Position numbers and translations under genes: made by a program. Under the pieces are notes generated by a model that worked only from the letters and a program-made list of their open reading frames with translations, did no database searches and had not been told where the DNA came from. From Zetaproteobacteria bacterium CG06_land_8_20_14_3_00_59_53 (GTDB taxonomy: Bacteria > Pseudomonadota > Zetaproteobacteria > Mariprofundales > Mariprofundaceae): 64,000 nt of DNA. Where the stretch lies: positions 1-64,000 of the forward strand of contig PEWE01000006.1 in the NCBI GenBank assembly GCA_002779605.1, given 5' to 3'. Shown here piece by piece: positions 1 through 64,000 of this stretch (the stretch's first letter is position 1; every line of letters begins with the position of its first letter).

Positions 1-123
1 TTCAACATCACTTCGGATTATGTTGCCAAAAGCGCAACATGCTTTAGCATTCGCATTAACAAAACCCGCCAAAGGCCATGCGCGCAAGTGTATCCTTGGA
101 GGGTTACTTTTTTATATGAATAA
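1..123 (+). CDS. possible C-terminal tail of an upstream gene (partial)
   Basis: Reading frame 1 is open from the window edge to a TAA at 121-123, giving a 40-residue tail rich in Arg and aromatic residues. It overlaps the preferred start of the helicase gene (116) by 8 bases, as expected of a translationally coupled upstream gene in the same operon. The helicase frame is also open to the edge, so the tail could be chance. I recognise no family. Confidence 0.25.
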   Translation, partial: FNITSDYVAKSATCFSIRINKTRQRPCAQVYPWRVTFLYE

Positions 124-3100
124 CTTGTTGCATTCCTTCACTGTTGAACTAAGAACTCTCCTGAGTTCATGGCTGCCTCAGTTATCCGCCGACTGGTGGA
201 AGCGACATGTTCTGGATATTCTGACCTATCAGCAACAAGAGCGCGTCAAACAATCACGCATTGATGATTTGTCCGGCCTCGATCTGGCTGCTTTACTGCG
301 GGTGCTCGATCAAAACTGGTACGAACTGTCTTCACAGTACAACTGGCCCAAAGAAGCGCGCAACTGGCTGAAAGAAGCGCAGACGATACGCAACCGTTGG
401 GCGCACGCCACGACTGCAGAAACCGATCCACCTGATACCTATCGCGATGCCGACACGCTTGAACGTCTGGCAAGAATGCTCGGGGTCGGCGATGCCGCAC
501 AAAGCCAAATAGCCGCTTACAAACAGCAGCAGTTGGCGCAGCTTTCACCCACCGTTTCTTCAAACCCATCGCTGCCACCTGTTGCGTCGTCCCCCGCACC
601 TGCTGTGCCTACCGTTGCAGCAGTGCCGCAAACAACGACCATCCAGGATGGATTTTCACCGGGCCAGTTAGTGCGCCTGAAATCGAACCACACCAAGATT
701 TTCCCAATCCTCTCGGTGCAGCCAAATTCGGGCGGCGAGTGCCGCTACTCGGTTTTCGAGGATGGCAAGCCAACGAATTATTATGCAAGCCAACTCGAAG
801 CCAACCCCACGTCCGTGGATGAGCGAACCACACTCGCACTGGCAGAATTTCATGCGCGCATCACCGCGCTGCTGTTGACTGCGCCGTCTGCCGCCAACCT
901 CTACTCCTTGCACTCAGGGCGGGTGCGCTTCGTGCCTTACCAGTATCGCCCCGTGCTCAAGCTGCTGCGCGCGGATCGTCCGCGCTTGCTGATTGCCGAT
1001 GATGTTGGCGTTGGCAAGACGATCGAGGCGGGGTTGATCCTGAAAGAGTTGCAAGCCCGCTCCGAAATTAAATCGGTGCTGATCATATGCCCCAAACCGC
1101 TGGTGGCAGAAGGCAAGTGGCGTAGCGAGATGAAGCGTTTCGGCGAAGAGTTCACCCATCTCGACGGTGATACCTTGCGCCACTGCTTACACGAAACCGA
1201 CCTCGATGGAGAATGGCCGCGCCAACACAGTCGCACCATTCTGCCGTTCTCTCTGTTTGACGATACCTTGCTCAATGGCAAACCGCATAAACGCGGCAAG
1301 AAAACCAAAGGGCTGTTCGATCTCGACCCGCCACCGCGCTTCGATCTGGTCATCGTGGATGAGGCGCACCACATTCGCAACGCAAATACATGGCTACACC
1401 AAGGCGTAAAGTTTTTCTGCGACCACGCCGAGGCAGTGGTTTTTATGACCGCCACTCCCATCCAGATGGGCAATCAGGATTTGTTCACCCTGCTCAATGT
1501 GCTGCGCCCTGACCTGGTGATAGATAAACCCAGCTTTGAATTCATGGCCGAGCCCAATCCGCATATCCACGCTGCGGCGAACCATCTGCGCTCTGCGGCA
1601 GCAGATAGCCAGCAACAGGCAGTAGCGGAATTGAAGGCTGCGGCAGGGACATTTGCTTTCATTGAAACCCCCGATTTTCAGCGTGTACTGGATACGTTGG
1701 TCGAGCCGGAAATTAGCCCTACCACACGAGTTGCATTGATTCGGGAAATCGAGCGATTTTCTACTTTTGATAGCCTCATCAATCGCACACGGCGGCGCGA
1801 CATCGGCAACTTCACTACACGCAAACCGGAAACCGTCTCTGTCCCATTCACCGATGCCCAGCGTGTTTTTCACGACCAGTTAATTGACACAGCAGCACGG
1901 ATATTCGCGCAAAATCATGGGCGGACTGCCGTGCTGTTCATGCTCTCCACCCTGCGGAGACAGGCGGCCAGTTGCCTCTACGCGCTGGCTCCGTTTATAG
2001 ACCAATGGCTGGATGGCAAGCTGGACGATCTTGGTCTGGCTGAAATCAATGACGACGAAACGGACGATGTGGAAGTATTGCCGCCGGGCAGCTTGCAGGC
2101 TGATATTGAACAACTGCGACAAGCCGCAAGGATGCTCGATCCCGCCGACCCCAAGCTGGATGCCTTCCTCACCATCGTCCGCGACAAACAAGCACTGCCT
2201 AACAACAAACTGCTGGTGTTCACCAGTTTTCGCCACACCTTGTTTTATCTGGAGCGGAATCTGCTTGCGGCAGGCACCCGCGTTGGTGTGATCCACGGCG
2301 GAGTGGCGGACGAAGACCGCCGCGACATCCGCCAACGCTTTGCCCAAGCCAAGGAGCAGACAGATACGCTGGACGTGTTGCTCTCCACGGAAGTTGGCAG
2401 CGAAGGCCTGGACTTCCAGTTTTGCGATGGCATGGTCAACTACGATTTGCCATGGAACCCGATGCGCATCGAACAACGTATCGGGCGCATAGACCGTTAC
2501 GGGCAAAAAAGCGAAGTGGTGGTCATCAACAACCTCATCACCCCCGGCACGGTGGATGCCGACATCTACGAACGCTGCCTGTTGCGCATCGGCGTATTCC
2601 AGCAAGCGCTGGGCGCGAGCGAGGAAATCCTCGGCCAGATCAGCAAAGAACTGCGCGCCATTTCCGAGAGCTTTGACCTGACTCCGCAACAACGGCAAGA
2701 GCGGCTGCAACAACTGGCGGACAACGAACTGCGCGAGATTCAGGAGCAGGAAGCATTAGAAAGCCGTGCCACTGAACTGTTCGGTTTGAGTCTGCCCAAT
2801 GACGACGACTTGACTACCCCGACCAGCGGCTGGCTCACGCCGGAAGCACTGCAATCAACAGCCAGACTTTACCTGCGTGACCGTTTTAGCAAAGAGCAGG
2901 AAGTTATGCTCGGCAATCAAGCCCTCAAAACTTTACGGCTGGATGCCGATGCGCGCACCCGTCTGCTGGAGGATTTTCAGAAACTGAAAGCCGACAATCA
3001 GGAGGCGAGAGCTTGGGAACGCTGGCTCAAAGGAAATACGCCGCACATCGAGATCACCTTCGATCAGGATTGCGCAAGCGATAATCCAAAAGCTGCGTTG

Positions 3101-3673
3101 CTGCACCCCGCCCATCCGCTGCTGCGCCAAGCTGCCTTACACCTGCAACCACGTCAGCCGATTTATGTCCAGTGTCGGGTACAGTCGGAGGAACTGGCAG
3201 CGGGGGTATATCCATTCGCACTTTACCAATGGCACAAACAAGGCGTGCGCGCCGATTGCGAACTGGTAGCTGTGGCAGAATCGCCAGAAATCGAAGCGAA
3301 GCTATTCTCCTTGTTGCATGACGCGCTTCCGGTAGAGGAAAGCGCACTGCCCGCGCAAGCCGTGTTCGATCCACTCGAATCCCGCCACCATCAGCGCTGG
3401 CGCGACACGCTCGCCAATCACAAGGAAGCCAACCAGCAGTTGGTTGATTACCGTCTGAACAGTCTGACCGCCAGCACCAAGGCGCGATTGCGGCAAGTAA
3501 AAGACCAGTTAGGCAAGGCCACGGATGAGAAAATACGTATCATGAAACAGGCGGAATTAGACCGTATCAAGGCCGACTATTCCCGGCGGAAGGAAAAGCT
3601 GGAAGCAGCCAAGGAAACGGCAGATATTCGTGCTGAGGCGGTGGCGTTTGGGGTGGTGGAGGTGACGGGATGA
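116..3673 (+). CDS. HEPN (Swt1-type) domain fused to SNF2-family helicase
   Basis: The start is placed at ATG 116 because GGAGGG lies at 98-103; an ATG at 20 is in frame but has no ribosome site. The product is 1185 residues. Residues about 1-125 resemble Swt1-type HEPN domains and carry the RX4H motif RNRWAH (from residue 92), the catalytic signature of HEPN ribonucleases. A Pro/Ala/Val linker follows. An SNF2-type helicase core then shows motif I DDVGVGKT (about 295), motif II DEAH (about 414), motif III TATP and motif VI QRIGRIDRYGQ (about 785). The C-terminus is charged and probably coiled coil. It overlaps the next gene by ATGA. Helicase assignment is strong; a role in phage defence is inference from the domain mix. 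Confidence 0.85.
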   Translation: MNNLLHSFTVELRTLLSSWLPQLSADWWKRHVLDILTYQQQERVKQSRIDDLSGLDLAALLRVLDQNWYELSSQYNWPKEARNWLKEAQTIRNRWAHATTAETDPPDTYRDADTLERLARMLGVGDAAQSQIAAYKQQQLAQLSPTVSSNPSLPPVASSPAPAVPTVAAVPQTTTIQDGFSPGQLVRLKSNHTKIFPILSVQPNSGGECRYSVFEDGKPTNYYASQLEANPTSVDERTTLALAEFHARITALLLTAPSAANLYSLHSGRVRFVPYQYRPVLKLLRADRPRLLIADDVGVGKTIEAGLILKELQARSEIKSVLIICPKPLVAEGKWRSEMKRFGEEFTHLDGDTLRHCLHETDLDGEWPRQHSRTILPFSLFDDTLLNGKPHKRGKKTKGLFDLDPPPRFDLVIVDEAHHIRNANTWLHQGVKFFCDHAEAVVFMTATPIQMGNQDLFTLLNVLRPDLVIDKPSFEFMAEPNPHIHAAANHLRSAAADSQQQAVAELKAAAGTFAFIETPDFQRVLDTLVEPEISPTTRVALIREIERFSTFDSLINRTRRRDIGNFTTRKPETVSVPFTDAQRVFHDQLIDTAARIFAQNHGRTAVLFMLSTLRRQAASCLYALAPFIDQWLDGKLDDLGLAEINDDETDDVEVLPPGSLQADIEQLRQAARMLDPADPKLDAFLTIVRDKQALPNNKLLVFTSFRHTLFYLERNLLAAGTRVGVIHGGVADEDRRDIRQRFAQAKEQTDTLDVLLSTEVGSEGLDFQFCDGMVNYDLPWNPMRIEQRIGRIDRYGQKSEVVVINNLITPGTVDADIYERCLLRIGVFQQALGASEEILGQISKELRAISESFDLTPQQRQERLQQLADNELREIQEQEALESRATELFGLSLPNDDDLTTPTSGWLTPEALQSTARLYLRDRFSKEQEVMLGNQALKTLRLDADARTRLLEDFQKLKADNQEARAWERWLKGNTPHIEITFDQDCASDNPKAALLHPAHPLLRQAALHLQPRQPIYVQCRVQSEELAAGVYPFALYQWHKQGVRADCELVAVAESPEIEAKLFSLLHDALPVEESALPAQAVFDPLESRHHQRWRDTLANHKEANQQLVDYRLNSLTASTKARLRQVKDQLGKATDEKIRIMKQAELDRIKADYSRRKEKLEAAKETADIRAEAVAFGVVEVTG

Positions 3674-6600
3674 GCACGGACTATGAGGCGATACGTCAAA
3701 AGAATATCAAGGAGTACGGCGAAGGATCACGCCACCTCTCTTACTTCGCCGACATCTATTCGACCCGCACCCACTTCATTTTCGAGGTGCTGCAAAATGC
3801 TGAGGACGCGCTGTCGCGTCGGCCAGCAGGTAGCGATGCCGGTTATGTACATTTCCACCTGCACTTGGATCGTTTGGAAATTCGCCACAACGGCGCTCCG
3901 TTCAATGAACTCAATGTAACCGGCATCTGCGGTATTGGTGAAGGCACAAAATCAGGGGATTTCACACAGATTGGAAAATTTGGCATCGGTTTCAAGTCGG
4001 TATATGCCTATACATTCTTCCCGAAAATTCACTCTGGTGGCGAGCATTTCGAGATACGGCGTTTTGTCGAACCCCACGCCATTACCTGCGTGAACGACAA
4101 AGACACTCTGATAGTTTTGCCCTTCGATCAACTCGATAAAAGACCTGCGTGGGCTTTCAGGGAATATGTATCTGTCGCAGACGCTGTGCGCGAAATTGGC
4201 GATGCCATCCGTACACTTGGCATCCGCACCCTGCTATTTTTGCGGCATATCGAAGAAATCAAATGGACATTACCGGATGGCACGGCAGGGCAGTTCGTCA
4301 GAAACTCCGAGCAGATCGCAAATCGTGATGGACTGCGCAAAGTTGAAGTCCTCGATCAAAACGATCTCTTTGAAGAGTGGCGAATATTTGCGCGGGATGC
4401 CGTAGTACAAGACGCTGGGCAATCTCACCAAGTCACGGTTGAAATTGCTTTTCTCATTAAGAACGGAGCAGTAACCAGAGCGGACAACACGGAGTTGATC
4501 GTTTTCTTCCCGACAGAAAAGAAAACCGAATTAGGCTTTCTCATTCAGGCTCCATTCAAGGCGACCAAGGCACGTGACAACATCAAGGCCGACGATTCGG
4601 CTAACCGCCAGTTGATTGAAGCTGCAGCACAACTCGCAGCCGGTAGCCTATTAGTCTTGCGCGACCTTGGTTTGCTGAATGTCGCCAGCTATGCAGCACT
4701 ACCATTGCGGGCGCAAGATTTTTCAGAAGGTAGTCTGTTCCGCCCAGTGTATGACAAGGTGCGCGAAGCACTCAAAACCCAGCAACTCCTGCTCGCAGAG
4801 AGGGGCAGTTTCATCAAGGCGGATGAGGCCAAGCTGGCACGCGGTGAAGATTTGGTGAAGCTGTTTTCGCCTGAGCGTGGCATTTCGCCGGAACAACTTG
4901 GCATGCTGTTTGGCAAGGCAAAATTGGCGTGGCTGGATAAAAACATCACCAATGACAACTACCCGGATTTGTACGCATATATAGTCGGTCTTGCTGATGG
5001 GGTGCAGGTTACTCCTGAAGCATTCGCTCCAAAACTGACCGCTGATTTTCTAGTTAAGCAGTCGATAGACTGGTTAACCAGATTCATTCAATACGCAATG
5101 CAAGGTGCGCAATCGCTCAGAAAAGTGCCTTTTATCCGTCTTGTATCTGGCGGTCATGTTTCTCTACCAGCAGACAAGAATGTGCTGCCATCGGCATGGT
5201 TCGCACCCAAGGAGAGCGCTGGTCTAGATTTGTCCGAATTTCCGCTGGTTTTCTCAGAACTGGCTGCGAATGAATCGATCAGGAAGCTTCTGGAAAAAGA
5301 AGGCATCCGCGAAATTGATGCAGCGGCAATAGTCGGGCAGTGCATCTTGCCGCTATACAGCGGCGTGGGCACGCCTTTCGATGAACCCAGCTACCGTGGT
5401 CACCTGCGCCAAATTCGCAAGGCATACACCGAAGCCAATGAGGCGGCAAAAAAACAACTCACCACAAACTTGGATGGTGCTGCATGGGTGGCTTGTATTC
5501 ATGCCAGCGGCAACGCGCCGGATAAAATAGTTTGGAAAAAGCCGGGGCCATCCGATGTATTTATGAGGACTAACGATCATGAAATTTGGTTTCATGGGTT
5601 GGACAGTGTGGGTGCGTATTTTCTGCACCCGTCTGTAATTAATGAACTCAATGGTTTCGTCTCTAACTTGGTCAAACCCGCTACCGCACTGACTCAGAAT
5701 CTGCACTCGTCTGAATACACCGTAAGCTTGTGTAACGAAAGCTATGGGAATCACAAGCAAGGGTTGAACGGGTTCAAGCCGGACGCAACGGTTGCTGGCC
5801 TGCAATCTGCGCTTGTTAATTGGAACAAAGAGAGAGCCATCATTCTCTGGAACATCATGTTATCCGGTCCTCGTATTATCAGTGGTGAAATACAACAGTC
5901 ATCCAACCGCCAGAGACTGGATGCTGCCAAGAAGGAACTCAAATATACCGATGTTGGAAAACTATGCAGTGAACGCGATTGGCTGCCAGATCAAGCTGGC
6001 AACTTCCGCAAACCTAACGAACTTTTTCTGACCGACTTGCCGGAAGGGTTTGGCGCATCCTCTATTCGCGCCAAGGAGGTAGCAGAAAAACTGGGAATAA
6101 GAAAACCTGAAGTCGAACAGGCAGCAGAAACATTGTCCAAAGGCGATCCACGCAAAAAATTTTTACTTGAACAAATCGCTAATGCCTCTGATGATGATCT
6201 CGACAAGTATGAGGAGCTTGTGCCGAGAACCGTTCCGCCTATGCCTGCGCCATCTTTCAAAGACGGCCTCGAAAACATGACAAGGCAACAGCGAGGCATG
6301 CCACTTGATGACGAGAGCTTCCCTCGCTCTTACCCAGTTTCCAAACCTGACTACCGCCAAGAGAATCTTAATCAGGCAGTTGCTGATGGAGTACAGAAAC
6401 ACGCGAGTTCACCGAGAACCATTAGCTTTTCTCCTTTACGAGATCAGCCGTCTAACAAGGACGCACGCCAAACTCTTTACCAAGAATATCAAGGGCGTTG
6501 TCAGGTAACAGGAGAGACATTTCAAAAAGCATCGGCCAGTGCCAATGGCGAGGCAGCAAACTACTTCGAGGTGTGCAGCCTGCTTCCCTACGGCAATGCC

Positions 6601-6837
6601 GACTATCTCAACGATGCGGGCAATATGCTCTGTGTCAGTGCTGACACGATGGCCAAGCTGAATCACGCCAGTTTCGAGTGGCTGGACGACATCGAGCACA
6701 AGATTGCGGAATTCGATAACGGCGGGAAAAGGGCTCAGGAAATTAAGATACGCATTCGTCTGGCTGGCGAAGAATGCACCATCACATGGAGTCAGCGGCA
6801 TTTTATGCAACTGGTTGCGTTGTATCAAAAGGCTTGA
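3670..6837 (+). CDS. sacsin-type GHKL ATPase with degenerate HNH-like C-terminus
   Basis: This 1055-residue protein starts inside the helicase stop codon (ATGA), so the two are probably translated together. Residues about 15-200 form a GHKL/HSP90-like ATPase of the sacsin type: the N-box reads FEVLQNAEDA (about 38), the G1 box is HNGAPF where many GHKL proteins have an Asp, and the G2 box is GKFGIGFKS (about 102). The long middle is unassigned. The last 130 residues resemble an HNH/treble-clef nuclease: RCQVTGETF, then a YFEVCSLLPY segment and GNMLCVS, but with Cys and Leu where metal-binding His would be expected. Such large ATPases are common in bacterial conflict operons; the actual function is unknown. 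Confidence 0.75.
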   Translation: MSTDYEAIRQKNIKEYGEGSRHLSYFADIYSTRTHFIFEVLQNAEDALSRRPAGSDAGYVHFHLHLDRLEIRHNGAPFNELNVTGICGIGEGTKSGDFTQIGKFGIGFKSVYAYTFFPKIHSGGEHFEIRRFVEPHAITCVNDKDTLIVLPFDQLDKRPAWAFREYVSVADAVREIGDAIRTLGIRTLLFLRHIEEIKWTLPDGTAGQFVRNSEQIANRDGLRKVEVLDQNDLFEEWRIFARDAVVQDAGQSHQVTVEIAFLIKNGAVTRADNTELIVFFPTEKKTELGFLIQAPFKATKARDNIKADDSANRQLIEAAAQLAAGSLLVLRDLGLLNVASYAALPLRAQDFSEGSLFRPVYDKVREALKTQQLLLAERGSFIKADEAKLARGEDLVKLFSPERGISPEQLGMLFGKAKLAWLDKNITNDNYPDLYAYIVGLADGVQVTPEAFAPKLTADFLVKQSIDWLTRFIQYAMQGAQSLRKVPFIRLVSGGHVSLPADKNVLPSAWFAPKESAGLDLSEFPLVFSELAANESIRKLLEKEGIREIDAAAIVGQCILPLYSGVGTPFDEPSYRGHLRQIRKAYTEANEAAKKQLTTNLDGAAWVACIHASGNAPDKIVWKKPGPSDVFMRTNDHEIWFHGLDSVGAYFLHPSVINELNGFVSNLVKPATALTQNLHSSEYTVSLCNESYGNHKQGLNGFKPDATVAGLQSALVNWNKERAIILWNIMLSGPRIISGEIQQSSNRQRLDAAKKELKYTDVGKLCSERDWLPDQAGNFRKPNELFLTDLPEGFGASSIRAKEVAEKLGIRKPEVEQAAETLSKGDPRKKFLLEQIANASDDDLDKYEELVPRTVPPMPAPSFKDGLENMTRQQRGMPLDDESFPRSYPVSKPDYRQENLNQAVADGVQKHASSPRTISFSPLRDQPSNKDARQTLYQEYQGRCQVTGETFQKASASANGEAANYFEVCSLLPYGNADYLNDAGNMLCVSADTMAKLNHASFEWLDDIEHKIAEFDNGGKRAQEIKIRIRLAGEECTITWSQRHFMQLVALYQKA

Positions 6838-6906
6838 GAACCTTCTTAAAAGTAAACGGAAGAAAAACGGGTAGAGTAGAGGACAGGCCAACCCTGCCCT
6901 CCCTCA

Positions 6907-7059
6907 TCAAACCGCAAAAACGGGGTCAGGCCAGAAGGGTGTAAGAATTTTTGTGTAAACGGCATTGGTTTGCTGCCTTGGCATCCTGTCGTCGAATTGA
7001 ATGCTAAAGCGGCTTAGAAGCAGCTCAACTTCTTTGCGTTGATATGTGGTTGCAGCCAT
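6907..7059 (-). CDS. small orphan ORF, 50 residues
   Basis: A minus-strand ORF runs from ATG at 7059 to TGA at 6907-6909. AGAGGT lies 5 bases before the ATG, a plausible ribosome site. The product is polar with a short helix-like stretch (RKEVELLLSRF) and ends FWPDPVFAV. I do not recognise it. It could be the 5' end of a gene cut off by insertion or deletion at the island edge, or a small accessory gene. Confidence 0.35.
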   Translation of the reverse strand: MAATTYQRKEVELLLSRFSIQFDDRMPRQQTNAVYTKILTPFWPDPVFAV

Positions 7060-7200
7060 TTATTACCTCTATGAGTTAATAATTGCATCCATAGAAATTC
7101 TCAAGCAGGAAGTTTGGTGCAATATAGATTACTCATTTGGAATGGCTGCTGTTGGCTGGAACCTGTCGCTGAGAATTCAGGTGTGCGATCCCTGTTTTCC

Positions 7201-7371
7201 TTACGGTCGTGAAAGATCGATGATCTTGCGGATGTCGTAGTCTTTGGAGCCACCGTCCTGGGTGACGAGGTCGGCCATGATGGTATCGAGTGTGGGGCGG
7301 TGGGTTTTGTAGAGCAGTCCGACCGGTTCCTTGTCCTTGAAGCGGTAGATTAGGCGCATGGTTTTGCGCAC
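7201..7371 (-). pseudogene. 3' remnant of a gene, resembling 2-oxoacid:ferredoxin oxidoreductase beta C-terminus
   Basis: The minus strand codes for about 52 residues beginning MRLIYRFKDKEP and containing VGLLYKTHRPTL, ending at a TAA (7201-7203). This looks like the conserved C-terminal tail of a 2-oxoacid:ferredoxin oxidoreductase beta subunit (KorB-like), judged from memory of the family. The frame is not supported upstream of the G10 run, and lepA begins only 57 bases beyond it on the other strand, so the body of the gene is missing. Confidence 0.4.
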
Positions 7372-7381
7372 GGGGGGGGGG
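7372..7381. repeat. run of ten G
   Basis: Ten consecutive G residues sit at the broken end of the gene remnant. Such a tract is prone to slippage, and may also mark an assembly or sequencing weak point. Confidence 0.8.
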
Positions 7382-7438
7382 ACAGTGCGCGTGGATACTA
7401 TTGGCAGATAAGCGGGCGCACCGCTACACTGCCGCCCG

Positions 7439-9262
7439 ATGATTGAACTCGACGCCCAACAGAAAACCCGAAATTTTTCCATTATTGCCCATATCGACCA
7501 TGGCAAGTCCACCCTTGCCGATCGTCTGATCGAGGAGACCGGCGCGCTGGCCGAACGCCAGATGAAGAAGCAGGTGCTCGATTCGATGGATCTGGAGCAG
7601 GAGCGCGGCATCACCATCAAGGCGCAGACCGCGACCCTGCAGTACCCGGCCAAAGACGGCACGATCTACACCTTCAACCTGATCGATACCCCCGGGCATG
7701 TGGACTTTTCCTATGAGGTATCGCGCTCGCTGCAAGCCTGCGAAGGCGCGCTGCTGATCGTGGATGCCACGCAGGGCGTGGAAGCGCAGACGCTGGCCAA
7801 TGTGTATCTGGCGCTGGAAAACAATCTGGAAATCATTCCGGTCATTAATAAAATCGACCTGCCGAGTGCCGATATCGAGGAAGCCAAACGGCAGATCGAG
7901 GATGTTATCGGGCTGGATGCATCCGATGCGATCGCCGTATCCGCCAAGACCGGTGTGGGCATCAAGGATGTGCTGGAGGCCATCGCACTGCGCATCCCGC
8001 CGCCGAAGAATCACAATGAGCGGCCGCTGCGCGCGCTGGTCGTGGATTCGTGGTTCGATTCCTATGTGGGTGCTGTGGCGCTGGTGCGTGTGTTCGATGG
8101 TGTGATGAAGAAGGGCGACCGTATCCGCCTGATGTCCATGACCACGACCGCCGCGTATGAAATTCAGGATGTGGGCGTGTTTCTGCCGGCCCCGTTCTCC
8201 GTGCCGCAGTTGGCTTCCGGTTGTGTGGGATTCATGGTGGCCGGCATCAAGCAGCTGGCCGATCTGAAGGTGGGCGATACCGTCACCCTGCTGCGCAATC
8301 CCGCCGAGAAGCCGCTGCCGGGTTATCGTGAACCGCAGCCGATGGTGTTCTCCGGGCTCTATCCGGTGGATTCGGCCGATTATGCCGACTTGCGCGATTC
8401 GCTTGAAAAACTGCATCTGAACGACCCGGCCTTCACCTTCGAGCCGGAGAACTCCTCGGCTTTGGGCCTTGGCTTCCGCTGCGGATTCCTGGGCATGCTG
8501 CATATGGAGATCGTGCAGGAGCGTCTGGAGCGCGAATACAATCAGAATCTGATCACCACAGCGCCCAGCGTGATCTATCGCATGACGCTCACCAACGGCA
8601 CCAAACTGGAAACCTCCAACCCCAGCGAGTTTCCCGACCCGGTGACCATCGAGCTCATCGAGGAACCGATGGTGACGGCGAATATTTTCATGCCGGAAGA
8701 GTTTGTCGGCGCGATGATGAAGCTCTGCCAGACAAGGCGCGGCACACAGCAGGACATGAAGTTCATCGGTCAGGGTCGCGTGATGCTGACCTATGCACTG
8801 CCGCTGGCTGAAATGGTCATCGATTTTTACGACAAGCTGAAATCCCTTTCGCGTGGTTATGCCTCGATGGATTACGAGCTCTCCGAGTTCATGGCCAGTG
8901 ATGTGGTGAAGCTCGATGTGCTGGTGCATGCGGAGCCTGTGGATGCGCTTTCGCTGATCGTGCATCGCTCGATCGCCGAGTCGCGTGGCCGCGAACTGGT
9001 GAAGAAGTTGCGCGAACTGATCCCGAGGCAGCAGTTCGATGTTCCCTTGCAGGCGGCAATCGGCGGCCGTATCTTGGCCCGCGAGACGGTGAAAGCCGTG
9101 CGCAAGAATGTGACCGCCAAGTGCTACGGCGGCGATATCACACGAAAACGCAAATTGCTGGAGAAACAGAAAGCCGGCAAGAAGCGCATGAAGTCCATCG
9201 GTAGCGTGGAGGTGCCTCAGGAGGCATTCCTTGCGGTGCTCAGGCTGGGTGAGGAGAGCTAG
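7439..9262 (+). CDS. lepA: elongation factor 4 (LepA), ribosome back-translocase GTPase
   Basis: The 607-residue product is close to the family's usual length of about 600. The G domain shows AHIDHGKST (G1, residues 17-25), DTPGH (G3) and NKIDLP (G4), and the EF-4-specific C-terminal part is intact ([15 protein letters not shown], then a Lys-rich end). EF-4 binds stalled or mis-translocated ribosomes at the inner membrane. It is the first gene of a long overlapping operon; its stop codon shares one base with the lepB start. No strong ribosome site precedes ATG 7439. Confidence 0.97.
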
Positions 9263-9954
9263 TGTTTCATAAACAACCGGGCCTATCGCAGGCACAGAAA
9301 CCGGCATGGCGCGAGTGGCTGGAATCGCTGATCGTGGTGGCGGTGATCGCCATCCTGGTGCGCAGTTTCGTGGTCGCACCCTTCAAGATCCCGTCTTCCA
9401 GCATGGTGCCCACCCTTGAGGTCGGAGATTACATCTTCGTGCTGCGCTACCCCTACGGCCTGCGCATCCCTTTCACCGATATGCAGTTCTTCGCGCATCC
9501 ACCGAAGCGCGGTGATGTGGCGGTGTTCGATTATCCGGAAGACCGCAGCAAGGATTACATCAAGCGCATCATTGGCCTGCCGGGCGATACCATCGAATAC
9601 ACCGACAACAAACTTTCCATCAACGGCGTGGAGATGCCGCTGGAGCTGGATGGCCGGCGCACCTATTTCCTGGCAGACGGTGAGGCGGATGTTTCCGGCC
9701 TGTTCACCGAGCAGCTGGGCGATGTGAAGCATCAGGTGCTGCGCAAACCGCAGAGTATCCGCGACGGGGTGTGGAAGATTCCCCAGGGCATGTTCTTCGT
9801 GCTGGGGGATAACCGTAACAACTCGCGCGATTCCCGCTTCTGGGGCTATGTGCCGCAGTCCTATCTTGTCGGTCATGCGGCGATCGTCTGGTGGTCGTGG
9901 GACGGGCACGCCAAGAAAGTACGCTGGGACCGTCTCGGCCATCTGGTCGAGTAG
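9262..9954 (+). CDS. lepB: signal peptidase I
   Basis: Starts at GTG 9262, overlapping the lepA TAG by one base; 230 residues. A hydrophobic segment near residues 20-38 anchors it in the inner membrane. The catalytic Ser is in KIPSSSMVPTLEVGD, and the general-base Lys is in the box DYIKRIIGLPGD. The C-terminal signature GDNRNNSRDSR is present. It cleaves signal peptides from Sec and Tat substrates. The lepA-lepB-rnc-era order is common in proteobacteria. Confidence 0.97.
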   Translation: MFHKQPGLSQAQKPAWREWLESLIVVAVIAILVRSFVVAPFKIPSSSMVPTLEVGDYIFVLRYPYGLRIPFTDMQFFAHPPKRGDVAVFDYPEDRSKDYIKRIIGLPGDTIEYTDNKLSINGVEMPLELDGRRTYFLADGEADVSGLFTEQLGDVKHQVLRKPQSIRDGVWKIPQGMFFVLGDNRNNSRDSRFWGYVPQSYLVGHAAIVWWSWDGHAKKVRWDRLGHLVE

Positions 9955-9981
9955 GGCGCAATCAGCGTATTGCATCAGCCG

Positions 9982-10659
9982 ATGGCATCAGCTTCCCGCC
10001 CTGAGTCGCGTCTCGAGTCTCAGCTCGGGTACAGCTTCCACGATGCCGGCCTGTTGCAGCAGGCTTTAACCCACACCTCCGTAGAGCTGCCGCATATGGA
10101 GCGGCTGGAGTTCCTCGGCGATGCGGTGCTCGACATGATCATCTCCGAAGCCTTGTACAGCCGTTTCCCGCTCGAGCAGGAGGGCAAACTGACCCTGATG
10201 CGCGCAGGGCTCGTCTGCCGCGCGGGTCTGTTGCAGGTAGCCGCCGACTGGGATATCGATCCGCTGCTCAATGTCGGTCCCGGTGAACGCGATATCGCGG
10301 GACGCATCCGGTCGCAATCCATCTGTGCCAATGCGGTGGAAGCGGTGATCGGTGCCCTGTTTCTGGATGCCGGCTGGGATGTGGTGCGCGCTGTGATACT
10401 GCGCTCATGGGATGCGCAGCTGGCGGGAGCCGACAAGGCCGACGGGCGCGATGCCAAGACGCGGCTGCAGGAATTCACCCAGGCTAAAGACTGGGGTCTG
10501 CCGGAATATGTGGTCAGCGATCATGGTGCGGCGCAGTCTCCGCGTTTCTTGGCGGTTTGCAGGGTGCGTGGCGAGGTGGTCGGTGAAGGCAGCGGCGAGC
10601 GTAAAAAAATAGCGGAATCAGAGGCGGCAAAACAGGCATGGACAACATTGAATCCTTGA
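9982..10659 (+). CDS. rnc: ribonuclease III
   Basis: Double-strand-specific RNase that processes rRNA precursors and mRNA. The signature ERLEFLGDAVLD is present in the N-terminal catalytic domain and a dsRNA-binding domain ends the protein (RLQEFTQAKDWG to AKQAWTTL). ATG 9982 gives 225 residues and places LGYSF at the same distance from the N-terminus as in E. coli; a TTG at 9970 is also in frame. The 3' end overlaps era by 22 bases. Confidence 0.96.
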   Translation: MASASRPESRLESQLGYSFHDAGLLQQALTHTSVELPHMERLEFLGDAVLDMIISEALYSRFPLEQEGKLTLMRAGLVCRAGLLQVAADWDIDPLLNVGPGERDIAGRIRSQSICANAVEAVIGALFLDAGWDVVRAVILRSWDAQLAGADKADGRDAKTRLQEFTQAKDWGLPEYVVSDHGAAQSPRFLAVCRVRGEVVGEGSGERKKIAESEAAKQAWTTLNP

Positions 10660-11588
10660 ACGCGGGCTGGGCGGACCCGGATGCGCCTGTGGCGGAAGAT
10701 TACCGCTGCGGCACGGTGGCCCTGCTGGGACGGCCGAATGTCGGCAAATCCACGCTGATGAATCGCATCGTCGGTGCCAAGGTGGCGATTGTGACCCCGA
10801 AGCCGCAGACCACGCGGCATCGCATCCTCGGCATCCATACCGATGAGCACAGCCAGATGGTGTTCGTGGACACCCCCGGCATCCATAAGGGCGACAAGCA
10901 GCTGAACAGGAACATGGTGCGTGTGGCTTATGCCGCTGCTGAAGAAGCCGATGTGCTGGTCATCATGCAGGACCTGTCAAAGCCGATGGACCACGCCACC
11001 AGCACCCTGATCAAGGGCTTCGCCGACGGCCGTCTGAAACAGCCGCGCCTGCATGTGCTGAACAAGGTGGATCAGATGACGCATGCAGCCCTGTTGCCGC
11101 GTCTGGCAGAGGTGCAACGACTGGATCCGGATGCGGCGGCCTATATCCCGCTGTCTGCCAGAAAGGGTGTGCAGGTGGATGCCCTGCTCAAGGAGATCAC
11201 CAGACTGCTTCCCGAAGCCCCGCCGGTCTATGCGGCCGACTGGTTCACCGACCAGAGCCAGCGGCAGCTGGCCGCCGAATATGTGCGCGAGCAGGTGTTT
11301 CTGGCCATGCAACAGGAGATCCCCTTTCAAACGGCCGTGGAGATCGAGGCCTTCGGCGAGGATGAGACCGGTATGAGCATCGAGGCGGCGATCCTGGTCG
11401 GCAGTGAACGCCACAAGCCGATGCTGATCGGCAAGGGTGGCGAGCGCATGAAGGACATCGGCACCAAGGCGCGCAAGGGCCTGCAGGATCTGTTCGACTG
11501 CCCGGTCGATCTGCGCCTGTGGGTGCGGGTGCAGCCCGACTGGTTCGACAATCCGGGGCGCTTGCAGGATCTCGGCCTGGATGGCTGA
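10638..11588 (+). CDS. era: GTPase Era, 30S subunit assembly
   Basis: 316 residues: a GTPase domain with LLGRPNVGKSTL (G1, about residue 31), VDTPGIH (G3) and NKVD (G4), then a C-terminal KH domain with VGSERHKPMLIGKGG that binds the 3' end of 16S rRNA. The N-terminus is about 20 residues longer than in E. coli because the start lies inside rnc. This overlap and the 8-base overlap with recO indicate translational coupling. Confidence 0.97.
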   Translation: MDNIESLNAGWADPDAPVAEDYRCGTVALLGRPNVGKSTLMNRIVGAKVAIVTPKPQTTRHRILGIHTDEHSQMVFVDTPGIHKGDKQLNRNMVRVAYAAAEEADVLVIMQDLSKPMDHATSTLIKGFADGRLKQPRLHVLNKVDQMTHAALLPRLAEVQRLDPDAAAYIPLSARKGVQVDALLKEITRLLPEAPPVYAADWFTDQSQRQLAAEYVREQVFLAMQQEIPFQTAVEIEAFGEDETGMSIEAAILVGSERHKPMLIGKGGERMKDIGTKARKGLQDLFDCPVDLRLWVRVQPDWFDNPGRLQDLGLDG

Positions 11589-12246
11589 GCTTAGCGACGA
11601 CGCGTTTCTACTGCGTCGCGTCGCCTTTGGCGACAGTTCCTACATCATCCATGCACTGTGCCGTCATCACGGTCGCATCAGCCTGATGGCACGCGGTGCC
11701 AGACGTGCGAAGAGCCCGTTCCGGGCCTCTCTTGAACCATTGTATGCACTGCGCATCAGCTGGCACCCCGGGCGTACTGGCATGGGCAACTTGAGCGATG
11801 TGCAGCGCGGCGCAGCCATGGTGGACGGGGCGCATAGCCCCGAGGCCCTGCAATTATGTGCCGTGGCCGCCCATCTGTATCAGGAGGGAGACCCGCAGGG
11901 CTTCGTGGAATTGCAGCGGGCATTCGAGGTGCTGGCGGAACGTCCGCATCAGGCCGGGGTGCTGGCAGGGGTGTGGTCGTTGCTGGACGATCAGGGCCTG
12001 CTGGGTCCGCTGGATCACTGCTGGCAGTGCGGCGAGCCGTGCGAGGATCTGGCATGGCATGCAGCGGAATGCCGCTGTGCGTCCTGCGGTGGTGGAGAGG
12101 CGTTGAGCCGTGGGTTGCGGCGCTCGATTCCGGCCTTCATGCAATCCACAAGGGTGGCGATGTCGCCGGCGGATTTGACGGCGTGGGCAGGGATGATACA
12201 GGATGTTTTACGGCGGCACGGCATCAGGCCGCTGAATATGCTTTAA
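11581..12246 (+). CDS. recO: DNA repair protein RecO
   Basis: 221 residues with the N-terminal OB-fold (FLLRRVAFGDSSYI) and a helical C-terminal part with a zinc-type pair CWQCGE and CRCASCGG. RecO loads RecA onto SSB-coated gaps together with RecR. Its start overlaps the era stop by 8 bases. Confidence 0.94.
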   Translation: MAELSDDAFLLRRVAFGDSSYIIHALCRHHGRISLMARGARRAKSPFRASLEPLYALRISWHPGRTGMGNLSDVQRGAAMVDGAHSPEALQLCAVAAHLYQEGDPQGFVELQRAFEVLAERPHQAGVLAGVWSLLDDQGLLGPLDHCWQCGEPCEDLAWHAAECRCASCGGGEALSRGLRRSIPAFMQSTRVAMSPADLTAWAGMIQDVLRRHGIRPLNML

Positions 12247-12271
12247 GGTTTGGTTCCTGATGGGAGGGAAG

Positions 12272-12982
12272 ATGCATCTGGGTGTGAATATCGACCATAT
12301 TGCGACGCTTAGGCAGGCCCGCAGAACCATCTATCCGGACCCGGTGGCGGCTGTCGCCTTGTGTCTGGCCGGCGGTGCCAATGGCATTACCGCGCATCTG
12401 CGCGAGGATCGCCGGCACATCGTGGATGACGATATGCACTGCCTGGCTGCGATGCCCGGCCTGCATCTGAATATGGAGATGGCGGCGAGCAACGAGATGG
12501 TGTCCATCTGCTGCCAGCTTGCCCCCGCCGCTAGTTGTCTGGTGCCGGAGAAACGCGAGGAACTGACCACCGAGGGCGGACTGGATGTCGTGGCGCACCG
12601 CGTGCGGCTGCAAAGCGTGGTCGGCAGGCTGAGCGATGCGGGGTGCCGCGTATCGATGTTCATCGATCCGGATCCGGCACAGGTGGCGGCCTCGCATGCC
12701 ATCGGTGCTCCGGTGGTGGAGTTGCATACCGGGCATTACGCCAATCTCTCCGGCGCAGCGCAGCAGGAAGAACTGAAGCGCATCGAGGCCGCGGCCAGGC
12801 AGGCCGCCGATCTCGGTCTGATCGTGCATGCCGGGCATGGACTGACGCTGGAGAACACCCCGGCGATGGTGGCGATCAGGGAGATCGAAGGCCTGAACAT
12901 CGGGCATGCGATCGTCGCCGATGCCGTCTTCAAGGGGCTGGAACAGGCGGTTCGCGATTTTGTGGAACTGATGCGCCGGTGA
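12272..12982 (+). CDS. pdxJ: pyridoxine 5'-phosphate synthase
   Basis: Condenses 3-amino-2-oxopropyl phosphate with deoxyxylulose phosphate in vitamin B6 synthesis. The family start LGVNIDHIATLRQAR and AHLREDRRHI are clear, with ELHTGHYA in the barrel. ATG 12272 is preferred to ATG 12260 because GGAGGG at 12263-12268 fits it and the N-terminus then matches the family; this gives 236 residues. GTGA at the 3' end overlaps acpS. Confidence 0.96.
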   Translation: MHLGVNIDHIATLRQARRTIYPDPVAAVALCLAGGANGITAHLREDRRHIVDDDMHCLAAMPGLHLNMEMAASNEMVSICCQLAPAASCLVPEKREELTTEGGLDVVAHRVRLQSVVGRLSDAGCRVSMFIDPDPAQVAASHAIGAPVVELHTGHYANLSGAAQQEELKRIEAAARQAADLGLIVHAGHGLTLENTPAMVAIREIEGLNIGHAIVADAVFKGLEQAVRDFVELMRR

Positions 12983-13383
12983 TCGCCGGCATCGGTACCG
13001 ACCGGGTGGTGATCGCCCGCATCGAGCAATCCCTGCTGCGCTTCGGAGAGCGCTTCGAGCAGCGCGTCTTTACCCGTGAAGAGCTACGCCAGGCGCAGGC
13101 CAGGGGCAACAAGGCCCGCCGTCTGGCCATGCTGTTCGCAGCCAAGGAGGCTGTGTCCAAGGCGCTGGGCACCGGTTTTCATCAGGGCGTGGCAGCCAGC
13201 CATATCGAAATCATTCATCAGCCCTCCGGCAAGCCGGAAGTCACCCTGCATGCCGGAGCGGCAAGGGCTGCAGAGCGGCTCGGCGTGGACATCGTGCATG
13301 TCTCGCTGACCGACGATGACGGCGTGGCCATGGCCTTCGCCGTGGCGGAGATCATTGGCATCACTGAATCCGGGGAGGGGTGA
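12979..13383 (+). CDS. acpS: holo-[acyl-carrier-protein] synthase
   Basis: Transfers 4'-phosphopantetheine from CoA to acyl carrier protein. The GTG start at 12979 overlaps the pdxJ TGA, giving 134 residues. The metal-binding residues are in GIGTDRVVIARIE and AAKEAVSKALGTG. The pdxJ-acpS order is the same as in E. coli. Confidence 0.95.
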   Translation: MIAGIGTDRVVIARIEQSLLRFGERFEQRVFTREELRQAQARGNKARRLAMLFAAKEAVSKALGTGFHQGVAASHIEIIHQPSGKPEVTLHAGAARAAERLGVDIVHVSLTDDDGVAMAFAVAEIIGITESGEG

Positions 13384-13385
13384 GG

Positions 13386-14858
13386 ATGAAACAGATACTG
13401 ACAGCAATGCAGATGCGCCAGGCCGATCAGGCGACCATCGACGGCGGCGTATCCGCGTTTGACCTGATGCAGCGTGCCGGTCGCGCCGTGGCGGATACCG
13501 CGCAGAAGGTGGCCCCCGATACCGGTCGCATGGTGATTGTGGTCGGCGGTGGCAACAACGGCGGCGACGGATATGCGGCTGCAACCACCCTCTCCGGCAT
13601 GAAGGTGCGTGTGACGGTGGTGGCCTTGAGCGATCCCGAAAAGCTGACCGGTGCGGCGGCAGAACATGCGCGGCTGGCTGCCCAATCCGGGGCGAAGATC
13701 CGAATGGCATGCAAAAGTGATGATCGCGATGTGCTGTCTTTCTGGCTGACTCGCGCCGTGCTGGTGCTCGACGCCGTTTTCGGGACAGGGCTGGATCGCG
13801 AGCTTACAGGTTGGATGCGCGAGGCCATCGGGATCATCAATGCCTCCGACAGACCGGTGATGTCCGTCGATATGCCGAGCGGCATCCATAGCGATAACGG
13901 CAGAGTGATGGGTGCGGCCATCGAGGCCGACTGGACCCTGCCGATCGCAGCCGTCAAATGGGGGCACTGGCTGGGTGCGGGCAGACAGCACCACGGCAGG
14001 CTCCTGCCGCCTGCCGATATCGGCATCATAATCGGGGAGATGGAAAGCGACGCATGCATGCTGGACGACTCCCTGTTCAAGCGATTGGTGACGCAGGACC
14101 TCCCTGATATGCACAAAGGAAGCTTCGGACATGTCTGGGTGTTCGGCGGCAGCGAGGGTTTTGCCGGCGCACCGCGGTTGGCCTCGCTCGGTGCGATGGC
14201 CGTGCATGCCGGTCTGGTCAGTATCGCCTGTCCTGACGATGTATACGCCCCGATTGCCGGCGCCAGCCTTGAGGCCATGGTGCACCGGCAGGGCAAGGCG
14301 GTCTGGAAACATGCGGATGTGCTTCTGGCCGGCCCCGGTTGGGGCACAGGCCAGCAGGCCTTGCTTGCCAGTCTTCTGGAGAGTGACAGGCCGCTGCTGC
14401 TCGATGCCGATGCCCTGAATATGCTGGCGCTCGATCATGGGCTGCTGGCAGACGCCGCTGCACGCAGCGCATTGACGGTGTTCACCCCGCATCCGGGCGA
14501 GGCAGGGCGCCTGCTGGGTTGTACTTCGGCTGAAGTGCAGCAGGACAGGCCGGAGGCCTTGCAGGCACTGGTCGAAAAACTGCACGGCTGGGTGGTACTC
14601 AAGGGCGAGCAGACGCTGATCGGTTCGCCCGACGGAAGCATCCGTCTGTGCCCGTTTGGTAGCAACCGCCTGGCCACGGCGGGCAGCGGCGATGTGCTTG
14701 CCGGTATGCTCGCAGGGCTGTTGGCTCAGGGACTGCCTGTGGAGTTGGCGCTGTGCGGTGGCGTGGCCCTGCACGGCAAGGCAGGCGAAGTGGGCGGCTG
14801 GTACCGCGCCGGGCAGTTGCCGGACAGGGTGGCGGATGTGCGGCAAAGGTTGTGCTGA
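13386..14858 (+). CDS. nnr: bifunctional NAD(P)H-hydrate epimerase/dehydratase
   Basis: Repairs hydrated NAD(P)H. The first about 210 residues are the YjeF_N epimerase (VGGGNNGGDGYAAA). The C-terminal half is the ADP-dependent dehydratase of the ribokinase-like fold, with TPHPGEAGRLL and TAGSGDVLAGMLAGLL. ATG 13386 follows GGGGAGGGG with a 5-base gap; an upstream GTG at 13380 is less likely. 490 residues, the normal length for the fused form. Last gene of the lepA operon. Confidence 0.95.
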   Translation: MKQILTAMQMRQADQATIDGGVSAFDLMQRAGRAVADTAQKVAPDTGRMVIVVGGGNNGGDGYAAATTLSGMKVRVTVVALSDPEKLTGAAAEHARLAAQSGAKIRMACKSDDRDVLSFWLTRAVLVLDAVFGTGLDRELTGWMREAIGIINASDRPVMSVDMPSGIHSDNGRVMGAAIEADWTLPIAAVKWGHWLGAGRQHHGRLLPPADIGIIIGEMESDACMLDDSLFKRLVTQDLPDMHKGSFGHVWVFGGSEGFAGAPRLASLGAMAVHAGLVSIACPDDVYAPIAGASLEAMVHRQGKAVWKHADVLLAGPGWGTGQQALLASLLESDRPLLLDADALNMLALDHGLLADAAARSALTVFTPHPGEAGRLLGCTSAEVQQDRPEALQALVEKLHGWVVLKGEQTLIGSPDGSIRLCPFGSNRLATAGSGDVLAGMLAGLLAQGLPVELALCGGVALHGKAGEVGGWYRAGQLPDRVADVRQRLC

Positions 14859-14884
14859 GCTTCCCGGGATGAAAAGAACCCCAC

Positions 14885-14913
14885 TTAACTTTGGCATGCT
14901 CGCGTGCTAGAAC
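14885..14913 (+). promoter_or_regulatory. possible sigma-70 promoter for sdhCDAB
   Basis: TTAACT (14885-14890) and TAGAAC (14908-14913) are separated by 17 bases, 24 bases before sdhC. Both boxes differ from consensus, so this is a weak prediction. Confidence 0.35.
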
Positions 14914-14936
14914 AGGCCCATGCGTAAGGGGTACCC

Positions 14937-15329
14937 ATGCCGACTGTAAAACGCCCGTCATATTCGCGACCGCTTTCACCCCGTCTGGCAGTGTATCGCT
15001 GGCAATTGCCGATGATCGCCAGCCTGGCGCATCGCGCCACCGGCATCATTCTGGCGCTGTTTGTTCCCGTTTATCTTTTTATCCTGACTGGCCTGACCGG
15101 CTCGCCCGATGATTTTATCCGTCAGATGGCATGGATGCATTCCGTTCCGGGCCGGCTGATCCTGTGGCTGACCGGTACGGCCCTGATCTATCATCTGGTC
15201 AACGGTATTCGTTTCATTCTGCTCGACGCCGGCTGGTTCGAGGCTCGCGATTCGATGCGCTTGACGGCGCGCATCAGTGTCGGGGCAGGGGTGCTGGGTG
15301 CGCTGTTACTCGGAGGATTCCTGTGGTGA
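14937..15329 (+). CDS. sdhC: succinate dehydrogenase cytochrome b556 subunit
   Basis: 130 residues, three membrane helices. The family motif SLAHRATGI is at about residues 30-38 and a histidine in the second helix (LIYHLVNGIR) is the likely heme ligand. Forms the membrane anchor that carries electrons from SdhAB to quinone. First gene of sdhCDAB. Confidence 0.94.
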   Translation: MPTVKRPSYSRPLSPRLAVYRWQLPMIASLAHRATGIILALFVPVYLFILTGLTGSPDDFIRQMAWMHSVPGRLILWLTGTALIYHLVNGIRFILLDAGWFEARDSMRLTARISVGAGVLGALLLGGFLW

Positions 15330-15333
15330 CGTC

Positions 15334-15696
15334 ATGTTAGGCGCCGAGCGTTACGGTACGGCCCACAACGGCCTCGGCGACTGGTATGTGCAGCGCCTGA
15401 CCGCAATCGTTGTCGCGCTGCTGATGCCACTGGCCTATCTGCTGCTGCTGGCGGTTTACAACGGCGCGCTGGATCAGATGCAGATGCTCGATCTGGTGGA
15501 CGGATATATCGGGCGCATGCTGCATACCCTGTTGCTGATCGCCCTGCTCACCCACGCCTATCTCGGGGTGAAGCTGATCGTGGAGGATTATGTGCATATG
15601 GCCGCATTGCGCATCCCGATGATGGGGGCCTTGCTGATCGGGCTGGCCGGATTCGGCATCTGGTGGCTGTCCGTGATCTGGGCCTGGGCCGCCTGA
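15334..15696 (+). CDS. sdhD: succinate dehydrogenase hydrophobic membrane anchor
   Basis: ATG 15334 lies 4 bases after the sdhC stop and gives 120 residues; the longer in-frame start at 15277 would run deep into sdhC. Three hydrophobic helices are visible, with [16 protein letters not shown] in the region that holds the heme ligand and quinone site in the family. Its TGA shares one base with the sdhA ATG. Confidence 0.92.
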
Positions 15697-17492
15697 TGGC
15701 ATATCTATCCTCTGAGAACGTCGAACATCATTTTCACGATGTGGTGATTGTCGGTGCGGGCGGAGCGGGGTTGCGCTGCGCGCTGCAACTGGCCGATGCC
15801 GGGCATCGCGTGGCGGTGATTTCCAAGGTGCTGCCGACGCGCTCGCATACCGTGGCCGCTCAGGGCGGTATCAATGCCTCGCTGGGCAATATCGTTTCGG
15901 ACCACTGGCAGTGGCATATGTATGACACCATCAAGGGCTCCGATTATCTCGGCGACCAGGATGCCATCGAGTATATGTGCCGCGCTGCTCCACTTCTGGT
16001 GCGCGAGCTCGAACATCAGGGCGTACCCTTTTCCCGGCTGGATAACGGCACGATCTACCAGCGGCCGTTCGGCGGCCAGTCGCGCGAGTTTGGCGAGGGC
16101 GGTCAGGCCACACGTACCTGTGCTGCAGCCGACCGCACCGGACACGCCATCCTGCATACCCTGTATCAGCAGAACCTGCGCGCCGGCACACATATCTATG
16201 AAGAATATTTCGCGCTCGATCTGATCACCGACGACGAGGGCTGTCATGGTGTGATGGCATGGGATATCGCGCGCGGGGAATACCATCTGTTTCAGGCCAA
16301 GGCGGTGATTATGGCGACCGGCGGGGCAGGGCGGGTGTACAAGATCACCACCAATGCGCATATCAATACCGGCGACGGCGGCGGGCTCGCACTCAGGGCC
16401 GGACTGCCTGTCGAGGATATGGAGTTCTTCCAGTTTCATCCCACCGGCATCGCCGATGTCGGCCCGTTGATCACCGAGGGCGTGCGCGGCGAGGGCGGCT
16501 ACCTGCTGAACTCCGAGGGCGAGCGTTTCATGGAGCGCTACGCACCGACCGCCAAAGATCTGGCTAGCCGCGATGTGGTGTCGCGCGCCATTGCACTGGA
16601 GGTGCGCGCCGGGCGCGGTTGCGGACCGAACAAGGATCATGCCCTGCTCAAGCTGGACCACCTCGGAGAAGAGCTGATCCTTTCCAAGCTGCCCAATATC
16701 CACGAACTCGCCCTGCGTTTCGCCGGTGTGGATTGCACCAAAGAGCCGATTCCGGTGCAGCCGACCATGCATTATACGATGGGGGGCATCCCGACCAACC
16801 GCTTCGGCGAGGTGGTGTATCCGAAAGGTGAGGATAAGGAGCATGTGATGCCGGGGCTGTATGCCATCGGTGAGGGCGCCTGTGCCTCGGTGCACGGTGC
16901 CAACCGGCTGGGCGGCAATTCGCTGCTGGAGATCGTGGTGTTCGGACGGGCCTGTGGTAATCGTGTGCTCAAGCGTCTGCGCAGCCATCGTTATCATCCG
17001 GCCATCAGTCCGGACTGCTGGCAGCCCGGGGTTGCGCGCGTGGAGCGCTGGCTGGATTCGGCGAAGTCCGGCAACGGGCGGCGTATCGCCGAATTGCGCA
17101 ACGCGATGCAGACCGTGATGCAGGATCATTTCAGCGTGTATCGCACCGAAGAGGTGATGAGCGAGGGTATTGCCCTGCTGGAGGGTCTGGCTGTGGAGCT
17201 GGAGTCGGCGCGAATCGATGATGCCAACCGCATCTTCAACACCGAGCTGATCGACGCACTGGAACTGGAGCATCTGATGGGGCTGGCGCGGGTGACCGCG
17301 GCAGGTGCCCTGGCCCGCAAGGAATCTCGCGGCGCGCATGCGCGAGACGATTATCCGAAACGCGATGATGTAGCCTGGTTGCAGCATACGCTGGCGGGGA
17401 TTAGCGACGGCATGGTGAAGCTGGACTACAAGCCGGTGCGCATGCAGCCGATGACGGTGGCGTCGTTCCCGCCGAAGGAACGGGTGTACTGA
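15696..17492 (+). CDS. sdhA: succinate dehydrogenase flavoprotein subunit
   Basis: 598 residues from ATG 15696. FAD-binding [14 protein letters not shown], the covalent-FAD histidine in [12 protein letters not shown], the active-site region [12 protein letters not shown] and [11 protein letters not shown] are all present. It oxidises succinate to fumarate in the cytoplasm and passes electrons to SdhB. The upstream ATG at 15663 would lie inside sdhD. Confidence 0.97.
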
Positions 17493-17644
17493 TGCACAGC
17501 ATCGACTTTTTATCCCATGCTGCGTTGCAGTCGTCGCCCGGTTGCTCACATATCCCTGATATGCTCCGCGCCTCGCTCCTCCCACGCCTTGCCCGGAATG
17601 AAGATACTCGTGTGCATGTCTCCGGGGTGCAGGTATGGAAATGA
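17492..17644 (+). CDS. small ORF or inserted repeat between sdhA and sdhB
   Basis: A 50-residue frame starts with ATG inside the sdhA stop (TGATG at 17490-17494) and ends in a TGA overlapping the sdhB start. sdhA and sdhB are usually directly adjacent, so 142 bases here are unusual. The sequence has an inverted repeat CATAT-CCCTG-ATATG (about 17551-17565), and its general look recalls dispersed intergenic repeats of proteobacteria. I recognise no protein family; insertion of a repeat that kept the frame open is as likely as a real gene. Confidence 0.35.
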   Translation: MHSIDFLSHAALQSSPGCSHIPDMLRASLLPRLARNEDTRVHVSGVQVWK

Positions 17645-18342
17645 TCCGGCTCGAAATCTACCGCTACGACCCCGAAGCCGGTGGCGAGCCGTGCAGACAG
17701 TCCTTCGAGGTGCCGGTGTTCAAGCCGGGCATGAAACTGCTGGATGCACTGAACTATATCAAATGGAAGCTCGACGGAACCCTGACCTTCCGCCGCTCCT
17801 GCGGTGAAGGTGTATGCGGTTCCGATGGCATGAACATCAACGGTGTGAACGGGCTGGCCTGCATCACCGATGTGGCCGGACTGAAACAGCCGATCCGCGT
17901 ATCCCCGCTGCCCGGCATGCCGGTGATCCGCGATCTGGTAGTGGATACCACGCATTTCTTCGAGCAGTACCGCTCCATCAAGCCCTGGCTGCAGGCTGTT
18001 TCTCCGGTTCCCGAGCACGAGCGCCTGCAATCGGTGGAGGAGCGGGCGCAGCTGGATGGCATGTATGAATGTATCCTGTGCGGTTGCTGTACCACATCCT
18101 GCCCGTCGTGGTGGTGGAACGGTGACCGCTTCCTCGGCCCTGCCGTGCTGTTGCAGGCCGACCGCTGGATCCGCGATTCACGCGATGAAAAGACCGGGGA
18201 GCGCCTCGACAAGCTGGAGGATGCCTTCAAGCTGTACCGCTGCCATCAGATCATGAATTGCATGGAAGCCTGCCCCAAGGGCCTGAATCCGACAGGGGCC
18301 ATCAATCACATCAAACGGACCCTGCTGGCCCGTAAGTCCTGA
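17635..18342 (+). CDS. sdhB: succinate dehydrogenase iron-sulfur subunit
   Basis: 235 residues. Cysteine clusters for all three centres are visible: SCGEGVCGSDGMNING (2Fe-2S), CILCGCCTTSCPSWWW (4Fe-4S) and CHQIMNCMEACPKGLNP (3Fe-4S). Links the flavin of SdhA to heme b and quinone in SdhCD. A second Met at codon 3 is an alternative start. Confidence 0.97.
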   Translation: MEMIRLEIYRYDPEAGGEPCRQSFEVPVFKPGMKLLDALNYIKWKLDGTLTFRRSCGEGVCGSDGMNINGVNGLACITDVAGLKQPIRVSPLPGMPVIRDLVVDTTHFFEQYRSIKPWLQAVSPVPEHERLQSVEERAQLDGMYECILCGCCTTSCPSWWWNGDRFLGPAVLLQADRWIRDSRDEKTGERLDKLEDAFKLYRCHQIMNCMEACPKGLNPTGAINHIKRTLLARKS

Positions 18343-18354
18343 GCGGATCATTAC

Positions 18355-18606
18355 ATGAGCATGACTGAAAGCCCTGAACAGGCCTTGCAACTGCGCAGGT
18401 TGCGCTACCGCCTGCAGCGTCTGGGTATGCTGGAGCTGGAGGAGTGGCTGGGGAGACTCGAGCCAGCCATCAGTCGCGGCGACCCGCCGGTGATCGAGGC
18501 GGCACAACAGCTGATGCAGATGCAGACCCCGCAATTACTGGCCATGATGCATGACGAGCTCCAGCTGCCTGATGTGTTGCGGCCGTGGTTGCAGGTGAAA
18601 GCATGA
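18355..18606 (+). CDS. sdhE: SdhE-like FAD assembly factor
   Basis: 83 residues, directly after sdhB. The family core is recognisable as RYRLQRLGMLELEEWL, but the RGxxE motif of E. coli SdhE is LGMLE here, so the Arg is replaced by Leu. SdhE promotes covalent flavinylation of SdhA. Position in the sdh operon supports the assignment. Its TGA overlaps the next ATG. Confidence 0.85.
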   Translation: MSMTESPEQALQLRRLRYRLQRLGMLELEEWLGRLEPAISRGDPPVIEAAQQLMQMQTPQLLAMMHDELQLPDVLRPWLQVKA

Positions 18607-19361
18607 TGCGTGCTTTGCGCAGATTGTCGTTCGGTCTTGTTGCATGCGCAGGCATGTTCGCCTGTACTGTTCCGCCGTCGCATCAGCATGTTCAGCCTGT
18701 TGCAAAGGAACAATCGCAACAACAGGAACAAGGCATTGCCGGCAATCCGGATTTTCAGATTCAACCACAGCATTTCGATGTCGGTGAAGTGCCGGAGGGC
18801 GAGGAAGCAAAGGCCAGACTGTTTGTGCGCAACACCGGATTGCTGCCTTTGCATATCGTGGATGTGCAGTCGGCCTGCGGGTGCACGGTGAGTTCGCTGG
18901 GCAATCGCGATATCGCGCCCGGCGGTTTTACCACGCTTGATGTCACCATCGATACCACGGCGAAGGGTGACTCCATAGAAAAGAAGGTGACCGTGATTGA
19001 TGCTCTCGGGCGCAAGGCACAGGCGACCCTGAGCCTGCGGGTCAGGGAGAATCCTCATGGTTCCGGCATGCAGGGGCGCGGCATATTCGACGGTAAATGC
19101 GCCGCGTGTCATGTGGCGCCCGCAAAGGGCAAGCTGAAGGGTGCTGAAATCTACGCTGCGGTATGCGCCATGTGTCACGGAGATGAAGCCAAGGGGGCCT
19201 ATGCGCCGGCGTTGCGGGGTATGGATGCCGACGGTTTGAGTGCGGTTCTGCAGCATGGTATCGACCGTCGGATGCCGTCATTTTCGGCTGCGAATGGTGG
19301 CCCGCTTAGTCCTTTGCAGATCAGCGAGCTGTCGAAATGGCTATCGGGGCTGGACGAGTGA
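18603..19361 (+). CDS. lipoprotein with DUF1573 domain and diheme cytochrome c domain
   Basis: The ATG at 18603 overlaps the sdhE TGA, giving 252 residues. An N-terminal signal ends in a lipobox-like GMFAC with Cys21. Residues about 50-145 are a DUF1573 (Ig-like) domain with the typical SACGCT motif. The C-terminal about 90 residues hold two heme c sites, CAACH (166-170) and CAMCH (188-192), and a possible Met ligand in RRMPSF. This would be a lipid-anchored electron carrier in the cell envelope. Coupling to sdhE suggests expression with succinate dehydrogenase; the partner is unknown. Confidence 0.85.
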   Translation: MMRALRRLSFGLVACAGMFACTVPPSHQHVQPVAKEQSQQQEQGIAGNPDFQIQPQHFDVGEVPEGEEAKARLFVRNTGLLPLHIVDVQSACGCTVSSLGNRDIAPGGFTTLDVTIDTTAKGDSIEKKVTVIDALGRKAQATLSLRVRENPHGSGMQGRGIFDGKCAACHVAPAKGKLKGAEIYAAVCAMCHGDEAKGAYAPALRGMDADGLSAVLQHGIDRRMPSFSAANGGPLSPLQISELSKWLSGLDE

Positions 19362-19385
19362 AGATGAAGAAGCTATAAATGCGCC

Positions 19386-20054
19386 ATGAAAAAAAGCACT
19401 GTAATTGCCCCCTCAATTTTATCCGCTGACTTCGCCGATCTGGGTGCTGAAATCCGGGCCATCGATGAAGGTGGTTGTGACTGGATCCACTTCGATGTGA
19501 TGGACGGTTCATTCGTTCCGCCGATCACCATCGGTGACAATGTATGCAAGGCTGTCCGCCCGCATACCAAGCTGCCGATCGATGTGCATCTGATGGTCAA
19601 TCACCCGGATACCCAGGTGGAAGCCTTCGCCAAGGCCGGCGCGGACTACATCACCGTTCATCAGGAAGCATGCGTTCACCTTGAGCGCACCCTGCAATAT
19701 ATCCGTTCTCTCGGCGTGAAGGCTGGCGTGAGCCTGAATCCGGCCACGCCGGTGTCGACCATCAAGCATGTGCTGCACTGCACCGATCTGGTGCTGCTGA
19801 TGAGCGTGAACCCCGGATACGGCGGCCAATCCTATATCCACGCAGTGACAGACAAGATTCGCGAGGCACGCAAGATGCTGGATGATGCCGGATGCGATGC
19901 GCGTCTGCAGGTGGATGGTGGTGTGAATACCGCGACCATGGCTGAAGTTGCTGCGGCAGGTGCCGATACCTTTGTTGCTGGTTCTGCCGTGTACGGCAAG
20001 CCGGATTACGCTGCGGCTATCAAAGAGCTGCGCGAGATGGCAGACAACGCCTGA
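19386..20054 (+). CDS. rpe: ribulose-phosphate 3-epimerase
   Basis: 222 residues, TIM barrel with APSILSADFADLG, the metal-site VHLMV and MSVNPGYGGQ, and the phosphate-binding VDGGVN. Interconverts ribulose 5-phosphate and xylulose 5-phosphate in the pentose phosphate and Calvin cycles. Followed at once by a strong terminator. Confidence 0.97.
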   Translation: MKKSTVIAPSILSADFADLGAEIRAIDEGGCDWIHFDVMDGSFVPPITIGDNVCKAVRPHTKLPIDVHLMVNHPDTQVEAFAKAGADYITVHQEACVHLERTLQYIRSLGVKAGVSLNPATPVSTIKHVLHCTDLVLLMSVNPGYGGQSYIHAVTDKIREARKMLDDAGCDARLQVDGGVNTATMAEVAAAGADTFVAGSAVYGKPDYAAAIKELREMADNA

Positions 20055-20059
20055 TTTTC

Positions 20060-20100
20060 AACCGGAAGCGGCCCGTCAGGGCCGCTTCCGGTTTTGTTTT
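20060..20100 (+). terminator. rho-independent terminator after rpe
   Basis: A 15-base-pair perfect stem (20060-20074 with 20079-20093) and a GTCA loop, followed by TTGTTTT. Confidence 0.92.
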
Positions 20101-20162
20101 ATCGGTTTTCTGACCCGATTTTATCGTAAAGGAAGGGCCGTATGGCCAAGGAGGGAGTAAAC

Positions 20163-20759
20163 ATGAGTGACACACTTGACCATACCCGGCGCAATTTTCT
20201 TTATGTAGCCGCCGGTGGCATGGGTGCAGTAGCTGCGGGTGCAGCCGTTGTGCCTTTTATCGGCAGCATGCTGCCGGCAGCTGATACCCTGGCAGCATCC
20301 AAGACCGAGTACGATGTCTCTACCGTGGAAGCCGGCCAGCTGGTCGTGATTCAGTGGCAGGGCAAGCCGGTGTTCGTCGTAAACCGTACGCCTGAGCTGC
20401 TGAAGGAAGTCGACGGGCACGATGAAATGCTCAAAGATCCGAACTCAGAAGAAATCGAGGATGTTTCCGCCGAGTGGATGACTCCGGAGAACAGGAAATA
20501 CCGTGCTATCAAGCCGGAATACCTGATCGTCGTGGCCAGCTGCACACATCTGGGTTGTATTCCGCTGTACAAGCCATCGGTCGGACGCAAAGAGTGGGGC
20601 GATTCAGTGCCGGAAAACTGGCCGGGTGGCTGGCATTGCCCATGCCATGGCTCGCTGTACGATATTTCGGCCCGCGTGATTAACGGATCGCCTGCACCGC
20701 ATAATCTGCATCTGATGCCTTACAAGTATCTTTCTGATACCAAAGTCGTGATCGGCTAA
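20163..20759 (+). CDS. petA: ubiquinol-cytochrome c reductase Rieske iron-sulfur subunit
   Basis: ATG 20163 follows AAGGAGGG at 20148-20155; ATG 20142 upstream is in frame but lies before that site. 198 residues. A twin-arginine N-terminus ([12 protein letters not shown]) and hydrophobic helix indicate Tat export with a retained anchor. The Rieske cluster ligands are in CTHLGC (about 127) and CPCHGS (about 159). First gene of petABC; tatABC for its export is also in this window. Confidence 0.97.
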
Positions 20760-20778
20760 GCGGACCAAGGAGGGGAAT

Positions 20779-21996
20779 GTGTTAGAGAAAATGATGAAAA
20801 CCAAGCTGTTCGGCTGGATCGATGAGCGCACCGGCGCCGAAGCGATTCTCAAGTCGCAGCTGACTGAATATCAGGTTCCAAAGAACCTGAACTATATGTG
20901 GAACTTCGGTTCACTCGCCCTTCTGGTACTGGTGCTGCAGATCCTGACCGGTATCTTCCTGGCCATGTATTACAAGCCGAGTGCGGCGCTGACCATGGGC
21001 GGCTACACAGTCGCCTTTGATTCGGTCGAGCGCATTATGCGTGATGTGAACTTCGGTTGGCTGATCCGTTATATGCATGCAGTCGGCGCTTCCGCTTTCT
21101 TCGTGGTTGTTTATATGCATATCGGTCGCGGTCTGTACTACGGTTCGTACAAGGGTCCGCGCGAGCTGCTGTGGATTATCGGCGTGGTGATCCTGCTGAT
21201 CATGCAGGGTGCTGCATTCTTCGGTTATCTGCTGCCCTGGGGGCAGATGTCCTTTTGGGGCGCAACCGTGATTACCAATCTGTTCGGAGCCCTTCCTGTC
21301 ATCGGAGGCTTCCTGCAGGAAGTGCTGCGAGGTGGTTTCGCTGTCGGTGACCCGACTCTGAACCGCTTCTTCTCGCTGCATTACCTGTTCCCGTTGCTGC
21401 TGGCTGCGATTGTCGGCGGGCATGTGCATGCGCTGCATGTTGTGCATTCCAACAACCCGACGGGCCTGGATGTGCATGAAGGCAAGAGCACGATTCCGTT
21501 CCATCCTTACTACACGATCAAGGATGCATTCGGCGTCGGTGTGTTCCTGCTGTTCTACTGCTATGTGGTGTTCTTCAATCCGCAGATGGGTGGCTACTTC
21601 ATCGAAGTGGACAACTATGTACCGGCCGATAATCTGCAGACACCACCGCATATCGCTCCTGTGTGGTACTTGACCCCATGGTACACCATCCTGCGCTCCT
21701 TCGAGAGCAAGCTGTTGGGCGTGGTTGCCATGGGTGCATCGCTGGCAATTCTGTTCCTGCTGCCATTCCTCGATCGCAGCAAGGTACGATCAGCACGCTA
21801 CCGACCGGTGTACAAGCAGATGGTCTATCTGTTCTTTATCACGGTCATTGTGCTGGGTTACTGCGGCCATTCCGCTCCGACCCCGACTTTGAAGCTGATC
21901 GGACAGATCGCCACCACCTATTACTTCGCCTTCTTCCTCTTGCTGCCCTTTGTGCACAAGTTCGAAAAGACCAAGCCGCTGCCGGAGGAGATTTAA
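20779..21996 (+). CDS. petB: cytochrome b of the bc1 complex
   Basis: 405 residues. GTG 20779 is 5 bases after AGGAGG; ATG 20791 is an alternative. Typical segments are [19 protein letters not shown], the [19 protein letters not shown] stretch and [13 protein letters not shown], which hold heme ligands and the Qo site. Oxidises quinol and sends electrons along both branches of the Q cycle. Confidence 0.97.
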
Positions 21997-21997
21997 T

Positions 21998-22690
21998 ATG
22001 AAGTTTAAGCATTTTCTGACAGTAGCGGGCATGGCCCTTGTGTTGGCCCTGCCTTTTGCCGCACTGGCCAATGAAGGTGGCGCTGCGCTCAAACATGCCG
22101 AAGTCAACACTGCCGACCGCGATCAGATCAATCGTGGCCTTACGGTGTTTACCGAGGTCTGCATGGGCTGCCATTCCGCCAAGTATGTGACTTATAAAAG
22201 CCTGATTGATTATCCTGAGATCGGCCTTACACGTGAGGCCGTTGATGAGCTGCGTGGCGATAAGCCGATCACATCCGGTCTGATCAGTGATTTGAGCCCG
22301 GAAGACGCTACGGTGTCTTACGGTAAAGTACCGCCTGATCTGTCCCTGATCGTCAATGCCCGTCGCGGTGGTGCAAACTATGTGTACTCGATCCTGACCG
22401 GTTTCGAGAAAGATCCGGATGGAAAGATTCCTGATGGCACCTTCAACGAATACTTCCCGGGTCATCGCATTGCCATGCCGGATCCGCTCGGCTGGCTGGA
22501 TCATGACGAAGCCGATACTGCCGTACTGGAAGCACAGGCAAAGGATGTCGCCGCATTTCTTACCTTTATCGGCGATCCGCATCAGAACGAACGCCATGCC
22601 ATCGGCAAGTATGTGATGATCTTCCTGATCTTGTTGACCATTGTCCTCTATCTGCTGAAGAAAGAGGTTTGGAAAGACATCAAGCATTGA
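21998..22690 (+). CDS. petC: cytochrome c1
   Basis: ATG 21998 is one base after the petB stop; 230 residues. There is a signal peptide (LVLALPFAALA), one heme c site CMGCH (about residue 55), FPGHRIAMP with the probable Met ligand, and a C-terminal membrane helix ending in KKEVWKDIKH. Passes electrons from the Rieske protein to soluble cytochromes. Confidence 0.96.
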   Translation: MKFKHFLTVAGMALVLALPFAALANEGGAALKHAEVNTADRDQINRGLTVFTEVCMGCHSAKYVTYKSLIDYPEIGLTREAVDELRGDKPITSGLISDLSPEDATVSYGKVPPDLSLIVNARRGGANYVYSILTGFEKDPDGKIPDGTFNEYFPGHRIAMPDPLGWLDHDEADTAVLEAQAKDVAAFLTFIGDPHQNERHAIGKYVMIFLILLTIVLYLLKKEVWKDIKH

Positions 22691-22717
22691 TCCTTTTGTG
22701 ATCGGCATGGAGCATGA

Positions 22718-22745
22718 AGGGCCCGCCGCTGGCGGGCCTTTTCAT
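22718..22745 (+). terminator. terminator after petC
   Basis: GGCCCGCC (22720-22727), loop GCT, GGCGGGCC (22731-22738), then TTTTC. It separates petABC from the following small gene. Confidence 0.82.
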
Positions 22746-22801
22746 TGCCGGGTAAATCGGAAGAATCAGACTGTGTATGAGAATAGCCGGAGGTTGAGTG
22801 C

Positions 22802-22912
22802 ATGGACTGGATGCTGTTAGTGATTATGGTTCCTTTTATCGCCTTTTGTTGGTGGGCCGGCTTCTTTGCCACCAAGCGCTATCGCCAGGCCAAGAATCGC
22901 GGCGAGAAATAA
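22802..22912 (+). CDS. small single-pass membrane protein, 36 residues
   Basis: ATG 22802 lies 8 bases after GGAGG (22789-22793). The product is one hydrophobic helix with three Trp (MDWMLLVIMVPFIAFCWW) followed by a basic tail TKRYRQAKNRGEK, so the C-terminus should face the cytoplasm. Small subunits of this shape accompany respiratory complexes, but I do not recognise the family. It sits after the petABC terminator, before two membrane-protein genes. Confidence 0.6.
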   Translation: MDWMLLVIMVPFIAFCWWAGFFATKRYRQAKNRGEK

Positions 22913-22937
22913 ACAGTATCGGCTGGAATTCTCAAGC

Positions 22938-23555
22938 GTGGAAAGCTGGCTTGAAATAGTTCTGCGGCAAATCATTATGTATTCATTGCCTATGCTCATT
23001 TCGCTGAGTGTGGTAGGTATGGCAGAGGCACGCGCGATGCGCCAACCTATGCGACATGCCTTTTATGCATTGAGCTGGTGCGGGAGCTGGTTGCCGTGGC
23101 TGGCATGCATCGTGTTCAATCGTGCCGTTATCTTTGCTCTTCCTCGCCCTGCTCATGCAGGTTTGCCGGCCACTTTGGTTCGTTTCGCTGCGCATGGTGT
23201 GTTGTGTCTGCTGGGCTACCTGCTTTATATATGGAGTCTGACGCATCCAGCAGCTATGGGGTTGCCACCATTGCACTACTGGTGGGCCAAAGTACTGATG
23301 TTTTTCAATCTGTGCATGCTGGGCATACATCTGTTGCCCCTTCCAGGGATGTTATTGGGCGAGTGGCTGTTGCCACGGTTTTCCGGGACACGCTTTGCCG
23401 TGTTTGCACATTCTGGCAGTATTGCAGAACGCAAGCTTGTCCTGGTGTGGGTATTGCTTGGGGCGTCTTCCTTGCCCGATGCAATCCTTGGTACTTATGT
23501 TATTTTTCCCGTATATGGAGACTTGGCTACATGGGCCGCCGGCATGGCGCGCTGA
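22938..23555 (+). CDS. multi-pass membrane protein, possibly a degenerate site-2-protease-like fold
   Basis: About five hydrophobic segments in about 205 residues. The end part FFNLCMLGIHLLPLPGMLLGEW recalls the N-P-x-x-P/DG region of M50 site-2 proteases, but no HExxH zinc motif is present, so catalysis is unlikely. The start is uncertain: GTG 22938 or ATG 22977; the longer start at 22866 would overlap the preceding small gene. Function unknown. Confidence 0.6.
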   Translation: MESWLEIVLRQIIMYSLPMLISLSVVGMAEARAMRQPMRHAFYALSWCGSWLPWLACIVFNRAVIFALPRPAHAGLPATLVRFAAHGVLCLLGYLLYIWSLTHPAAMGLPPLHYWWAKVLMFFNLCMLGIHLLPLPGMLLGEWLLPRFSGTRFAVFAHSGSIAERKLVLVWVLLGASSLPDAILGTYVIFPVYGDLATWAAGMAR

Positions 23556-23570
23556 ATAGTGGAGATTGTT

Positions 23571-24116
23571 TTGACGACAGATAAACAGACAGATGATCAA
23601 ACTTCACAGATTCTTGAACCTGTGCGTCAGCAGGCCGTGCTTGCCGGCTTCACAGTTCGTGCGATTGCCGCCCTGTATGATCTAGGCATTGTCTTTGCGC
23701 TGTGCTTCCTGATTTTTATCCCGGTAACCGCAGTGGAACAGTCGCTGGGGGTTATGCCCGAGTGGATCAAGGGTATGCTGGTGCTGACTGTATTCTGGGC
23801 CTACTTTGTGGGCTTCTGGAGTCGCTCCGGTGAAACGACGGGCATGCGGCCATGGCGATTGGTACTGGTTATGGCAGATAACGGTGACTTCCCGTCACTT
23901 TCAGCCTGCACGATTCGTTTTGCTGTATTGCTGGCTACCTGGTTGGCAGCAGTTTTTGTTCTGTTATCCATGCTCACAGGTAAAACCCAGAACACCACCT
24001 ATGCTACCGTAGCCCTGCTTCCCTTTATCAGCCTGGCCTGTCTTGCTCTGAGTAAACGGCAACAGGCGTTGCATGATCTGGCTGCCGGCATACTTGTTGT
24101 TCGCCGTGCCAAATAA
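23571..24116 (+). CDS. RDD-family membrane protein
   Basis: The N-terminal membrane segment has the RDD-type start AGFTVRAIAALYDLGIV, then three more helices and the second RDD-like stretch GMRPWRLVLV. TTG 23571 is 6 bases after GGAG; GTG 23559 is also in frame. 181 residues. RDD proteins are poorly defined membrane proteins, some linked to ion transport. Confidence 0.8.
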   Translation: MTTDKQTDDQTSQILEPVRQQAVLAGFTVRAIAALYDLGIVFALCFLIFIPVTAVEQSLGVMPEWIKGMLVLTVFWAYFVGFWSRSGETTGMRPWRLVLVMADNGDFPSLSACTIRFAVLLATWLAAVFVLLSMLTGKTQNTTYATVALLPFISLACLALSKRQQALHDLAAGILVVRRAK

Positions 24117-24148
24117 ATTCCGCTTTAAGACTCATCAAGGATATCTGC

Positions 24149-24877
24149 ATGACACAGGGTATTAGCGCTCAATCAATCATCATGGTTACCGGAGCTTCGT
24201 CCGGTCTGGGAAGGGCGGTGTGTGTAGCACTGGGGGGTAAGGGGGCTAGTGTTGTCGCTCTGGGTCGCAATGCCGAAGAACTGGCCTATACTCAGAATCT
24301 GGTAGAACAGGCCGGAGGTCGTTGTCTTTGTATTCCCTTTGATCTGCTGGAGTTTGATTCCTACGGGAAACTCTTCCTCGGCTTGAAAGACCAGATCCCT
24401 CATCTTGATGGCTTGATTCATTGTGCCGGAGCATTGAAGCGCTGTACACCGCTGCAGTATGTCAAGGCTGATGACTTCAGGGGTATGCTGGATATTCATC
24501 TTGCAGCACCGAATCTTCTGACCCAGATCATGCTGCCATTGATCCGGCGTGCCGAAGCCTGCACGGTTGTGTTTACTAGCTGTGATATGATGCGTGATAA
24601 TCTTCCCAACTGGCACGGTTACGGCATGGCCAAGCGTGCTTTGGTGTATGCCTCGGCCATGTGGCAGATGGAGCATCCGGACAAACCCTACCGCTTTGTC
24701 ACACTTAACCCTGGAAAAGTGCGCACAGCGCTGTTCAAGCGCGCCTACGGTGGTATGCATCCCAGCGAAGTGCCTGGCCCTGCCGATGTGACCGAAGGCT
24801 TCCTGCGCTTGTTTATTGCGCCGACCGACGCCGTAAACGGGAAGTCCCTGCAACTCGACGAGGCGCTTGCACTCTAG
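24149..24877 (+). CDS. short-chain dehydrogenase/reductase (YciK-like)
   Basis: 242 residues with the NAD(P)-binding VTGASSGLGRAV near the N-terminus, the HCAGAL motif and the catalytic YGMAK (YxxxK) preceded by VVFTSCDMM. The general pattern fits YciK-type oxidoreductases. Substrate unknown. Confidence 0.9.
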   Translation: MTQGISAQSIIMVTGASSGLGRAVCVALGGKGASVVALGRNAEELAYTQNLVEQAGGRCLCIPFDLLEFDSYGKLFLGLKDQIPHLDGLIHCAGALKRCTPLQYVKADDFRGMLDIHLAAPNLLTQIMLPLIRRAEACTVVFTSCDMMRDNLPNWHGYGMAKRALVYASAMWQMEHPDKPYRFVTLNPGKVRTALFKRAYGGMHPSEVPGPADVTEGFLRLFIAPTDAVNGKSLQLDEALAL

Positions 24878-24908
24878 TTCCGTTTACTTCATTAGCTGAA
24901 AATGGAAA

Positions 24909-24940
24909 TAAAAAGGCCGGGGAGATTCCCCGACCTTTTG
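24909..24940. terminator. bidirectional terminator between convergent genes
   Basis: AAAAGGCCGGGGA (24911-24923) pairs with TCCCCGACCTTTT (24927-24939) with one mismatch, giving A- and T-rich flanks on both sides. It serves the SDR gene and the triheme cytochrome gene. Confidence 0.85.
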
Positions 24941-24960
24941 ACTACGTGTTGTCCGAAGGT

Positions 24961-25782
24961 TTATTTCACTTCATACCTGATATAGGCAATTAGATCCTGA
25001 ATGTTGTCGTCGGACAAATGTGCAACCTTTTCTCCGGCACGATCCACATGACGACCATGACGGATACGCAGATCCAGCAGGCGGTCATCAAGATCGGCGA
25101 CGGTTCGCTTCTCGGCTGCATTGCCAATCAGCTTGATGGCTGCAGGTGATGTATGACAGGAGACGCAGCTCTTGGCATACAGCTTCTTGCCCTCGGCAGG
25201 GTTGGCAAGATAACGCAGTGAATAGACATAGTTGGCAATATCGGCGATATCAGGATTGCTCAGCTGGTGCCGTTTGCTGGTCATCAGGGTGCCCGGTCGG
25301 CCATAGCGCATGGTGTGCACAATGCCCCCCAGATCAAGCTTGGAATAAACAAGATTCTTGGCGCCGACGCCTGTCTGTGCGCGTCCGTCCATGCCGTGGC
25401 AGCTGGAGCAGACGGCCTTGAAACGATTCTTGCCGTTGGCCAAGTCCGGTTTGTAATCAAATGTCTGGATATAGTCGATGACGGCTTCGATTTCGAGCGG
25501 ATCAAGGGTGTATTTCTTGGGGGTCATGGCGGTGCCTTCCACCCCGTAGGTGATGATGCGGCGAAGCTCATCGCGGCCGACCAGATTGGCGATGGCGCGA
25601 TGTTTGCGCGCCGGGAAGGGCTTAAGGCTCTTGCCCATCTCTGTCGGTTCGCCATTGGCTCCATGACATGTTGCGCAGCTCTTGGCGTACAGAGCCTTGC
25701 CGTCAATATCGTCGGATGCTGTTGCCAGTGCCGGTATAACCAACAGGGCAATTATGGCCCCGATTAAAAACCTTGGTTGCAT
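24961..25782 (-). CDS. periplasmic triheme cytochrome c
   Basis: 273 residues with a cleavable signal (ALLVIPALATA) and three cytochrome c repeats with CATCH (36-40), CSSCH (125-129) and CVSCH (206-210). Likely Met ligands follow in TAMTPKK and GTLMTSKR. This is a tandem class I cytochrome, a periplasmic electron carrier. It is last of three cytochrome genes on the minus strand. Partner enzymes cannot be named from the window. Confidence 0.9.
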   Translation of the reverse strand: MQPRFLIGAIIALLVIPALATASDDIDGKALYAKSCATCHGANGEPTEMGKSLKPFPARKHRAIANLVGRDELRRIITYGVEGTAMTPKKYTLDPLEIEAVIDYIQTFDYKPDLANGKNRFKAVCSSCHGMDGRAQTGVGAKNLVYSKLDLGGIVHTMRYGRPGTLMTSKRHQLSNPDIADIANYVYSLRYLANPAEGKKLYAKSCVSCHTSPAAIKLIGNAAEKRTVADLDDRLLDLRIRHGRHVDRAGEKVAHLSDDNIQDLIAYIRYEVK

Positions 25783-25881
25783 AAATCCTCTCCTTCCTCT
25801 GGGTAATCGCAGACCTAACTATTGTCCAGAGAACCGCATAGCGCAAGGGGGCTTGCGCTATGCGGCTGAAAAGATCCGGAT

Positions 25882-26172
25882 TTACTGATTACTGACCAGG
25901 AAAGCAACGACAGCATCGATCTCTTCAGCATCGAGCTTCTTGCCATAAGGCTTCATCATGGTGCCGTCGCGACCATTGGTGACGACATCCTTCAGCACAG
26001 CAGCATCCTTGTTCATGGTCTTGACGGCAGGGCCGGTCCTCTTCACGTCAACGGCATGGCACATGGCGCACTTCTTCTTGAAGATGGTGGCGCCGTCCGG
26101 TCCTGCAATGGCGGCCTGCGATCCTAGGCCGAGGCAGGCTGCGGCAATCATGATGGCAAATGTCTTTTTCAT
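25882..26172 (-). CDS. small periplasmic cytochrome c
   Basis: The start at 26172 follows AAAGGAG; 96 residues. Signal peptide to AIA (residue 23), heme site CAMCH (35-39) and Met ligand in GTMMKPYGKKL. A monoheme class I cytochrome, probably a soluble carrier. Confidence 0.92.
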   Translation of the reverse strand: MKKTFAIMIAAACLGLGSQAAIAGPDGATIFKKKCAMCHAVDVKRTGPAVKTMNKDAAVLKDVVTNGRDGTMMKPYGKKLDAEEIDAVVAFLVSNQ

Positions 26173-26279
26173 TTTTAGCTCCTTTGGTGTTAGCTCCACG
26201 GTGATGGAGTGATGCTAGGCCTGCGGTAAATTGACTGACAAGAGCAGCCGCTCCCCCTCAGGTCTAATTATTGCGCGCC

Positions 26280-27020
26280 TTACATCTCGACAGGCACGGA
26301 TTTCGGCTTATACAACCACATCTGGTACAGGCAGATGATGATCTGCAGGCCGAAGGTGGTGCCGACCAGTCCGCCGGCTGCAACCACGACATAGGCGAAA
26401 TCCGGAATGATCTTGGTGATGAACCACGAAGAGATATCCAACAGCAGGAAGATGAAGGGCAGGGCGACATAGGTTCGCTTGAGCGTGACGTTCATCTCGC
26501 AGAGCAGGAAAATGCGGCCTACAAAGAACAGGATGAAGGCGATACCGAACAGGTGGATGTGCGATACGCGCACCAGTGCGGGGATGGTCGCGCCGGTATC
26601 GGTTTTGGTCAGTTGCACGGTATTTGCATAGGATGTGAAGTCGGGAATCGGCAGGCCGCTCTCCGCAGAGTGGCACATGATGCAGTTGTCATCCATGATC
26701 GGCTTGACCTTCTCGTTGAAGCCTTGTTCAGTGGCACCGTCGTTGATCCAGTCCAGAATGATTTCCTTGGCCGCCGCGTTGGGCAGATTGGCTTCCATCG
26801 GGCCGTTAATGGCAGCACCCAGGCGGGTCTGGTTATGGCTGCCGTAGTAGGCGATGACCACATCCTGAACCGACAGGCCGGGCTGACCATCACGTCCCTG
26901 ATGGGTGTAATAAAGATTCAGCAGAGCAAAGAGATAGCCGATGCCGATGGTAATCAGGAACATCGAGTCGAGGATTTTTTCGCTGACCGAGGTATCGGAG
27001 AAGCGTTTGTACTTGGGCAT
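26280..27020 (-). CDS. membrane-bound cytochrome c with four to five membrane helices
   Basis: ATG 27020 is the natural start of the real product; the longer open frame upstream does not look like protein. 246 residues: helix about 18-38, a periplasmic part with CIMCH (113-117), then HIHLFGIAFILFFVGR (about 154-170), FIFLLLDISSW (about 189-199) and VVVAAGGLVGTTFG (about 211-224). Histidines at the edge of the second helix could bind a b-type heme. I do not recognise a named family. With the two neighbouring cytochromes it may form a quinone or membrane electron-transfer unit. Confidence 0.8.
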   Translation of the reverse strand: MPKYKRFSDTSVSEKILDSMFLITIGIGYLFALLNLYYTHQGRDGQPGLSVQDVVIAYYGSHNQTRLGAAINGPMEANLPNAAAKEIILDWINDGATEQGFNEKVKPIMDDNCIMCHSAESGLPIPDFTSYANTVQLTKTDTGATIPALVRVSHIHLFGIAFILFFVGRIFLLCEMNVTLKRTYVALPFIFLLLDISSWFITKIIPDFAYVVVAAGGLVGTTFGLQIIICLYQMWLYKPKSVPVEM

Positions 27021-27252
27021 GAGGAACCACCTGAATAATTTTGTCAGGATTATAGGGTGGGAATAGATAAATACAATAAATTCAAATAGTTGAGTGTTTT
27101 TGTAGGGGATGGGGCTACTGCCGCTCCGCAGGGTATGCAGCCGGCGACAGGTGTCGGTGACCCTCCCAGCTCCGTCTGGCTTTGTTTTACCGGTTTGCGA
27201 TAGAGTCGGCCGCGAACGTCTTATTGCACGGGCCAGCACGAGGAGATGATAC
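27021..27252. other. divergent control region between membrane cytochrome gene and tatA
   Basis: 232 bases without a gene between two oppositely directed transcription units, so promoters for both must lie here. GAGGAG at about 27240 is the tatA ribosome site. A possible TTGTTT...TAGAGT pair occurs around 27180-27205, but I would not call it with confidence. Confidence 0.5.
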
Positions 27253-27438
27253 ATGTTTGGACTTGGAACCACGGAATTGCTGCTTGTACTGCTGATCGTC
27301 ATTCTGCTGTTCGGGGCCGGAAAGCTGCCGCAGCTCGGTGCCGGACTCGCCAAGGGGATCAGTAACTTCCGCAAGACCATGAAGGATGAGGCGCCGGCCG
27401 ATAAAGCGGACAGTGCCGTAACGGACAAGAAGGAATAG
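27253..27438 (+). CDS. tatA: twin-arginine translocase subunit TatA
   Basis: 61 residues: N-terminal helix [20 protein letters not shown], then the amphipathic helix [15 protein letters not shown]-type and an acidic tail. Forms the variable pore for folded proteins. First gene of tatABC. Confidence 0.95.
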
Positions 27439-27442
27439 CAGC

Positions 27443-27787
27443 ATGCCCGACATCGGGCTTTTCGAACTATTGGTGATCGGCATCCTGCTGTTTGTGGTCG
27501 TCGGGCCGGAGCGTATGCCGGAGTTCTTTTCCCAGGTCGGTCGCTGGATGCGGACCGGGCGTGTCTGGATGCGCGACTTCCGCAGCGAAATAACTCGTGA
27601 AACCGCTGATATTACAACCCCGATCCAGGCAGCTAGGGCGCATGTCGAGCAGCAGATCGACGATGTCGGTCGCACAGCACGCGAGTTTGGTTCGGCCTCT
27701 GATTCGGCCCGGCATGCTGAAGACGCCGTGCCGGCGGATGAGCCTGAGCAGTCAGGTCAGAATCATATTCAAAGCAAAGCGGACTGA
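27443..27787 (+). CDS. tatB: twin-arginine translocase subunit TatB
   Basis: 114 residues beginning MPDIGLFELLVIGILLFVVV, with VGPERMPEF as the typical hinge and a long charged helix and tail. With TatC it forms the signal-peptide receptor. Its stop overlaps the tatC start. Confidence 0.93.
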   Translation: MPDIGLFELLVIGILLFVVVGPERMPEFFSQVGRWMRTGRVWMRDFRSEITRETADITTPIQAARAHVEQQIDDVGRTAREFGSASDSARHAEDAVPADEPEQSGQNHIQSKAD

Positions 27788-28527
27788 TGGCTGAGGTTGC
27801 CGGCGGCCTGTTGCCGCATCTGAGGGAGTTGCGCCGCAGGGTCATGGTTGCCGGTGGGGTTTATCTGATCGGTGTGGCGGTTCTGATGAACTGGTCCTCC
27901 CCGGTGTTCAATTTCATGGCAGCCCCGCTGCTGGCAGCCCTGCCGCCTGGCACGCCGATGATCTTTCTCGGAGCGCCCGATGTGTTTTTCACTTATCTGA
28001 AGATCGCTCTGCTGGGCAGCTTGTTCGCGACTTCGCCGGTCACCTTCTATCAGCTCTGGGCTTTTATCGCGCCGGGTCTTTATCTGCATGAAAAGCGGCT
28101 GTTTTCCTTCTCCGTGGCAGGCAGTGTGGTGTTGTTCATCATCGGCGGGGCGTTTGCCTATTTTATCGTTTTTCCGCTGGTGTTCGCCTTCTTTCTCGGC
28201 TTTGCCACCGATCAGATTCATGCCCTGCCTGCTGTGCGCGAGTATCTGTCGCTGTTCATGAAGCTGCTGTTCGCTTTCGGCCTGAGCTTCGAGATTCCGA
28301 TCATCCTTGTGCTGGCGACCCGGCTCGGGCTGACCACACCGGAGCGTCTGGCAGGGCAGCGGCGCTACGTCATTGTGTGGGCCTTTATCATCGCCGCCAT
28401 CCTCACGCCGCCGGATGTGATTTCACAGATCCTGCTGGCCGTGCCGATGCTGGCGCTGTTTGAAATCGGGTTGCTGCTGGCGAAAGCCGGACGCAGGCCG
28501 GATGAGGTGCCGGCAGAGGAAGGGTGA
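27787..28527 (+). CDS. tatC: twin-arginine translocase subunit TatC
   Basis: 246 residues with six membrane helices. The N-terminal HLRELRRRV and the FFLGFATDQI region are family hallmarks. Binds the twin-arginine signal, here for example that of the Rieske protein PetA. Confidence 0.95.
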   Translation: MAEVAGGLLPHLRELRRRVMVAGGVYLIGVAVLMNWSSPVFNFMAAPLLAALPPGTPMIFLGAPDVFFTYLKIALLGSLFATSPVTFYQLWAFIAPGLYLHEKRLFSFSVAGSVVLFIIGGAFAYFIVFPLVFAFFLGFATDQIHALPAVREYLSLFMKLLFAFGLSFEIPIILVLATRLGLTTPERLAGQRRYVIVWAFIIAAILTPPDVISQILLAVPMLALFEIGLLLAKAGRRPDEVPAEEG

Positions 28528-28634
28528 GCAGGGTCTGTGAAACGTTATCCGGCCGGTGTATTCCTTGACCGGTTTTTATCGCCTGCCTACACTCGCCAAC
28601 TTCTTTATTATACCAGGGAGATATCAGACACAGC

Positions 28635-29813
28635 ATGCGTGAATTCGACAAGATCAAGCGTCTTCCTCCCTATGTTTTCGCCGTTGTGAACAAGCTGAAG
28701 ATGGAGTTGCGCCATGCCGGCCACGACATCATCGATTTGGGCATGGGCAACCCCGACCAGCCGACCCCGCAGCACATTGTTGATAAGCTGTGCGAAGCCG
28801 CGCAGGACGGTCGCAACCACCGCTATTCGGTGTCGCGCGGCATTCCCGGCCTGCGCCGTGCCATCTGCGCCTGGTACAAAACCAAGTTTGATGTGGATCT
28901 CGATCCTGAGACCGAGGCTATCGCCACGATCGGTTCGAAGGAGGGTTTGGCGCATCTGGCTGTGGCGATCACCAGCCCAGGCGATCTGATCCTGACCCCG
29001 AATCCCGCCTACCCGATCCATCCCTACGGTTTCATCATCGCCGGAGCCGATATCCGGCATGTGCCGATGGGTCCGGGTTTTGATTACTTCGAGGAAGTGC
29101 AGAAGGCTGTGCGTGATTCCTGGCCGAAGCCGAAGATCCTGGTGGTGAATTTCCCGTCCAACCCGACGGCGGAAGTCGTGGATCTGGATTTTTACGTCAA
29201 GCTGGTCGATTTCGCCCGCGAGAATGATCTGATCGTTATTTCCGATATCGCCTATGCCGAAATCACTTTCGACGGCTACAAGTGTCCGTCGATCATGCAG
29301 GTACCCGGAGCAAAGGATGTGGCAGTGGAATTCTATTCGCTGTCCAAGACCTACAATATGCCGGGCTGGCGTATGGGCTTCATGGTCGGCAACCGCGAGA
29401 TCGTGGCTGCCCTTGCCAAGATCAAGTCGTATCTGGATTACGGCACCTTCCAGCCGTTGCAGATCGCAGCCTGCGCCGCATTGAACGGGCCGCAGGATTG
29501 TGTGGATGATATCCGCGCCATGTACCAGTCGCGCCGCGATGTGATGATAGACGGTCTGCACAAGATGGGCTGGATGGCCGAGAAGCCGAAGGCCAGCATG
29601 TTCATCTGGGCCGAGATTCCCGATGAGTTCAAGGCTCTCGGTTCGCTGGAGTTCTGCAAGCAGATGCTGGAGCAGGGCGGGGTGGCGGTATCCCCCGGTA
29701 TCGGCTTCGGCGACTATGGCGATCATTATGTGCGTATCGCCCTGATCGAGAACGAACATCGTACTCGTCAGGCCATCCGTGGTATGCGCCAGTTCCTGCA
29801 CGGCGGCAAATGA
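28635..29813 (+). CDS. alaC: class I aminotransferase, AlaC-like
   Basis: 392 residues of the PLP aspartate-aminotransferase fold. The PLP lysine is in [12 protein letters not shown] (about residue 238). The NPDQPTP and [10 protein letters not shown] motifs fit alanine/valine transaminases of the AlaC group. It precedes hom and thrC, which suits amino acid synthesis. Exact substrates are inferred from family similarity. Confidence 0.88.
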
Positions 29814-29869
29814 TTGAATCGACCGCAGCATCCACGGGATGGCCTGCGTGATGAATACTGGAGTTTTGA

Positions 29870-31192
29870 ATGATTGAATTGAGAGTAGGGCTGCTGGGCC
29901 TGGGCACCATCGGTACCGGTGTGGCGCGCATCCTGATCGAGCAGAAAGAGCTGATCTCGCGCCGCCTCGGTAAGCAGGTCCGTCTGGTGGCGGCAGCCGA
30001 CAAGTTTCCGGAACGCGATCGTGGTATTGACTTCACCGGCGTGCGCCTGTGCTGCGATGCAGCCGAGATCGTTGCCGCCGATGATATCGATCTGGTGGTC
30101 GAACTGATCGGTGGCTATGAGCCGGCACGTACTTTTGTGCAGACTGCCCTGCGGAACGGCAAGCATGTGGTCACGGCCAACAAGGCGCTGATCGCCAAGC
30201 ATGGCGACGAGCTTTTCCCGCTGGCTGTGAAGAACGGCCTGCAGATCGGTTTCGAAGCTGCCGTCGGCGGCGGTATTCCGTGCATGAAGGCGTTGCGCGA
30301 GGGCCTTGCCGCCAACAATATCGAATCGGTGTACGGCATCTTGAACGGCACCTGCAACTTCATTCTCACCAAGATGGAGAACGAAGGCTCGGATTATGTC
30401 GATGCCCTGCACGAGGCGCAGGCACTGGGCTATGCCGAGGCCAATCCCACCTTCGACGTGGAGGGCATCGATACCGCGCATAAGCTGTCCATCCTTGCGG
30501 CCATGGCCTTCGGTTCGAAGATTCATTTCGACGAGGTGTACACCGAGGGTATCAGCAAAATCACTGCCGCCGATATCGCTGCCACGCACGAGATGGGCTA
30601 TCGCATCAAGCTGCTGGGTATCGCCAAGCCGCATTCCGATGCGGGCGGGGACAAGGTTGAGATGCGTGTGCATCCCACGCTCGTACCGCTCACCTCGCAG
30701 ATCGCCCAGGTGTCGGATTCCTACAATGCCGTGCAGATATCCGGCGATTTCGTCGAGCACACCATGTATTTCGGTCGTGGCGCCGGCGAGCGACCGACAG
30801 CCTCGGCGGTGGTCGCCGATATCATGGATATCACCAGCGGCTTCCCGGATGGCATCGCGCATCTGGCTCCGCCGATGGGCTTTGTGGAGTCTTCACGCAA
30901 GGAGATCCCCACACTGCCGATGGCTGATGTGGTCTGTGAATATTATCTGCGCTTGATGGTCAAGGATCAGCCGGGCGTGATCGCCGCGGTCACTTCGATT
31001 CTGGCCGATCATCGCATCAGTCTTGAAGCACTGGTGCAGAAAGAGCGTCATGCCTGCCACAATGTGCCGATCGTGATGCTCACCCACGAAACCACCGAAG
31101 GAAACATGCAGGCGGCGATCAGCCGCATCACCGGCCTGGATGCCGTGGAAGACGATGTACTGATTCTGCGTAAAGAAACCGCGGTCGCTTAG
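29870..31192 (+). CDS. hom: homoserine dehydrogenase
   Basis: 440 residues: NAD(P)-binding [13 protein letters not shown] at the N-terminus, the catalytic domain with [13 protein letters not shown] and [11 protein letters not shown], and a C-terminal ACT domain ([15 protein letters not shown]) that in this family can mediate feedback control by threonine. Reduces aspartate semialdehyde to homoserine. thrC follows after 20 bases. Confidence 0.96.
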
Positions 31193-31212
31193 GAATAAGA
31201 GGATATATAGTC

Positions 31213-32271
31213 ATGCCCAGATACGAAGGAATCATCAACCGTTACCGCGCCTTTCTGCCGATTGCCAAGGACGATGCCGTCATCACGCTGTATGAGGGCG
31301 ATACGCCGCTGCATGAGTCGATGAACCTGCGCAACGCCATCAATCCCGAACTGAACATCTATCTGAAGTTCGAGGGTCTGAACCCGACCGGTTCCTTCAA
31401 GGACCGCGGCATGACCATGGCCGTCACGCAAGCATATAACGCAGGCTCGCGCAAGGTGATCTGCGCCTCCACCGGCAATACCTCGGCTTCGGCTGCCGCC
31501 TATGCAGCCAATTGCGGTATGGAAGCCTTCGTGCTGATTCCGGACGGCAAGATCGCGCTCGGCAAGCTTTCGCAGGGCATGCGCTACGGTGCCAAGGTAA
31601 TCCAGATCCGCGGCAATTTCGATGATGCGCTGGAACTGGTGCGCACGATTTCCGCCGATGGCTCCATCTCGCTGGTGAACTCCGTCAATCCCTACCGCAT
31701 CCAGGGCCAGAAGACCGCCTCCTTCGAGATCGTCGATGAGCTGGGCTTTGCCCCGGATTATCACGCGCTGCCGGTCGGCAATGCCGGCAACATCACCGCC
31801 TACTGGATGGGATATAAGGAATATTTCGACAAGCGTATCTCCAAAAGCAAGCCGAAGATGCTGGGTTTCCAGGCTGCCGGTTCCGCCCCCATCGTGCTTG
31901 GCCATCCGATCGACAACCCTGAAACCATCGCCACGGCGATTCGTATCGGCAAGCCGGCATCGTGGAAACAGGCCGAAGCCGCACGCGACGAATCCGGCGG
32001 CGTGATCGATGCGGTCACCGACGAGGAGATTCTGGAGGCCTACAACATGCTGGCCTGCATGGAGGGCGTGTTCTGCGAACCTGCCTCCGCAGCCTCGGTG
32101 GCAGGCATCATCAAGCTGAACAAGGCCGGCTATTTCCAGCCCGGCGCAAGCATCGTATGCACCCTGACCGGTAATGGTCTGAAGGATCCGGACACGGCCA
32201 TGCAGAATGTGCCCAAGCCGGTCACCATCGATGCCAACGAGGATGCTGTACGCAGGGCGCTGGACTCCTGA
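31213..32271 (+). CDS. thrC: threonine synthase
   Basis: 352 residues, PLP-dependent. The PLP lysine is in [11 protein letters not shown] and the phosphate loop is [10 protein letters not shown]. Converts O-phosphohomoserine to threonine. Directly downstream of hom, so the last steps of threonine synthesis are in one operon; homoserine kinase is not in the window. Confidence 0.96.
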
Positions 32272-32287
32272 TACACACTTCCGTTTC

Positions 32288-33196
32288 ATGAAATTGCTGC
32301 TGGTCACCGATGCCCTGTTGGCGGGAGAGGGGCGCGATTCCGCCGCGCCGTTCACCCTGCATCCGGCGCTCGATGGTATCAGGACGCAACTGGATAAACG
32401 GCGGCGGCAATGGTTCAGATGCGCCAATCATAATCCGCTCGGCTGGTATGCCGCACTTGTAGGCACCGAGCCTGCAGCCCTGCTGGCTGCGCGGTGTACC
32501 GAACTTCCGGCACATGCCATGCAGGTCTGGGTGGCCTCTCCCTATCATGCCATGCTCGGGCGCGACACGGTGCGCCTGCTGCCCGAGGTGGATTTTCCCT
32601 GGGGTGAAGAGGACAGCATCTGGCTGTGCAATGAACTCAATCCGCTACTTCATCAGGATGGTATGAGCCTGCACCCCTGCGAGGATGCCCTGCTGCTGGC
32701 GAGTAAGCAGCAGCTGGATGTCCAACCTGCCGCTTTTGCCGATATCGCGGGTCATCTGCTGCCCAACCGCCATCCGGCGGGTCGAGATGGCGGACGCCTG
32801 ATGCGCTTGTTGTCCGAGATCCAGATGCTACTGCATTCAAGTTCGCAGCCGACCCGTGAAGGGAAGCCGGGGCTCCATGGCCTGTGGCTGTGGGGCGCCT
32901 GCGAGATGTCATGCGAGCTTCCCATCGGTCTGCCGCCGGTGGCATCGCTGAATCCCGTGTTGCAATCGCTGGAGCATGATCATGGTGCCGAGCTCACCAT
33001 TACCGAGGCTGAGCATCTGCCTGCCCTGCTGGCTTCCGGCGTGTTACCGCCGGCGGTATTGCTGGCCGGTGCGGGACATGCCGTTTTATTGCAGAAATCC
33101 GTCTTTCCCCGCCTGGGCAAGGACTGGAAGGCACAGAGTCCGGCGCATGAGTCCGAACTCTTTCTCACATTGCGAAGCCTGACCCATGTTACCTGA
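32288..33196 (+). CDS. RpfE-like protein
   Basis: ATG 32288 gives 302 residues; an earlier in-frame ATG at 32207 lies inside thrC. The motif GLHGLWLWGACE and the gene position just before recJ match the RpfE family known from Xanthomonas and betaproteobacteria. Its biochemical role is not established. The 3' end overlaps recJ by 11 bases. Confidence 0.7.
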   Translation: MKLLLVTDALLAGEGRDSAAPFTLHPALDGIRTQLDKRRRQWFRCANHNPLGWYAALVGTEPAALLAARCTELPAHAMQVWVASPYHAMLGRDTVRLLPEVDFPWGEEDSIWLCNELNPLLHQDGMSLHPCEDALLLASKQQLDVQPAAFADIAGHLLPNRHPAGRDGGRLMRLLSEIQMLLHSSSQPTREGKPGLHGLWLWGACEMSCELPIGLPPVASLNPVLQSLEHDHGAELTITEAEHLPALLASGVLPPAVLLAGAGHAVLLQKSVFPRLGKDWKAQSPAHESELFLTLRSLTHVT

Positions 33197-34868
33197 GTGC
33201 AGAACGCTGCGCGGGCGCAGTCTGGTCTGGCGGCACGCAGAGCTGCGCGCCGATGATCCGCTGAGTGCATGGCAGGGGCTTCTGGCGGCCAGAAATCTGA
33301 GTGAGACCGATGCCTTCTTCACCCCGCGTCTGACAGATCTTCCCAATCCTTTTGCCATGCAGGATATGCACAGGGCTGCGAACCGCTTGGCTGTTGCGAT
33401 CCGAGAAAATGAGCCTATTCATGTGTTTGGCGATTTCGATGCCGATGGTGTGAACGGCACGGCTATTCTGGTCGAGGCGCTGCGCGGGGCAGGGGCGGAG
33501 GTCACGTTCTCCATTCCACACCGTGCGGATGATGGTCACGGCATTGGTGTGGAGCCGGTTATGGAGGCCGCGGCGCGCGGTATCCGCGTCGGCATCAGTG
33601 TGGATACCGGAACCACTTGTTTCGATGCCTGTATTGCGGCCCGTGATGCCGGGATGGACCTGATGGTCAGCGATCATCATCTGCCCGAAGCCTGCCTGCC
33701 GCCTGCCTATGCACTGCTGAATCCGGCGAGGGATGACTGCGGTTTCGCGGACAGGAAGCTTTGCGGTACGGGAGTTGCCTTCTTTCTGCTGATGGCTGTG
33801 TGGAAGGTGCTGGCCGATAGGGGGGCGCGCCCCGACTTCGATCTGCGATGTCTGTTGGACAGGGTCGCGGTGGCCACGGTGGCCGATGTGATGGATCTCG
33901 TCGGTGTGAACCGTATTCTAGTGTATCACGGTCTGCAAAGGCTGAACACGGAGCCGTCCACCGGCATGCGCGCGCTGATGCGCGTGGCCCGGGTGAGAAC
34001 AGCGGTGACTGCAGAAACCATCGGCTTTTATCTGGCACCCAGAATCAATGCCGCAGGACGCATGCAGCATGGCGAAGCAGCCATGCGCATGCTGTGCACA
34101 CAGGATGCCGATGAGGCATCGGCCATTGCGGCAGAACTGGATGAGACAAACAAGCAGCGCCGCATGGTCGAGGCCGAGGTGTTCAAACAGGCGGAAGTGA
34201 AACTGGCCGGCTCGGAGATTCTGGCGACATGGGATGCAGAGTGGCATGCCGGTGTGGTCGGGCTTGCCGCAGGAAGGCTGGCCCGCAAACTCGGCAGGCC
34301 GGCGGCTGTCGGCTTCGTCACCCCTGAGGGCAGGGTACGCGTATCCCTGCGTGGCACGCCGGGCTTTCATATCGGCGATCTTCTGAATGCATGCAGCGAA
34401 CACCTTGAAGGCTTCGGCGGTCATGCCGGTGCCGGCGGCGGAGGTATCAAAGAGGGTTCATGGGATGCCTTCGTGGAGGCTTTCGGTGAAGCGATTGCAG
34501 GGCAGGCGGGCAATGCCGCCAATCATCTGGAGCAACCCGTGGATGGCATTCTGGGCCTTGGCGCGATGCACGCAGGCTTGGCTGAAAGGTTGGCCCGCTT
34601 CGAGCCCATCGGTCGCGGCAATCCGCCCTGCACATGGCTGCTGGAGAGCGTGCACATCGCCGACCGCCGCGATATGAAGGGCGGGGTGTCCCGCCTGAAG
34701 GTCGGTGACGGCACAGGGTGGCTTGACTGCATTATCTTCGGCGCCAACGGTTTCTCCCAACCCCTGCAACCCGGCTGCGTCGTTTCCCTGCTGGGACAAC
34801 TGCAACTCGACGAATACCGTGGCAATGGTGCGGTGCAGTTCGTCGTCGAGGATGCCATAGCGCTTTAA
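33186..34868 (+). CDS. recJ: single-stranded-DNA exonuclease RecJ
   Basis: 560 residues. The DHH phosphoesterase core is clear: FGDFDADGVNGTA, the Asp-rich VDTGTT and SDHHLP (DHH). The DHHA1 domain (GFGGHAGAGGGGI) and an OB-fold C-terminus follow. Acts 5' to 3' in recombination and mismatch repair. Confidence 0.95.
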   Translation: MLPECRTLRGRSLVWRHAELRADDPLSAWQGLLAARNLSETDAFFTPRLTDLPNPFAMQDMHRAANRLAVAIRENEPIHVFGDFDADGVNGTAILVEALRGAGAEVTFSIPHRADDGHGIGVEPVMEAAARGIRVGISVDTGTTCFDACIAARDAGMDLMVSDHHLPEACLPPAYALLNPARDDCGFADRKLCGTGVAFFLLMAVWKVLADRGARPDFDLRCLLDRVAVATVADVMDLVGVNRILVYHGLQRLNTEPSTGMRALMRVARVRTAVTAETIGFYLAPRINAAGRMQHGEAAMRMLCTQDADEASAIAAELDETNKQRRMVEAEVFKQAEVKLAGSEILATWDAEWHAGVVGLAAGRLARKLGRPAAVGFVTPEGRVRVSLRGTPGFHIGDLLNACSEHLEGFGGHAGAGGGGIKEGSWDAFVEAFGEAIAGQAGNAANHLEQPVDGILGLGAMHAGLAERLARFEPIGRGNPPCTWLLESVHIADRRDMKGGVSRLKVGDGTGWLDCIIFGANGFSQPLQPGCVVSLLGQLQLDEYRGNGAVQFVVEDAIAL

Positions 34869-34973
34869 ACCTTATTGATGGTTCAGTTTCAGTTCAGCTA
34901 CCCGCACTACGGTTGAGGACATGAAGCAGGACAGGCCGTGTGGCCTGAATATACCATCAAGCAAGGAGTTCCC

Positions 34974-35342
34974 ATGAAGAAGACACTGATGATCGCAAGC
35001 GCAGCCGTACTCGTGATCGGCGGTTTCACCGCAACCGACGCCGTGGCCGGTGCGGAAAGCAAGTGCCAGACATGCCATACCTTCGATAAGGGCGGCAGCA
35101 ACAGGATGGGCCCGAACCTGTTCGGTATCGTCGGACGCAAGGCTGGTTCGCTTGATGGCTACAAGTACGGCGATTATCTGAAGAATGCAGATTTCACCTG
35201 GGATGAGGAGCATCTGAAGGCATGGATGGAGGACTCCGCCGGGGTCGCCAAGGCGGACGGCAAGCGCACCAAGATGCCGACCCAGCGCGTTGCCGGCGAA
35301 AAGGCCGACGAGGTCATCGCCTTCCTGAATGGCTTGAAGTAA
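34974..35342 (+). CDS. periplasmic class I cytochrome c
   Basis: 122 residues with a signal peptide cut near AVA, heme site CQTCH (31-35), the Gly-Pro-Asn segment GPNLFGIVGRKAG and the Met ligand in RTKMPTQRV. This resembles cytochrome c2/mitochondrial-type carriers, which shuttle electrons from bc1 to terminal oxidases. AAGGAG precedes ATG 34974. Transcribed alone, ended by a strong terminator. Confidence 0.93.
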   Translation: MKKTLMIASAAVLVIGGFTATDAVAGAESKCQTCHTFDKGGSNRMGPNLFGIVGRKAGSLDGYKYGDYLKNADFTWDEEHLKAWMEDSAGVAKADGKRTKMPTQRVAGEKADEVIAFLNGLK

Positions 35343-35391
35343 ACCTCCGCGCAATCGCCAACACAGGGTCAGGTTTTCTAGATATTCAAAC

Positions 35392-35430
35392 AAACGGGGC
35401 CGGACATTTGTCCGGCCCCGTTGCCTTTTC
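35392..35430. terminator. strong terminator, probably bidirectional
   Basis: AACGGGGCCGGACA (35393-35406) pairs with TGTCCGGCCCCGTT (35409-35422), followed by TTTTC; it ends the cytochrome c gene and the minus-strand unit 37634-35441. Confidence 0.9.
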
Positions 35431-35440
35431 TAAGCGGGAT

Positions 35441-35599
35441 TTAGTGCTGCGAGTTCATCATCAGTCTGAGCATCTTCACGTTGATGACGATGAAGCGGAT
35501 GAACTGCCATGGTAACGAATTACGCATGTAGCGGGTGAAACCCGTCGGCGTCGGCGGGTAATAGGTCTGCCCGTAGGGCTCGCGATTGGCATTTGGCAT
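35441..35599 (-). CDS. small conserved-looking protein, 52 residues
   Basis: ATG at 35599 is preceded by GGAG-type sequence (CGAGGAGACAGAC) at good spacing; TAA at 35441-35443. The product has a Pro/Tyr-rich N-terminus (YGQTYYPPTPTG) and an amphipathic basic helix WQFIRFIVINVKMLRLMM. It follows the SQR-like gene after 27 bases, so it is probably cotranscribed and may be an accessory subunit or membrane-associated peptide. No family recognised. Confidence 0.65.
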   Translation of the reverse strand: MPNANREPYGQTYYPPTPTGFTRYMRNSLPWQFIRFIVINVKMLRLMMNSQH

Positions 35600-35626
35600 G
35601 TCTGTCTCCTCGATTCGTATTCTTAA

Positions 35627-37084
35627 TTAGTCTGGCATGTACGACCAGCCGGGCTTCATCTTCGACTGGTACATGAAGGTGTAGTGCAGGACGTATTTCA
35701 TCCAGTGGCCTGCCAGGCCGACTTCGCCGGTTGTCAGGGACAGGTCGCGGCCGTATGCCGGATACTTGTCGTAGTCCGGCACCACCGGGTACACGGTCAT
35801 CGAGACAGCGCTACCACGGAAGATATGCGAACCTGTGGAGGCCATGCATGCAGCGCCCATCTCGGCCATGGAGGCGTGGTGGGTCGGCTTCTCGGCGCCG
35901 TTGATCATGTCGCGGATGCTCTTGGCCACGTTGACGGCCATGGCGGCGGACGGCATGCCGGTACGCGGCGGGGTGGGGCTGATCGGCGTGCCGTTGACGC
36001 TCTTCATCGGCTTGCTGATCGGGTGCGGCGGGGCGAACGCGATGCCGATAGCGAACAGGTGCTTGTAGATCGGGTTCTGGTAGGTCTTCGGCCAGTCCTC
36101 CGCACTCCACTCTTCGTAGGGACGCGGCGTGTAGTCGCCGTCCACCTTCAAAAAGCCGTTCGGGGCGAACAGGGTCGTGGTGATGTCCTCGCCTGCCTTA
36201 TCGAAGGCCTTCAGGCCCACGCCGGCAAAAGGCGGGATGAGCATGGAGAAGTCGAAGTCGAGTTCACCCATGGTGCCGTCGAGCTGTTCGTAGTGGATCT
36301 TGCCCGGTTCGATCTTGCTGACATGAGCACGGGTGACCCACTCGATGCCGCGCTCCACCATTAGCGACTCGCTGAAGGTCTTGGCGTTGGTCACATAGCC
36401 GCCGCGCTTGATGTGTACGCCGCCCATGCCGAAATCGCCGAGTTCGTATTCATTACTGATCCAGATGATGCGAGCCTTGTCGCGCACACCGGCCTCGCGC
36501 AGCGTGTGATCCACATTGTAGGTGTACTCGAAGGCCGCGCCCTGGCAGGTGCACATGCCGTGGCCGGTGCCGATCACGAAGGTGCGCTGCTCGCCTTTCT
36601 TCATGGCCTCAATCTGCTCCTGCAGCTTCTCGTTGGCTTCCAGCGCATGCTTGGCGGTACACACGGATACGGTGTAGCCATTATCCGGACCGAGGCCCGG
36701 GGTGGCATTGAAGTTCAGCTTGGGTCCAGTGGCATTGATCAGGTAGTCATAGGTCAGGATATCGCTCTGGCCAGCACGCGCCTCGTCGGTGAATTCGACG
36801 GTGACGTACGGTAAAGCGCTGTCCTTGCTGCCTTCCGGATTGATGGAGATCGCCCTGGCCTGATGGAAGGTGATGCCGGCTTTGTCGTACACCTGTTTCA
36901 GGTCGAAGGTCACATCCTCTTCGGTCATATCGCCCACGCCGACCCAGATGTTCGACGGGATCCAGTTCCACAAGGCGTTGGGGGATACCACAACCACCTC
37001 GTGTTTTTTACCGATCCACTTGCTCAGGTAGCGGGCGGCGGTGTGTCCCGCGATGCCGGCTCCCAGGATAAGTACTCGTGCCAT
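35627..37084 (-). CDS. sqr: sulfide:quinone oxidoreductase-like flavoprotein
   Basis: ATG 37084 is placed 6 bases after GGAGGAG; 485 residues. FAD-binding LILGAGIAGHTAAR at the N-terminus, NATGPKLN in the second Rossmann region, and Cys residues in SVCTAKHA, GHGMCTCQG and MGAACMAS. These Cys positions and the C-terminal amphipathic part fit the SQR/flavocytochrome c sulfide dehydrogenase family. SQR oxidises sulfide to sulfur and reduces quinone on the periplasmic face. The subtype is uncertain, and so is the substrate. Confidence 0.8.
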   Translation of the reverse strand: MARVLILGAGIAGHTAARYLSKWIGKKHEVVVVSPNALWNWIPSNIWVGVGDMTEEDVTFDLKQVYDKAGITFHQARAISINPEGSKDSALPYVTVEFTDEARAGQSDILTYDYLINATGPKLNFNATPGLGPDNGYTVSVCTAKHALEANEKLQEQIEAMKKGEQRTFVIGTGHGMCTCQGAAFEYTYNVDHTLREAGVRDKARIIWISNEYELGDFGMGGVHIKRGGYVTNAKTFSESLMVERGIEWVTRAHVSKIEPGKIHYEQLDGTMGELDFDFSMLIPPFAGVGLKAFDKAGEDITTTLFAPNGFLKVDGDYTPRPYEEWSAEDWPKTYQNPIYKHLFAIGIAFAPPHPISKPMKSVNGTPISPTPPRTGMPSAAMAVNVAKSIRDMINGAEKPTHHASMAEMGAACMASTGSHIFRGSAVSMTVYPVVPDYDKYPAYGRDLSLTTGEVGLAGHWMKYVLHYTFMYQSKMKPGWSYMPD

Positions 37085-37250
37085 ATTCATCTCCTCCAGT
37101 CTTGAGAGACCGAAAACACGCCGGCCCCCTGAGTTCTTAGGTGCGAACATTATGATATCCTAATATGATTAACAACCCTTTTGTGTAAGGGTTATTTCCC
37201 GGTCGTGTAGTCGAATCATTTCACCGGCATAGAGACCCGCAAGTGCTTTG
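37085..37250 (-). promoter_or_regulatory. spacer before the SQR-like gene with hairpin and AT-rich element
   Basis: Contains a hairpin AACCCTT-TTGTGT-AAGGGTT (about 37169-37188), which could end transcription from the upstream DUF4405 gene, and an AT-rich stretch TATGATATCCTAATATGATT (37150-37169) that could hold a -10 box on the minus strand. No defined operator is visible. Confidence 0.4.
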
Positions 37251-37634
37251 TTACCGAACCTGATGATAACGCTGTTGCCCACGCTCTGCATCAGTGACCG
37301 GAGAAACAAGCGGTGCAAATGCCAGAGCAATGAGTGCTATGGCCCCAAGTATCCCGGCGGCTATGCGATAATTGTTCTCCGTGGAGCCTTTGCCAGTTAC
37401 AACACTTTTGATGAACTTGATATGTGTGATCAAATGAACAGTCATCAATAAAAGAAAACCGATCGAAACATAAAAGTGAATATCACCCCATGCATGGCGT
37501 GTTAAATGCCACACTTCATCCCCACCGCTTCTCGGGGGCAGGGCATATTCAAGAAATATCCCCGTTGAGACCATGAAGGTTAAAGCCGCAAATGAAAGAA
37601 AGTCTGTAATCTTCAGGATCGTCGAAGTAGTCAT
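37251..37634 (-). CDS. DUF4405-type membrane protein, possible b-type cytochrome
   Basis: ATG 37634 gives 127 residues with three membrane helices. Histidines in HLTRHAWGDIHFYVSIGF and MTVHLITHIKF lie at helix ends, as in DUF4405 proteins thought to bind heme. It precedes the SQR-like gene in the same direction, so it could carry electrons to or from it, which is inference. Confidence 0.75.
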   Translation of the reverse strand: MTTSTILKITDFLSFAALTFMVSTGIFLEYALPPRSGGDEVWHLTRHAWGDIHFYVSIGFLLLMTVHLITHIKFIKSVVTGKGSTENNYRIAAGILGAIALIALAFAPLVSPVTDAERGQQRYHQVR

Positions 37635-37757
37635 GATTGATTCCACCTCTGGAGCAGTTACCAGCTTTAACACATTGCGGTATCGATGTCCATGTTGTGA
37701 AGGTGAATCCGTGCTGCTGTAGCGTTTGAAGGCAGGGAAAAGCCAAGTGATGCCCGT

Positions 37758-39377
37758 TTACCTGCTGGACAGAATCATGTCGGCGGCCTTCAGGCCGTCC
37801 ACCGCCGCAGAAACGATGCCGCCTGCATAGCCCGCGCCTTCGCCGACCGGATAAAGGCCTTTGAGGGTTACGGACTGCATGCTCTCGTCGCGCGAGATGC
37901 GCACCGGGCTGCTGGTACGGGTCTCGCTGGCCAGCAGGTTGGCTTCATCCGTGAGATAGCCGCGCATGCGGCGGTCGAAGCCGCGGATGCCGCAGGCCAG
38001 GGGCGAGGCGATCCAGTGCGGCAGCAGTTCCCAGAGGTCGGCGGGGATGGGTGAGGGCTTGAAGCGGCAGTTGGCGAGGGCACCGCTTGCCTTTCTGTTT
38101 ACAAAATCGGTCAGGCGCATGGCAGGCGCTGCATATCGGTTTCCTGCGGCCTTGAAGGTGGCGCGCTCGATCTCGCGCTGGAAGTGCACGCCGGAAAGCG
38201 GATGGGCCTTGATACCATGACGCTCGATATCCTCGGGGGTGACCTGTACGACCAGACCCGAATTGGCGAACTCGCCGGAGCGTTTGGCATTGCTCATGCC
38301 GTTCACCGCCATGCCTCCCTCCTCGGTGGGCGAGGGGACGATCAGCCCGCCCGGACACATGCAGAAGGAATACACGCCGCGTTGGCCCAGCTGTTCGTCG
38401 GGGACCTGATGCGTGAGAGCGTATTCCGCAGCACCGAGGGCCGCATGACCGGCTGCGGGACCGAACTGGATGGCATCGATCAACGCTTGCGGATGCTCGG
38501 CGCGCACGCCGACGGCGAAGGCCTTGGCTTCCAGACGGATGCCCAGCTTGTGCAGGTGCTCGTAGGTGTCGCGTGCCGAATGGCCGGTGGCCAGCACCAC
38601 GCAATCACCTGAAATCTCTTCGTTGCTGGCCAGTCGAACGCCGCACACTGCATCGCCATGGGTGAGCAGTGCATCCACGCGCGCGCCGAAGCGGTAGTCC
38701 ACGCCCAGTGCTTCCAGATGGGTGCGCATGTTGCGTACGATGCGCACCAGCTTATCGGTGCCCAGATGCGGATGGGCATCGATCAGGATGTCGTGGTTGG
38801 CTCCAAAGCGCACAAAGGTGTGCAGCACATTGCGTACCAGCGGGCTCTTGATGCGGGTGTACAGCTTGCCGTCGGTGTATGTGCCGGCACCACCCTCACC
38901 GAAGCAGATATTGCTCTCGGTGTTCAGCTCCCCTCTGGAACGAAGCCTGCCGATATCGCGCATGCGGGTCTCCACCGGCTGGCCGCGCTCCAGCAGGGTG
39001 ACGCGCATGCCGCGCTCGGCCAGCTGCAGCGCTGCAAACAGGCCGGCAGGGCCGGCACCGACCACGATGGCATGCCGCTCGTTGATTTGCTTCACAGGAA
39101 GGGCAGGGGCATCGAGCGCGGAAGCCTGAATAACACGCAACTGCATGGCCGGATCGCCGACAAGCTTTTCAGTCAACGGGGAAGCCGTGGTGAACTCATA
39201 GGAGCAGACAAAGTGGATATTGCTCTTCTTGCGCGCATCCAGCGCACGGCGGACCAGTGTCAGATCGCTGATGCCGGCATCCTGCAGGCCGAGCCGCTTT
39301 GCCAGCCTTATGTGGATCGATGTCTGTGCCTCGTCGAGTCCGGTATCGAGGTTGGCGATGCAGTAGCGTGTTGTCAT
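37758..39377 (-). CDS. FAD-dependent dehydrogenase, COG2509-type
   Basis: 539 residues. FAD-binding VVGAGPAGLFAALQLAE near residue 105, the ESNICFGEGGAGTYTDGKL stretch and the C-terminal GEGAGYAGGIVSAAVDGL are typical of this uncharacterised NAD(P)/FAD oxidoreductase family. Substrate unknown. Convergent with nothing obvious; trmO starts divergently 137 bases upstream. Confidence 0.88.
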   Translation of the reverse strand: MTTRYCIANLDTGLDEAQTSIHIRLAKRLGLQDAGISDLTLVRRALDARKKSNIHFVCSYEFTTASPLTEKLVGDPAMQLRVIQASALDAPALPVKQINERHAIVVGAGPAGLFAALQLAERGMRVTLLERGQPVETRMRDIGRLRSRGELNTESNICFGEGGAGTYTDGKLYTRIKSPLVRNVLHTFVRFGANHDILIDAHPHLGTDKLVRIVRNMRTHLEALGVDYRFGARVDALLTHGDAVCGVRLASNEEISGDCVVLATGHSARDTYEHLHKLGIRLEAKAFAVGVRAEHPQALIDAIQFGPAAGHAALGAAEYALTHQVPDEQLGQRGVYSFCMCPGGLIVPSPTEEGGMAVNGMSNAKRSGEFANSGLVVQVTPEDIERHGIKAHPLSGVHFQREIERATFKAAGNRYAAPAMRLTDFVNRKASGALANCRFKPSPIPADLWELLPHWIASPLACGIRGFDRRMRGYLTDEANLLASETRTSSPVRISRDESMQSVTLKGLYPVGEGAGYAGGIVSAAVDGLKAADMILSSR

Positions 39378-39514
39378 GGCTGCATCCTCGCCGACGCGGG
39401 GGCCAAAGTCATGAAGTAAGCACTGTCATGATCTAAGCACTGTCATGGCAAAGCATGCAGCGGGTGTTTCACGTCATGATGGAGCGAAGATTCCGAATCG
39501 CCTAGCTTCCGCCC

Positions 39515-40090
39515 ATGAGTGAAGATCAACCGCCCCTGAAGTGGGACAGGAAACCGAGCAAGAACCTCGACCCGAAATCCTATGCGGAGGATTTTGCGCA
39601 CGATGAGCATATCGTGATGCAGCCCATCGGCATTGTGCACAGCAGCTACAAGGAGCGTTTCTCCACCCCGCGCCAGCCTTCGCTGGATGATCCCATGCCT
39701 GCCACGATCGAATTGAACGCCGGTATGAATTTCGAACAGGCGGTGAAGGATCTCGACGGCTTCACCCATATCTGGGTGATCTACTGGATGCATCTGAATC
39801 AGGGCTGGAATCCGACCGTGGTGCCGCCGCGTGGTCCGAAGGTACGCCGCGGCCTGTTTGCCACACGCGCCCCGCACCGCCCGAACAGCATCGGCCTGTC
39901 AGTTGTTCGTCTTACAGGGATTGAAGGGCGAACGCTGCACATCCAGGGGCACGATATGCTCGACGGCACGCCTGTGCTGGATATCAAACCCTACCTGACC
40001 TACAGCGATTCCTTCCCCGATGCCCGTTGCGGTTGGGTGGACGAAAGCGGTGTGGCCGAGATGAAGGAATCCATCAACACCGGTAGTTGA
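39515..40090 (+). CDS. trmO: tRNA (N6-threonylcarbamoyladenosine(37)-N6)-methyltransferase TrmO
   Basis: 191 residues of the TsaA/TrmO fold: MQPIGIVHSSY, then the signature RGLFATRAPHRPNSIGLS and the VLDIKPYL end motif. Methylates t6A37 in some tRNAs. The N-terminal about 30 residues before MQPIG are an extension. Confidence 0.92.
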   Translation: MSEDQPPLKWDRKPSKNLDPKSYAEDFAHDEHIVMQPIGIVHSSYKERFSTPRQPSLDDPMPATIELNAGMNFEQAVKDLDGFTHIWVIYWMHLNQGWNPTVVPPRGPKVRRGLFATRAPHRPNSIGLSVVRLTGIEGRTLHIQGHDMLDGTPVLDIKPYLTYSDSFPDARCGWVDESGVAEMKESINTGS

Positions 40091-40173
40091 TGCGCCGGGA
40101 TTTCGCTGAGTGGTTGCCAGAAATCGAGGTTGAACGTATCGTGCATTGCATATGTATTGCGGAGGTTTTGTTT

Positions 40174-40440
40174 ATGAAAACAGCCACCATACCGCCACTG
40201 CTTGTCACGCCGGATTTGCGCCATGATGCCGAGAGCGTGTTGAGAGAAGGTGAGACGCTGAGCAGCTTCGTCGAGGAATCCCTGCGCAAACAGGTGGAAC
40301 ATCGTAAGTTCCAGCAGGAATTTATCGCCAGAGGGCTGGCTGCGCGGGACAAGGCCAGGGACACCGGCCGTTACGTTTCAAAGAACGAAGTCATGGACGC
40401 TTTGCGCTCAACCCTGGAAACGGCGCAGTCCAGACAGTGA
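40174..40440 (+). CDS. antitoxin of a type II toxin-antitoxin pair
   Basis: ATG 40174 follows GGAGG (40161-40165); 88 residues. The N-terminal part is ribbon-helix-helix-like (ETLSSFVEESLRKQVEHRKF) and the C-terminus resembles ParD/YlcI-type antitoxins. TTGAAC (40130) and TATGTA (40151) upstream could be a promoter. Its TGA overlaps the toxin GTG. Confidence 0.8.
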   Translation: MKTATIPPLLVTPDLRHDAESVLREGETLSSFVEESLRKQVEHRKFQQEFIARGLAARDKARDTGRYVSKNEVMDALRSTLETAQSRQ

Positions 40441-40736
40441 GCTTCACGCTTCGGTTCACCGAAGAGGCTGTGGACGATCTGAAACGCTTGTATGCGTTTG
40501 CAGCCGGAAATGATCCTGTCGCAGCGGAAAAAGCTCTTGAGACTATCGGCAAGGCTTGGGAACTTCTGGAGGAGTTTCCGTTTTCCTGCCGTAGGGCAGA
40601 AGGTGCGGACGCCTTCCTGCGAGAGTTTGTTATTTCATTCGGTGATGCGGGCTATGTGGCGCTGTTCGAGATTGAAAACAACGAAACGGTGACTGTTCTA
40701 GCCGTTCGCCACCAACGGGAAGACGATTATCATTGA
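40437..40736 (+). CDS. RelE/ParE-family toxin
   Basis: GTG 40437 overlaps the antitoxin stop by 4 bases. 99 residues with the ParE-like order: FTEEAVDDLKRLYAFA, EEFPFSCRRA and LAVRHQREDDYH at the end. ParE toxins poison gyrase and RelE toxins cut mRNA; which applies cannot be told. The pair is wedged between trmO and a convergent gene. Confidence 0.85.
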   Translation: MSFTLRFTEEAVDDLKRLYAFAAGNDPVAAEKALETIGKAWELLEEFPFSCRRAEGADAFLREFVISFGDAGYVALFEIENNETVTVLAVRHQREDDYH

Positions 40737-40743
40737 CTGAGCT

Positions 40744-41511
40744 TTACAGCTTGGCCTTGGCAATACGGCGCAGGGTGGGCACCTCAAGTCCTGCATCGTC
40801 GGCGATGAACAGGGCGCGCTCAAGGCGCGCAGGGGCCGAACGACCCATGCAGCCGTGTGCCGGGTCGCCATCGAAGGCTGCCAGCATGCCCTCGATCAGG
40901 GCCGCGCGATCGAATTCCTGCCCCGTCAGATGCTCCTGGATATCGAGCACATCACCGGCCACGGCGCATGCCAGATCATTATGCTCAAGCCATAGCTCGC
41001 GCACGTTGCCGCCGCACTCCAGTCCCGCGATGTTGGTGGTCAGGATGTAGAGATTCTTCAGCACCAGTTCAAACAGCAGTTCGGCCTCGCTGCTCAGTTC
41101 GCGCACGGGGATATCCAGCGAACCCAGCGCATCCTTGAGCAACAAAGCGAATTCCCCGAAGGCAGGGGAGGTGATCACCACCCTGGAATCCATGCCCTTC
41201 TTCTTCTCGAACCACACGGAGATGACGGTGGGGTTTTCCAAACCATGTTGTTCCCAGTCGCGCGGCAGCAATTCGTTCTGCAACAACACAAGATTCGAGC
41301 GCCATGCATCCGGAAGGGCGGCCAATGTGTCATGCAGGTCTTTCTCGGCTACGGCCACGATGACCATTTCGGGGCCAAGCGCCTCTTCAGCCACTTCCCC
41401 CATGTCCATATCGCGTGTCACCGGCACGATCGGGTAGCCCAGGCGCATAAAGCCGCGCGCGAACACCGAGCCGATCTCGCCGATTCCGATTACCACGATG
41501 GGACTTTGCAT
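40744..41511 (-). CDS. ketopantoate reductase-like NAD(P)-binding protein
   Basis: 255 residues with GIGEIGSVFARGF as the Rossmann glycine motif, followed by an all-alpha C-terminal part as in PanE/ApbA-like enzymes. It lacks convincing PanE catalytic context, so substrate is open. Confidence 0.6.
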   Translation of the reverse strand: MQSPIVVIGIGEIGSVFARGFMRLGYPIVPVTRDMDMGEVAEEALGPEMVIVAVAEKDLHDTLAALPDAWRSNLVLLQNELLPRDWEQHGLENPTVISVWFEKKKGMDSRVVITSPAFGEFALLLKDALGSLDIPVRELSSEAELLFELVLKNLYILTTNIAGLECGGNVRELWLEHNDLACAVAGDVLDIQEHLTGQEFDRAALIEGMLAAFDGDPAHGCMGRSAPARLERALFIADDAGLEVPTLRRIAKAKL

Positions 41512-41593
41512 GTCTGCCTCCTGTGAGCAGGGGAAGGTAACAAAAAAAGGAGGCTCGTCGCCGCCCTTTTCATTGCACGGTTATCAGCCCCGC

Positions 41594-41929
41594 CTAAAGG
41601 TTCGGGAACAAGCGGTGCAACAGGATAATGCCGCCACAGAGCAGCAGTATGCCCGCTGTGAAATTGGCCGCGAAGCCCAAGTCAGTCAGTCTGGCGGCCA
41701 GAAAGGGTACGAAAAACAGCAGGGATACAGGCACAAGAATGAAGATGTCGCGTGCCAGTTCATTGACCAGTTGCGCGTTCTTCGTGTCGAACCAGACGAA
41801 GGCCATGGCCAGCATCGAGGTCAGCGGCAGGGCGACGATCAGCGCACCCCAGAACGGGCCGAAACGCTTGGCGGCACCGGCCGCTGCCATGATGATGGCG
41901 GCTGAAACCAGCGCCTTCAGCCAGAACAT
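41594..41929 (-). CDS. DUF3147-type membrane protein
   Basis: ATG 41929 gives 111 residues with about four hydrophobic helices. The stretch FGPFWGALIVALPLTSMLAM resembles DUF3147. The longer frame upstream would overlap ettA. Function unknown; probably cotranscribed with ettA (11-base gap). Confidence 0.75.
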   Translation of the reverse strand: MFWLKALVSAAIIMAAAGAAKRFGPFWGALIVALPLTSMLAMAFVWFDTKNAQLVNELARDIFILVPVSLLFFVPFLAARLTDLGFAANFTAGILLLCGGIILLHRLFPNL

Positions 41930-41940
41930 GTCCGTGCTTC

Positions 41941-43611
<1,671 letters not shown>

Positions 43612-43674
43612 GGTTTACTCCGGTGCTTGATTCAGGCGGCGCAGGATAGCAGAAAAGCCTGTTGCGCAGAGGGC

Positions 43675-44256
43675 TCAGTTCGACAGTTGCGGTTTGTCCT
43701 TCAGGGCTGCGCCGATTTGTTCGTCTTCGAGGATGATTCGCAGGGTGTCGGACAGGGTTTCGTTGACCAGTTCCGCGATCTTCTCCGCATTCGGGGAGAG
43801 CGGCACGGTGTGTTCGGCAGTGGTTCCAAGGCTGCGATTCACATGCCAGTCGCCATGGCCGACCTCTGCCGTAACACGGCTCGACAGGATGGCCTTGCTG
43901 GTGACGAAGCCGTCCTCGGCCTTGTAGCTCAGGGAGGTGATATGTACGACCAGATCGATGCTCTTGTCGGTATGCACCTCTTCGACACGGAAGCCGGCTG
44001 TGCGCAGTGAGCCTGCCAGTGCATTGCGCAGCAGAATGGCCACATCCTGACGCGGCATGACGCTCTTGCCGTGCAACTCCCTTCCAAGGGCGGGTGCCGC
44101 GCGATTGTCCTCCACCCATAACGAAACAATGCCGGCTTCGCCCTTTAATGCGAGCCCGTGGATTTCCGGAATCTTCAGATCGATATCAAGCGTTTCCGCC
44201 TGCGCGGGCAGGGCTGCGCATAGCAGGCCGAGTATCATCATCCATGAATATCGCAT
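43675..44256 (-). CDS. YajG-like periplasmic protein
   Basis: ATG 44256 follows AGGAGA; 193 residues with a signal peptide ending AQA. The domain arrangement (VAILLRNALAGSLRTAGF, then a beta-rich part and SDTLRIILEDEQI) resembles the YajG family, although no lipobox Cys is seen. Role in envelope, not defined. Confidence 0.65.
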   Translation of the reverse strand: MRYSWMMILGLLCAALPAQAETLDIDLKIPEIHGLALKGEAGIVSLWVEDNRAAPALGRELHGKSVMPRQDVAILLRNALAGSLRTAGFRVEEVHTDKSIDLVVHITSLSYKAEDGFVTSKAILSSRVTAEVGHGDWHVNRSLGTTAEHTVPLSPNAEKIAELVNETLSDTLRIILEDEQIGAALKDKPQLSN

Positions 44257-44459
44257 TATCTTTTCTCCTGAGTGAATCGTGGTCGGACGTTGTCGACAGC
44301 CTAGGGGCTGAGCCTCCAAATTGCGAGCGGATCGCGCTGACTTCGGTGCACGCATTCGGACGCCAGAGGCAATGCCGGCTTGATTTAAGAGTGTGAGGCG
44401 ATATGTTCCCAACCCCTCGAATCAACCCTTTGAATTTCTTTCGGGACACGGAGTGAACG

Positions 44460-45579
44460 ATGACGATTGAAGACCGCATTGCCGGATTTCGCACGCTGGC
44501 GGAAGAGATGGGCACACGCCTGACCGCCCTGCGGAGGTCACTTTGACATCGAAGGCAAGGAACAGGAATTAAGAGAACTCGCCGCGCGCATCGAGGACCC
44601 CACGCTATGGAACGATCCGGAGCAGGCGCAGGCGGTGATGCAGAAGCGTACGCGTCTGGAGCGCCCGCTGAAGGCATACAAGGACACGCTGGAAACCCTT
44701 GAAGAGCAGGTGATGCTCTACGAGATGGGTGGTGATGAGGGTGATGTCGCGACCCAGGGCGAGGCGGCCTATGCACTGGATGCCGTGGAAGAGGCGATCG
44801 CGGCACTCGAGATGGAAGTGATGCTGGGCGGCGAGAACGATGCCGAATCGGCCTTCCTTGAAATCCATGCCGGTGCCGGCGGCACCGAGGCGCAGGACTG
44901 GACAGAGATTTTGCTGCGCATGTATCTGCGCTGGGCGGAACGCAAAGGATTCGACACAGAGTTGATGGAGTGCACCGAGGGTGAAGAAGCCGGTATCAAA
45001 TCGGTGACCGTGTCGGTGAAGGGTGAGTATGCCTTCGGTCTGCTGCGCGCCGAGGTGGGTATCCATCGTCTGGTGCGCAAATCCCCGTTCGATTCCGGTA
45101 ATCGCCGGCACACCTCGTTCGCCTCCGTGTTCGTGTATCCGGATATCGACCGCGAGATCGAGATCGATATCGATGAATCCGATGTGCGCACCGATACCTA
45201 CCGCGCATCCGGTGCCGGCGGTCAGCACATCAATAAGACCGATTCGGCTGTGCGCCTGACGCATGTTCCGACCGGCATCGTGGTGCAGTGCCAAAGCGAC
45301 CGCAGTCAGCACAAGAACCGCGCCTCCGCATGGAAGATGCTCAAGGCCCGTTTGTACGAGTTCGAGCTGGAGAAGCAGCAGGCCGAGAAGCAGGCGCTGG
45401 AGGACAATAAATCCGACATCGGCTGGGGGCATCAGATCCGCTCCTATGTGCTCGACCAGTCGCGCATCAAGGATCTGCGTACCGGTATGGAAACCGGCAA
45501 TACGCAGGCATTTCTCGACGGGGATATCGATGCCTTCATCCAGGCGCAGCTGATGGGGGTGCGCCGCGGCGAGGGCTGA
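44460..45579 (+). CDS. prfB: peptide chain release factor 2, made by programmed +1 frameshift
   Basis: Translation starts at ATG 44460 and runs 28 codons to CTT at 44541-44543, followed by TGA. Skipping one T continues as GAC at 44545, giving 372 residues in total. A GGAGG element (44533-44537) sits just before the slippery CTT TGA, as in E. coli prfB. The product has the RF2 anticodon-type motif SPFDSGNRRHTSF and the catalytic GAGGQHINKTDS. Recognises UGA and UAA. The downstream frame alone, from 44635, is the C-terminal bulk. Confidence 0.95.
44533..44546 (+). promoter_or_regulatory. prfB programmed frameshift site
   Basis: GGAGG followed by TCA CTT TGA. The internal Shine-Dalgarno and the slow UGA stop favour +1 slippage on CTT, so RF2 controls its own synthesis. 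Confidence 0.92.
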
Positions 45580-45611
45580 TTCTCCGCCTGTCCCGAAGCT
45601 GTAATCCGTGC

Positions 45612-45641
45612 TTGACGCAAAAGGCGAGAAAATCCTTTATT
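45612..45641 (+). promoter_or_regulatory. possible sigma-70 promoter of sspA
   Basis: TTGACG (45612-45617) with a 17- to 18-base spacer to CTTTAT or TTTATT (45635-45641), about 50 bases before ATG 45691. A good -35 box, a fair -10 box. Confidence 0.45.
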
Positions 45642-45690
45642 TTTCCATGAAAAACGCTATATTGCCGCGCCCTGCCAATGGAGGTTTTAC

Positions 45691-46281
45691 ATGATCAAGT
45701 TGTATTCGAATCCTGTGAGTCCGGATTCACACCGCACCCGCATCGTTCTTGCCGAGAAGGAACTTCCCAGCGAGATCGTCGATGTCGAGGATGGTGAAAC
45801 GTCCAAGGAACTGCAGGACGTCAATCCGGTCGGCAAGCTGCCGACGCTGGAAGACCGCAGCACGATCCTGTTCGAAGCCTCGGTGGTGAACGAATACCTC
45901 GACGAGCGATATCCGCATCCGCCGCTGAAGCCGGGTTCTCCCGCTGAGCGTGCGCAGATGCGTCTGGCTGTGATGCGCATCGAGCAGGAGCTGTTCCCGA
46001 TCTACGACGAGTTGGAGAAGGCTGCAGACAAGGCCGAAAGCCGCAAGAAGATCAGCGATTATCTCGAGGCCCTGGATACCTATCTGGCGCGTCAGGAGTA
46101 TTTCGTCGGCGAATGCTACACGCTGGCCGATGTGTCGCTGGCCCCGATCCTGTGGCGCTTGTCGCCGATGGGTGTGGACACCGCCCGCTGGCCGCATCTG
46201 GAGGCATATATGGACCGCCTGTTCGAGCGTCCGGCCTTCGAGCGTTCACTCTCCGAACACGAACAGATGATGCACGACTGA
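45691..46281 (+). CDS. sspA: stringent starvation protein A (GST-fold)
   Basis: 196 residues of the glutathione-transferase fold: N-terminal thioredoxin-like part (IKLYSNPVSPDSHRTRIVL, VNPVGKLPTLED) and an all-helical C-terminal domain. In E. coli SspA binds RNA polymerase. It lacks the catalytic Ser/Cys pattern of true transferases as far as I can see. Confidence 0.88.
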   Translation: MIKLYSNPVSPDSHRTRIVLAEKELPSEIVDVEDGETSKELQDVNPVGKLPTLEDRSTILFEASVVNEYLDERYPHPPLKPGSPAERAQMRLAVMRIEQELFPIYDELEKAADKAESRKKISDYLEALDTYLARQEYFVGECYTLADVSLAPILWRLSPMGVDTARWPHLEAYMDRLFERPAFERSLSEHEQMMHD

Positions 46282-46298
46282 TAGTCGGGCTGATTCAC

Positions 46299-46328
46299 AG
46301 AAAGGCGGCCATCGGCCGCCTTTTTTGT
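46299..46328. terminator. terminator after sspA
   Basis: AAAGGCGGCC (46301-46310), loop ATC, GGCCGCCTTT (46314-46323) and more T. The A-rich left side lets it serve the convergent minus gene ending at 46331 as well. Confidence 0.88.
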
Positions 46329-46330
46329 TT

Positions 46331-47842
46331 TCAGGAACGGGTATCGGGCCATGGCCATTGATCTGCCGAGGTCAGAAAACGCATGGGCTTATCCGATGGT
46401 CGCTCGTAGTTGGCAAGCTGGCCTTGCAGGACTTCGATACCGGCATCCGAGATGTCGCTGCCGAGTGCGCTGCGCTGCTTGATGTTGCGGCGCACATCAG
46501 CTTCGGGAATATCCAGCCATAGAAAGTGAAAAGGGACGCCCGCGGCTTCGGCGAGTTCCCGGGCATGCTGGCGTTCATCGCTTGAGAGAAAGGTGGCATC
46601 AAGAATCACAGGCCATCCGGCACGCAGAACGATGGCCGCGGCATCGAACATGGCCTGATACGTCAGCCGGTGCATGGTATCGCTATACAGCGGCAGCCCG
46701 GGATGCTGCGGGGCGATGCGTTTGCGGGTGGCATCCGAGCGGATGATGACGGCGCGCGCCGGGCCGCATCCCAGCAGGCTCAGTCGGCTCTTGCCGCTGC
46801 CCGACAGCCCGCCCACGGCATACAGACAGGCGGGGGCGGGTTTGAGCAGATAGTCCGCGGCCAGCCGGAAATAGTGTGCCGCCTCGGAGAGCTTGAGTTT
46901 TCTGGTCTTGTCAGTGATTGCACCGTCTTCAGCAAACAGGCAGGAAACCTTGCCGCGAACACCGGCACGATACGAGAGGAATAGCGGGAGAAGCGGCATG
47001 CCCTCGTAATCCCCGCTGTGTTCGAGGTAGCGCGACAGCAAGCGCATGGACAGGTCCGCGCGGCCGTGTGCATCGCAGTCCATGACCAGAAAAGCTGCAT
47101 CGTTCAGGGTGTCTATAGCGCGGTATTCGGGATTGAATTCGATGCAGTCGAAGGGCGTGGGGTGCCCCCTGAATAGTGCGATGTTGCCCAGATGCAGGTC
47201 GCCGTGGCAGTCGCGGATGCGACCCTGCGCCATACGTCCGGCAAACAGCTCCTGCATTTGCTGTACCCGTTGGATGGTTTGCATGCGGATGGATTCAATC
47301 AGCGATGCATCAACAGCCTCCGGATGGCGCAGTCCTGTGTCGAGGGATGCTATGATGTGTTGTAACAGGAATCCGGGCGCACCATAGCTGCTGATGGTGG
47401 TGCTTTGTTCCGCTTGTTTGTGAAAGGCAGCCATGCATTCCGCCAGTTCATCCATCCAGACAGCGTCGAAGCTGTGCGCAGCCAGCCGGGCGTCGAGCAG
47501 GTCGCCATCGGCGAACTGCCGCATTTTGATGCAGTAGTCGCAGATCGCTTGCGAACCGCCGAGCTTGAAGCCGGTGTGGGCATGGCAGATAGGCAGGACA
47601 TCGAGATACAGCTCCGCAGCAAGCTGGCGGTTCAGGCGAAGCTCTTCTTCGCAGTAGTGCTTGCGTTTTTCCAGTGTCGAGAAATCAAGGAAGCCGAAAT
47701 CGACCGGTTTTTTCACCTTGTAGGCGAAAGGGCCGGTCAGTACCACCCATGAGGCGTGGGTCTGCAACAGGCGGATGTTGTCCGTGGCATGCGGATAGAA
47801 ATCATCCAGCAGCATGGCCTGAATCAGAGGCGGTTGGGGCAT
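46331..47842 (-). CDS. aminoglycoside-phosphotransferase-like kinase fused to a P-loop kinase
   Basis: 503 residues. The N-terminal about 340 residues have a kinase-like catalytic loop RDCHGDLHLGNI and a metal motif near FDCIEFNP. The C-terminal about 170 residues have Walker A GGLSGSGKSRLSLL and look like AAA_33 kinases. This two-part family is annotated as bifunctional APH/ATP-binding; the substrate is unknown. Confidence 0.85.
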   Translation of the reverse strand: MPQPPLIQAMLLDDFYPHATDNIRLLQTHASWVVLTGPFAYKVKKPVDFGFLDFSTLEKRKHYCEEELRLNRQLAAELYLDVLPICHAHTGFKLGGSQAICDYCIKMRQFADGDLLDARLAAHSFDAVWMDELAECMAAFHKQAEQSTTISSYGAPGFLLQHIIASLDTGLRHPEAVDASLIESIRMQTIQRVQQMQELFAGRMAQGRIRDCHGDLHLGNIALFRGHPTPFDCIEFNPEYRAIDTLNDAAFLVMDCDAHGRADLSMRLLSRYLEHSGDYEGMPLLPLFLSYRAGVRGKVSCLFAEDGAITDKTRKLKLSEAAHYFRLAADYLLKPAPACLYAVGGLSGSGKSRLSLLGCGPARAVIIRSDATRKRIAPQHPGLPLYSDTMHRLTYQAMFDAAAIVLRAGWPVILDATFLSSDERQHARELAEAAGVPFHFLWLDIPEADVRRNIKQRSALGSDISDAGIEVLQGQLANYERPSDKPMRFLTSADQWPWPDTRS

Positions 47843-47883
47843 GTGTGGATTTTAGCAGGCGGAAGCGGCCTGCGGGCGCTGCT

Positions 47884-48381
47884 TCAGCCGGTCCGGGCCT
47901 GTTTCTCGGCCGGTGGTGTGTCCAGCATGAACTGCCAGGCAAGGATCAGGGCGGAAATGGCCAGTGCGACGCCTAGGCCGGCGGCCACGCCGTTGATGCC
48001 CTCTCCCAGTTGCATGCCGACCGGAACAAACACGATGATGGCAGGGAGCAGCAGGGCCAGGCGGGTCCAGGTGGAGGTCTGTTTGAGAATCACCGAAGCT
48101 GCACCGGGAACGCTCATCAGGGCGAACAGGCTCAGTGCGATCCAGTGATTCTCTTTATCCACGCTGGTCAGGCGCTCCCATAGGTCGGTCGGCAGGCCGG
48201 AAAGACGGATATCGACGAACGAACCTGCGATCACGATCAGCACAGAGGCGATCAGCCACATCATCCAGCCCATCCATTGTTTCCGGCGGGCGATGTTATT
48301 GGTCCATACACCGTTGCCGACCACATACATCAGTCCTGCAAAGCCGATGCCCCATGCCAGATGCTGTGCCTGTGATTCCAT
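47884..48381 (-). CDS. integral membrane protein, unknown
   Basis: ATG 48381 gives 165 residues with five or so hydrophobic helices; the longer upstream frame is AT-rich and non-coding in look. No family recognised. It is divergent from the ammonium unit. Confidence 0.7.
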   Translation of the reverse strand: MESQAQHLAWGIGFAGLMYVVGNGVWTNNIARRKQWMGWMMWLIASVLIVIAGSFVDIRLSGLPTDLWERLTSVDKENHWIALSLFALMSVPGAASVILKQTSTWTRLALLLPAIIVFVPVGMQLGEGINGVAAGLGVALAISALILAWQFMLDTPPAEKQARTG

Positions 48382-48430
48382 ATCCGTTACCTGCCTAGTG
48401 AACTTTTTTGCTTGCGGGAAACTAACAGCA

Positions 48431-48502
48431 ACGATGCGTATCGTCACAACCCTATTTGCAGGGTAAAAATTATGCATAAAAAATGATATATGCATAAAAA
48501 AA
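48431..48502. promoter_or_regulatory. palindromic elements upstream of the ammonium unit
   Basis: TATGCATAAAAAA occurs at 48471-48483 and again at 48489-48501; its core TATGCATA is a perfect palindrome and the two copies are 18 bases apart. A separate palindrome ACGAT-GCGT-ATCGT lies at 48431-48444. They sit 90-150 bases before a sigma-54-type promoter, the usual distance for activator sites. They do not match the NtrC consensus. Confidence 0.4.
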
Positions 48503-48581
48503 CATCAATAAAAACATACGGCGATTCGGATGAATTTCTTAAAACCTATATTTAAAGCCATTTATCAATGTTACACAAAGA

Positions 48582-48597
48582 TGGCACGGCAGTTGTT
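48582..48597 (+). promoter_or_regulatory. sigma-54-type promoter
   Basis: TGGCACG-N4-TTGTT matches the -24/-12 consensus TGGCACG-N4-TTGCW except for T in place of C in the -12 box. Spacing is exact. It lies before the porin-glnK-amtB unit, which is nitrogen-related and therefore a sensible sigma-54 target. Confidence 0.7.
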
Positions 48598-48728
48598 ATA
48601 TAAATTGCAAAGCGGCGCTGACCGCAACCAACCTGGTAACAAAGGAGGACTGTGTGAAAGCAATGGATCGTAGTCGTAACAACACCAAGGTAGCAACGCA
48701 AATAACAACAACACTCAAGGAGACAATG

Positions 48729-49520
48729 ATGAAGAAGACTTATGTAGCAATGATGATGGCCGGCCTGATGGGCGCTGGTCTTGTAGCAAACACCGCAATG
48801 GCCGAAGAGGCTGCTTCCGAGCTGCCGTATGGCATGACCGTGTCGGGTGATATCGGTATCGCGAGTCAGTATGTCTGGCGTGGCCTGACGCAGACCAACG
48901 GCAAAACTGCTGTACAGGGTGATCTGGGCATCGCACTCGGCGATTTCTCGATCGGCGGCTGGTTCTCCAATGCCTATCCGTCCCCTGTAGCCAAGTTCGC
49001 CCCGCGCGATGTGGTTGAATTCGACTGGACTGCAAGCTATGCCGGCTCGATCACTGAAGACCTCGGCTATTCCGTCGGCGCCATCTACTACACCTACCTG
49101 TATGACTCGGCCTCCAACTTCCCTGAAGTGAATGCCGGTCTTTCCTATGGCCCTGTGTCGCTGACCGGTTATGCAATCACCAAGGACAGCAGCAACAAGG
49201 CCTACCTGCGCGGCGATATCTGGGTTGATCTGGGTGTGTCGGGTTCGCTGGCCGGCTTTGATGTTTCCGGTGCGCTTTCGTATGCAAAGTGGAAGAAGGA
49301 TAACTTGAACCGTCCTCTGGGCGCCATCAACACCTTCAAGAACGGTGTGAACCTGGCAACGCTGAGCGTCAGCAAGGGCTTCACCATCGAGGGTGCATCC
49401 CTGACCTCCACTCTGACTGCAACTGTGCCGATCGGCTCCAAGCAGACTGACGGCAACCGTTATATCTACGGCCTTTCCGCCAAGAACGAGTTTGTTGCTG
49501 CTCTGAGCCTGTCCTACTAA
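48729..49520 (+). CDS. TorF-family putative outer-membrane porin
   Basis: ATG 48729 is 5 bases after AAGGAGA; ATG 48726 and a GTG at 48654 with its own AAAGGAGG are also in frame. 263 residues: signal peptide to MA (residue 25), SQYVWRGLTQTNGK near the start and alternating beta strands ending in Tyr, as in the TorF/gcw_chp porin family. It probably lets ammonium or small solutes across the outer membrane, inferred from its place before glnK-amtB. Confidence 0.85.
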   Translation: MKKTYVAMMMAGLMGAGLVANTAMAEEAASELPYGMTVSGDIGIASQYVWRGLTQTNGKTAVQGDLGIALGDFSIGGWFSNAYPSPVAKFAPRDVVEFDWTASYAGSITEDLGYSVGAIYYTYLYDSASNFPEVNAGLSYGPVSLTGYAITKDSSNKAYLRGDIWVDLGVSGSLAGFDVSGALSYAKWKKDNLNRPLGAINTFKNGVNLATLSVSKGFTIEGASLTSTLTATVPIGSKQTDGNRYIYGLSAKNEFVAALSLSY

Positions 49521-49584
49521 GAGATGAAGGAGGAAGGGCGCGTCTGCCCTTCCTCCCATCCTCTGACCCCATGTAAACATCTAA

Positions 49585-49938
<354 letters not shown>

Positions 49939-49972
49939 CCCGAACCCGTTCAAACTATACAAGGAGATAACC

Positions 49973-51265
49973 ATGAGAAAGTTATTCAAAAAAACAATGG
50001 GGTTCATGCCCGCCGCTCTGCTGACGCCTGCTTTGGCGCTGGCCGAAGACGTGCCGACCCTGGATTCAGGTAATACTGCCTGGATGATCACAGCAACAGC
50101 ACTGGTGCTGTTGATGACCCTTCCGGGCCTGGCGCTGTTCTACGGTGGTATGGTTCGCAAAAAGAATGTGCTGAGCGTTTGCATGCAGACCATCACCATA
50201 GCTGCTCTGATGAGCGTGCTCTGGGTGGTTTGCGGCTACTCGATGGCCTTCGCCGAAGGTAATGCGTTTGTCGGCGGCCTGTCCAAGGCCTTCTTCAGCG
50301 GTGTCGGTGTGGACTCGATTTCCGGAACCATTCCCGAGACCGTGTTCGCCACCTTCCAGATGACCTTCGCCATCATCACCCCGGTGCTGATCATCGGTGC
50401 CTTCGCCGAGCGCATGAAGTTCACTGCAATTCTGGCCTTCATGACCGCATGGGTGTTGGCTGTGTATGCTCCTGTCACCCACTGGGTGTGGGGCGGCGGC
50501 TTCCTGGCTGAAGCAGGCACGCTCGACTTCGCCGGCGGTACCGTGGTGCATATCAATGCCGGTGTGGCCGGTCTGGTTTGCGCACTTGTTCTGGGTAAGC
50601 GAATCGGTTACCCGAAAGAAGGTCTGATGCCGCACAACCTGACCCTGACCATGATCGGTGCTGCCCTGCTGTGGGTCGGCTGGTTCGGTTTCAACGCTGG
50701 CTCCGAGCTGGCTGCTGACGGCACCGCGGGTATGGCCATGCTGGTTACCCAGGTTGCTACCGCTATGGCAGTGCTGGCCTGGACCTTCGCTGAATGGGTT
50801 GTTTACAAGCGTCCGAGTCTGCTGGGTGCATGTTCCGGTGCTGTGGCAGGTCTGGTTGCCATCACCCCGGCTTCCGGCTTCGTAGGCCCGATGGGCGCAC
50901 TGGCTATCGGTCTGGTTGCAGGTCTGGTCTGCTTCTGGGCTGTCACCAGCCTGAAGAAGATGCTCGGCTATGACGATTCGCTGGATGCCTTCGGCGTGCA
51001 CGCCATGGGCGGTATCGTCGGTGCCATGCTGACCGGTGTGTTCGTGTCCTCTTCCTTCGGCGGTGCCGGTTTTGCCGAGGGCGTGACCATGGCGCATCAG
51101 CTGGCTGTGCAGGGCGAGGCCGTGCTCTACACCATCGTTTACGATGCTGTGGTGACCTTCGTGATCCTCAAGCTGATCGACATGGTGATCGGTCTGCGCG
51201 TCACCGAGGAAGAAGAGCGTCAGGGCCTGGATATCACGCAACATGGCGAGCAGGTTTACGAGTAA
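49973..51265 (+). CDS. amtB: ammonium transporter (Amt), first copy
   Basis: ATG 49973 after AAGGAGAT; 430 residues with a signal peptide ending ALA, as in E. coli AmtB, then about 11 helices. GLALFYGGMVRKKNVLS, GGTVVHINAGVAGLV (pore His) and DDSLDAFGVHAMGGIVG (second pore His) are present. Conducts ammonium into the cytoplasm, gated by GlnK. Confidence 0.97.
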   Translation: MRKLFKKTMGFMPAALLTPALALAEDVPTLDSGNTAWMITATALVLLMTLPGLALFYGGMVRKKNVLSVCMQTITIAALMSVLWVVCGYSMAFAEGNAFVGGLSKAFFSGVGVDSISGTIPETVFATFQMTFAIITPVLIIGAFAERMKFTAILAFMTAWVLAVYAPVTHWVWGGGFLAEAGTLDFAGGTVVHINAGVAGLVCALVLGKRIGYPKEGLMPHNLTLTMIGAALLWVGWFGFNAGSELAADGTAGMAMLVTQVATAMAVLAWTFAEWVVYKRPSLLGACSGAVAGLVAITPASGFVGPMGALAIGLVAGLVCFWAVTSLKKMLGYDDSLDAFGVHAMGGIVGAMLTGVFVSSSFGGAGFAEGVTMAHQLAVQGEAVLYTIVYDAVVTFVILKLIDMVIGLRVTEEEERQGLDITQHGEQVYE

Positions 51266-51335
51266 ACCGCATTGCCAAAAGGAATGGATGCCCGAGCCAA
51301 ACTCCACCCACCCTCAGGCAAAGGCATCCATGGAA

Positions 51336-51362
51336 AAGGGGGGCGACTTCGGTCGCTCCCCA
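51336..51362 (+). promoter_or_regulatory. stable hairpin between amtB and the next gene
   Basis: GGGGGGCGAC (51338-51347) pairs with GTCGCTCCCC (51352-51361), one G-T wobble, closed by a C(UUCG)G tetraloop. No T-tract follows, so it is more likely an mRNA stability or processing element than a terminator. GGATGCC (51285-51291) and GGCATCC (51323-51329) form a second inverted pair around it. Confidence 0.6.
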
Positions 51363-51449
51363 CTTTCCGTTTGGTTTGGGTGTGTTTACGATGGGCTGTG
51401 TAAGTCGCTCGCGGCATCGCCAACAGCCCCAAAGTAAAAGGAGATAACG

Positions 51450-52526
51450 ATGAGTAAGTCACTGCTGTTGCATGCTTTGTCACTGAATGACCGTATTCTC
51501 GAGCCGAAACGCCTGCCCTTGCATGGTCGGGTATGGGGATATGCCAAGGAAGAGTGCTCACGCGATGGTTTCATCGGCCATTGCCTGACCATGCTTTCCG
51601 AGCTCGGCATGACTGCGGGAGGAATCTCGCTCAGCAACAAGGATGTGGTGGCCTTTGATGCGCAGGGAAAGGGACGCACCTACACCGTGGTGATCTCTCT
51701 GGCCGATGATTCGCTGGCCTCGCGCTATTTCTATTTTCTGGGCATCTGGCGGCATATGGATGTGTTCGGAAAGGCGGCCTCGCTTCCGGAGTTGTCATCT
51801 GAAAGCGATACCCTGCATGCCGATTTTCAGTATGAAGCCTATTTTTCCGATGCACCGCTGCAATATGATGCCTGCGACAAGCTGATCGCCGGAGAGATGT
51901 TCGCACAGCAGCTCTATGAGGGGCAGATCTACCTCTACGGCAACGATCAGATGAAAAACGGCGAAGCAGCCGGTTTCGTGCTTGCACCATTGATCAATTC
52001 AACTTCCCTGCCCAGAGAGGAGGTGCAGCATGCCTTGTATTCCCTGCGTAATCTGATGGCGCTCAGGGCCCAGGTGATGCGCATCTACCGCAAGGTTTGG
52101 GACAGTACGGAAGAAACCGACTTGTATGGCGAGGCCATGAACCTGTTGCGTCAGTCCCGTCTTGAAAAAGTGGAGCCGGCCGAATGGGATGGCATGGTAT
52201 GCGACAGCGGGGATTCGATGTTGCGCCTGTCCGAGCTTTCCTATCAGCGCTCGCGCCTGCAGGGCGAGATTCACAATCTGTCCATGCTGTTTGAGAGCAT
52301 TATCGGCGAACTGAAGGCTGCAAATCAGCCGGGAATGTCGGCTCTGTGGCCGCGCATGCGTTTGCCGTTCGAGCATGCCACGGATCTGCTCGATGAGCGC
52401 ACCGGTATGCTGCGTCGCACCGGTAAACAATGCGAAATCATCCTGCAATTGCTGCACTCCAGAATGCTGGCCAGACAGCAGGTGGTGCTGGATCGCCTGG
52501 CAGGTGTGGATAAAGTCTCCGATTGA
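51450..52526 (+). CDS. unknown protein within the ammonium operon, weak DUF3422 likeness
   Basis: 358 residues without signal peptide or membrane helix, so cytoplasmic. AAAGGAGATAACG precedes ATG 51450. The second half is helical (SLRNLMALRAQVMRIYRKVW, then SRLQGEIHNLSMLFESIIGE and QLLHSRMLARQQ), which recalls DUF3422 proteins but lacks their C-terminal membrane anchor. It lies between two Amt-linked PII genes, so a role with PII or Amt is plausible but inferred. Confidence 0.75.
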   Translation: MSKSLLLHALSLNDRILEPKRLPLHGRVWGYAKEECSRDGFIGHCLTMLSELGMTAGGISLSNKDVVAFDAQGKGRTYTVVISLADDSLASRYFYFLGIWRHMDVFGKAASLPELSSESDTLHADFQYEAYFSDAPLQYDACDKLIAGEMFAQQLYEGQIYLYGNDQMKNGEAAGFVLAPLINSTSLPREEVQHALYSLRNLMALRAQVMRIYRKVWDSTEETDLYGEAMNLLRQSRLEKVEPAEWDGMVCDSGDSMLRLSELSYQRSRLQGEIHNLSMLFESIIGELKAANQPGMSALWPRMRLPFEHATDLLDERTGMLRRTGKQCEIILQLLHSRMLARQQVVLDRLAGVDKVSD

Positions 52527-52952
<426 letters not shown>

Positions 52953-53031
52953 GCTTTGTATAATTACTGAAAGGGCCGCTTCCCTGAGATGCGCGGCTGA
53001 AATTTAATGTGGATGGAGGTTGGGGTTTTCA

Positions 53032-54240
53032 ATGAATACAGCGGGTTTTGATGTCTTTTTTCTAACCATGGGTGCGGCCATGGTGCTGGCGATGCATGCC
53101 GGTTTTGCCTTTCTCGAAGCGGGAACGGTGCGCAAGAAGAATCAGGTGAATGCGCTGATCCGGGTGCTTTCCGATTTCGGATTTTCAACGGTGGCGTATT
53201 TCTTCGCCGGTTTTTCGGTGGCCTACGGGATCAACTTTTTCGCACCGGTATCCGAAATATCTGTGCTCGGCGGAAAGACCAACGGTTACGAGATGGTGCA
53301 TTTCTTCTTCCTGCTGACCTTTGCGGCGGCTATTCCGGCGATCATCTCCGGCGGCATCACCGAGCGTGTGCGTTTCTGGCCGAATGTGCTGGCCACGGTG
53401 CTTCTCGTCGGTCTGGTATATCCGTTTTACGAGGGGCTGATCTGGGCCGGCAACTATGGTTATCAGGCATGGCTTGAGAGCACTTTCGGTGCCTCGTTCC
53501 ATGATTTCGCGGGTTCGGTGGTGGTGCACGGCATGGGCGGATTTATCGCGCTTGGTGCGGTGATCCTGCTGGGTGCGCGCAAGGGGCGCTACAGCAGTGG
53601 CCGCGTGAATGCCATCCTGCCGTCCAACATCCCGTTCCTGGCCCTTGGTTCGTGGATCCTGTGTGTCGGCTGGTTCGGCTTCAATGTGATGAGTGCCGGC
53701 AATGTAGAAGGGGCTTCCGGTCTGGTGGCGATGAACTCCCTGCTGGCCATGGTCGGAGGTCTGATTGCAGCGCTGGTGGCCGGCAGAAACGACCCCGGCT
53801 TTGTGCATAACGGGGCACTGGCCGGTCTTGTGGCCATCTGCGCCGGTTCCGACCTGGTGCATCCGATGGGGGCTTTGGTGATCGGTGCTATCGCCGGAGC
53901 CGGATTCGTGTACGGCTTCCAGCTCGTGCAGAACCGTCTGGGCATCGACGATGTGCTGGGTGTGGTGCCGCTGCATGGCGGCGCAGGGGTCTGGGGCGGT
54001 ATCGCCGCCGGTATCTTCGGCTCCACGGCTCTGGGCGGGGCAGGCGGAGTGACCTTTATGTCACAGCTTGTCGGCACACTGACCGGTCTGGGCATCGCTG
54101 TGGCGGGAGGCTTCCTTGTTTACGGCGCGATCAAGGCAACGATCGGTATCCGCTTGTCGGAAGAAGACGAGTATCAGGGTGCTGATCTGGCGATCCACAA
54201 GATCAGTTCCAATCCGGAACAGGACATGGCCGGCCACTAA
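53032..54240 (+). CDS. amt: ammonium transporter (Amt), second copy
   Basis: 402 residues from ATG 53032. No signal peptide; the first helix is GFDVFFLTMGAAMVLAM. Pore region motifs DFAGSVVVHGMGG and GVVPLHGGAGVWGG carry both conserved His. It is much more distant from the first Amt than a recent paralogue would be, with a FAGFSVAYGINFF insert-like segment near residue 68. Followed by a terminator. Confidence 0.94.
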   Translation: MNTAGFDVFFLTMGAAMVLAMHAGFAFLEAGTVRKKNQVNALIRVLSDFGFSTVAYFFAGFSVAYGINFFAPVSEISVLGGKTNGYEMVHFFFLLTFAAAIPAIISGGITERVRFWPNVLATVLLVGLVYPFYEGLIWAGNYGYQAWLESTFGASFHDFAGSVVVHGMGGFIALGAVILLGARKGRYSSGRVNAILPSNIPFLALGSWILCVGWFGFNVMSAGNVEGASGLVAMNSLLAMVGGLIAALVAGRNDPGFVHNGALAGLVAICAGSDLVHPMGALVIGAIAGAGFVYGFQLVQNRLGIDDVLGVVPLHGGAGVWGGIAAGIFGSTALGGAGGVTFMSQLVGTLTGLGIAVAGGFLVYGAIKATIGIRLSEEDEYQGADLAIHKISSNPEQDMAGH

Positions 54241-54259
54241 GGGCCTGTCATGCTCGAAC

Positions 54260-54290
54260 AGGGCGCGGTCTGCGGACCGCGCCTTTTTTA
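54260..54290 (+). terminator. terminator after second amt gene
   Basis: GGCGCGGTC (54262-54270), loop TGCG, GACCGCGCC (54275-54283), then six T (54284-54289). Confidence 0.92.
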
Positions 54291-54991
54291 TCCGCTCAGC
54301 AGATTCAGCCAGCTGCGCATCATGCAGCGGCAATAGGAGCGCATCGCTTCAAGGTGATGCTGTGTTGCTTCATGCAGGGCTTCGATACCGGCCCGGCCCA
54401 GATGCGCGCGTTCGCTATCGCCTGCAGCCATCTACTGCGCGATCAACGGGGCATCCACCTCGACATGAAACTGCAAACCGTATTGTGCCCGGCCAAGACG
54501 CATGGCCTGTGAAGGCACTGCGGGGTGAGAGGCAATCAGGGTCGCCCTATCGGGAATGGAAAAGGTTTCCCCATGCCATTGGAAGACGGTGAGTCCGCTT
54601 TCGGGCATGGCTGCAAACAGGGGATCGGATACCGTGTCCGCAGTCGGATAAACCGGATACCAACCCAGTTCACGCTGAGGTGACCCTGTTACCCTGCCTC
54701 CTGCTGCTTTGGCCATCAGTTGCGCACCCAGACAGATGCCCAGCATGGGCATGCCTTCGGCAAGGCGCTGCTCAAGCCAGCTCAATTCATCCCGGATATA
54801 GGGAAGGTGGTTGTCGTTGGCCGATTGCGGGCCGCCCATGACGATGATGCCGGTATAGGGTGATACATCCTCGGGCAGGCCTCGCCCAGATAGGTGTGGA
54901 TAGACAGAAGGGTATGACCCGCCTCGAGCAATATTTCGCCGATCATAGCGGGCGGTTCGATATCAAGATGTTGCAGGACAAGGAATTGCAT
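54288..54991 (-). pseudogene. decayed class I glutamine amidotransferase (GMP-synthase-like)
   Basis: Starts MQFLVLQHLDIEPP at 54991. Near 54880 the frame needs one missing base to pass from HTYLGE to GLPEDVSPYTGIIVMGG. The rest carries GICLGAQL with the catalytic Cys and QFHVEV with the His. After HVEVDAPLIAQ a TAG interrupts (54432-54434), and the frame then continues MAAGDSERAHLGRAG to a TAA at 54288-54290, so the TAG probably replaced TGG. One frameshift plus one stop make a functional protein unlikely, although sequence error is possible for either. Confidence 0.8.
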
Positions 54992-55033
54992 GGCTTCAGC
55001 CTAGGCATGCGGCGCTGCCGGGGCAATTCCCCA

Positions 55034-56758
55034 TCAGTCCATTTCTGCGCCCTTGAGGTCGAGATATCGCTCGCGCTTGGAGGATTTCAGGCGATGCAGG
55101 TCGAGTACCACCAGTCCGTCCACGCAATCGGCGAAATCCGGGTCGATGTTGAAGCCCAGGAAGTTCACGCCGCCTTCTTCACACAGTTCGCCGTATTGCT
55201 TGAACAGGGTCGGGACGCTGCATCCAAGGTGATGCATGCGGCTTTTCAGCAGCACGTAATCGCGCTTGTAATCGCTTGCGCAGAAGACCTCGCGCATCTG
55301 GCGTTCGCTGTCGCTATCCAGCTGGTAGGGCATACGGGCCCGGGCCGTTTCGGGATTTCCGCCGAAGTAGGTGGTGTAGAAATACACCAGCATGTCCTTG
55401 GCCGCGGCCGGATAGGTGTCGCTGATACTGACCGGGCCGAACAGATAGCGGTATTCCGGATTATTGCGCAGAAAGGCCCCGATGCCGAACCACAGGTAAT
55501 CCAGACTGCGCTTGCCCCAGTAGCGCGGCTGCACGAAGCTGCGGCCAAGCTCCAGTCCCTTATCCAGAACGGGTTGCATCCCGGAGCCGAAATCAAACAG
55601 CGTGCCGCTATAGGTTTCGTTGGCCTCGAAGCGCTGTCCGCGCGTATCGCGCAAACGGTAGGCACCGACGATCTCGAGCTCCGATTCGTCCCATAAGATC
55701 AGCTGTTTGCAATGCCGGTCGAAGGCATCGATATCGCGTCGCTGGCCGGTTCCCTCGCCGACGGCGCGGAAGGATATTTCACGCAGCCGACCGATCTCGC
55801 GCATGATGCTGCAATCCGGATTGAAATCGAACAGGTAGATCTGTTTGTTGTCACGGGTCTCGCCGAGCAGGGAGCAGGCATGAATCTCGCGGCGCAGCTG
55901 TTGCCGGTTCTCCGGATGGGCGATGGCGCGATGCGTTTCGAACACCGGCTCCTTCTGCTTGCCGATGCGGTACACATGGCGCTGGAAAAGTTTGACCCGT
56001 GATTTCAGCGGCAGGTGGGTGCGCTGGTAGTTGTCGAAGGAGATGGGGTTGCCGATGGAGATGTGTACCGAGCGTCTGGCCTGTTTGAACATCTCGCGCA
56101 CCAGCCAGAGGGTGGACAGCGGGCGCGAGATGAATGAAAGCGCATAGAAAAACATCGAGTTCCGCCCATCAATATAGATCGGCAGGATCGGCGAGCGGGT
56201 CGCCGTGGCGATGCGCAGAAAGCCGCTGTGCCAGTGTCCGTCGCGGATGCCGGCAGGACCCATGCGCGACACCTCGCCGGCCGGAAAGATGATCACGGCG
56301 CCTTCGTTTTCAAGATGTCGGTACACTGCCTTGAGCTGCTCGCGGCTGCTGCGTCCGCCCATGTTATCCACCGGCAGCAGCAAGGGGGCGAGCGGTTTGA
56401 CGGCGCCGAGCACCTGATTGGTGACCGCCTTCACGTCGCGGCGGATCTCACCGACCAGACGGACCAGTACGGCTGCATCGAGCGTGCCGATGGGATGGTT
56501 GGCGATGATGACCACGCGCCCGGACTGAGGGATGCACTCGCGCTCGTCGCCGCGCAGCGAATAGCTGAAATCAAAGTGCTCCAGCAGCTGATCGACAAAG
56601 TCGAAGCCCTCCAGGTGCGGGTAGGTCGCCTGAAAACGGTGCAGCTGTTTCTCATGGAACAGGATGCGCAGGATGCGCTTCAGGGAATCGCGCAGCAGCG
56701 GCGGCTTGTTGTTCAGCCCCGGCATGTGTTCGGCGGTCAGTGCCTCGATGTTAAGCAT
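55034..56758 (-). CDS. lysophospholipid acyltransferase fused to GNAT-type N-acyltransferase (ornithine-lipid type)
   Basis: ATG 56758 after CGGAGG; 574 residues. The N-terminal half is PlsC-like with IIANHPIGTLDA and FPAGEVSRMGP motifs. The C-terminal half resembles OlsB-type hemolysin-like acyltransferases (EIVGAYRLRDTRG, FGSGMQPVLDKGLELGRSF, QPRYWGKRSLDYLW). Such fusions (OlsF-like) can make ornithine or other aminolipids in one protein, relevant under phosphate limitation. Substrate inferred. Confidence 0.82.
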   Translation of the reverse strand: MLNIEALTAEHMPGLNNKPPLLRDSLKRILRILFHEKQLHRFQATYPHLEGFDFVDQLLEHFDFSYSLRGDERECIPQSGRVVIIANHPIGTLDAAVLVRLVGEIRRDVKAVTNQVLGAVKPLAPLLLPVDNMGGRSSREQLKAVYRHLENEGAVIIFPAGEVSRMGPAGIRDGHWHSGFLRIATATRSPILPIYIDGRNSMFFYALSFISRPLSTLWLVREMFKQARRSVHISIGNPISFDNYQRTHLPLKSRVKLFQRHVYRIGKQKEPVFETHRAIAHPENRQQLRREIHACSLLGETRDNKQIYLFDFNPDCSIMREIGRLREISFRAVGEGTGQRRDIDAFDRHCKQLILWDESELEIVGAYRLRDTRGQRFEANETYSGTLFDFGSGMQPVLDKGLELGRSFVQPRYWGKRSLDYLWFGIGAFLRNNPEYRYLFGPVSISDTYPAAAKDMLVYFYTTYFGGNPETARARMPYQLDSDSERQMREVFCASDYKRDYVLLKSRMHHLGCSVPTLFKQYGELCEEGGVNFLGFNIDPDFADCVDGLVVLDLHRLKSSKRERYLDLKGAEMD

Positions 56759-56917
56759 ACAATCCTCCGATGATCGGGCGGGATGATGCAGGGAACTCGT
56801 GACACGCAGGTTGCACACAGAAGTCAGCAGCAAGTCAGTCTGATATCATGCTTGGGTGTGATGTCATGTGTATATGCGGGGATTCCCGCACACGGGTATC
56901 GGTGGTACAAGTCGGCT

Positions 56918-57874
56918 ATGGATATAGATCTCAGTGTGTTTCTGCGCCGCGTGGCGCGTGGTCGAAACGGTTCGGAACATCTGCAGCGTCACGAGGCGGC
57001 GATGGTTCTGGCTGAACTACTCTCCCCGGGTGCCGATCAGTTGCAGCTCGGCGCATTTCTGATTGCCGAACGTATGAAGGGCGAAAGCAGTGAAGAACTC
57101 GCCGGCTTTGTCGATGCGGCGCGCCGGCATATCAAAGGATTCGGAGAATCAAGAGCACCGCAGGGTGCTGTGGATATGCCATGCTATGCAGGTAAGCGCA
57201 GGGCCGCCCCTGTTCATCTGGTCGCAGCCTTGCAGGCGCGGGATGCGGGTATCCCTGTTGTGCTGCATGGGCTTGAGCATATCGCGGGTCGGCTGAGCGC
57301 ATGGCAGGCCGTGCAAACGGCGGGCGTATGCAGGGCAGGAACGCTGGACGAAGGGCTTCGCGTGCTCTTAAGTGATGGCATCGTTTACATGGATCTGGCC
57401 GATATCTGCCCGCCCTTGTTCGCCTTGACCGCGCTTCGCCCCCGACTCGGGGTGCGCACCTTTTCTCACACGGTCGCCCGCCTGCTCAACCCGTTGCAAT
57501 GCGAGGGGCAGCTGAACGGGGTGTTTCACACCCCCTATGTGGCACTGACGGCTCAGGTGAATGTGCTTTTGGAGCAAACGCGCTCACTGGTATTCATGGG
57601 GGCCGAAGGCGATCCGGAACTGTATGCCGACCGGCAGAAGCTGCTTGCCGCGCAACAGTGCAACGAGAAGGCATCACTGTCTTTTTCTGATGCGCATTGC
57701 GCTCTTTATCCGAGAGAGGTAGGGGGATCGCCTGAGGAATTGTTGCAGCACTTTACAGCCCTGCGAAATGACAGGATGGATGTGCGGGAAAAGGCGACTT
57801 TGAAGCGCATGGCCGAGGCGTTTGTTTTTGCCTCAAGCGGGAAGTTGCCGCATGATTGGATTCAGGATGAATAA
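56918..57874 (+). CDS. YbiB/TrpD2-like glycosyltransferase-fold protein
   Basis: 318 residues from ATG 56918; earlier in-frame starts give an unlikely N-terminus. It resembles the anthranilate phosphoribosyltransferase fold (LGAFLIAERMKGES, then VRTFSHTVARLLNPL), but motifs for anthranilate are missing, as in YbiB/TrpD2, a DNA-binding relative. The real ligand is unknown. Confidence 0.75.
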   Translation: MDIDLSVFLRRVARGRNGSEHLQRHEAAMVLAELLSPGADQLQLGAFLIAERMKGESSEELAGFVDAARRHIKGFGESRAPQGAVDMPCYAGKRRAAPVHLVAALQARDAGIPVVLHGLEHIAGRLSAWQAVQTAGVCRAGTLDEGLRVLLSDGIVYMDLADICPPLFALTALRPRLGVRTFSHTVARLLNPLQCEGQLNGVFHTPYVALTAQVNVLLEQTRSLVFMGAEGDPELYADRQKLLAAQQCNEKASLSFSDAHCALYPREVGGSPEELLQHFTALRNDRMDVREKATLKRMAEAFVFASSGKLPHDWIQDE

Positions 57875-57901
57875 TCCGCAGCAGATGCATGGAGGCATGA
57901 T

Positions 57902-58456
57902 ATGAGCAGGGTTCTGGTGCCGTTCGCAAAAGGTGTCGAGGAAATCGAATTTGTCGCGGTGGTGGATATTCTGCGCCGCGCCGGGGTAGAGGTATGCGCG
58001 GCGAGTCTGGATGGCGCGGCCGTGACAGGGCGTTCGGGTATCACGATTGAACCGGATGCTGCACTTCCCGATGTGATGAGCGATGCCTGGGATATGGTGG
58101 TGTTGCCCGGTGGTCTGCCCAATGCGCATCTGCTGCGTGACGATGCCGGTGTGAAGCAGGTCGTTGATCGCTTGCGGGCCGAGCGTAAATCGATTGCGGC
58201 GATCTGTGCGGCCCCCACGGCGCTGGCCGCCTACGGCATGACGGCGAACATGCGCGTCACCTCATACCCGGCCTGTCGCGAGGAGATGCAGAGCCTGCAG
58301 CCATCGTCGGTTTACATGGACGATATCGTGGTGGAGGATGATTTTCTGATCACCAGTCGTGGTGCCGGAACGGCTGTCGAGTTTGCTTTGCGTCTGGTTG
58401 CGAGGCTTTGCGGCGAACAAAAATCCACCGAGATTCGTCAGTCGATCGTGGCCTGA
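57902..58456 (+). CDS. DJ-1/PfpI family protein (YajL-like)
   Basis: 184 residues. AKGVEEIEFVAVVDILRRAG, then the nucleophile Cys in AICAAPTAL and the C-terminal SRGAGTAVEFAL are typical of DJ-1/YajL, linked to protection against oxidative or carbonyl damage. Confidence 0.9.
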   Translation: MSRVLVPFAKGVEEIEFVAVVDILRRAGVEVCAASLDGAAVTGRSGITIEPDAALPDVMSDAWDMVVLPGGLPNAHLLRDDAGVKQVVDRLRAERKSIAAICAAPTALAAYGMTANMRVTSYPACREEMQSLQPSSVYMDDIVVEDDFLITSRGAGTAVEFALRLVARLCGEQKSTEIRQSIVA

Positions 58457-58509
58457 GTCGAAGGCTGCGTTGAGATATCTGAAGTGTCCATGGATGTGTG
58501 CTTCATGAG

Positions 58510-58537
58510 TTGACTTGCGAATCTTCATTCTTATAGT
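58510..58537 (+). promoter_or_regulatory. promoter of tRNA-Gln
   Basis: TTGACT (58510-58515), 16-base spacer, TATAGT (58532-58537), then GC-rich sequence 14 bases before the tRNA. Confidence 0.65.
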
Positions 58538-58550
58538 TGCGCGTCCCGAA

Positions 58551-58624
58551 TGGGGGATCGTCTAGCGGTAGGACTACGGACTCTGACTCCGTCAACCGAG
58601 GTTCGAATCCTCGTCCCCCAGCCA
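58551..58624 (+). tRNA. glnT: tRNA-Gln (anticodon CTG)
   Basis: The cloverleaf folds fully: acceptor TGGGGGA pairs with TCCCCCA, anticodon stem ACGGA/TCCGT with loop CTCTGAC and anticodon CTG, T-arm CGAGG-TTCGAAT-CCTCG. Discriminator G and an encoded CCA end it (58621-58624). Reads codon CAG. A single tRNA, not in a cluster. Confidence 0.96.
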
Positions 58625-58754
58625 GTTGATAGGGCGTTTGAATGTCGTGAATGTTTTTTAATATGCGTTTCACGGTTCTTCAACGATGGGTCCATAGGGT
58701 TTCACGTGGTTCGGCGCGATTCCCTCCTCCCCTCCCTATAAATTTCGCCGAACT

Positions 58755-58786
58755 ATTAACCCCGGCTTCTGCTGGGGTTTTTTTAT
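58755..58786 (+). terminator. terminator downstream of tRNA-Gln
   Basis: AACCCCGGC (58758-58766), loop TTCT, GCTGGGGTT (58771-58779) and a run of T. It is 130 bases beyond the tRNA; the space between holds nothing recognisable. Confidence 0.75.
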
Positions 58787-58822
58787 GTCCTGATTTTAAG
58801 CGGCGATGTCTTCAGTACAATG

Positions 58823-59560
58823 TCAGAAGGTGATGTCAGCGATGATTGGCAGGTGGTCCGAGCCTACAAAAGGCATCGCCTCAAGATTACTGACGCGCGG
58901 CTCGCCACGTGTCAGAATATAATCGATTCTGCGCTGCGGCTGCCAGCTCGGGAATGTGGTCGGGGAGGCGGGGGGCTGATGCAGTCCGCTCTCATTCAAA
59001 AACATCATAAATTCACTTGAATCAGGTTCGCAATTCAGATCGCCCATCAGGATCGCATGCTTGTGTTGCTGCATGTGTTGGGCGATATGGTGGAATTGTC
59101 GGACCCGGCTGGATTGCTTCAGCGAAAGATGGGTTACAAAAACGGCCATATCTCTGCCATTGATATGAAACACGGTCTCAAGCAGGCCGCGCCCATGTCG
59201 AGAGGCGGGCAGGCGATGGCGCTCGCTATGAATGCAGGGATAGCGGCTGAGTAAACCAAGGCCGATACTGGCAATATTGCCGATATCACGGGTGACCTGT
59301 GTCAGGCAAAAGGGGATGTCGGCGCGCAGGGCAATGTATTGAGCCTGTTGCACCTGATTGCTGCGGAATGAGCCGCAATCTGCTTCCTGCAACCCCACCA
59401 AATCGAATCCCCGCATCTTTTCGGCGATGCGGTCGAGGTTGGCAATGGCCTGACGGTGCGGCAGCACATAGCGGAAGCTGTAGGTCAGCATATGCCGCAT
59501 GCGGCGGCTTCCGATTCCGGCCTGGATATTGAAGCTGGCCAGCTTGAGGATAGTCGGCAA
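58823..59560 (-). CDS. endonuclease/exonuclease/phosphatase family protein
   Basis: 245 residues of the DNase I-like fold: LASFNIQAG, GLQEADCG (catalytic Glu), MGDLNCEPDS, RIDYILT and VGSDHLPIIADI. Substrate may be DNA, phosphoinositide-like lipid or another phosphodiester; the sequence does not say. No clear signal peptide. Confidence 0.9.
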   Translation of the reverse strand: MPTILKLASFNIQAGIGSRRMRHMLTYSFRYVLPHRQAIANLDRIAEKMRGFDLVGLQEADCGSFRSNQVQQAQYIALRADIPFCLTQVTRDIGNIASIGLGLLSRYPCIHSERHRLPASRHGRGLLETVFHINGRDMAVFVTHLSLKQSSRVRQFHHIAQHMQQHKHAILMGDLNCEPDSSEFMMFLNESGLHQPPASPTTFPSWQPQRRIDYILTRGEPRVSNLEAMPFVGSDHLPIIADITF

Positions 59561-59565
59561 GGTGC

Positions 59566-60027
59566 TCAGTGATGGCCTCCCGGACGAGTCGTTTTAAGTT
59601 TTTGAATTTTTTCCTGCAGTGCCTTTCCTGCAGGGCTTGTTGCCTCTATCCGGGGGATGCAGACGGGCCGATGCTTGTCGTCCACAGCAACAAAGACAAA
59701 TACCGCGTCCATGAGCTTTTCAGTGCGAATGTTGAAAGCCTCGACTGCAACCCAGATGCTGCTTATGCCTGTCAGTGCAACCATCGCCTGCAGGCGCAGC
59801 GTTTCACCCAGCTCTGCAGGACGATGAAATGATGCATGATGAACAGCCACAGTCAGACAATCCCTGCCGCAAAAATATCTGGCGGCCTTGTAGGCGGTTT
59901 CATCGGCAAGGGTCAGCAGGCGACCGCCGTGCAGCAGTTTGTAACCGTTCAGATCATCCGGCTGAACCGCATATTCGACCGTGGTAAGACTTGTCTCGAC
60001 ACTCGCAACTTGCATGGCTTTCAGCAT
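59566..60027 (-). CDS. hot-dog-fold acyl-CoA thioesterase (YciA-like)
   Basis: 153 residues, core GYKLLHGGRLLTLADETAY with the His/Asp typical of acyl-CoA thioesterases and VAVHHASFHRPAELGE. Acts on acyl-CoA. Cotranscribed with the EEP-family gene (5-base gap). Confidence 0.88.
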   Translation of the reverse strand: MLKAMQVASVETSLTTVEYAVQPDDLNGYKLLHGGRLLTLADETAYKAARYFCGRDCLTVAVHHASFHRPAELGETLRLQAMVALTGISSIWVAVEAFNIRTEKLMDAVFVFVAVDDKHRPVCIPRIEATSPAGKALQEKIQKLKTTRPGGHH

Positions 60028-60486
60028 AGACGGCGAACACCGATTGGGAAACAGGAAATCGGGGGTGTTGTTTGCGGATGGCGCTCAAATTGCTCGACCC
60101 CGGCTATGCAACGATCTTTCATTCTGAGCGGTCCGGTATCGGAGAATCACCTGCCATGATCCATATGTCCTCTTTTCTTCCTCCCGAAACGGTCGAAATG
60201 CTTCCATCGGAACTCAGTTTCCCGATAAGCTGGCATTTGATACCGAAATGACCATCGTTTTCAGACAGGGTCTGCAATGGGCAGTTTGCCTGCGGAAATG
60301 GCGGCAAGGCATTGCCGGATGTCTTGCACCAGGCAGTTCAAGGGCAAAGTCAGCCCGGTGGACGTGTATCGTATCGAGGAGTAGGCCTGTTTTTCCTGCT
60401 GGCGGTCCCGGCTTTATTCTTTGCATGCTTCATTTCCTTCTTCATTTCCTTCTTCATTGGCCAAGCTGCTGTTACAATGCCAGCCG
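60028..60486. other. 459-base stretch without a convincing gene
   Basis: Open frames here (60078-60251, 57 residues, and 60248-60490) have no ribosome site and no familiar motif. A 12-base repeat CATTTCCTTCTT occurs twice in tandem at 60428-60451. No tRNA or hairpin of note. It contains the promoter for the divergent thioesterase and probably that of the DUF4390-ntrYX unit. Confidence 0.6.
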
Positions 60487-61038
60487 ATGAGTGTTTCAAG
60501 CCCTTGCCTCGTGCTGCGCCTTTCACTGTGGCTGCTGCTTTGCTGCCTGCCGGTTGCTTATGCTCAGGCTGCTACGCCCATGAATATGCAGCTCATCATC
60601 AAGGCCGATGTGCTGGCCTGCGACGCATCGCTTGCCGAGGCCCCCGAGGGTATGGCCCGTGCGCTGAGTGAAGGTAGTGAAATCAGCATCGAGTGGAAAT
60701 TGACGGTGGCTATCGAGCGGAAATACTGGCTTAACAACACGGTAGCCAGCGTGCTGGTGAATCGCCATGTCGTGCCTGATCTGGTATCGCGCAGCTGGAC
60801 GCTGGAGGATTTGACCAGTGGTATCTCGCGGCGGGTCTTCTCACTGGAAGAGGCCGTTCGCTTTCTGACCGGATTGTCCGGTTTTCCGATCGTGGATCGA
60901 AGTCTGCTGACCTCCGGCCAGTCCTATGTGGTTACGGTCTCGGTCAACGAGTGGGAAGGTCAAAAGCAGGGAAACACCTGGACATCATGGTTCGGTGCCA
61001 GCGGTGGATCCTCCGTGACCGAATTCCACATGCCATGA
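60487..61038 (+). CDS. DUF4390 protein with signal peptide
   Basis: ATG 60487 gives 183 residues; the signal peptide ends near ATA/AQA (residue 22). The domain is beta-rich with the family-like ERKYWLNNTVASV stretch. DUF4390 genes commonly sit before ntrY in betaproteobacteria, as here. Function unknown. Confidence 0.82.
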   Translation: MSVSSPCLVLRLSLWLLLCCLPVAYAQAATPMNMQLIIKADVLACDASLAEAPEGMARALSEGSEISIEWKLTVAIERKYWLNNTVASVLVNRHVVPDLVSRSWTLEDLTSGISRRVFSLEEAVRFLTGLSGFPIVDRSLLTSGQSYVVTVSVNEWEGQKQGNTWTSWFGASGGSSVTEFHMP

Positions 61039-61127
61039 AGCACCCGCAAAGGTTTCTTTAATATGCGGCAAAATGCGCGTGAACTTCTTCCGGAACCGCG
61101 GATCGGGCTTACGGGGGATCAACAGCG

Positions 61128-63296
61128 GTGAACGGGTTGGGTCTGATGCGCTTCCTGCCGCTGATGATGGCTGCAGCATTGCTTGGTGGCGTCATCTTCC
61201 TCTGGCCGGACCCGACAGTCAGCGGTCTTGGCGAACTGCTTGCCTGGCTGAATATTTTCCTGATGTCGACGATGGCAATGCTGTCTCTGTATTACGGTCT
61301 TCGTCTGTTGCGTGAAAAAGAGGAGCCGCGCCCCGGCTCAAGGCTTCGTGCCAAGCTGGTGATGGCACTGGTTGCCATGCTTACCATTCCTTCTATGACC
61401 ACTCAGATCACAGCCAACCAGATGATGGAGCGCGGACTGAATGTCTGGTTCGATGTGCGTGTGGATAAACTCCTGGATCGCGCGCTGGATCTGGCGCGCG
61501 GTTTTTATGGTCGCATCGAAACGGATATGAAGCGTGGCCTGCAGCAGTACATCGCTGATCCGGCACTGCTTGCTGCGGTCGAAGGGGAAATCAACTACCC
61601 CGCATTGAATGCCCGGCTAAGCGAAATCATGGTCAAGGAAGGTTGGCAGCAGGTGCAGTTGTTCGATCCCGGTGAGCGTCTGCTGGGCAGTGTGCAGCAG
61701 CGCGGCCTGGAGACACTGGAAGCCGAGCCGTTTGCCGAGAACGCCAAGCTCGCCCTGACGCTCGGTCGCGTGATGACCGACCTCAAGGTCGGTAGCGGCG
61801 GCGAGGTGGTGGCCGGTTTTGCCCCGTTGCACGACCAGCAGAATGTGGTCGGTGTGTTACGTGCCGAAATTGCCCTTCCTTTGGGTGTGGTGCAGAGCGC
61901 GCGAGCCGTCGAACAGGACTTTCGTACTTATCGCGAGCTGGAGCGTAAAAGGCAGTCCATCGGCAGCCTGTTCACCAACACCATGCTCATTATCACTCTG
62001 CTGGTGGTGCTGATAGCAGGCGGCGTGGCCATCATCTTTGCACGCAGGCTTACCGCTCCCATCGGCCATCTCGCCTATGCCCTGCGCCGTATCGGTGAGG
62101 GTGATCTGCGCGTCTCCGTGGAAGCTACGGCGAATGACGAACTGGGTTCGCTGGTGCAGTCATTCAACAGTATGGCCGAGCGTTTGCGGCAGAATGTGGC
62201 CGCCCTGCAACGCACCCAGCGCGAATTGACCGAGGCGCTGGATAACAGCCGGCAGCGCCGTCTGATTCTGGAGAAACTACTGGCCAGTCTGCAGACAGGT
62301 GTGCTGCTCTGCGAACCGGATGGACGCATCCGCCTGCTCAATGCGGCGCTCGGCTCGCTGTTGAATCTGCCGCAGGGCTGGTCTCCAGGTAAGGATGTGA
62401 ATGCGCTGTGCACAGGGCGTTTGCGCGCCATCGGGGATTTTCTGGCTGAGTTGCGCGACCAGACGCAGGAGCAGTTGCAGCGGGAAATTGATATATCCGT
62501 AGGCAAACAGAATCTGCATGTGCTGTTACGCGGTGCCCGCCTGTTCGGCGTGGGCAGCAACGATCTGTCCGGGTATCTGATCGTCATGGACGATATCAGC
62601 AGTCTGGCCGAGGCACAGCGAAACAAGGCATGGGCCGAGGTGGCACAACGTCTGGCTCACGAGATTAAAAATCCGTTGACCCCGATCAAGCTGGCGGCCG
62701 AGCGACTGCAGCGGCGTTTCTCAACGCAGGTGGACCATGTCGAGGTATTCGATTCCTGTACGCACACCATCATAGCACAGGTCGAACGCCTGCAGCGCCT
62801 GATCAGCGATTTTTCCACGCTGGCAAGATTGCCGCAGCCACGTCTGGCCGAGGTGCCGGTGCAGCAGCTGATCGAGGAGATGCGGGATCTTTATGCACCT
62901 TGGCCGCGCGTACAGATGCAGCCGCCGCAGGCCGGGCTGACATGTGTATGTGATATCGACCAGATCAGGCAGGTGCTGATCAATCTGATGGACAATGCGC
63001 TGGCAGCCACCACCACCGGCGGCGATGTGACGCTGTATGCGGTTAAAGCCGGAGCGGCTGTGGAGTTGCATGTCGAAGATGGTGGCGGCGGCATCTCACC
63101 CGATGCCGTGGAGCATATCTTCGAGCCGTATTTTTCTACAAAGGCGGATGGTTCCGGCCTGGGACTGGCGATTGCCAGGCGTATCGCCAACGAACATGAA
63201 GGCGATCTGGTGATTCTTTCTGCTGCCAACCCCACCCGTTTCCGTCTGACCCTGCCCGGTGAATTCCCGCAGGTGAGTATGAAGGAGGATGCATGA
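61128..63296 (+). CDS. ntrY: sensor histidine kinase NtrY
   Basis: 722 residues from GTG 61128 (GGGGGAT 8 bases before). Two N-terminal helices, a periplasmic or sensor region, another helix, a HAMP domain (about 303-360), a PAS-like part, then the HisKA box AHEIKNPLTPIKLAAERL with His511, N-box LINLMDNALA and the GHKL ATPase end. Phosphorylates NtrX; senses nitrogen, redox or envelope state in known bacteria. Its TGA overlaps ntrX. Confidence 0.94.
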   Translation: MNGLGLMRFLPLMMAAALLGGVIFLWPDPTVSGLGELLAWLNIFLMSTMAMLSLYYGLRLLREKEEPRPGSRLRAKLVMALVAMLTIPSMTTQITANQMMERGLNVWFDVRVDKLLDRALDLARGFYGRIETDMKRGLQQYIADPALLAAVEGEINYPALNARLSEIMVKEGWQQVQLFDPGERLLGSVQQRGLETLEAEPFAENAKLALTLGRVMTDLKVGSGGEVVAGFAPLHDQQNVVGVLRAEIALPLGVVQSARAVEQDFRTYRELERKRQSIGSLFTNTMLIITLLVVLIAGGVAIIFARRLTAPIGHLAYALRRIGEGDLRVSVEATANDELGSLVQSFNSMAERLRQNVAALQRTQRELTEALDNSRQRRLILEKLLASLQTGVLLCEPDGRIRLLNAALGSLLNLPQGWSPGKDVNALCTGRLRAIGDFLAELRDQTQEQLQREIDISVGKQNLHVLLRGARLFGVGSNDLSGYLIVMDDISSLAEAQRNKAWAEVAQRLAHEIKNPLTPIKLAAERLQRRFSTQVDHVEVFDSCTHTIIAQVERLQRLISDFSTLARLPQPRLAEVPVQQLIEEMRDLYAPWPRVQMQPPQAGLTCVCDIDQIRQVLINLMDNALAATTTGGDVTLYAVKAGAAVELHVEDGGGGISPDAVEHIFEPYFSTKADGSGLGLAIARRIANEHEGDLVILSAANPTRFRLTLPGEFPQVSMKEDA

Positions 63297-64000
63297 ACAG
63301 CCGTATTCTTGTTGTCGACGACGAAGAGTCCATTCGCGATTCCCTGCAGGGATTGTTCGAGGATGAAGGCTATTCGGTGATCTGTGCAGCCTCCGGTGAA
63401 GAGGCCGTGGCACGTTTTCGTAAGCATCCGGTGGGCTGTGTGCTGCTGGATATCTGGATGCCGGGTATCGATGGCCTTGAGACCCTGTCTCGCCTGAAGT
63501 CGATGGATGCCGGAGTGCCGGTGATCATGATGTCCGGTCACGCCACCATCGATACCGCGGTACGTGCCACACGGCAGGGGGCATTCGATTTCGTCGAGAA
63601 GCCGCTTTCCTCGGATCGTCTGCTGATCCTGATCCGCAATGCGCTGGAAAAGCGCAAACTGGCAATGGAGAATCAGGAGCTCAAACAACAGCAGCAGGCG
63701 GAGCCTGCCGGTATGCAGGATCTGATTGGCATCAGCCCTGCGATCACTGCGGTGCGCAAGCTGATCCGTCAGGTGGCCGGAACGGATGCCCCCTTGTTGA
63801 TTCTTGGTGAACACGGTACCGGCAAAGCGGTTGCGGCGCGACTGCTGCACAGGCAGTCAAAGCGTGCGGCAGGCCCCTTTGTGGCGGTCAACTCAGCCGG
63901 CATCGCCGATGCACGCATGGACTCGGAGTTGTTCGGTCATGAAAAGGGCGCCTTTCCGGGCGCCTTGCATGCGCAGCGCGGGCGCTTCGAAATGGCCCAT
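63293..64000 (+). CDS. ntrX: response regulator NtrX, N-terminal part (runs off the window)
   Basis: ATG 63293 overlaps the ntrY stop; 236 residues are visible. Receiver domain with phospho-acceptor Asp53 (LLDIWMPG) and Lys103. A linker follows, then the AAA+ part with Walker A GEHGTGKAV (about 172-180). The sigma-54 contact loop reads GAFPGA (219-224) instead of GAFTGA. So this NtrX may not activate sigma-54 in the standard way. The end with the DNA-binding domain is outside the window. Confidence 0.95.
   Translation, partial: MNSRILVVDDEESIRDSLQGLFEDEGYSVICAASGEEAVARFRKHPVGCVLLDIWMPGIDGLETLSRLKSMDAGVPVIMMSGHATIDTAVRATRQGAFDFVEKPLSSDRLLILIRNALEKRKLAMENQELKQQQQAEPAGMQDLIGISPAITAVRKLIRQVAGTDAPLLILGEHGTGKAVAARLLHRQSKRAAGPFVAVNSAGIADARMDSELFGHEKGAFPGALHAQRGRFEMAH

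Follow-up and report, generated by a model that had tools for sequence, protein, structure and literature searches.

The window, which is the whole stretch of 64,000 nucleotides that was analysed, has its first base at base 1 of contig C9 in a 2.37-Mb genome of 33 contigs, so that the side upstream of the first gene, P1, is unassembled. The first-pass annotation had described two genes with an ATGA overlap. This layout was borne out, as P1 stops at position 3673 and the ATG of the second gene, P2, lies at 3670. The following features were assigned:

98-103, plus strand: putative Shine-Dalgarno sequence GGAGGG, 12 nt ahead of the ATG at 116 (sequence reading)
116-3673, plus strand: P1, a HEPN(Swt1)-Tudor/KOW-like-SNF2 helicase of 1185 aa (open reading frame, domain matches, alignment)
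176-481, plus strand: HEPN_Swt1 domain, PF18731 (Pfam, E = 7e-13)
389-406, plus strand: HEPN RNase motif RNRWAH, of the form R-x4-H (alignment of 11 homologues)
656-796, plus strand: probable small beta-rich Tudor/KOW-like segment ahead of the helicase (alignments, and the BrxHII/RapA architecture in PMC12839542)
980-2503, plus strand: SNF2 two-lobe ATPase motor with intact motifs (Pfam, alignment)
3670-3673, plus strand: ATGA, in which the P1 stop and the P2 start codons overlap (sequence)
3670-6837, plus strand: P2, a sacsin/Hsp90-like ATPase of 1055 aa with a degenerate HNH-like C-terminus (open reading frame, profiles, model)
3739-4659, plus strand: GHKL/sacsin ATPase domain, with N-box E39xxxN43xxD46 and with HNG in place of the DxGxG box (profiles, alignment)
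6487-6684, plus strand: HNH-like domain related to McrA, TagI, and Cap5, with metal ligands 2-4 and the catalytic His lost (family profile, fold search, alignment)
7202-7370, minus strand: korB remnant, the 3′ end of the gene for a 2-oxoacid:ferredoxin oxidoreductase beta subunit (alignment to a same-genus genome)
7371-7398, no strand: G-rich deletion junction between the korB 3′ end and the lepA promoter region (comparison with the same-genus genome)

The N-terminal domain of P1 matched HEPN_Swt1 with 49.3 bits against a Pfam cut-off of 27.5, and the R, N, R, and H of its RNRWAH motif (R91, H96) were invariant in all 11 HEPN-SNF2 homologues aligned. Hence, P1 carries the R-x4-6-H signature of a Swt1-like HEPN RNase within a domain that scores above the cut-off. 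The motor was recognized by the Pfam models SNF2-rel_dom (E = 4.6e-18) and Helicase_C (6.3e-20), and its Walker A, Walker B, and motif VI sequences (GVGKT, DEAH, and QRIGRIDR) are intact and invariant in the HEPN-SNF2 alignment; the nearest solved structure is that of RapA (E = 5e-47). These data agree with the initial description of P1 as a HEPN-type domain on an SNF2 helicase. The HEPN domain was present on about one-third of the sacsin-paired SNF2 helicases, while most of the others start at the Tudor/KOW-like segment, which alignments also placed at the N-terminus of the HEPN-less relatives of P1. A search of plasmids with the HEPN N-terminus of P1 gave no match.

The description of P2 as a 1055-residue GHKL ATPase was likewise supported by profiles and by fold. 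P2 matched the SACS family (PF25794, 1.5e-14) and the NCBIfam sacsin N-terminal model (4e-22), and it has the N-box Glu, Asn, and Asp and the glycine-rich lid motif of GHKL proteins, while all 25 sequences compared have His at the position of the G1 Asp. The AlphaFold2 model of P2 (mean pLDDT 82) matched Hsp90/HtpG across about 545 columns (E = 2e-9), and also the SR1 region of sacsin; in the model, the length of this match fits the N-terminal and middle domains of Hsp90.

The C-terminus of P2 had been noted as degenerate and HNH-like, and this also held. When single C-termini of the P2 family were compared with Pfam, nothing significant was obtained for HNH, and the domain was found only by a family profile and by fold search. 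The 25-member profile matched McrA (6ghc, 1.7e-8) and also TagI (6ghs), and the top fold match of the modeled domain (pLDDT 86) was the CBASS HNH nuclease Cap5, with a probability of 1.00 but with an E-value of 0.027 and a TM-score of 0.31. The window protein reads CQVTG...YFEVCSLLP...NMLCVSADTMAK, in which three of the four metal-binding Cys and the catalytic His are gone, so that it lacks the residues of an HNH endonuclease. Most P2 relatives keep the C-x-x-C...C-x-x-C/H pair, while the His aligned with that of McrA, which we take to be catalytic there, is kept in only 3 of 25 (L022, L071, and L023). In the branch of the window protein (with L012, L014, and, as far as it is assembled, L013) the three metal ligands are lost as well, while the rest of the domain is conserved, so that the degenerate HNH is a conserved state and not a recent decay.

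To describe the genomic partners of P2, its profile was scanned against 84,980 species genomes, from which the best 80 loci were taken, and against viral contigs, which gave 13; the sample of homologues is redundant in places. The data showed that, among the matches listed, 22 of the 24 HNH-ended sacsins with usable flanks had a P1-like SNF2 gene within 5 kb. This count is the scripted 22/25, minus L016 and L021 at contig edges, plus L098, which was added by hand since the script missed its motif; the two HNH-type sacsins with no helicase are L023 and L098. In contrast, the DUF3883-ended sacsins among the matches listed had an SNF2 gene in 0/44 cases and a UvrD gene in 25/44, and the difference in SNF2 pairing between the two types was highly significant (Fisher p = 7e-14, scripted counts). 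A chance pairing of P1 and P2 was rejected by these statistics. The intergenic gap was at most 74 bp in 24 of 28 pairs, and the genes overlapped in 17 of the 28; in L027 and L052 the SNF2 gene lies downstream of the sacsin gene. A reverse search from P1 found intact HEPN-SNF2 genes independently of sacsin, and wherever the downstream sequence was present a sacsin gene came next (4/4: L119, L120, L183, and L179, where the sacsin gene has a broken frame), while in L184 and L185 the HEPN-SNF2 gene extends past the contig end. The protein distances of P1 and P2 are also correlated (Mantel r = 0.37, a value reached in 1 of 10,000 permutations). Hence, the P1-P2 pair is a real recurring unit; the SNF2-sacsin pair recurs across bacteria and, without HEPN, in an archaeon.

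The upstream side is indeed cut off, with the window at the first base of the contig, which had left room in the first-pass annotation for a larger system. The pair of a same-family genome (L008) is about 60% identical to that of the window and likewise overlaps by ATGA; it is bordered by a transporter-like gene and by a partial copy of a folC-like gene, and no further candidate gene lies there. A larger obligatory operon was considered and rejected, because any given neighbor family was common to only two to four loci and no third gene was general. The fact that the L008 pair stands alone, together with the lack of a family-wide third gene, suggests that probably no component is missing on the left, where the assembly stops. 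Thus, while the truncation is real, additional genes are unlikely to be required, and two genes appear to suffice as a unit as judged from these comparisons.

Several loci differ in their details. Direct repeats of 72 bp with 94% identity (L008 6876-6946 and 13836-13907) flank the L008 module, the right copy beginning the folC-like partial gene, and similar flanking repeats were present in L078 (160 bp), L052 (430 bp), and L027 (111 bp). A gene of 202-238 aa lies between the SNF2 and sacsin genes in three loci (L015 9314-9955, L018 8901-9509, and L020 9258-9974), and in L019 and L078 the pair is followed by a second sacsin gene.

The window pair lies beside a gene remnant, which had been read as a sign of a mobile defence island. 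The remnant is real, with 83% identity to the last 169 bp of the same-genus korB, but it derives from a deleted host gene and not from mobile-element debris. In a genome of the same genus (L105) an intact korA-korB is divergent from lepA at the corresponding place, while beside the module about 2.5 kb, comprising korA and the greater part of korB, are deleted, and korAB is otherwise absent from the window genome at the DNA level. The window genome has thus lost a 2-oxoacid:ferredoxin oxidoreductase that is retained in its congener. In L105 two identical 80-bp copies of the korB 3′ end in direct orientation (5063-5142 and 7433-7512) surround a 710-aa patatin-like gene. The duplication of the korB 3′ end around another gene at the same site makes it look like an insertion hotspot in the genus. 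In the window, where only 118 bp of left flank are available, no direct repeats were found around the pair, and neither this left flank nor the 364-bp stretch that follows P2 recurs elsewhere in the genome. The genes to the right of the module are lepA, lepB, rnc, era, and recO, as named from their translations.

The composition of the module is foreign, with a GC content of 53% versus 58% and GC3 values of 63% and 52% versus 76-77% in the surroundings. Its distribution is patchy: among 78 genomes of the class, P2 together with an SNF2 gene was present only in the window genome and in G008, while G060 has a truncated and decayed P1 without a sacsin gene.

The neighborhoods of the homologous pairs frequently contain defence genes. 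Type I restriction-modification (R-M) genes lie near the pair in L014, L071, and L119, type III R-M genes in L086, and a type I methylase/specificity gene in L057; C5-MTase/Vsr genes are close by in L052 and L101, a PLD-SNF2 gene in L095, and an RT-associated helicase in L027. In L005 the pair is near R-M genes and csa3 on the archaeal plasmid pMETHO01, and in L072 it directly precedes DISARM DrmA-DrmB. On a contig deposited as phage (L183 6441-15759) HEPN-SNF2 and sacsin genes are directly behind BREX PglX-PglZ, and the HEPN-SNF2 genes of L183 and L185 start 2-23 bp after PglZ (2 bp in L185, where the contig then ends); a scan of the other pair loci with PglX and PglZ found no homologues of these two proteins. 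About half of the inspected flanked loci adjoin R-M, DISARM, BREX, or RT genes, which is a raw rate, uncorrected for the background of random loci. The check named in the first-pass annotation, namely that the two genes recur together and close to further defence genes, was therefore borne out among the homologues (22/24 paired; about half of the inspected loci). The defence-island setting applies to these homologues but not to the window genome, where the known neighbors of the pair are housekeeping genes. The fact that the pair recurs, often inside phage-defence islands, suggests that it is probably an unnamed defence module. The closest solved relatives of the two proteins, Hsp90/sacsin and RapA, could also point to a chaperone and a RapA-like motor that act together in cellular stress or DNA repair and not against invaders. 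This is very unlikely, given the sporadic occurrence even within genus and family, the foreign base composition, the decayed G060 copy, the defence-island neighbors, and the HEPN RNase motif.

The first-pass annotation had not recognized the pair among named systems, and at curated cut-offs neither P1 nor P2 matched one (PADLOC of 2023, NCBIfam), while the DrmD and TmtA matches were only partial. The PADLOC TmtA models, which we take to represent Tiamat, have 1063 to 1782 positions. They share the GHKL/sacsin N-terminal half with P2 (E = 1e-53), which places both in the same superfamily; however, the best model aligned to P2 over positions 35-575 of 1302 (about 40%), and not over most of the profile. 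P2 also differs from TmtA in its HNH-like end and its helicase partner, and the SNF2 pairing argues against single-gene working. DISARM DrmD has an SNF2 motor like that of P1 (388 bits with the PADLOC model, 331 bits with that of NCBIfam), but P1 reaches only about half of the cut-off of 610, adds HEPN, and has a sacsin as its partner. These similarities raise the question of whether the pair could be an accessory or a variant of DISARM, BREX, or Tiamat and not a system of its own. The nearest helicases to P1 are indeed of the DrmD/RapA type, and the pair directly before DrmA-DrmB, the HEPN-SNF2 genes close behind PglZ, and the TmtA match of P2 are all consistent with such a role. On the other hand, the window genome gave no match to DrmB and only a 24-bit helicase fragment for DrmA, P1 and the sacsin-linked SNF2 proteins tested scored 300-334 bits against the DrmD cut-off of 610, and most pairs lie apart from any BREX or DISARM core, with partners that differ by locus. 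We therefore consider an accessory role unlikely.

No paper describing the pair was found in the open-licence literature. Its parts are not entirely new, as P2 falls in the TmtA superfamily and the Swt1-HEPN-SWI2/SNF2 fusion has been on record since 2013. A Swt1-like HEPN fused to an SWI2/SNF2 ATPase (WQE_15321) was recorded then as active by Anantharaman et al. (2013, PMC3710099), who also proposed, in general terms, a role for such HEPN fusions in suicide linked to R-M. Its HEPN family and helicase type are those of P1, while the passages of that article on the fusion mention neither a sacsin partner nor a two-gene unit. BREX-related and Hma systems combine a TUDOR-SNF2-type helicase with HEPN, as P1 does, but there the protein that bears HEPN is a DUF499 AAA ATPase and the core includes a methylase (PMC12839542). 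Neither a DUF499 ATPase nor a methylase was annotated beside the intact L008 pair on inspection of its open reading frames, and the words sacsin, Hsp90, and GHKL are absent from the main text of this 2026 BREX survey (PMC12839542). ArmD of ARMADA type II is, like P1, a helicase with an N-terminal RNase domain, but this domain is RelE-like, the helicase is UvrD, and the partners are different (PMC12458937). Systems of sacsin-DUF3883 with UvrD (GajB-like) and type III-like methylase/restriction genes share the ATPase core, a helicase, and a nuclease-type C-terminus with P1-P2, but have UvrD in place of SNF2, DUF3883 in place of HNH, and no HEPN. In L074, L026, and many other loci the sacsin-DUF3883 gene, the GajB-like UvrD, a type III-like methylase, and a restriction helicase form a conserved cassette, which is apparently unnamed in PADLOC 2023. 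In eukaryotic sacsin an Hsp90-like sacsin ATPase is also linked to HEPN, but within one giant protein and with a different HEPN family (PMC3710099); the co-occurrence of sacsin and HEPN there and in P1-P2 may be convergent.

Taken together, the gene content and context make it fairly probable that the pair is a self-contained, horizontally moving two-gene anti-invader module, with HEPN as its probable suicide effector. In the mechanism that we propose, the SNF2 motor of P1 would load onto and travel along invading or abnormally processed DNA and so sense the invader. The sacsin/Hsp90-type half of P2 would serve as an ATP-gated dimeric clamp and switch, which would bind via the dead HNH fold and restrain the complex. 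Upon engagement of the complex, P2 would turn over ATP and change its shape, which would free the HEPN domain of P1, and the freed HEPN would cut cellular or phage RNA, so that growth stops. The physical complex of P1 and P2, the trigger, the RNA target, and the suicidal outcome are what we infer in this scheme.

Most relatives that lack HEPN have an inactive HNH too, so HEPN cannot be a family-wide effector, and the core that all members share must have some other activity; in these relatives the DNA may be the direct target of motor and clamp, or the effect may come from a different gene. In a second explanation, the SNF2 motor and the sacsin clamp restrict at the DNA level, by blocking or degrading invading DNA or by loading host nucleases, and HEPN is a backup fuse in some lineages. 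The HEPN-less SNF2-sacsin core of archaea, Actinobacteria, Cyanobacteria, Clostridia, and others is consistent with this explanation, as are the three relatives that keep the HNH His and the intact-looking E-V-K nuclease motif of the related DUF3883-UvrD family. The HNH Asn is also lost more often in the presence of HEPN, being kept in 3 of 9 HEPN-carrying pairs versus 11 of 12 HEPN-less ones (p = 0.016, ignoring kinship), which weakly fits one nuclease, HEPN, replacing another. However, the window copy has no recognizable DNase active site in P1 or P2, and we regard DNA-level restriction as rather unlikely.

The suicide module that we favor would be a compact and testable candidate for an immune system, with two genes and intact RNase and motor motifs. 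The logic of its partners is conserved, as HNH-ended sacsin ATPases go with SNF2 and DUF3883-ended ones with UvrD. Tentatively, the pair may belong to a widespread undescribed prokaryotic immune family, in which an Hsp90/sacsin-type ATP clamp with a dead HNH sensor would gate an SNF2 motor and the HEPN RNase would be the suicide effector of one branch. Such a family would alternate between standing alone and docking in BREX, DISARM, and R-M loci, and would pair a sacsin ATPase with HEPN, which in eukaryotic sacsin are one chain. Little is understood of what Hsp90-like ATPases do in the immunity of prokaryotes, and a working example of P1-P2 would reveal their role there and could illuminate why eukaryotic sacsin has a HEPN domain.
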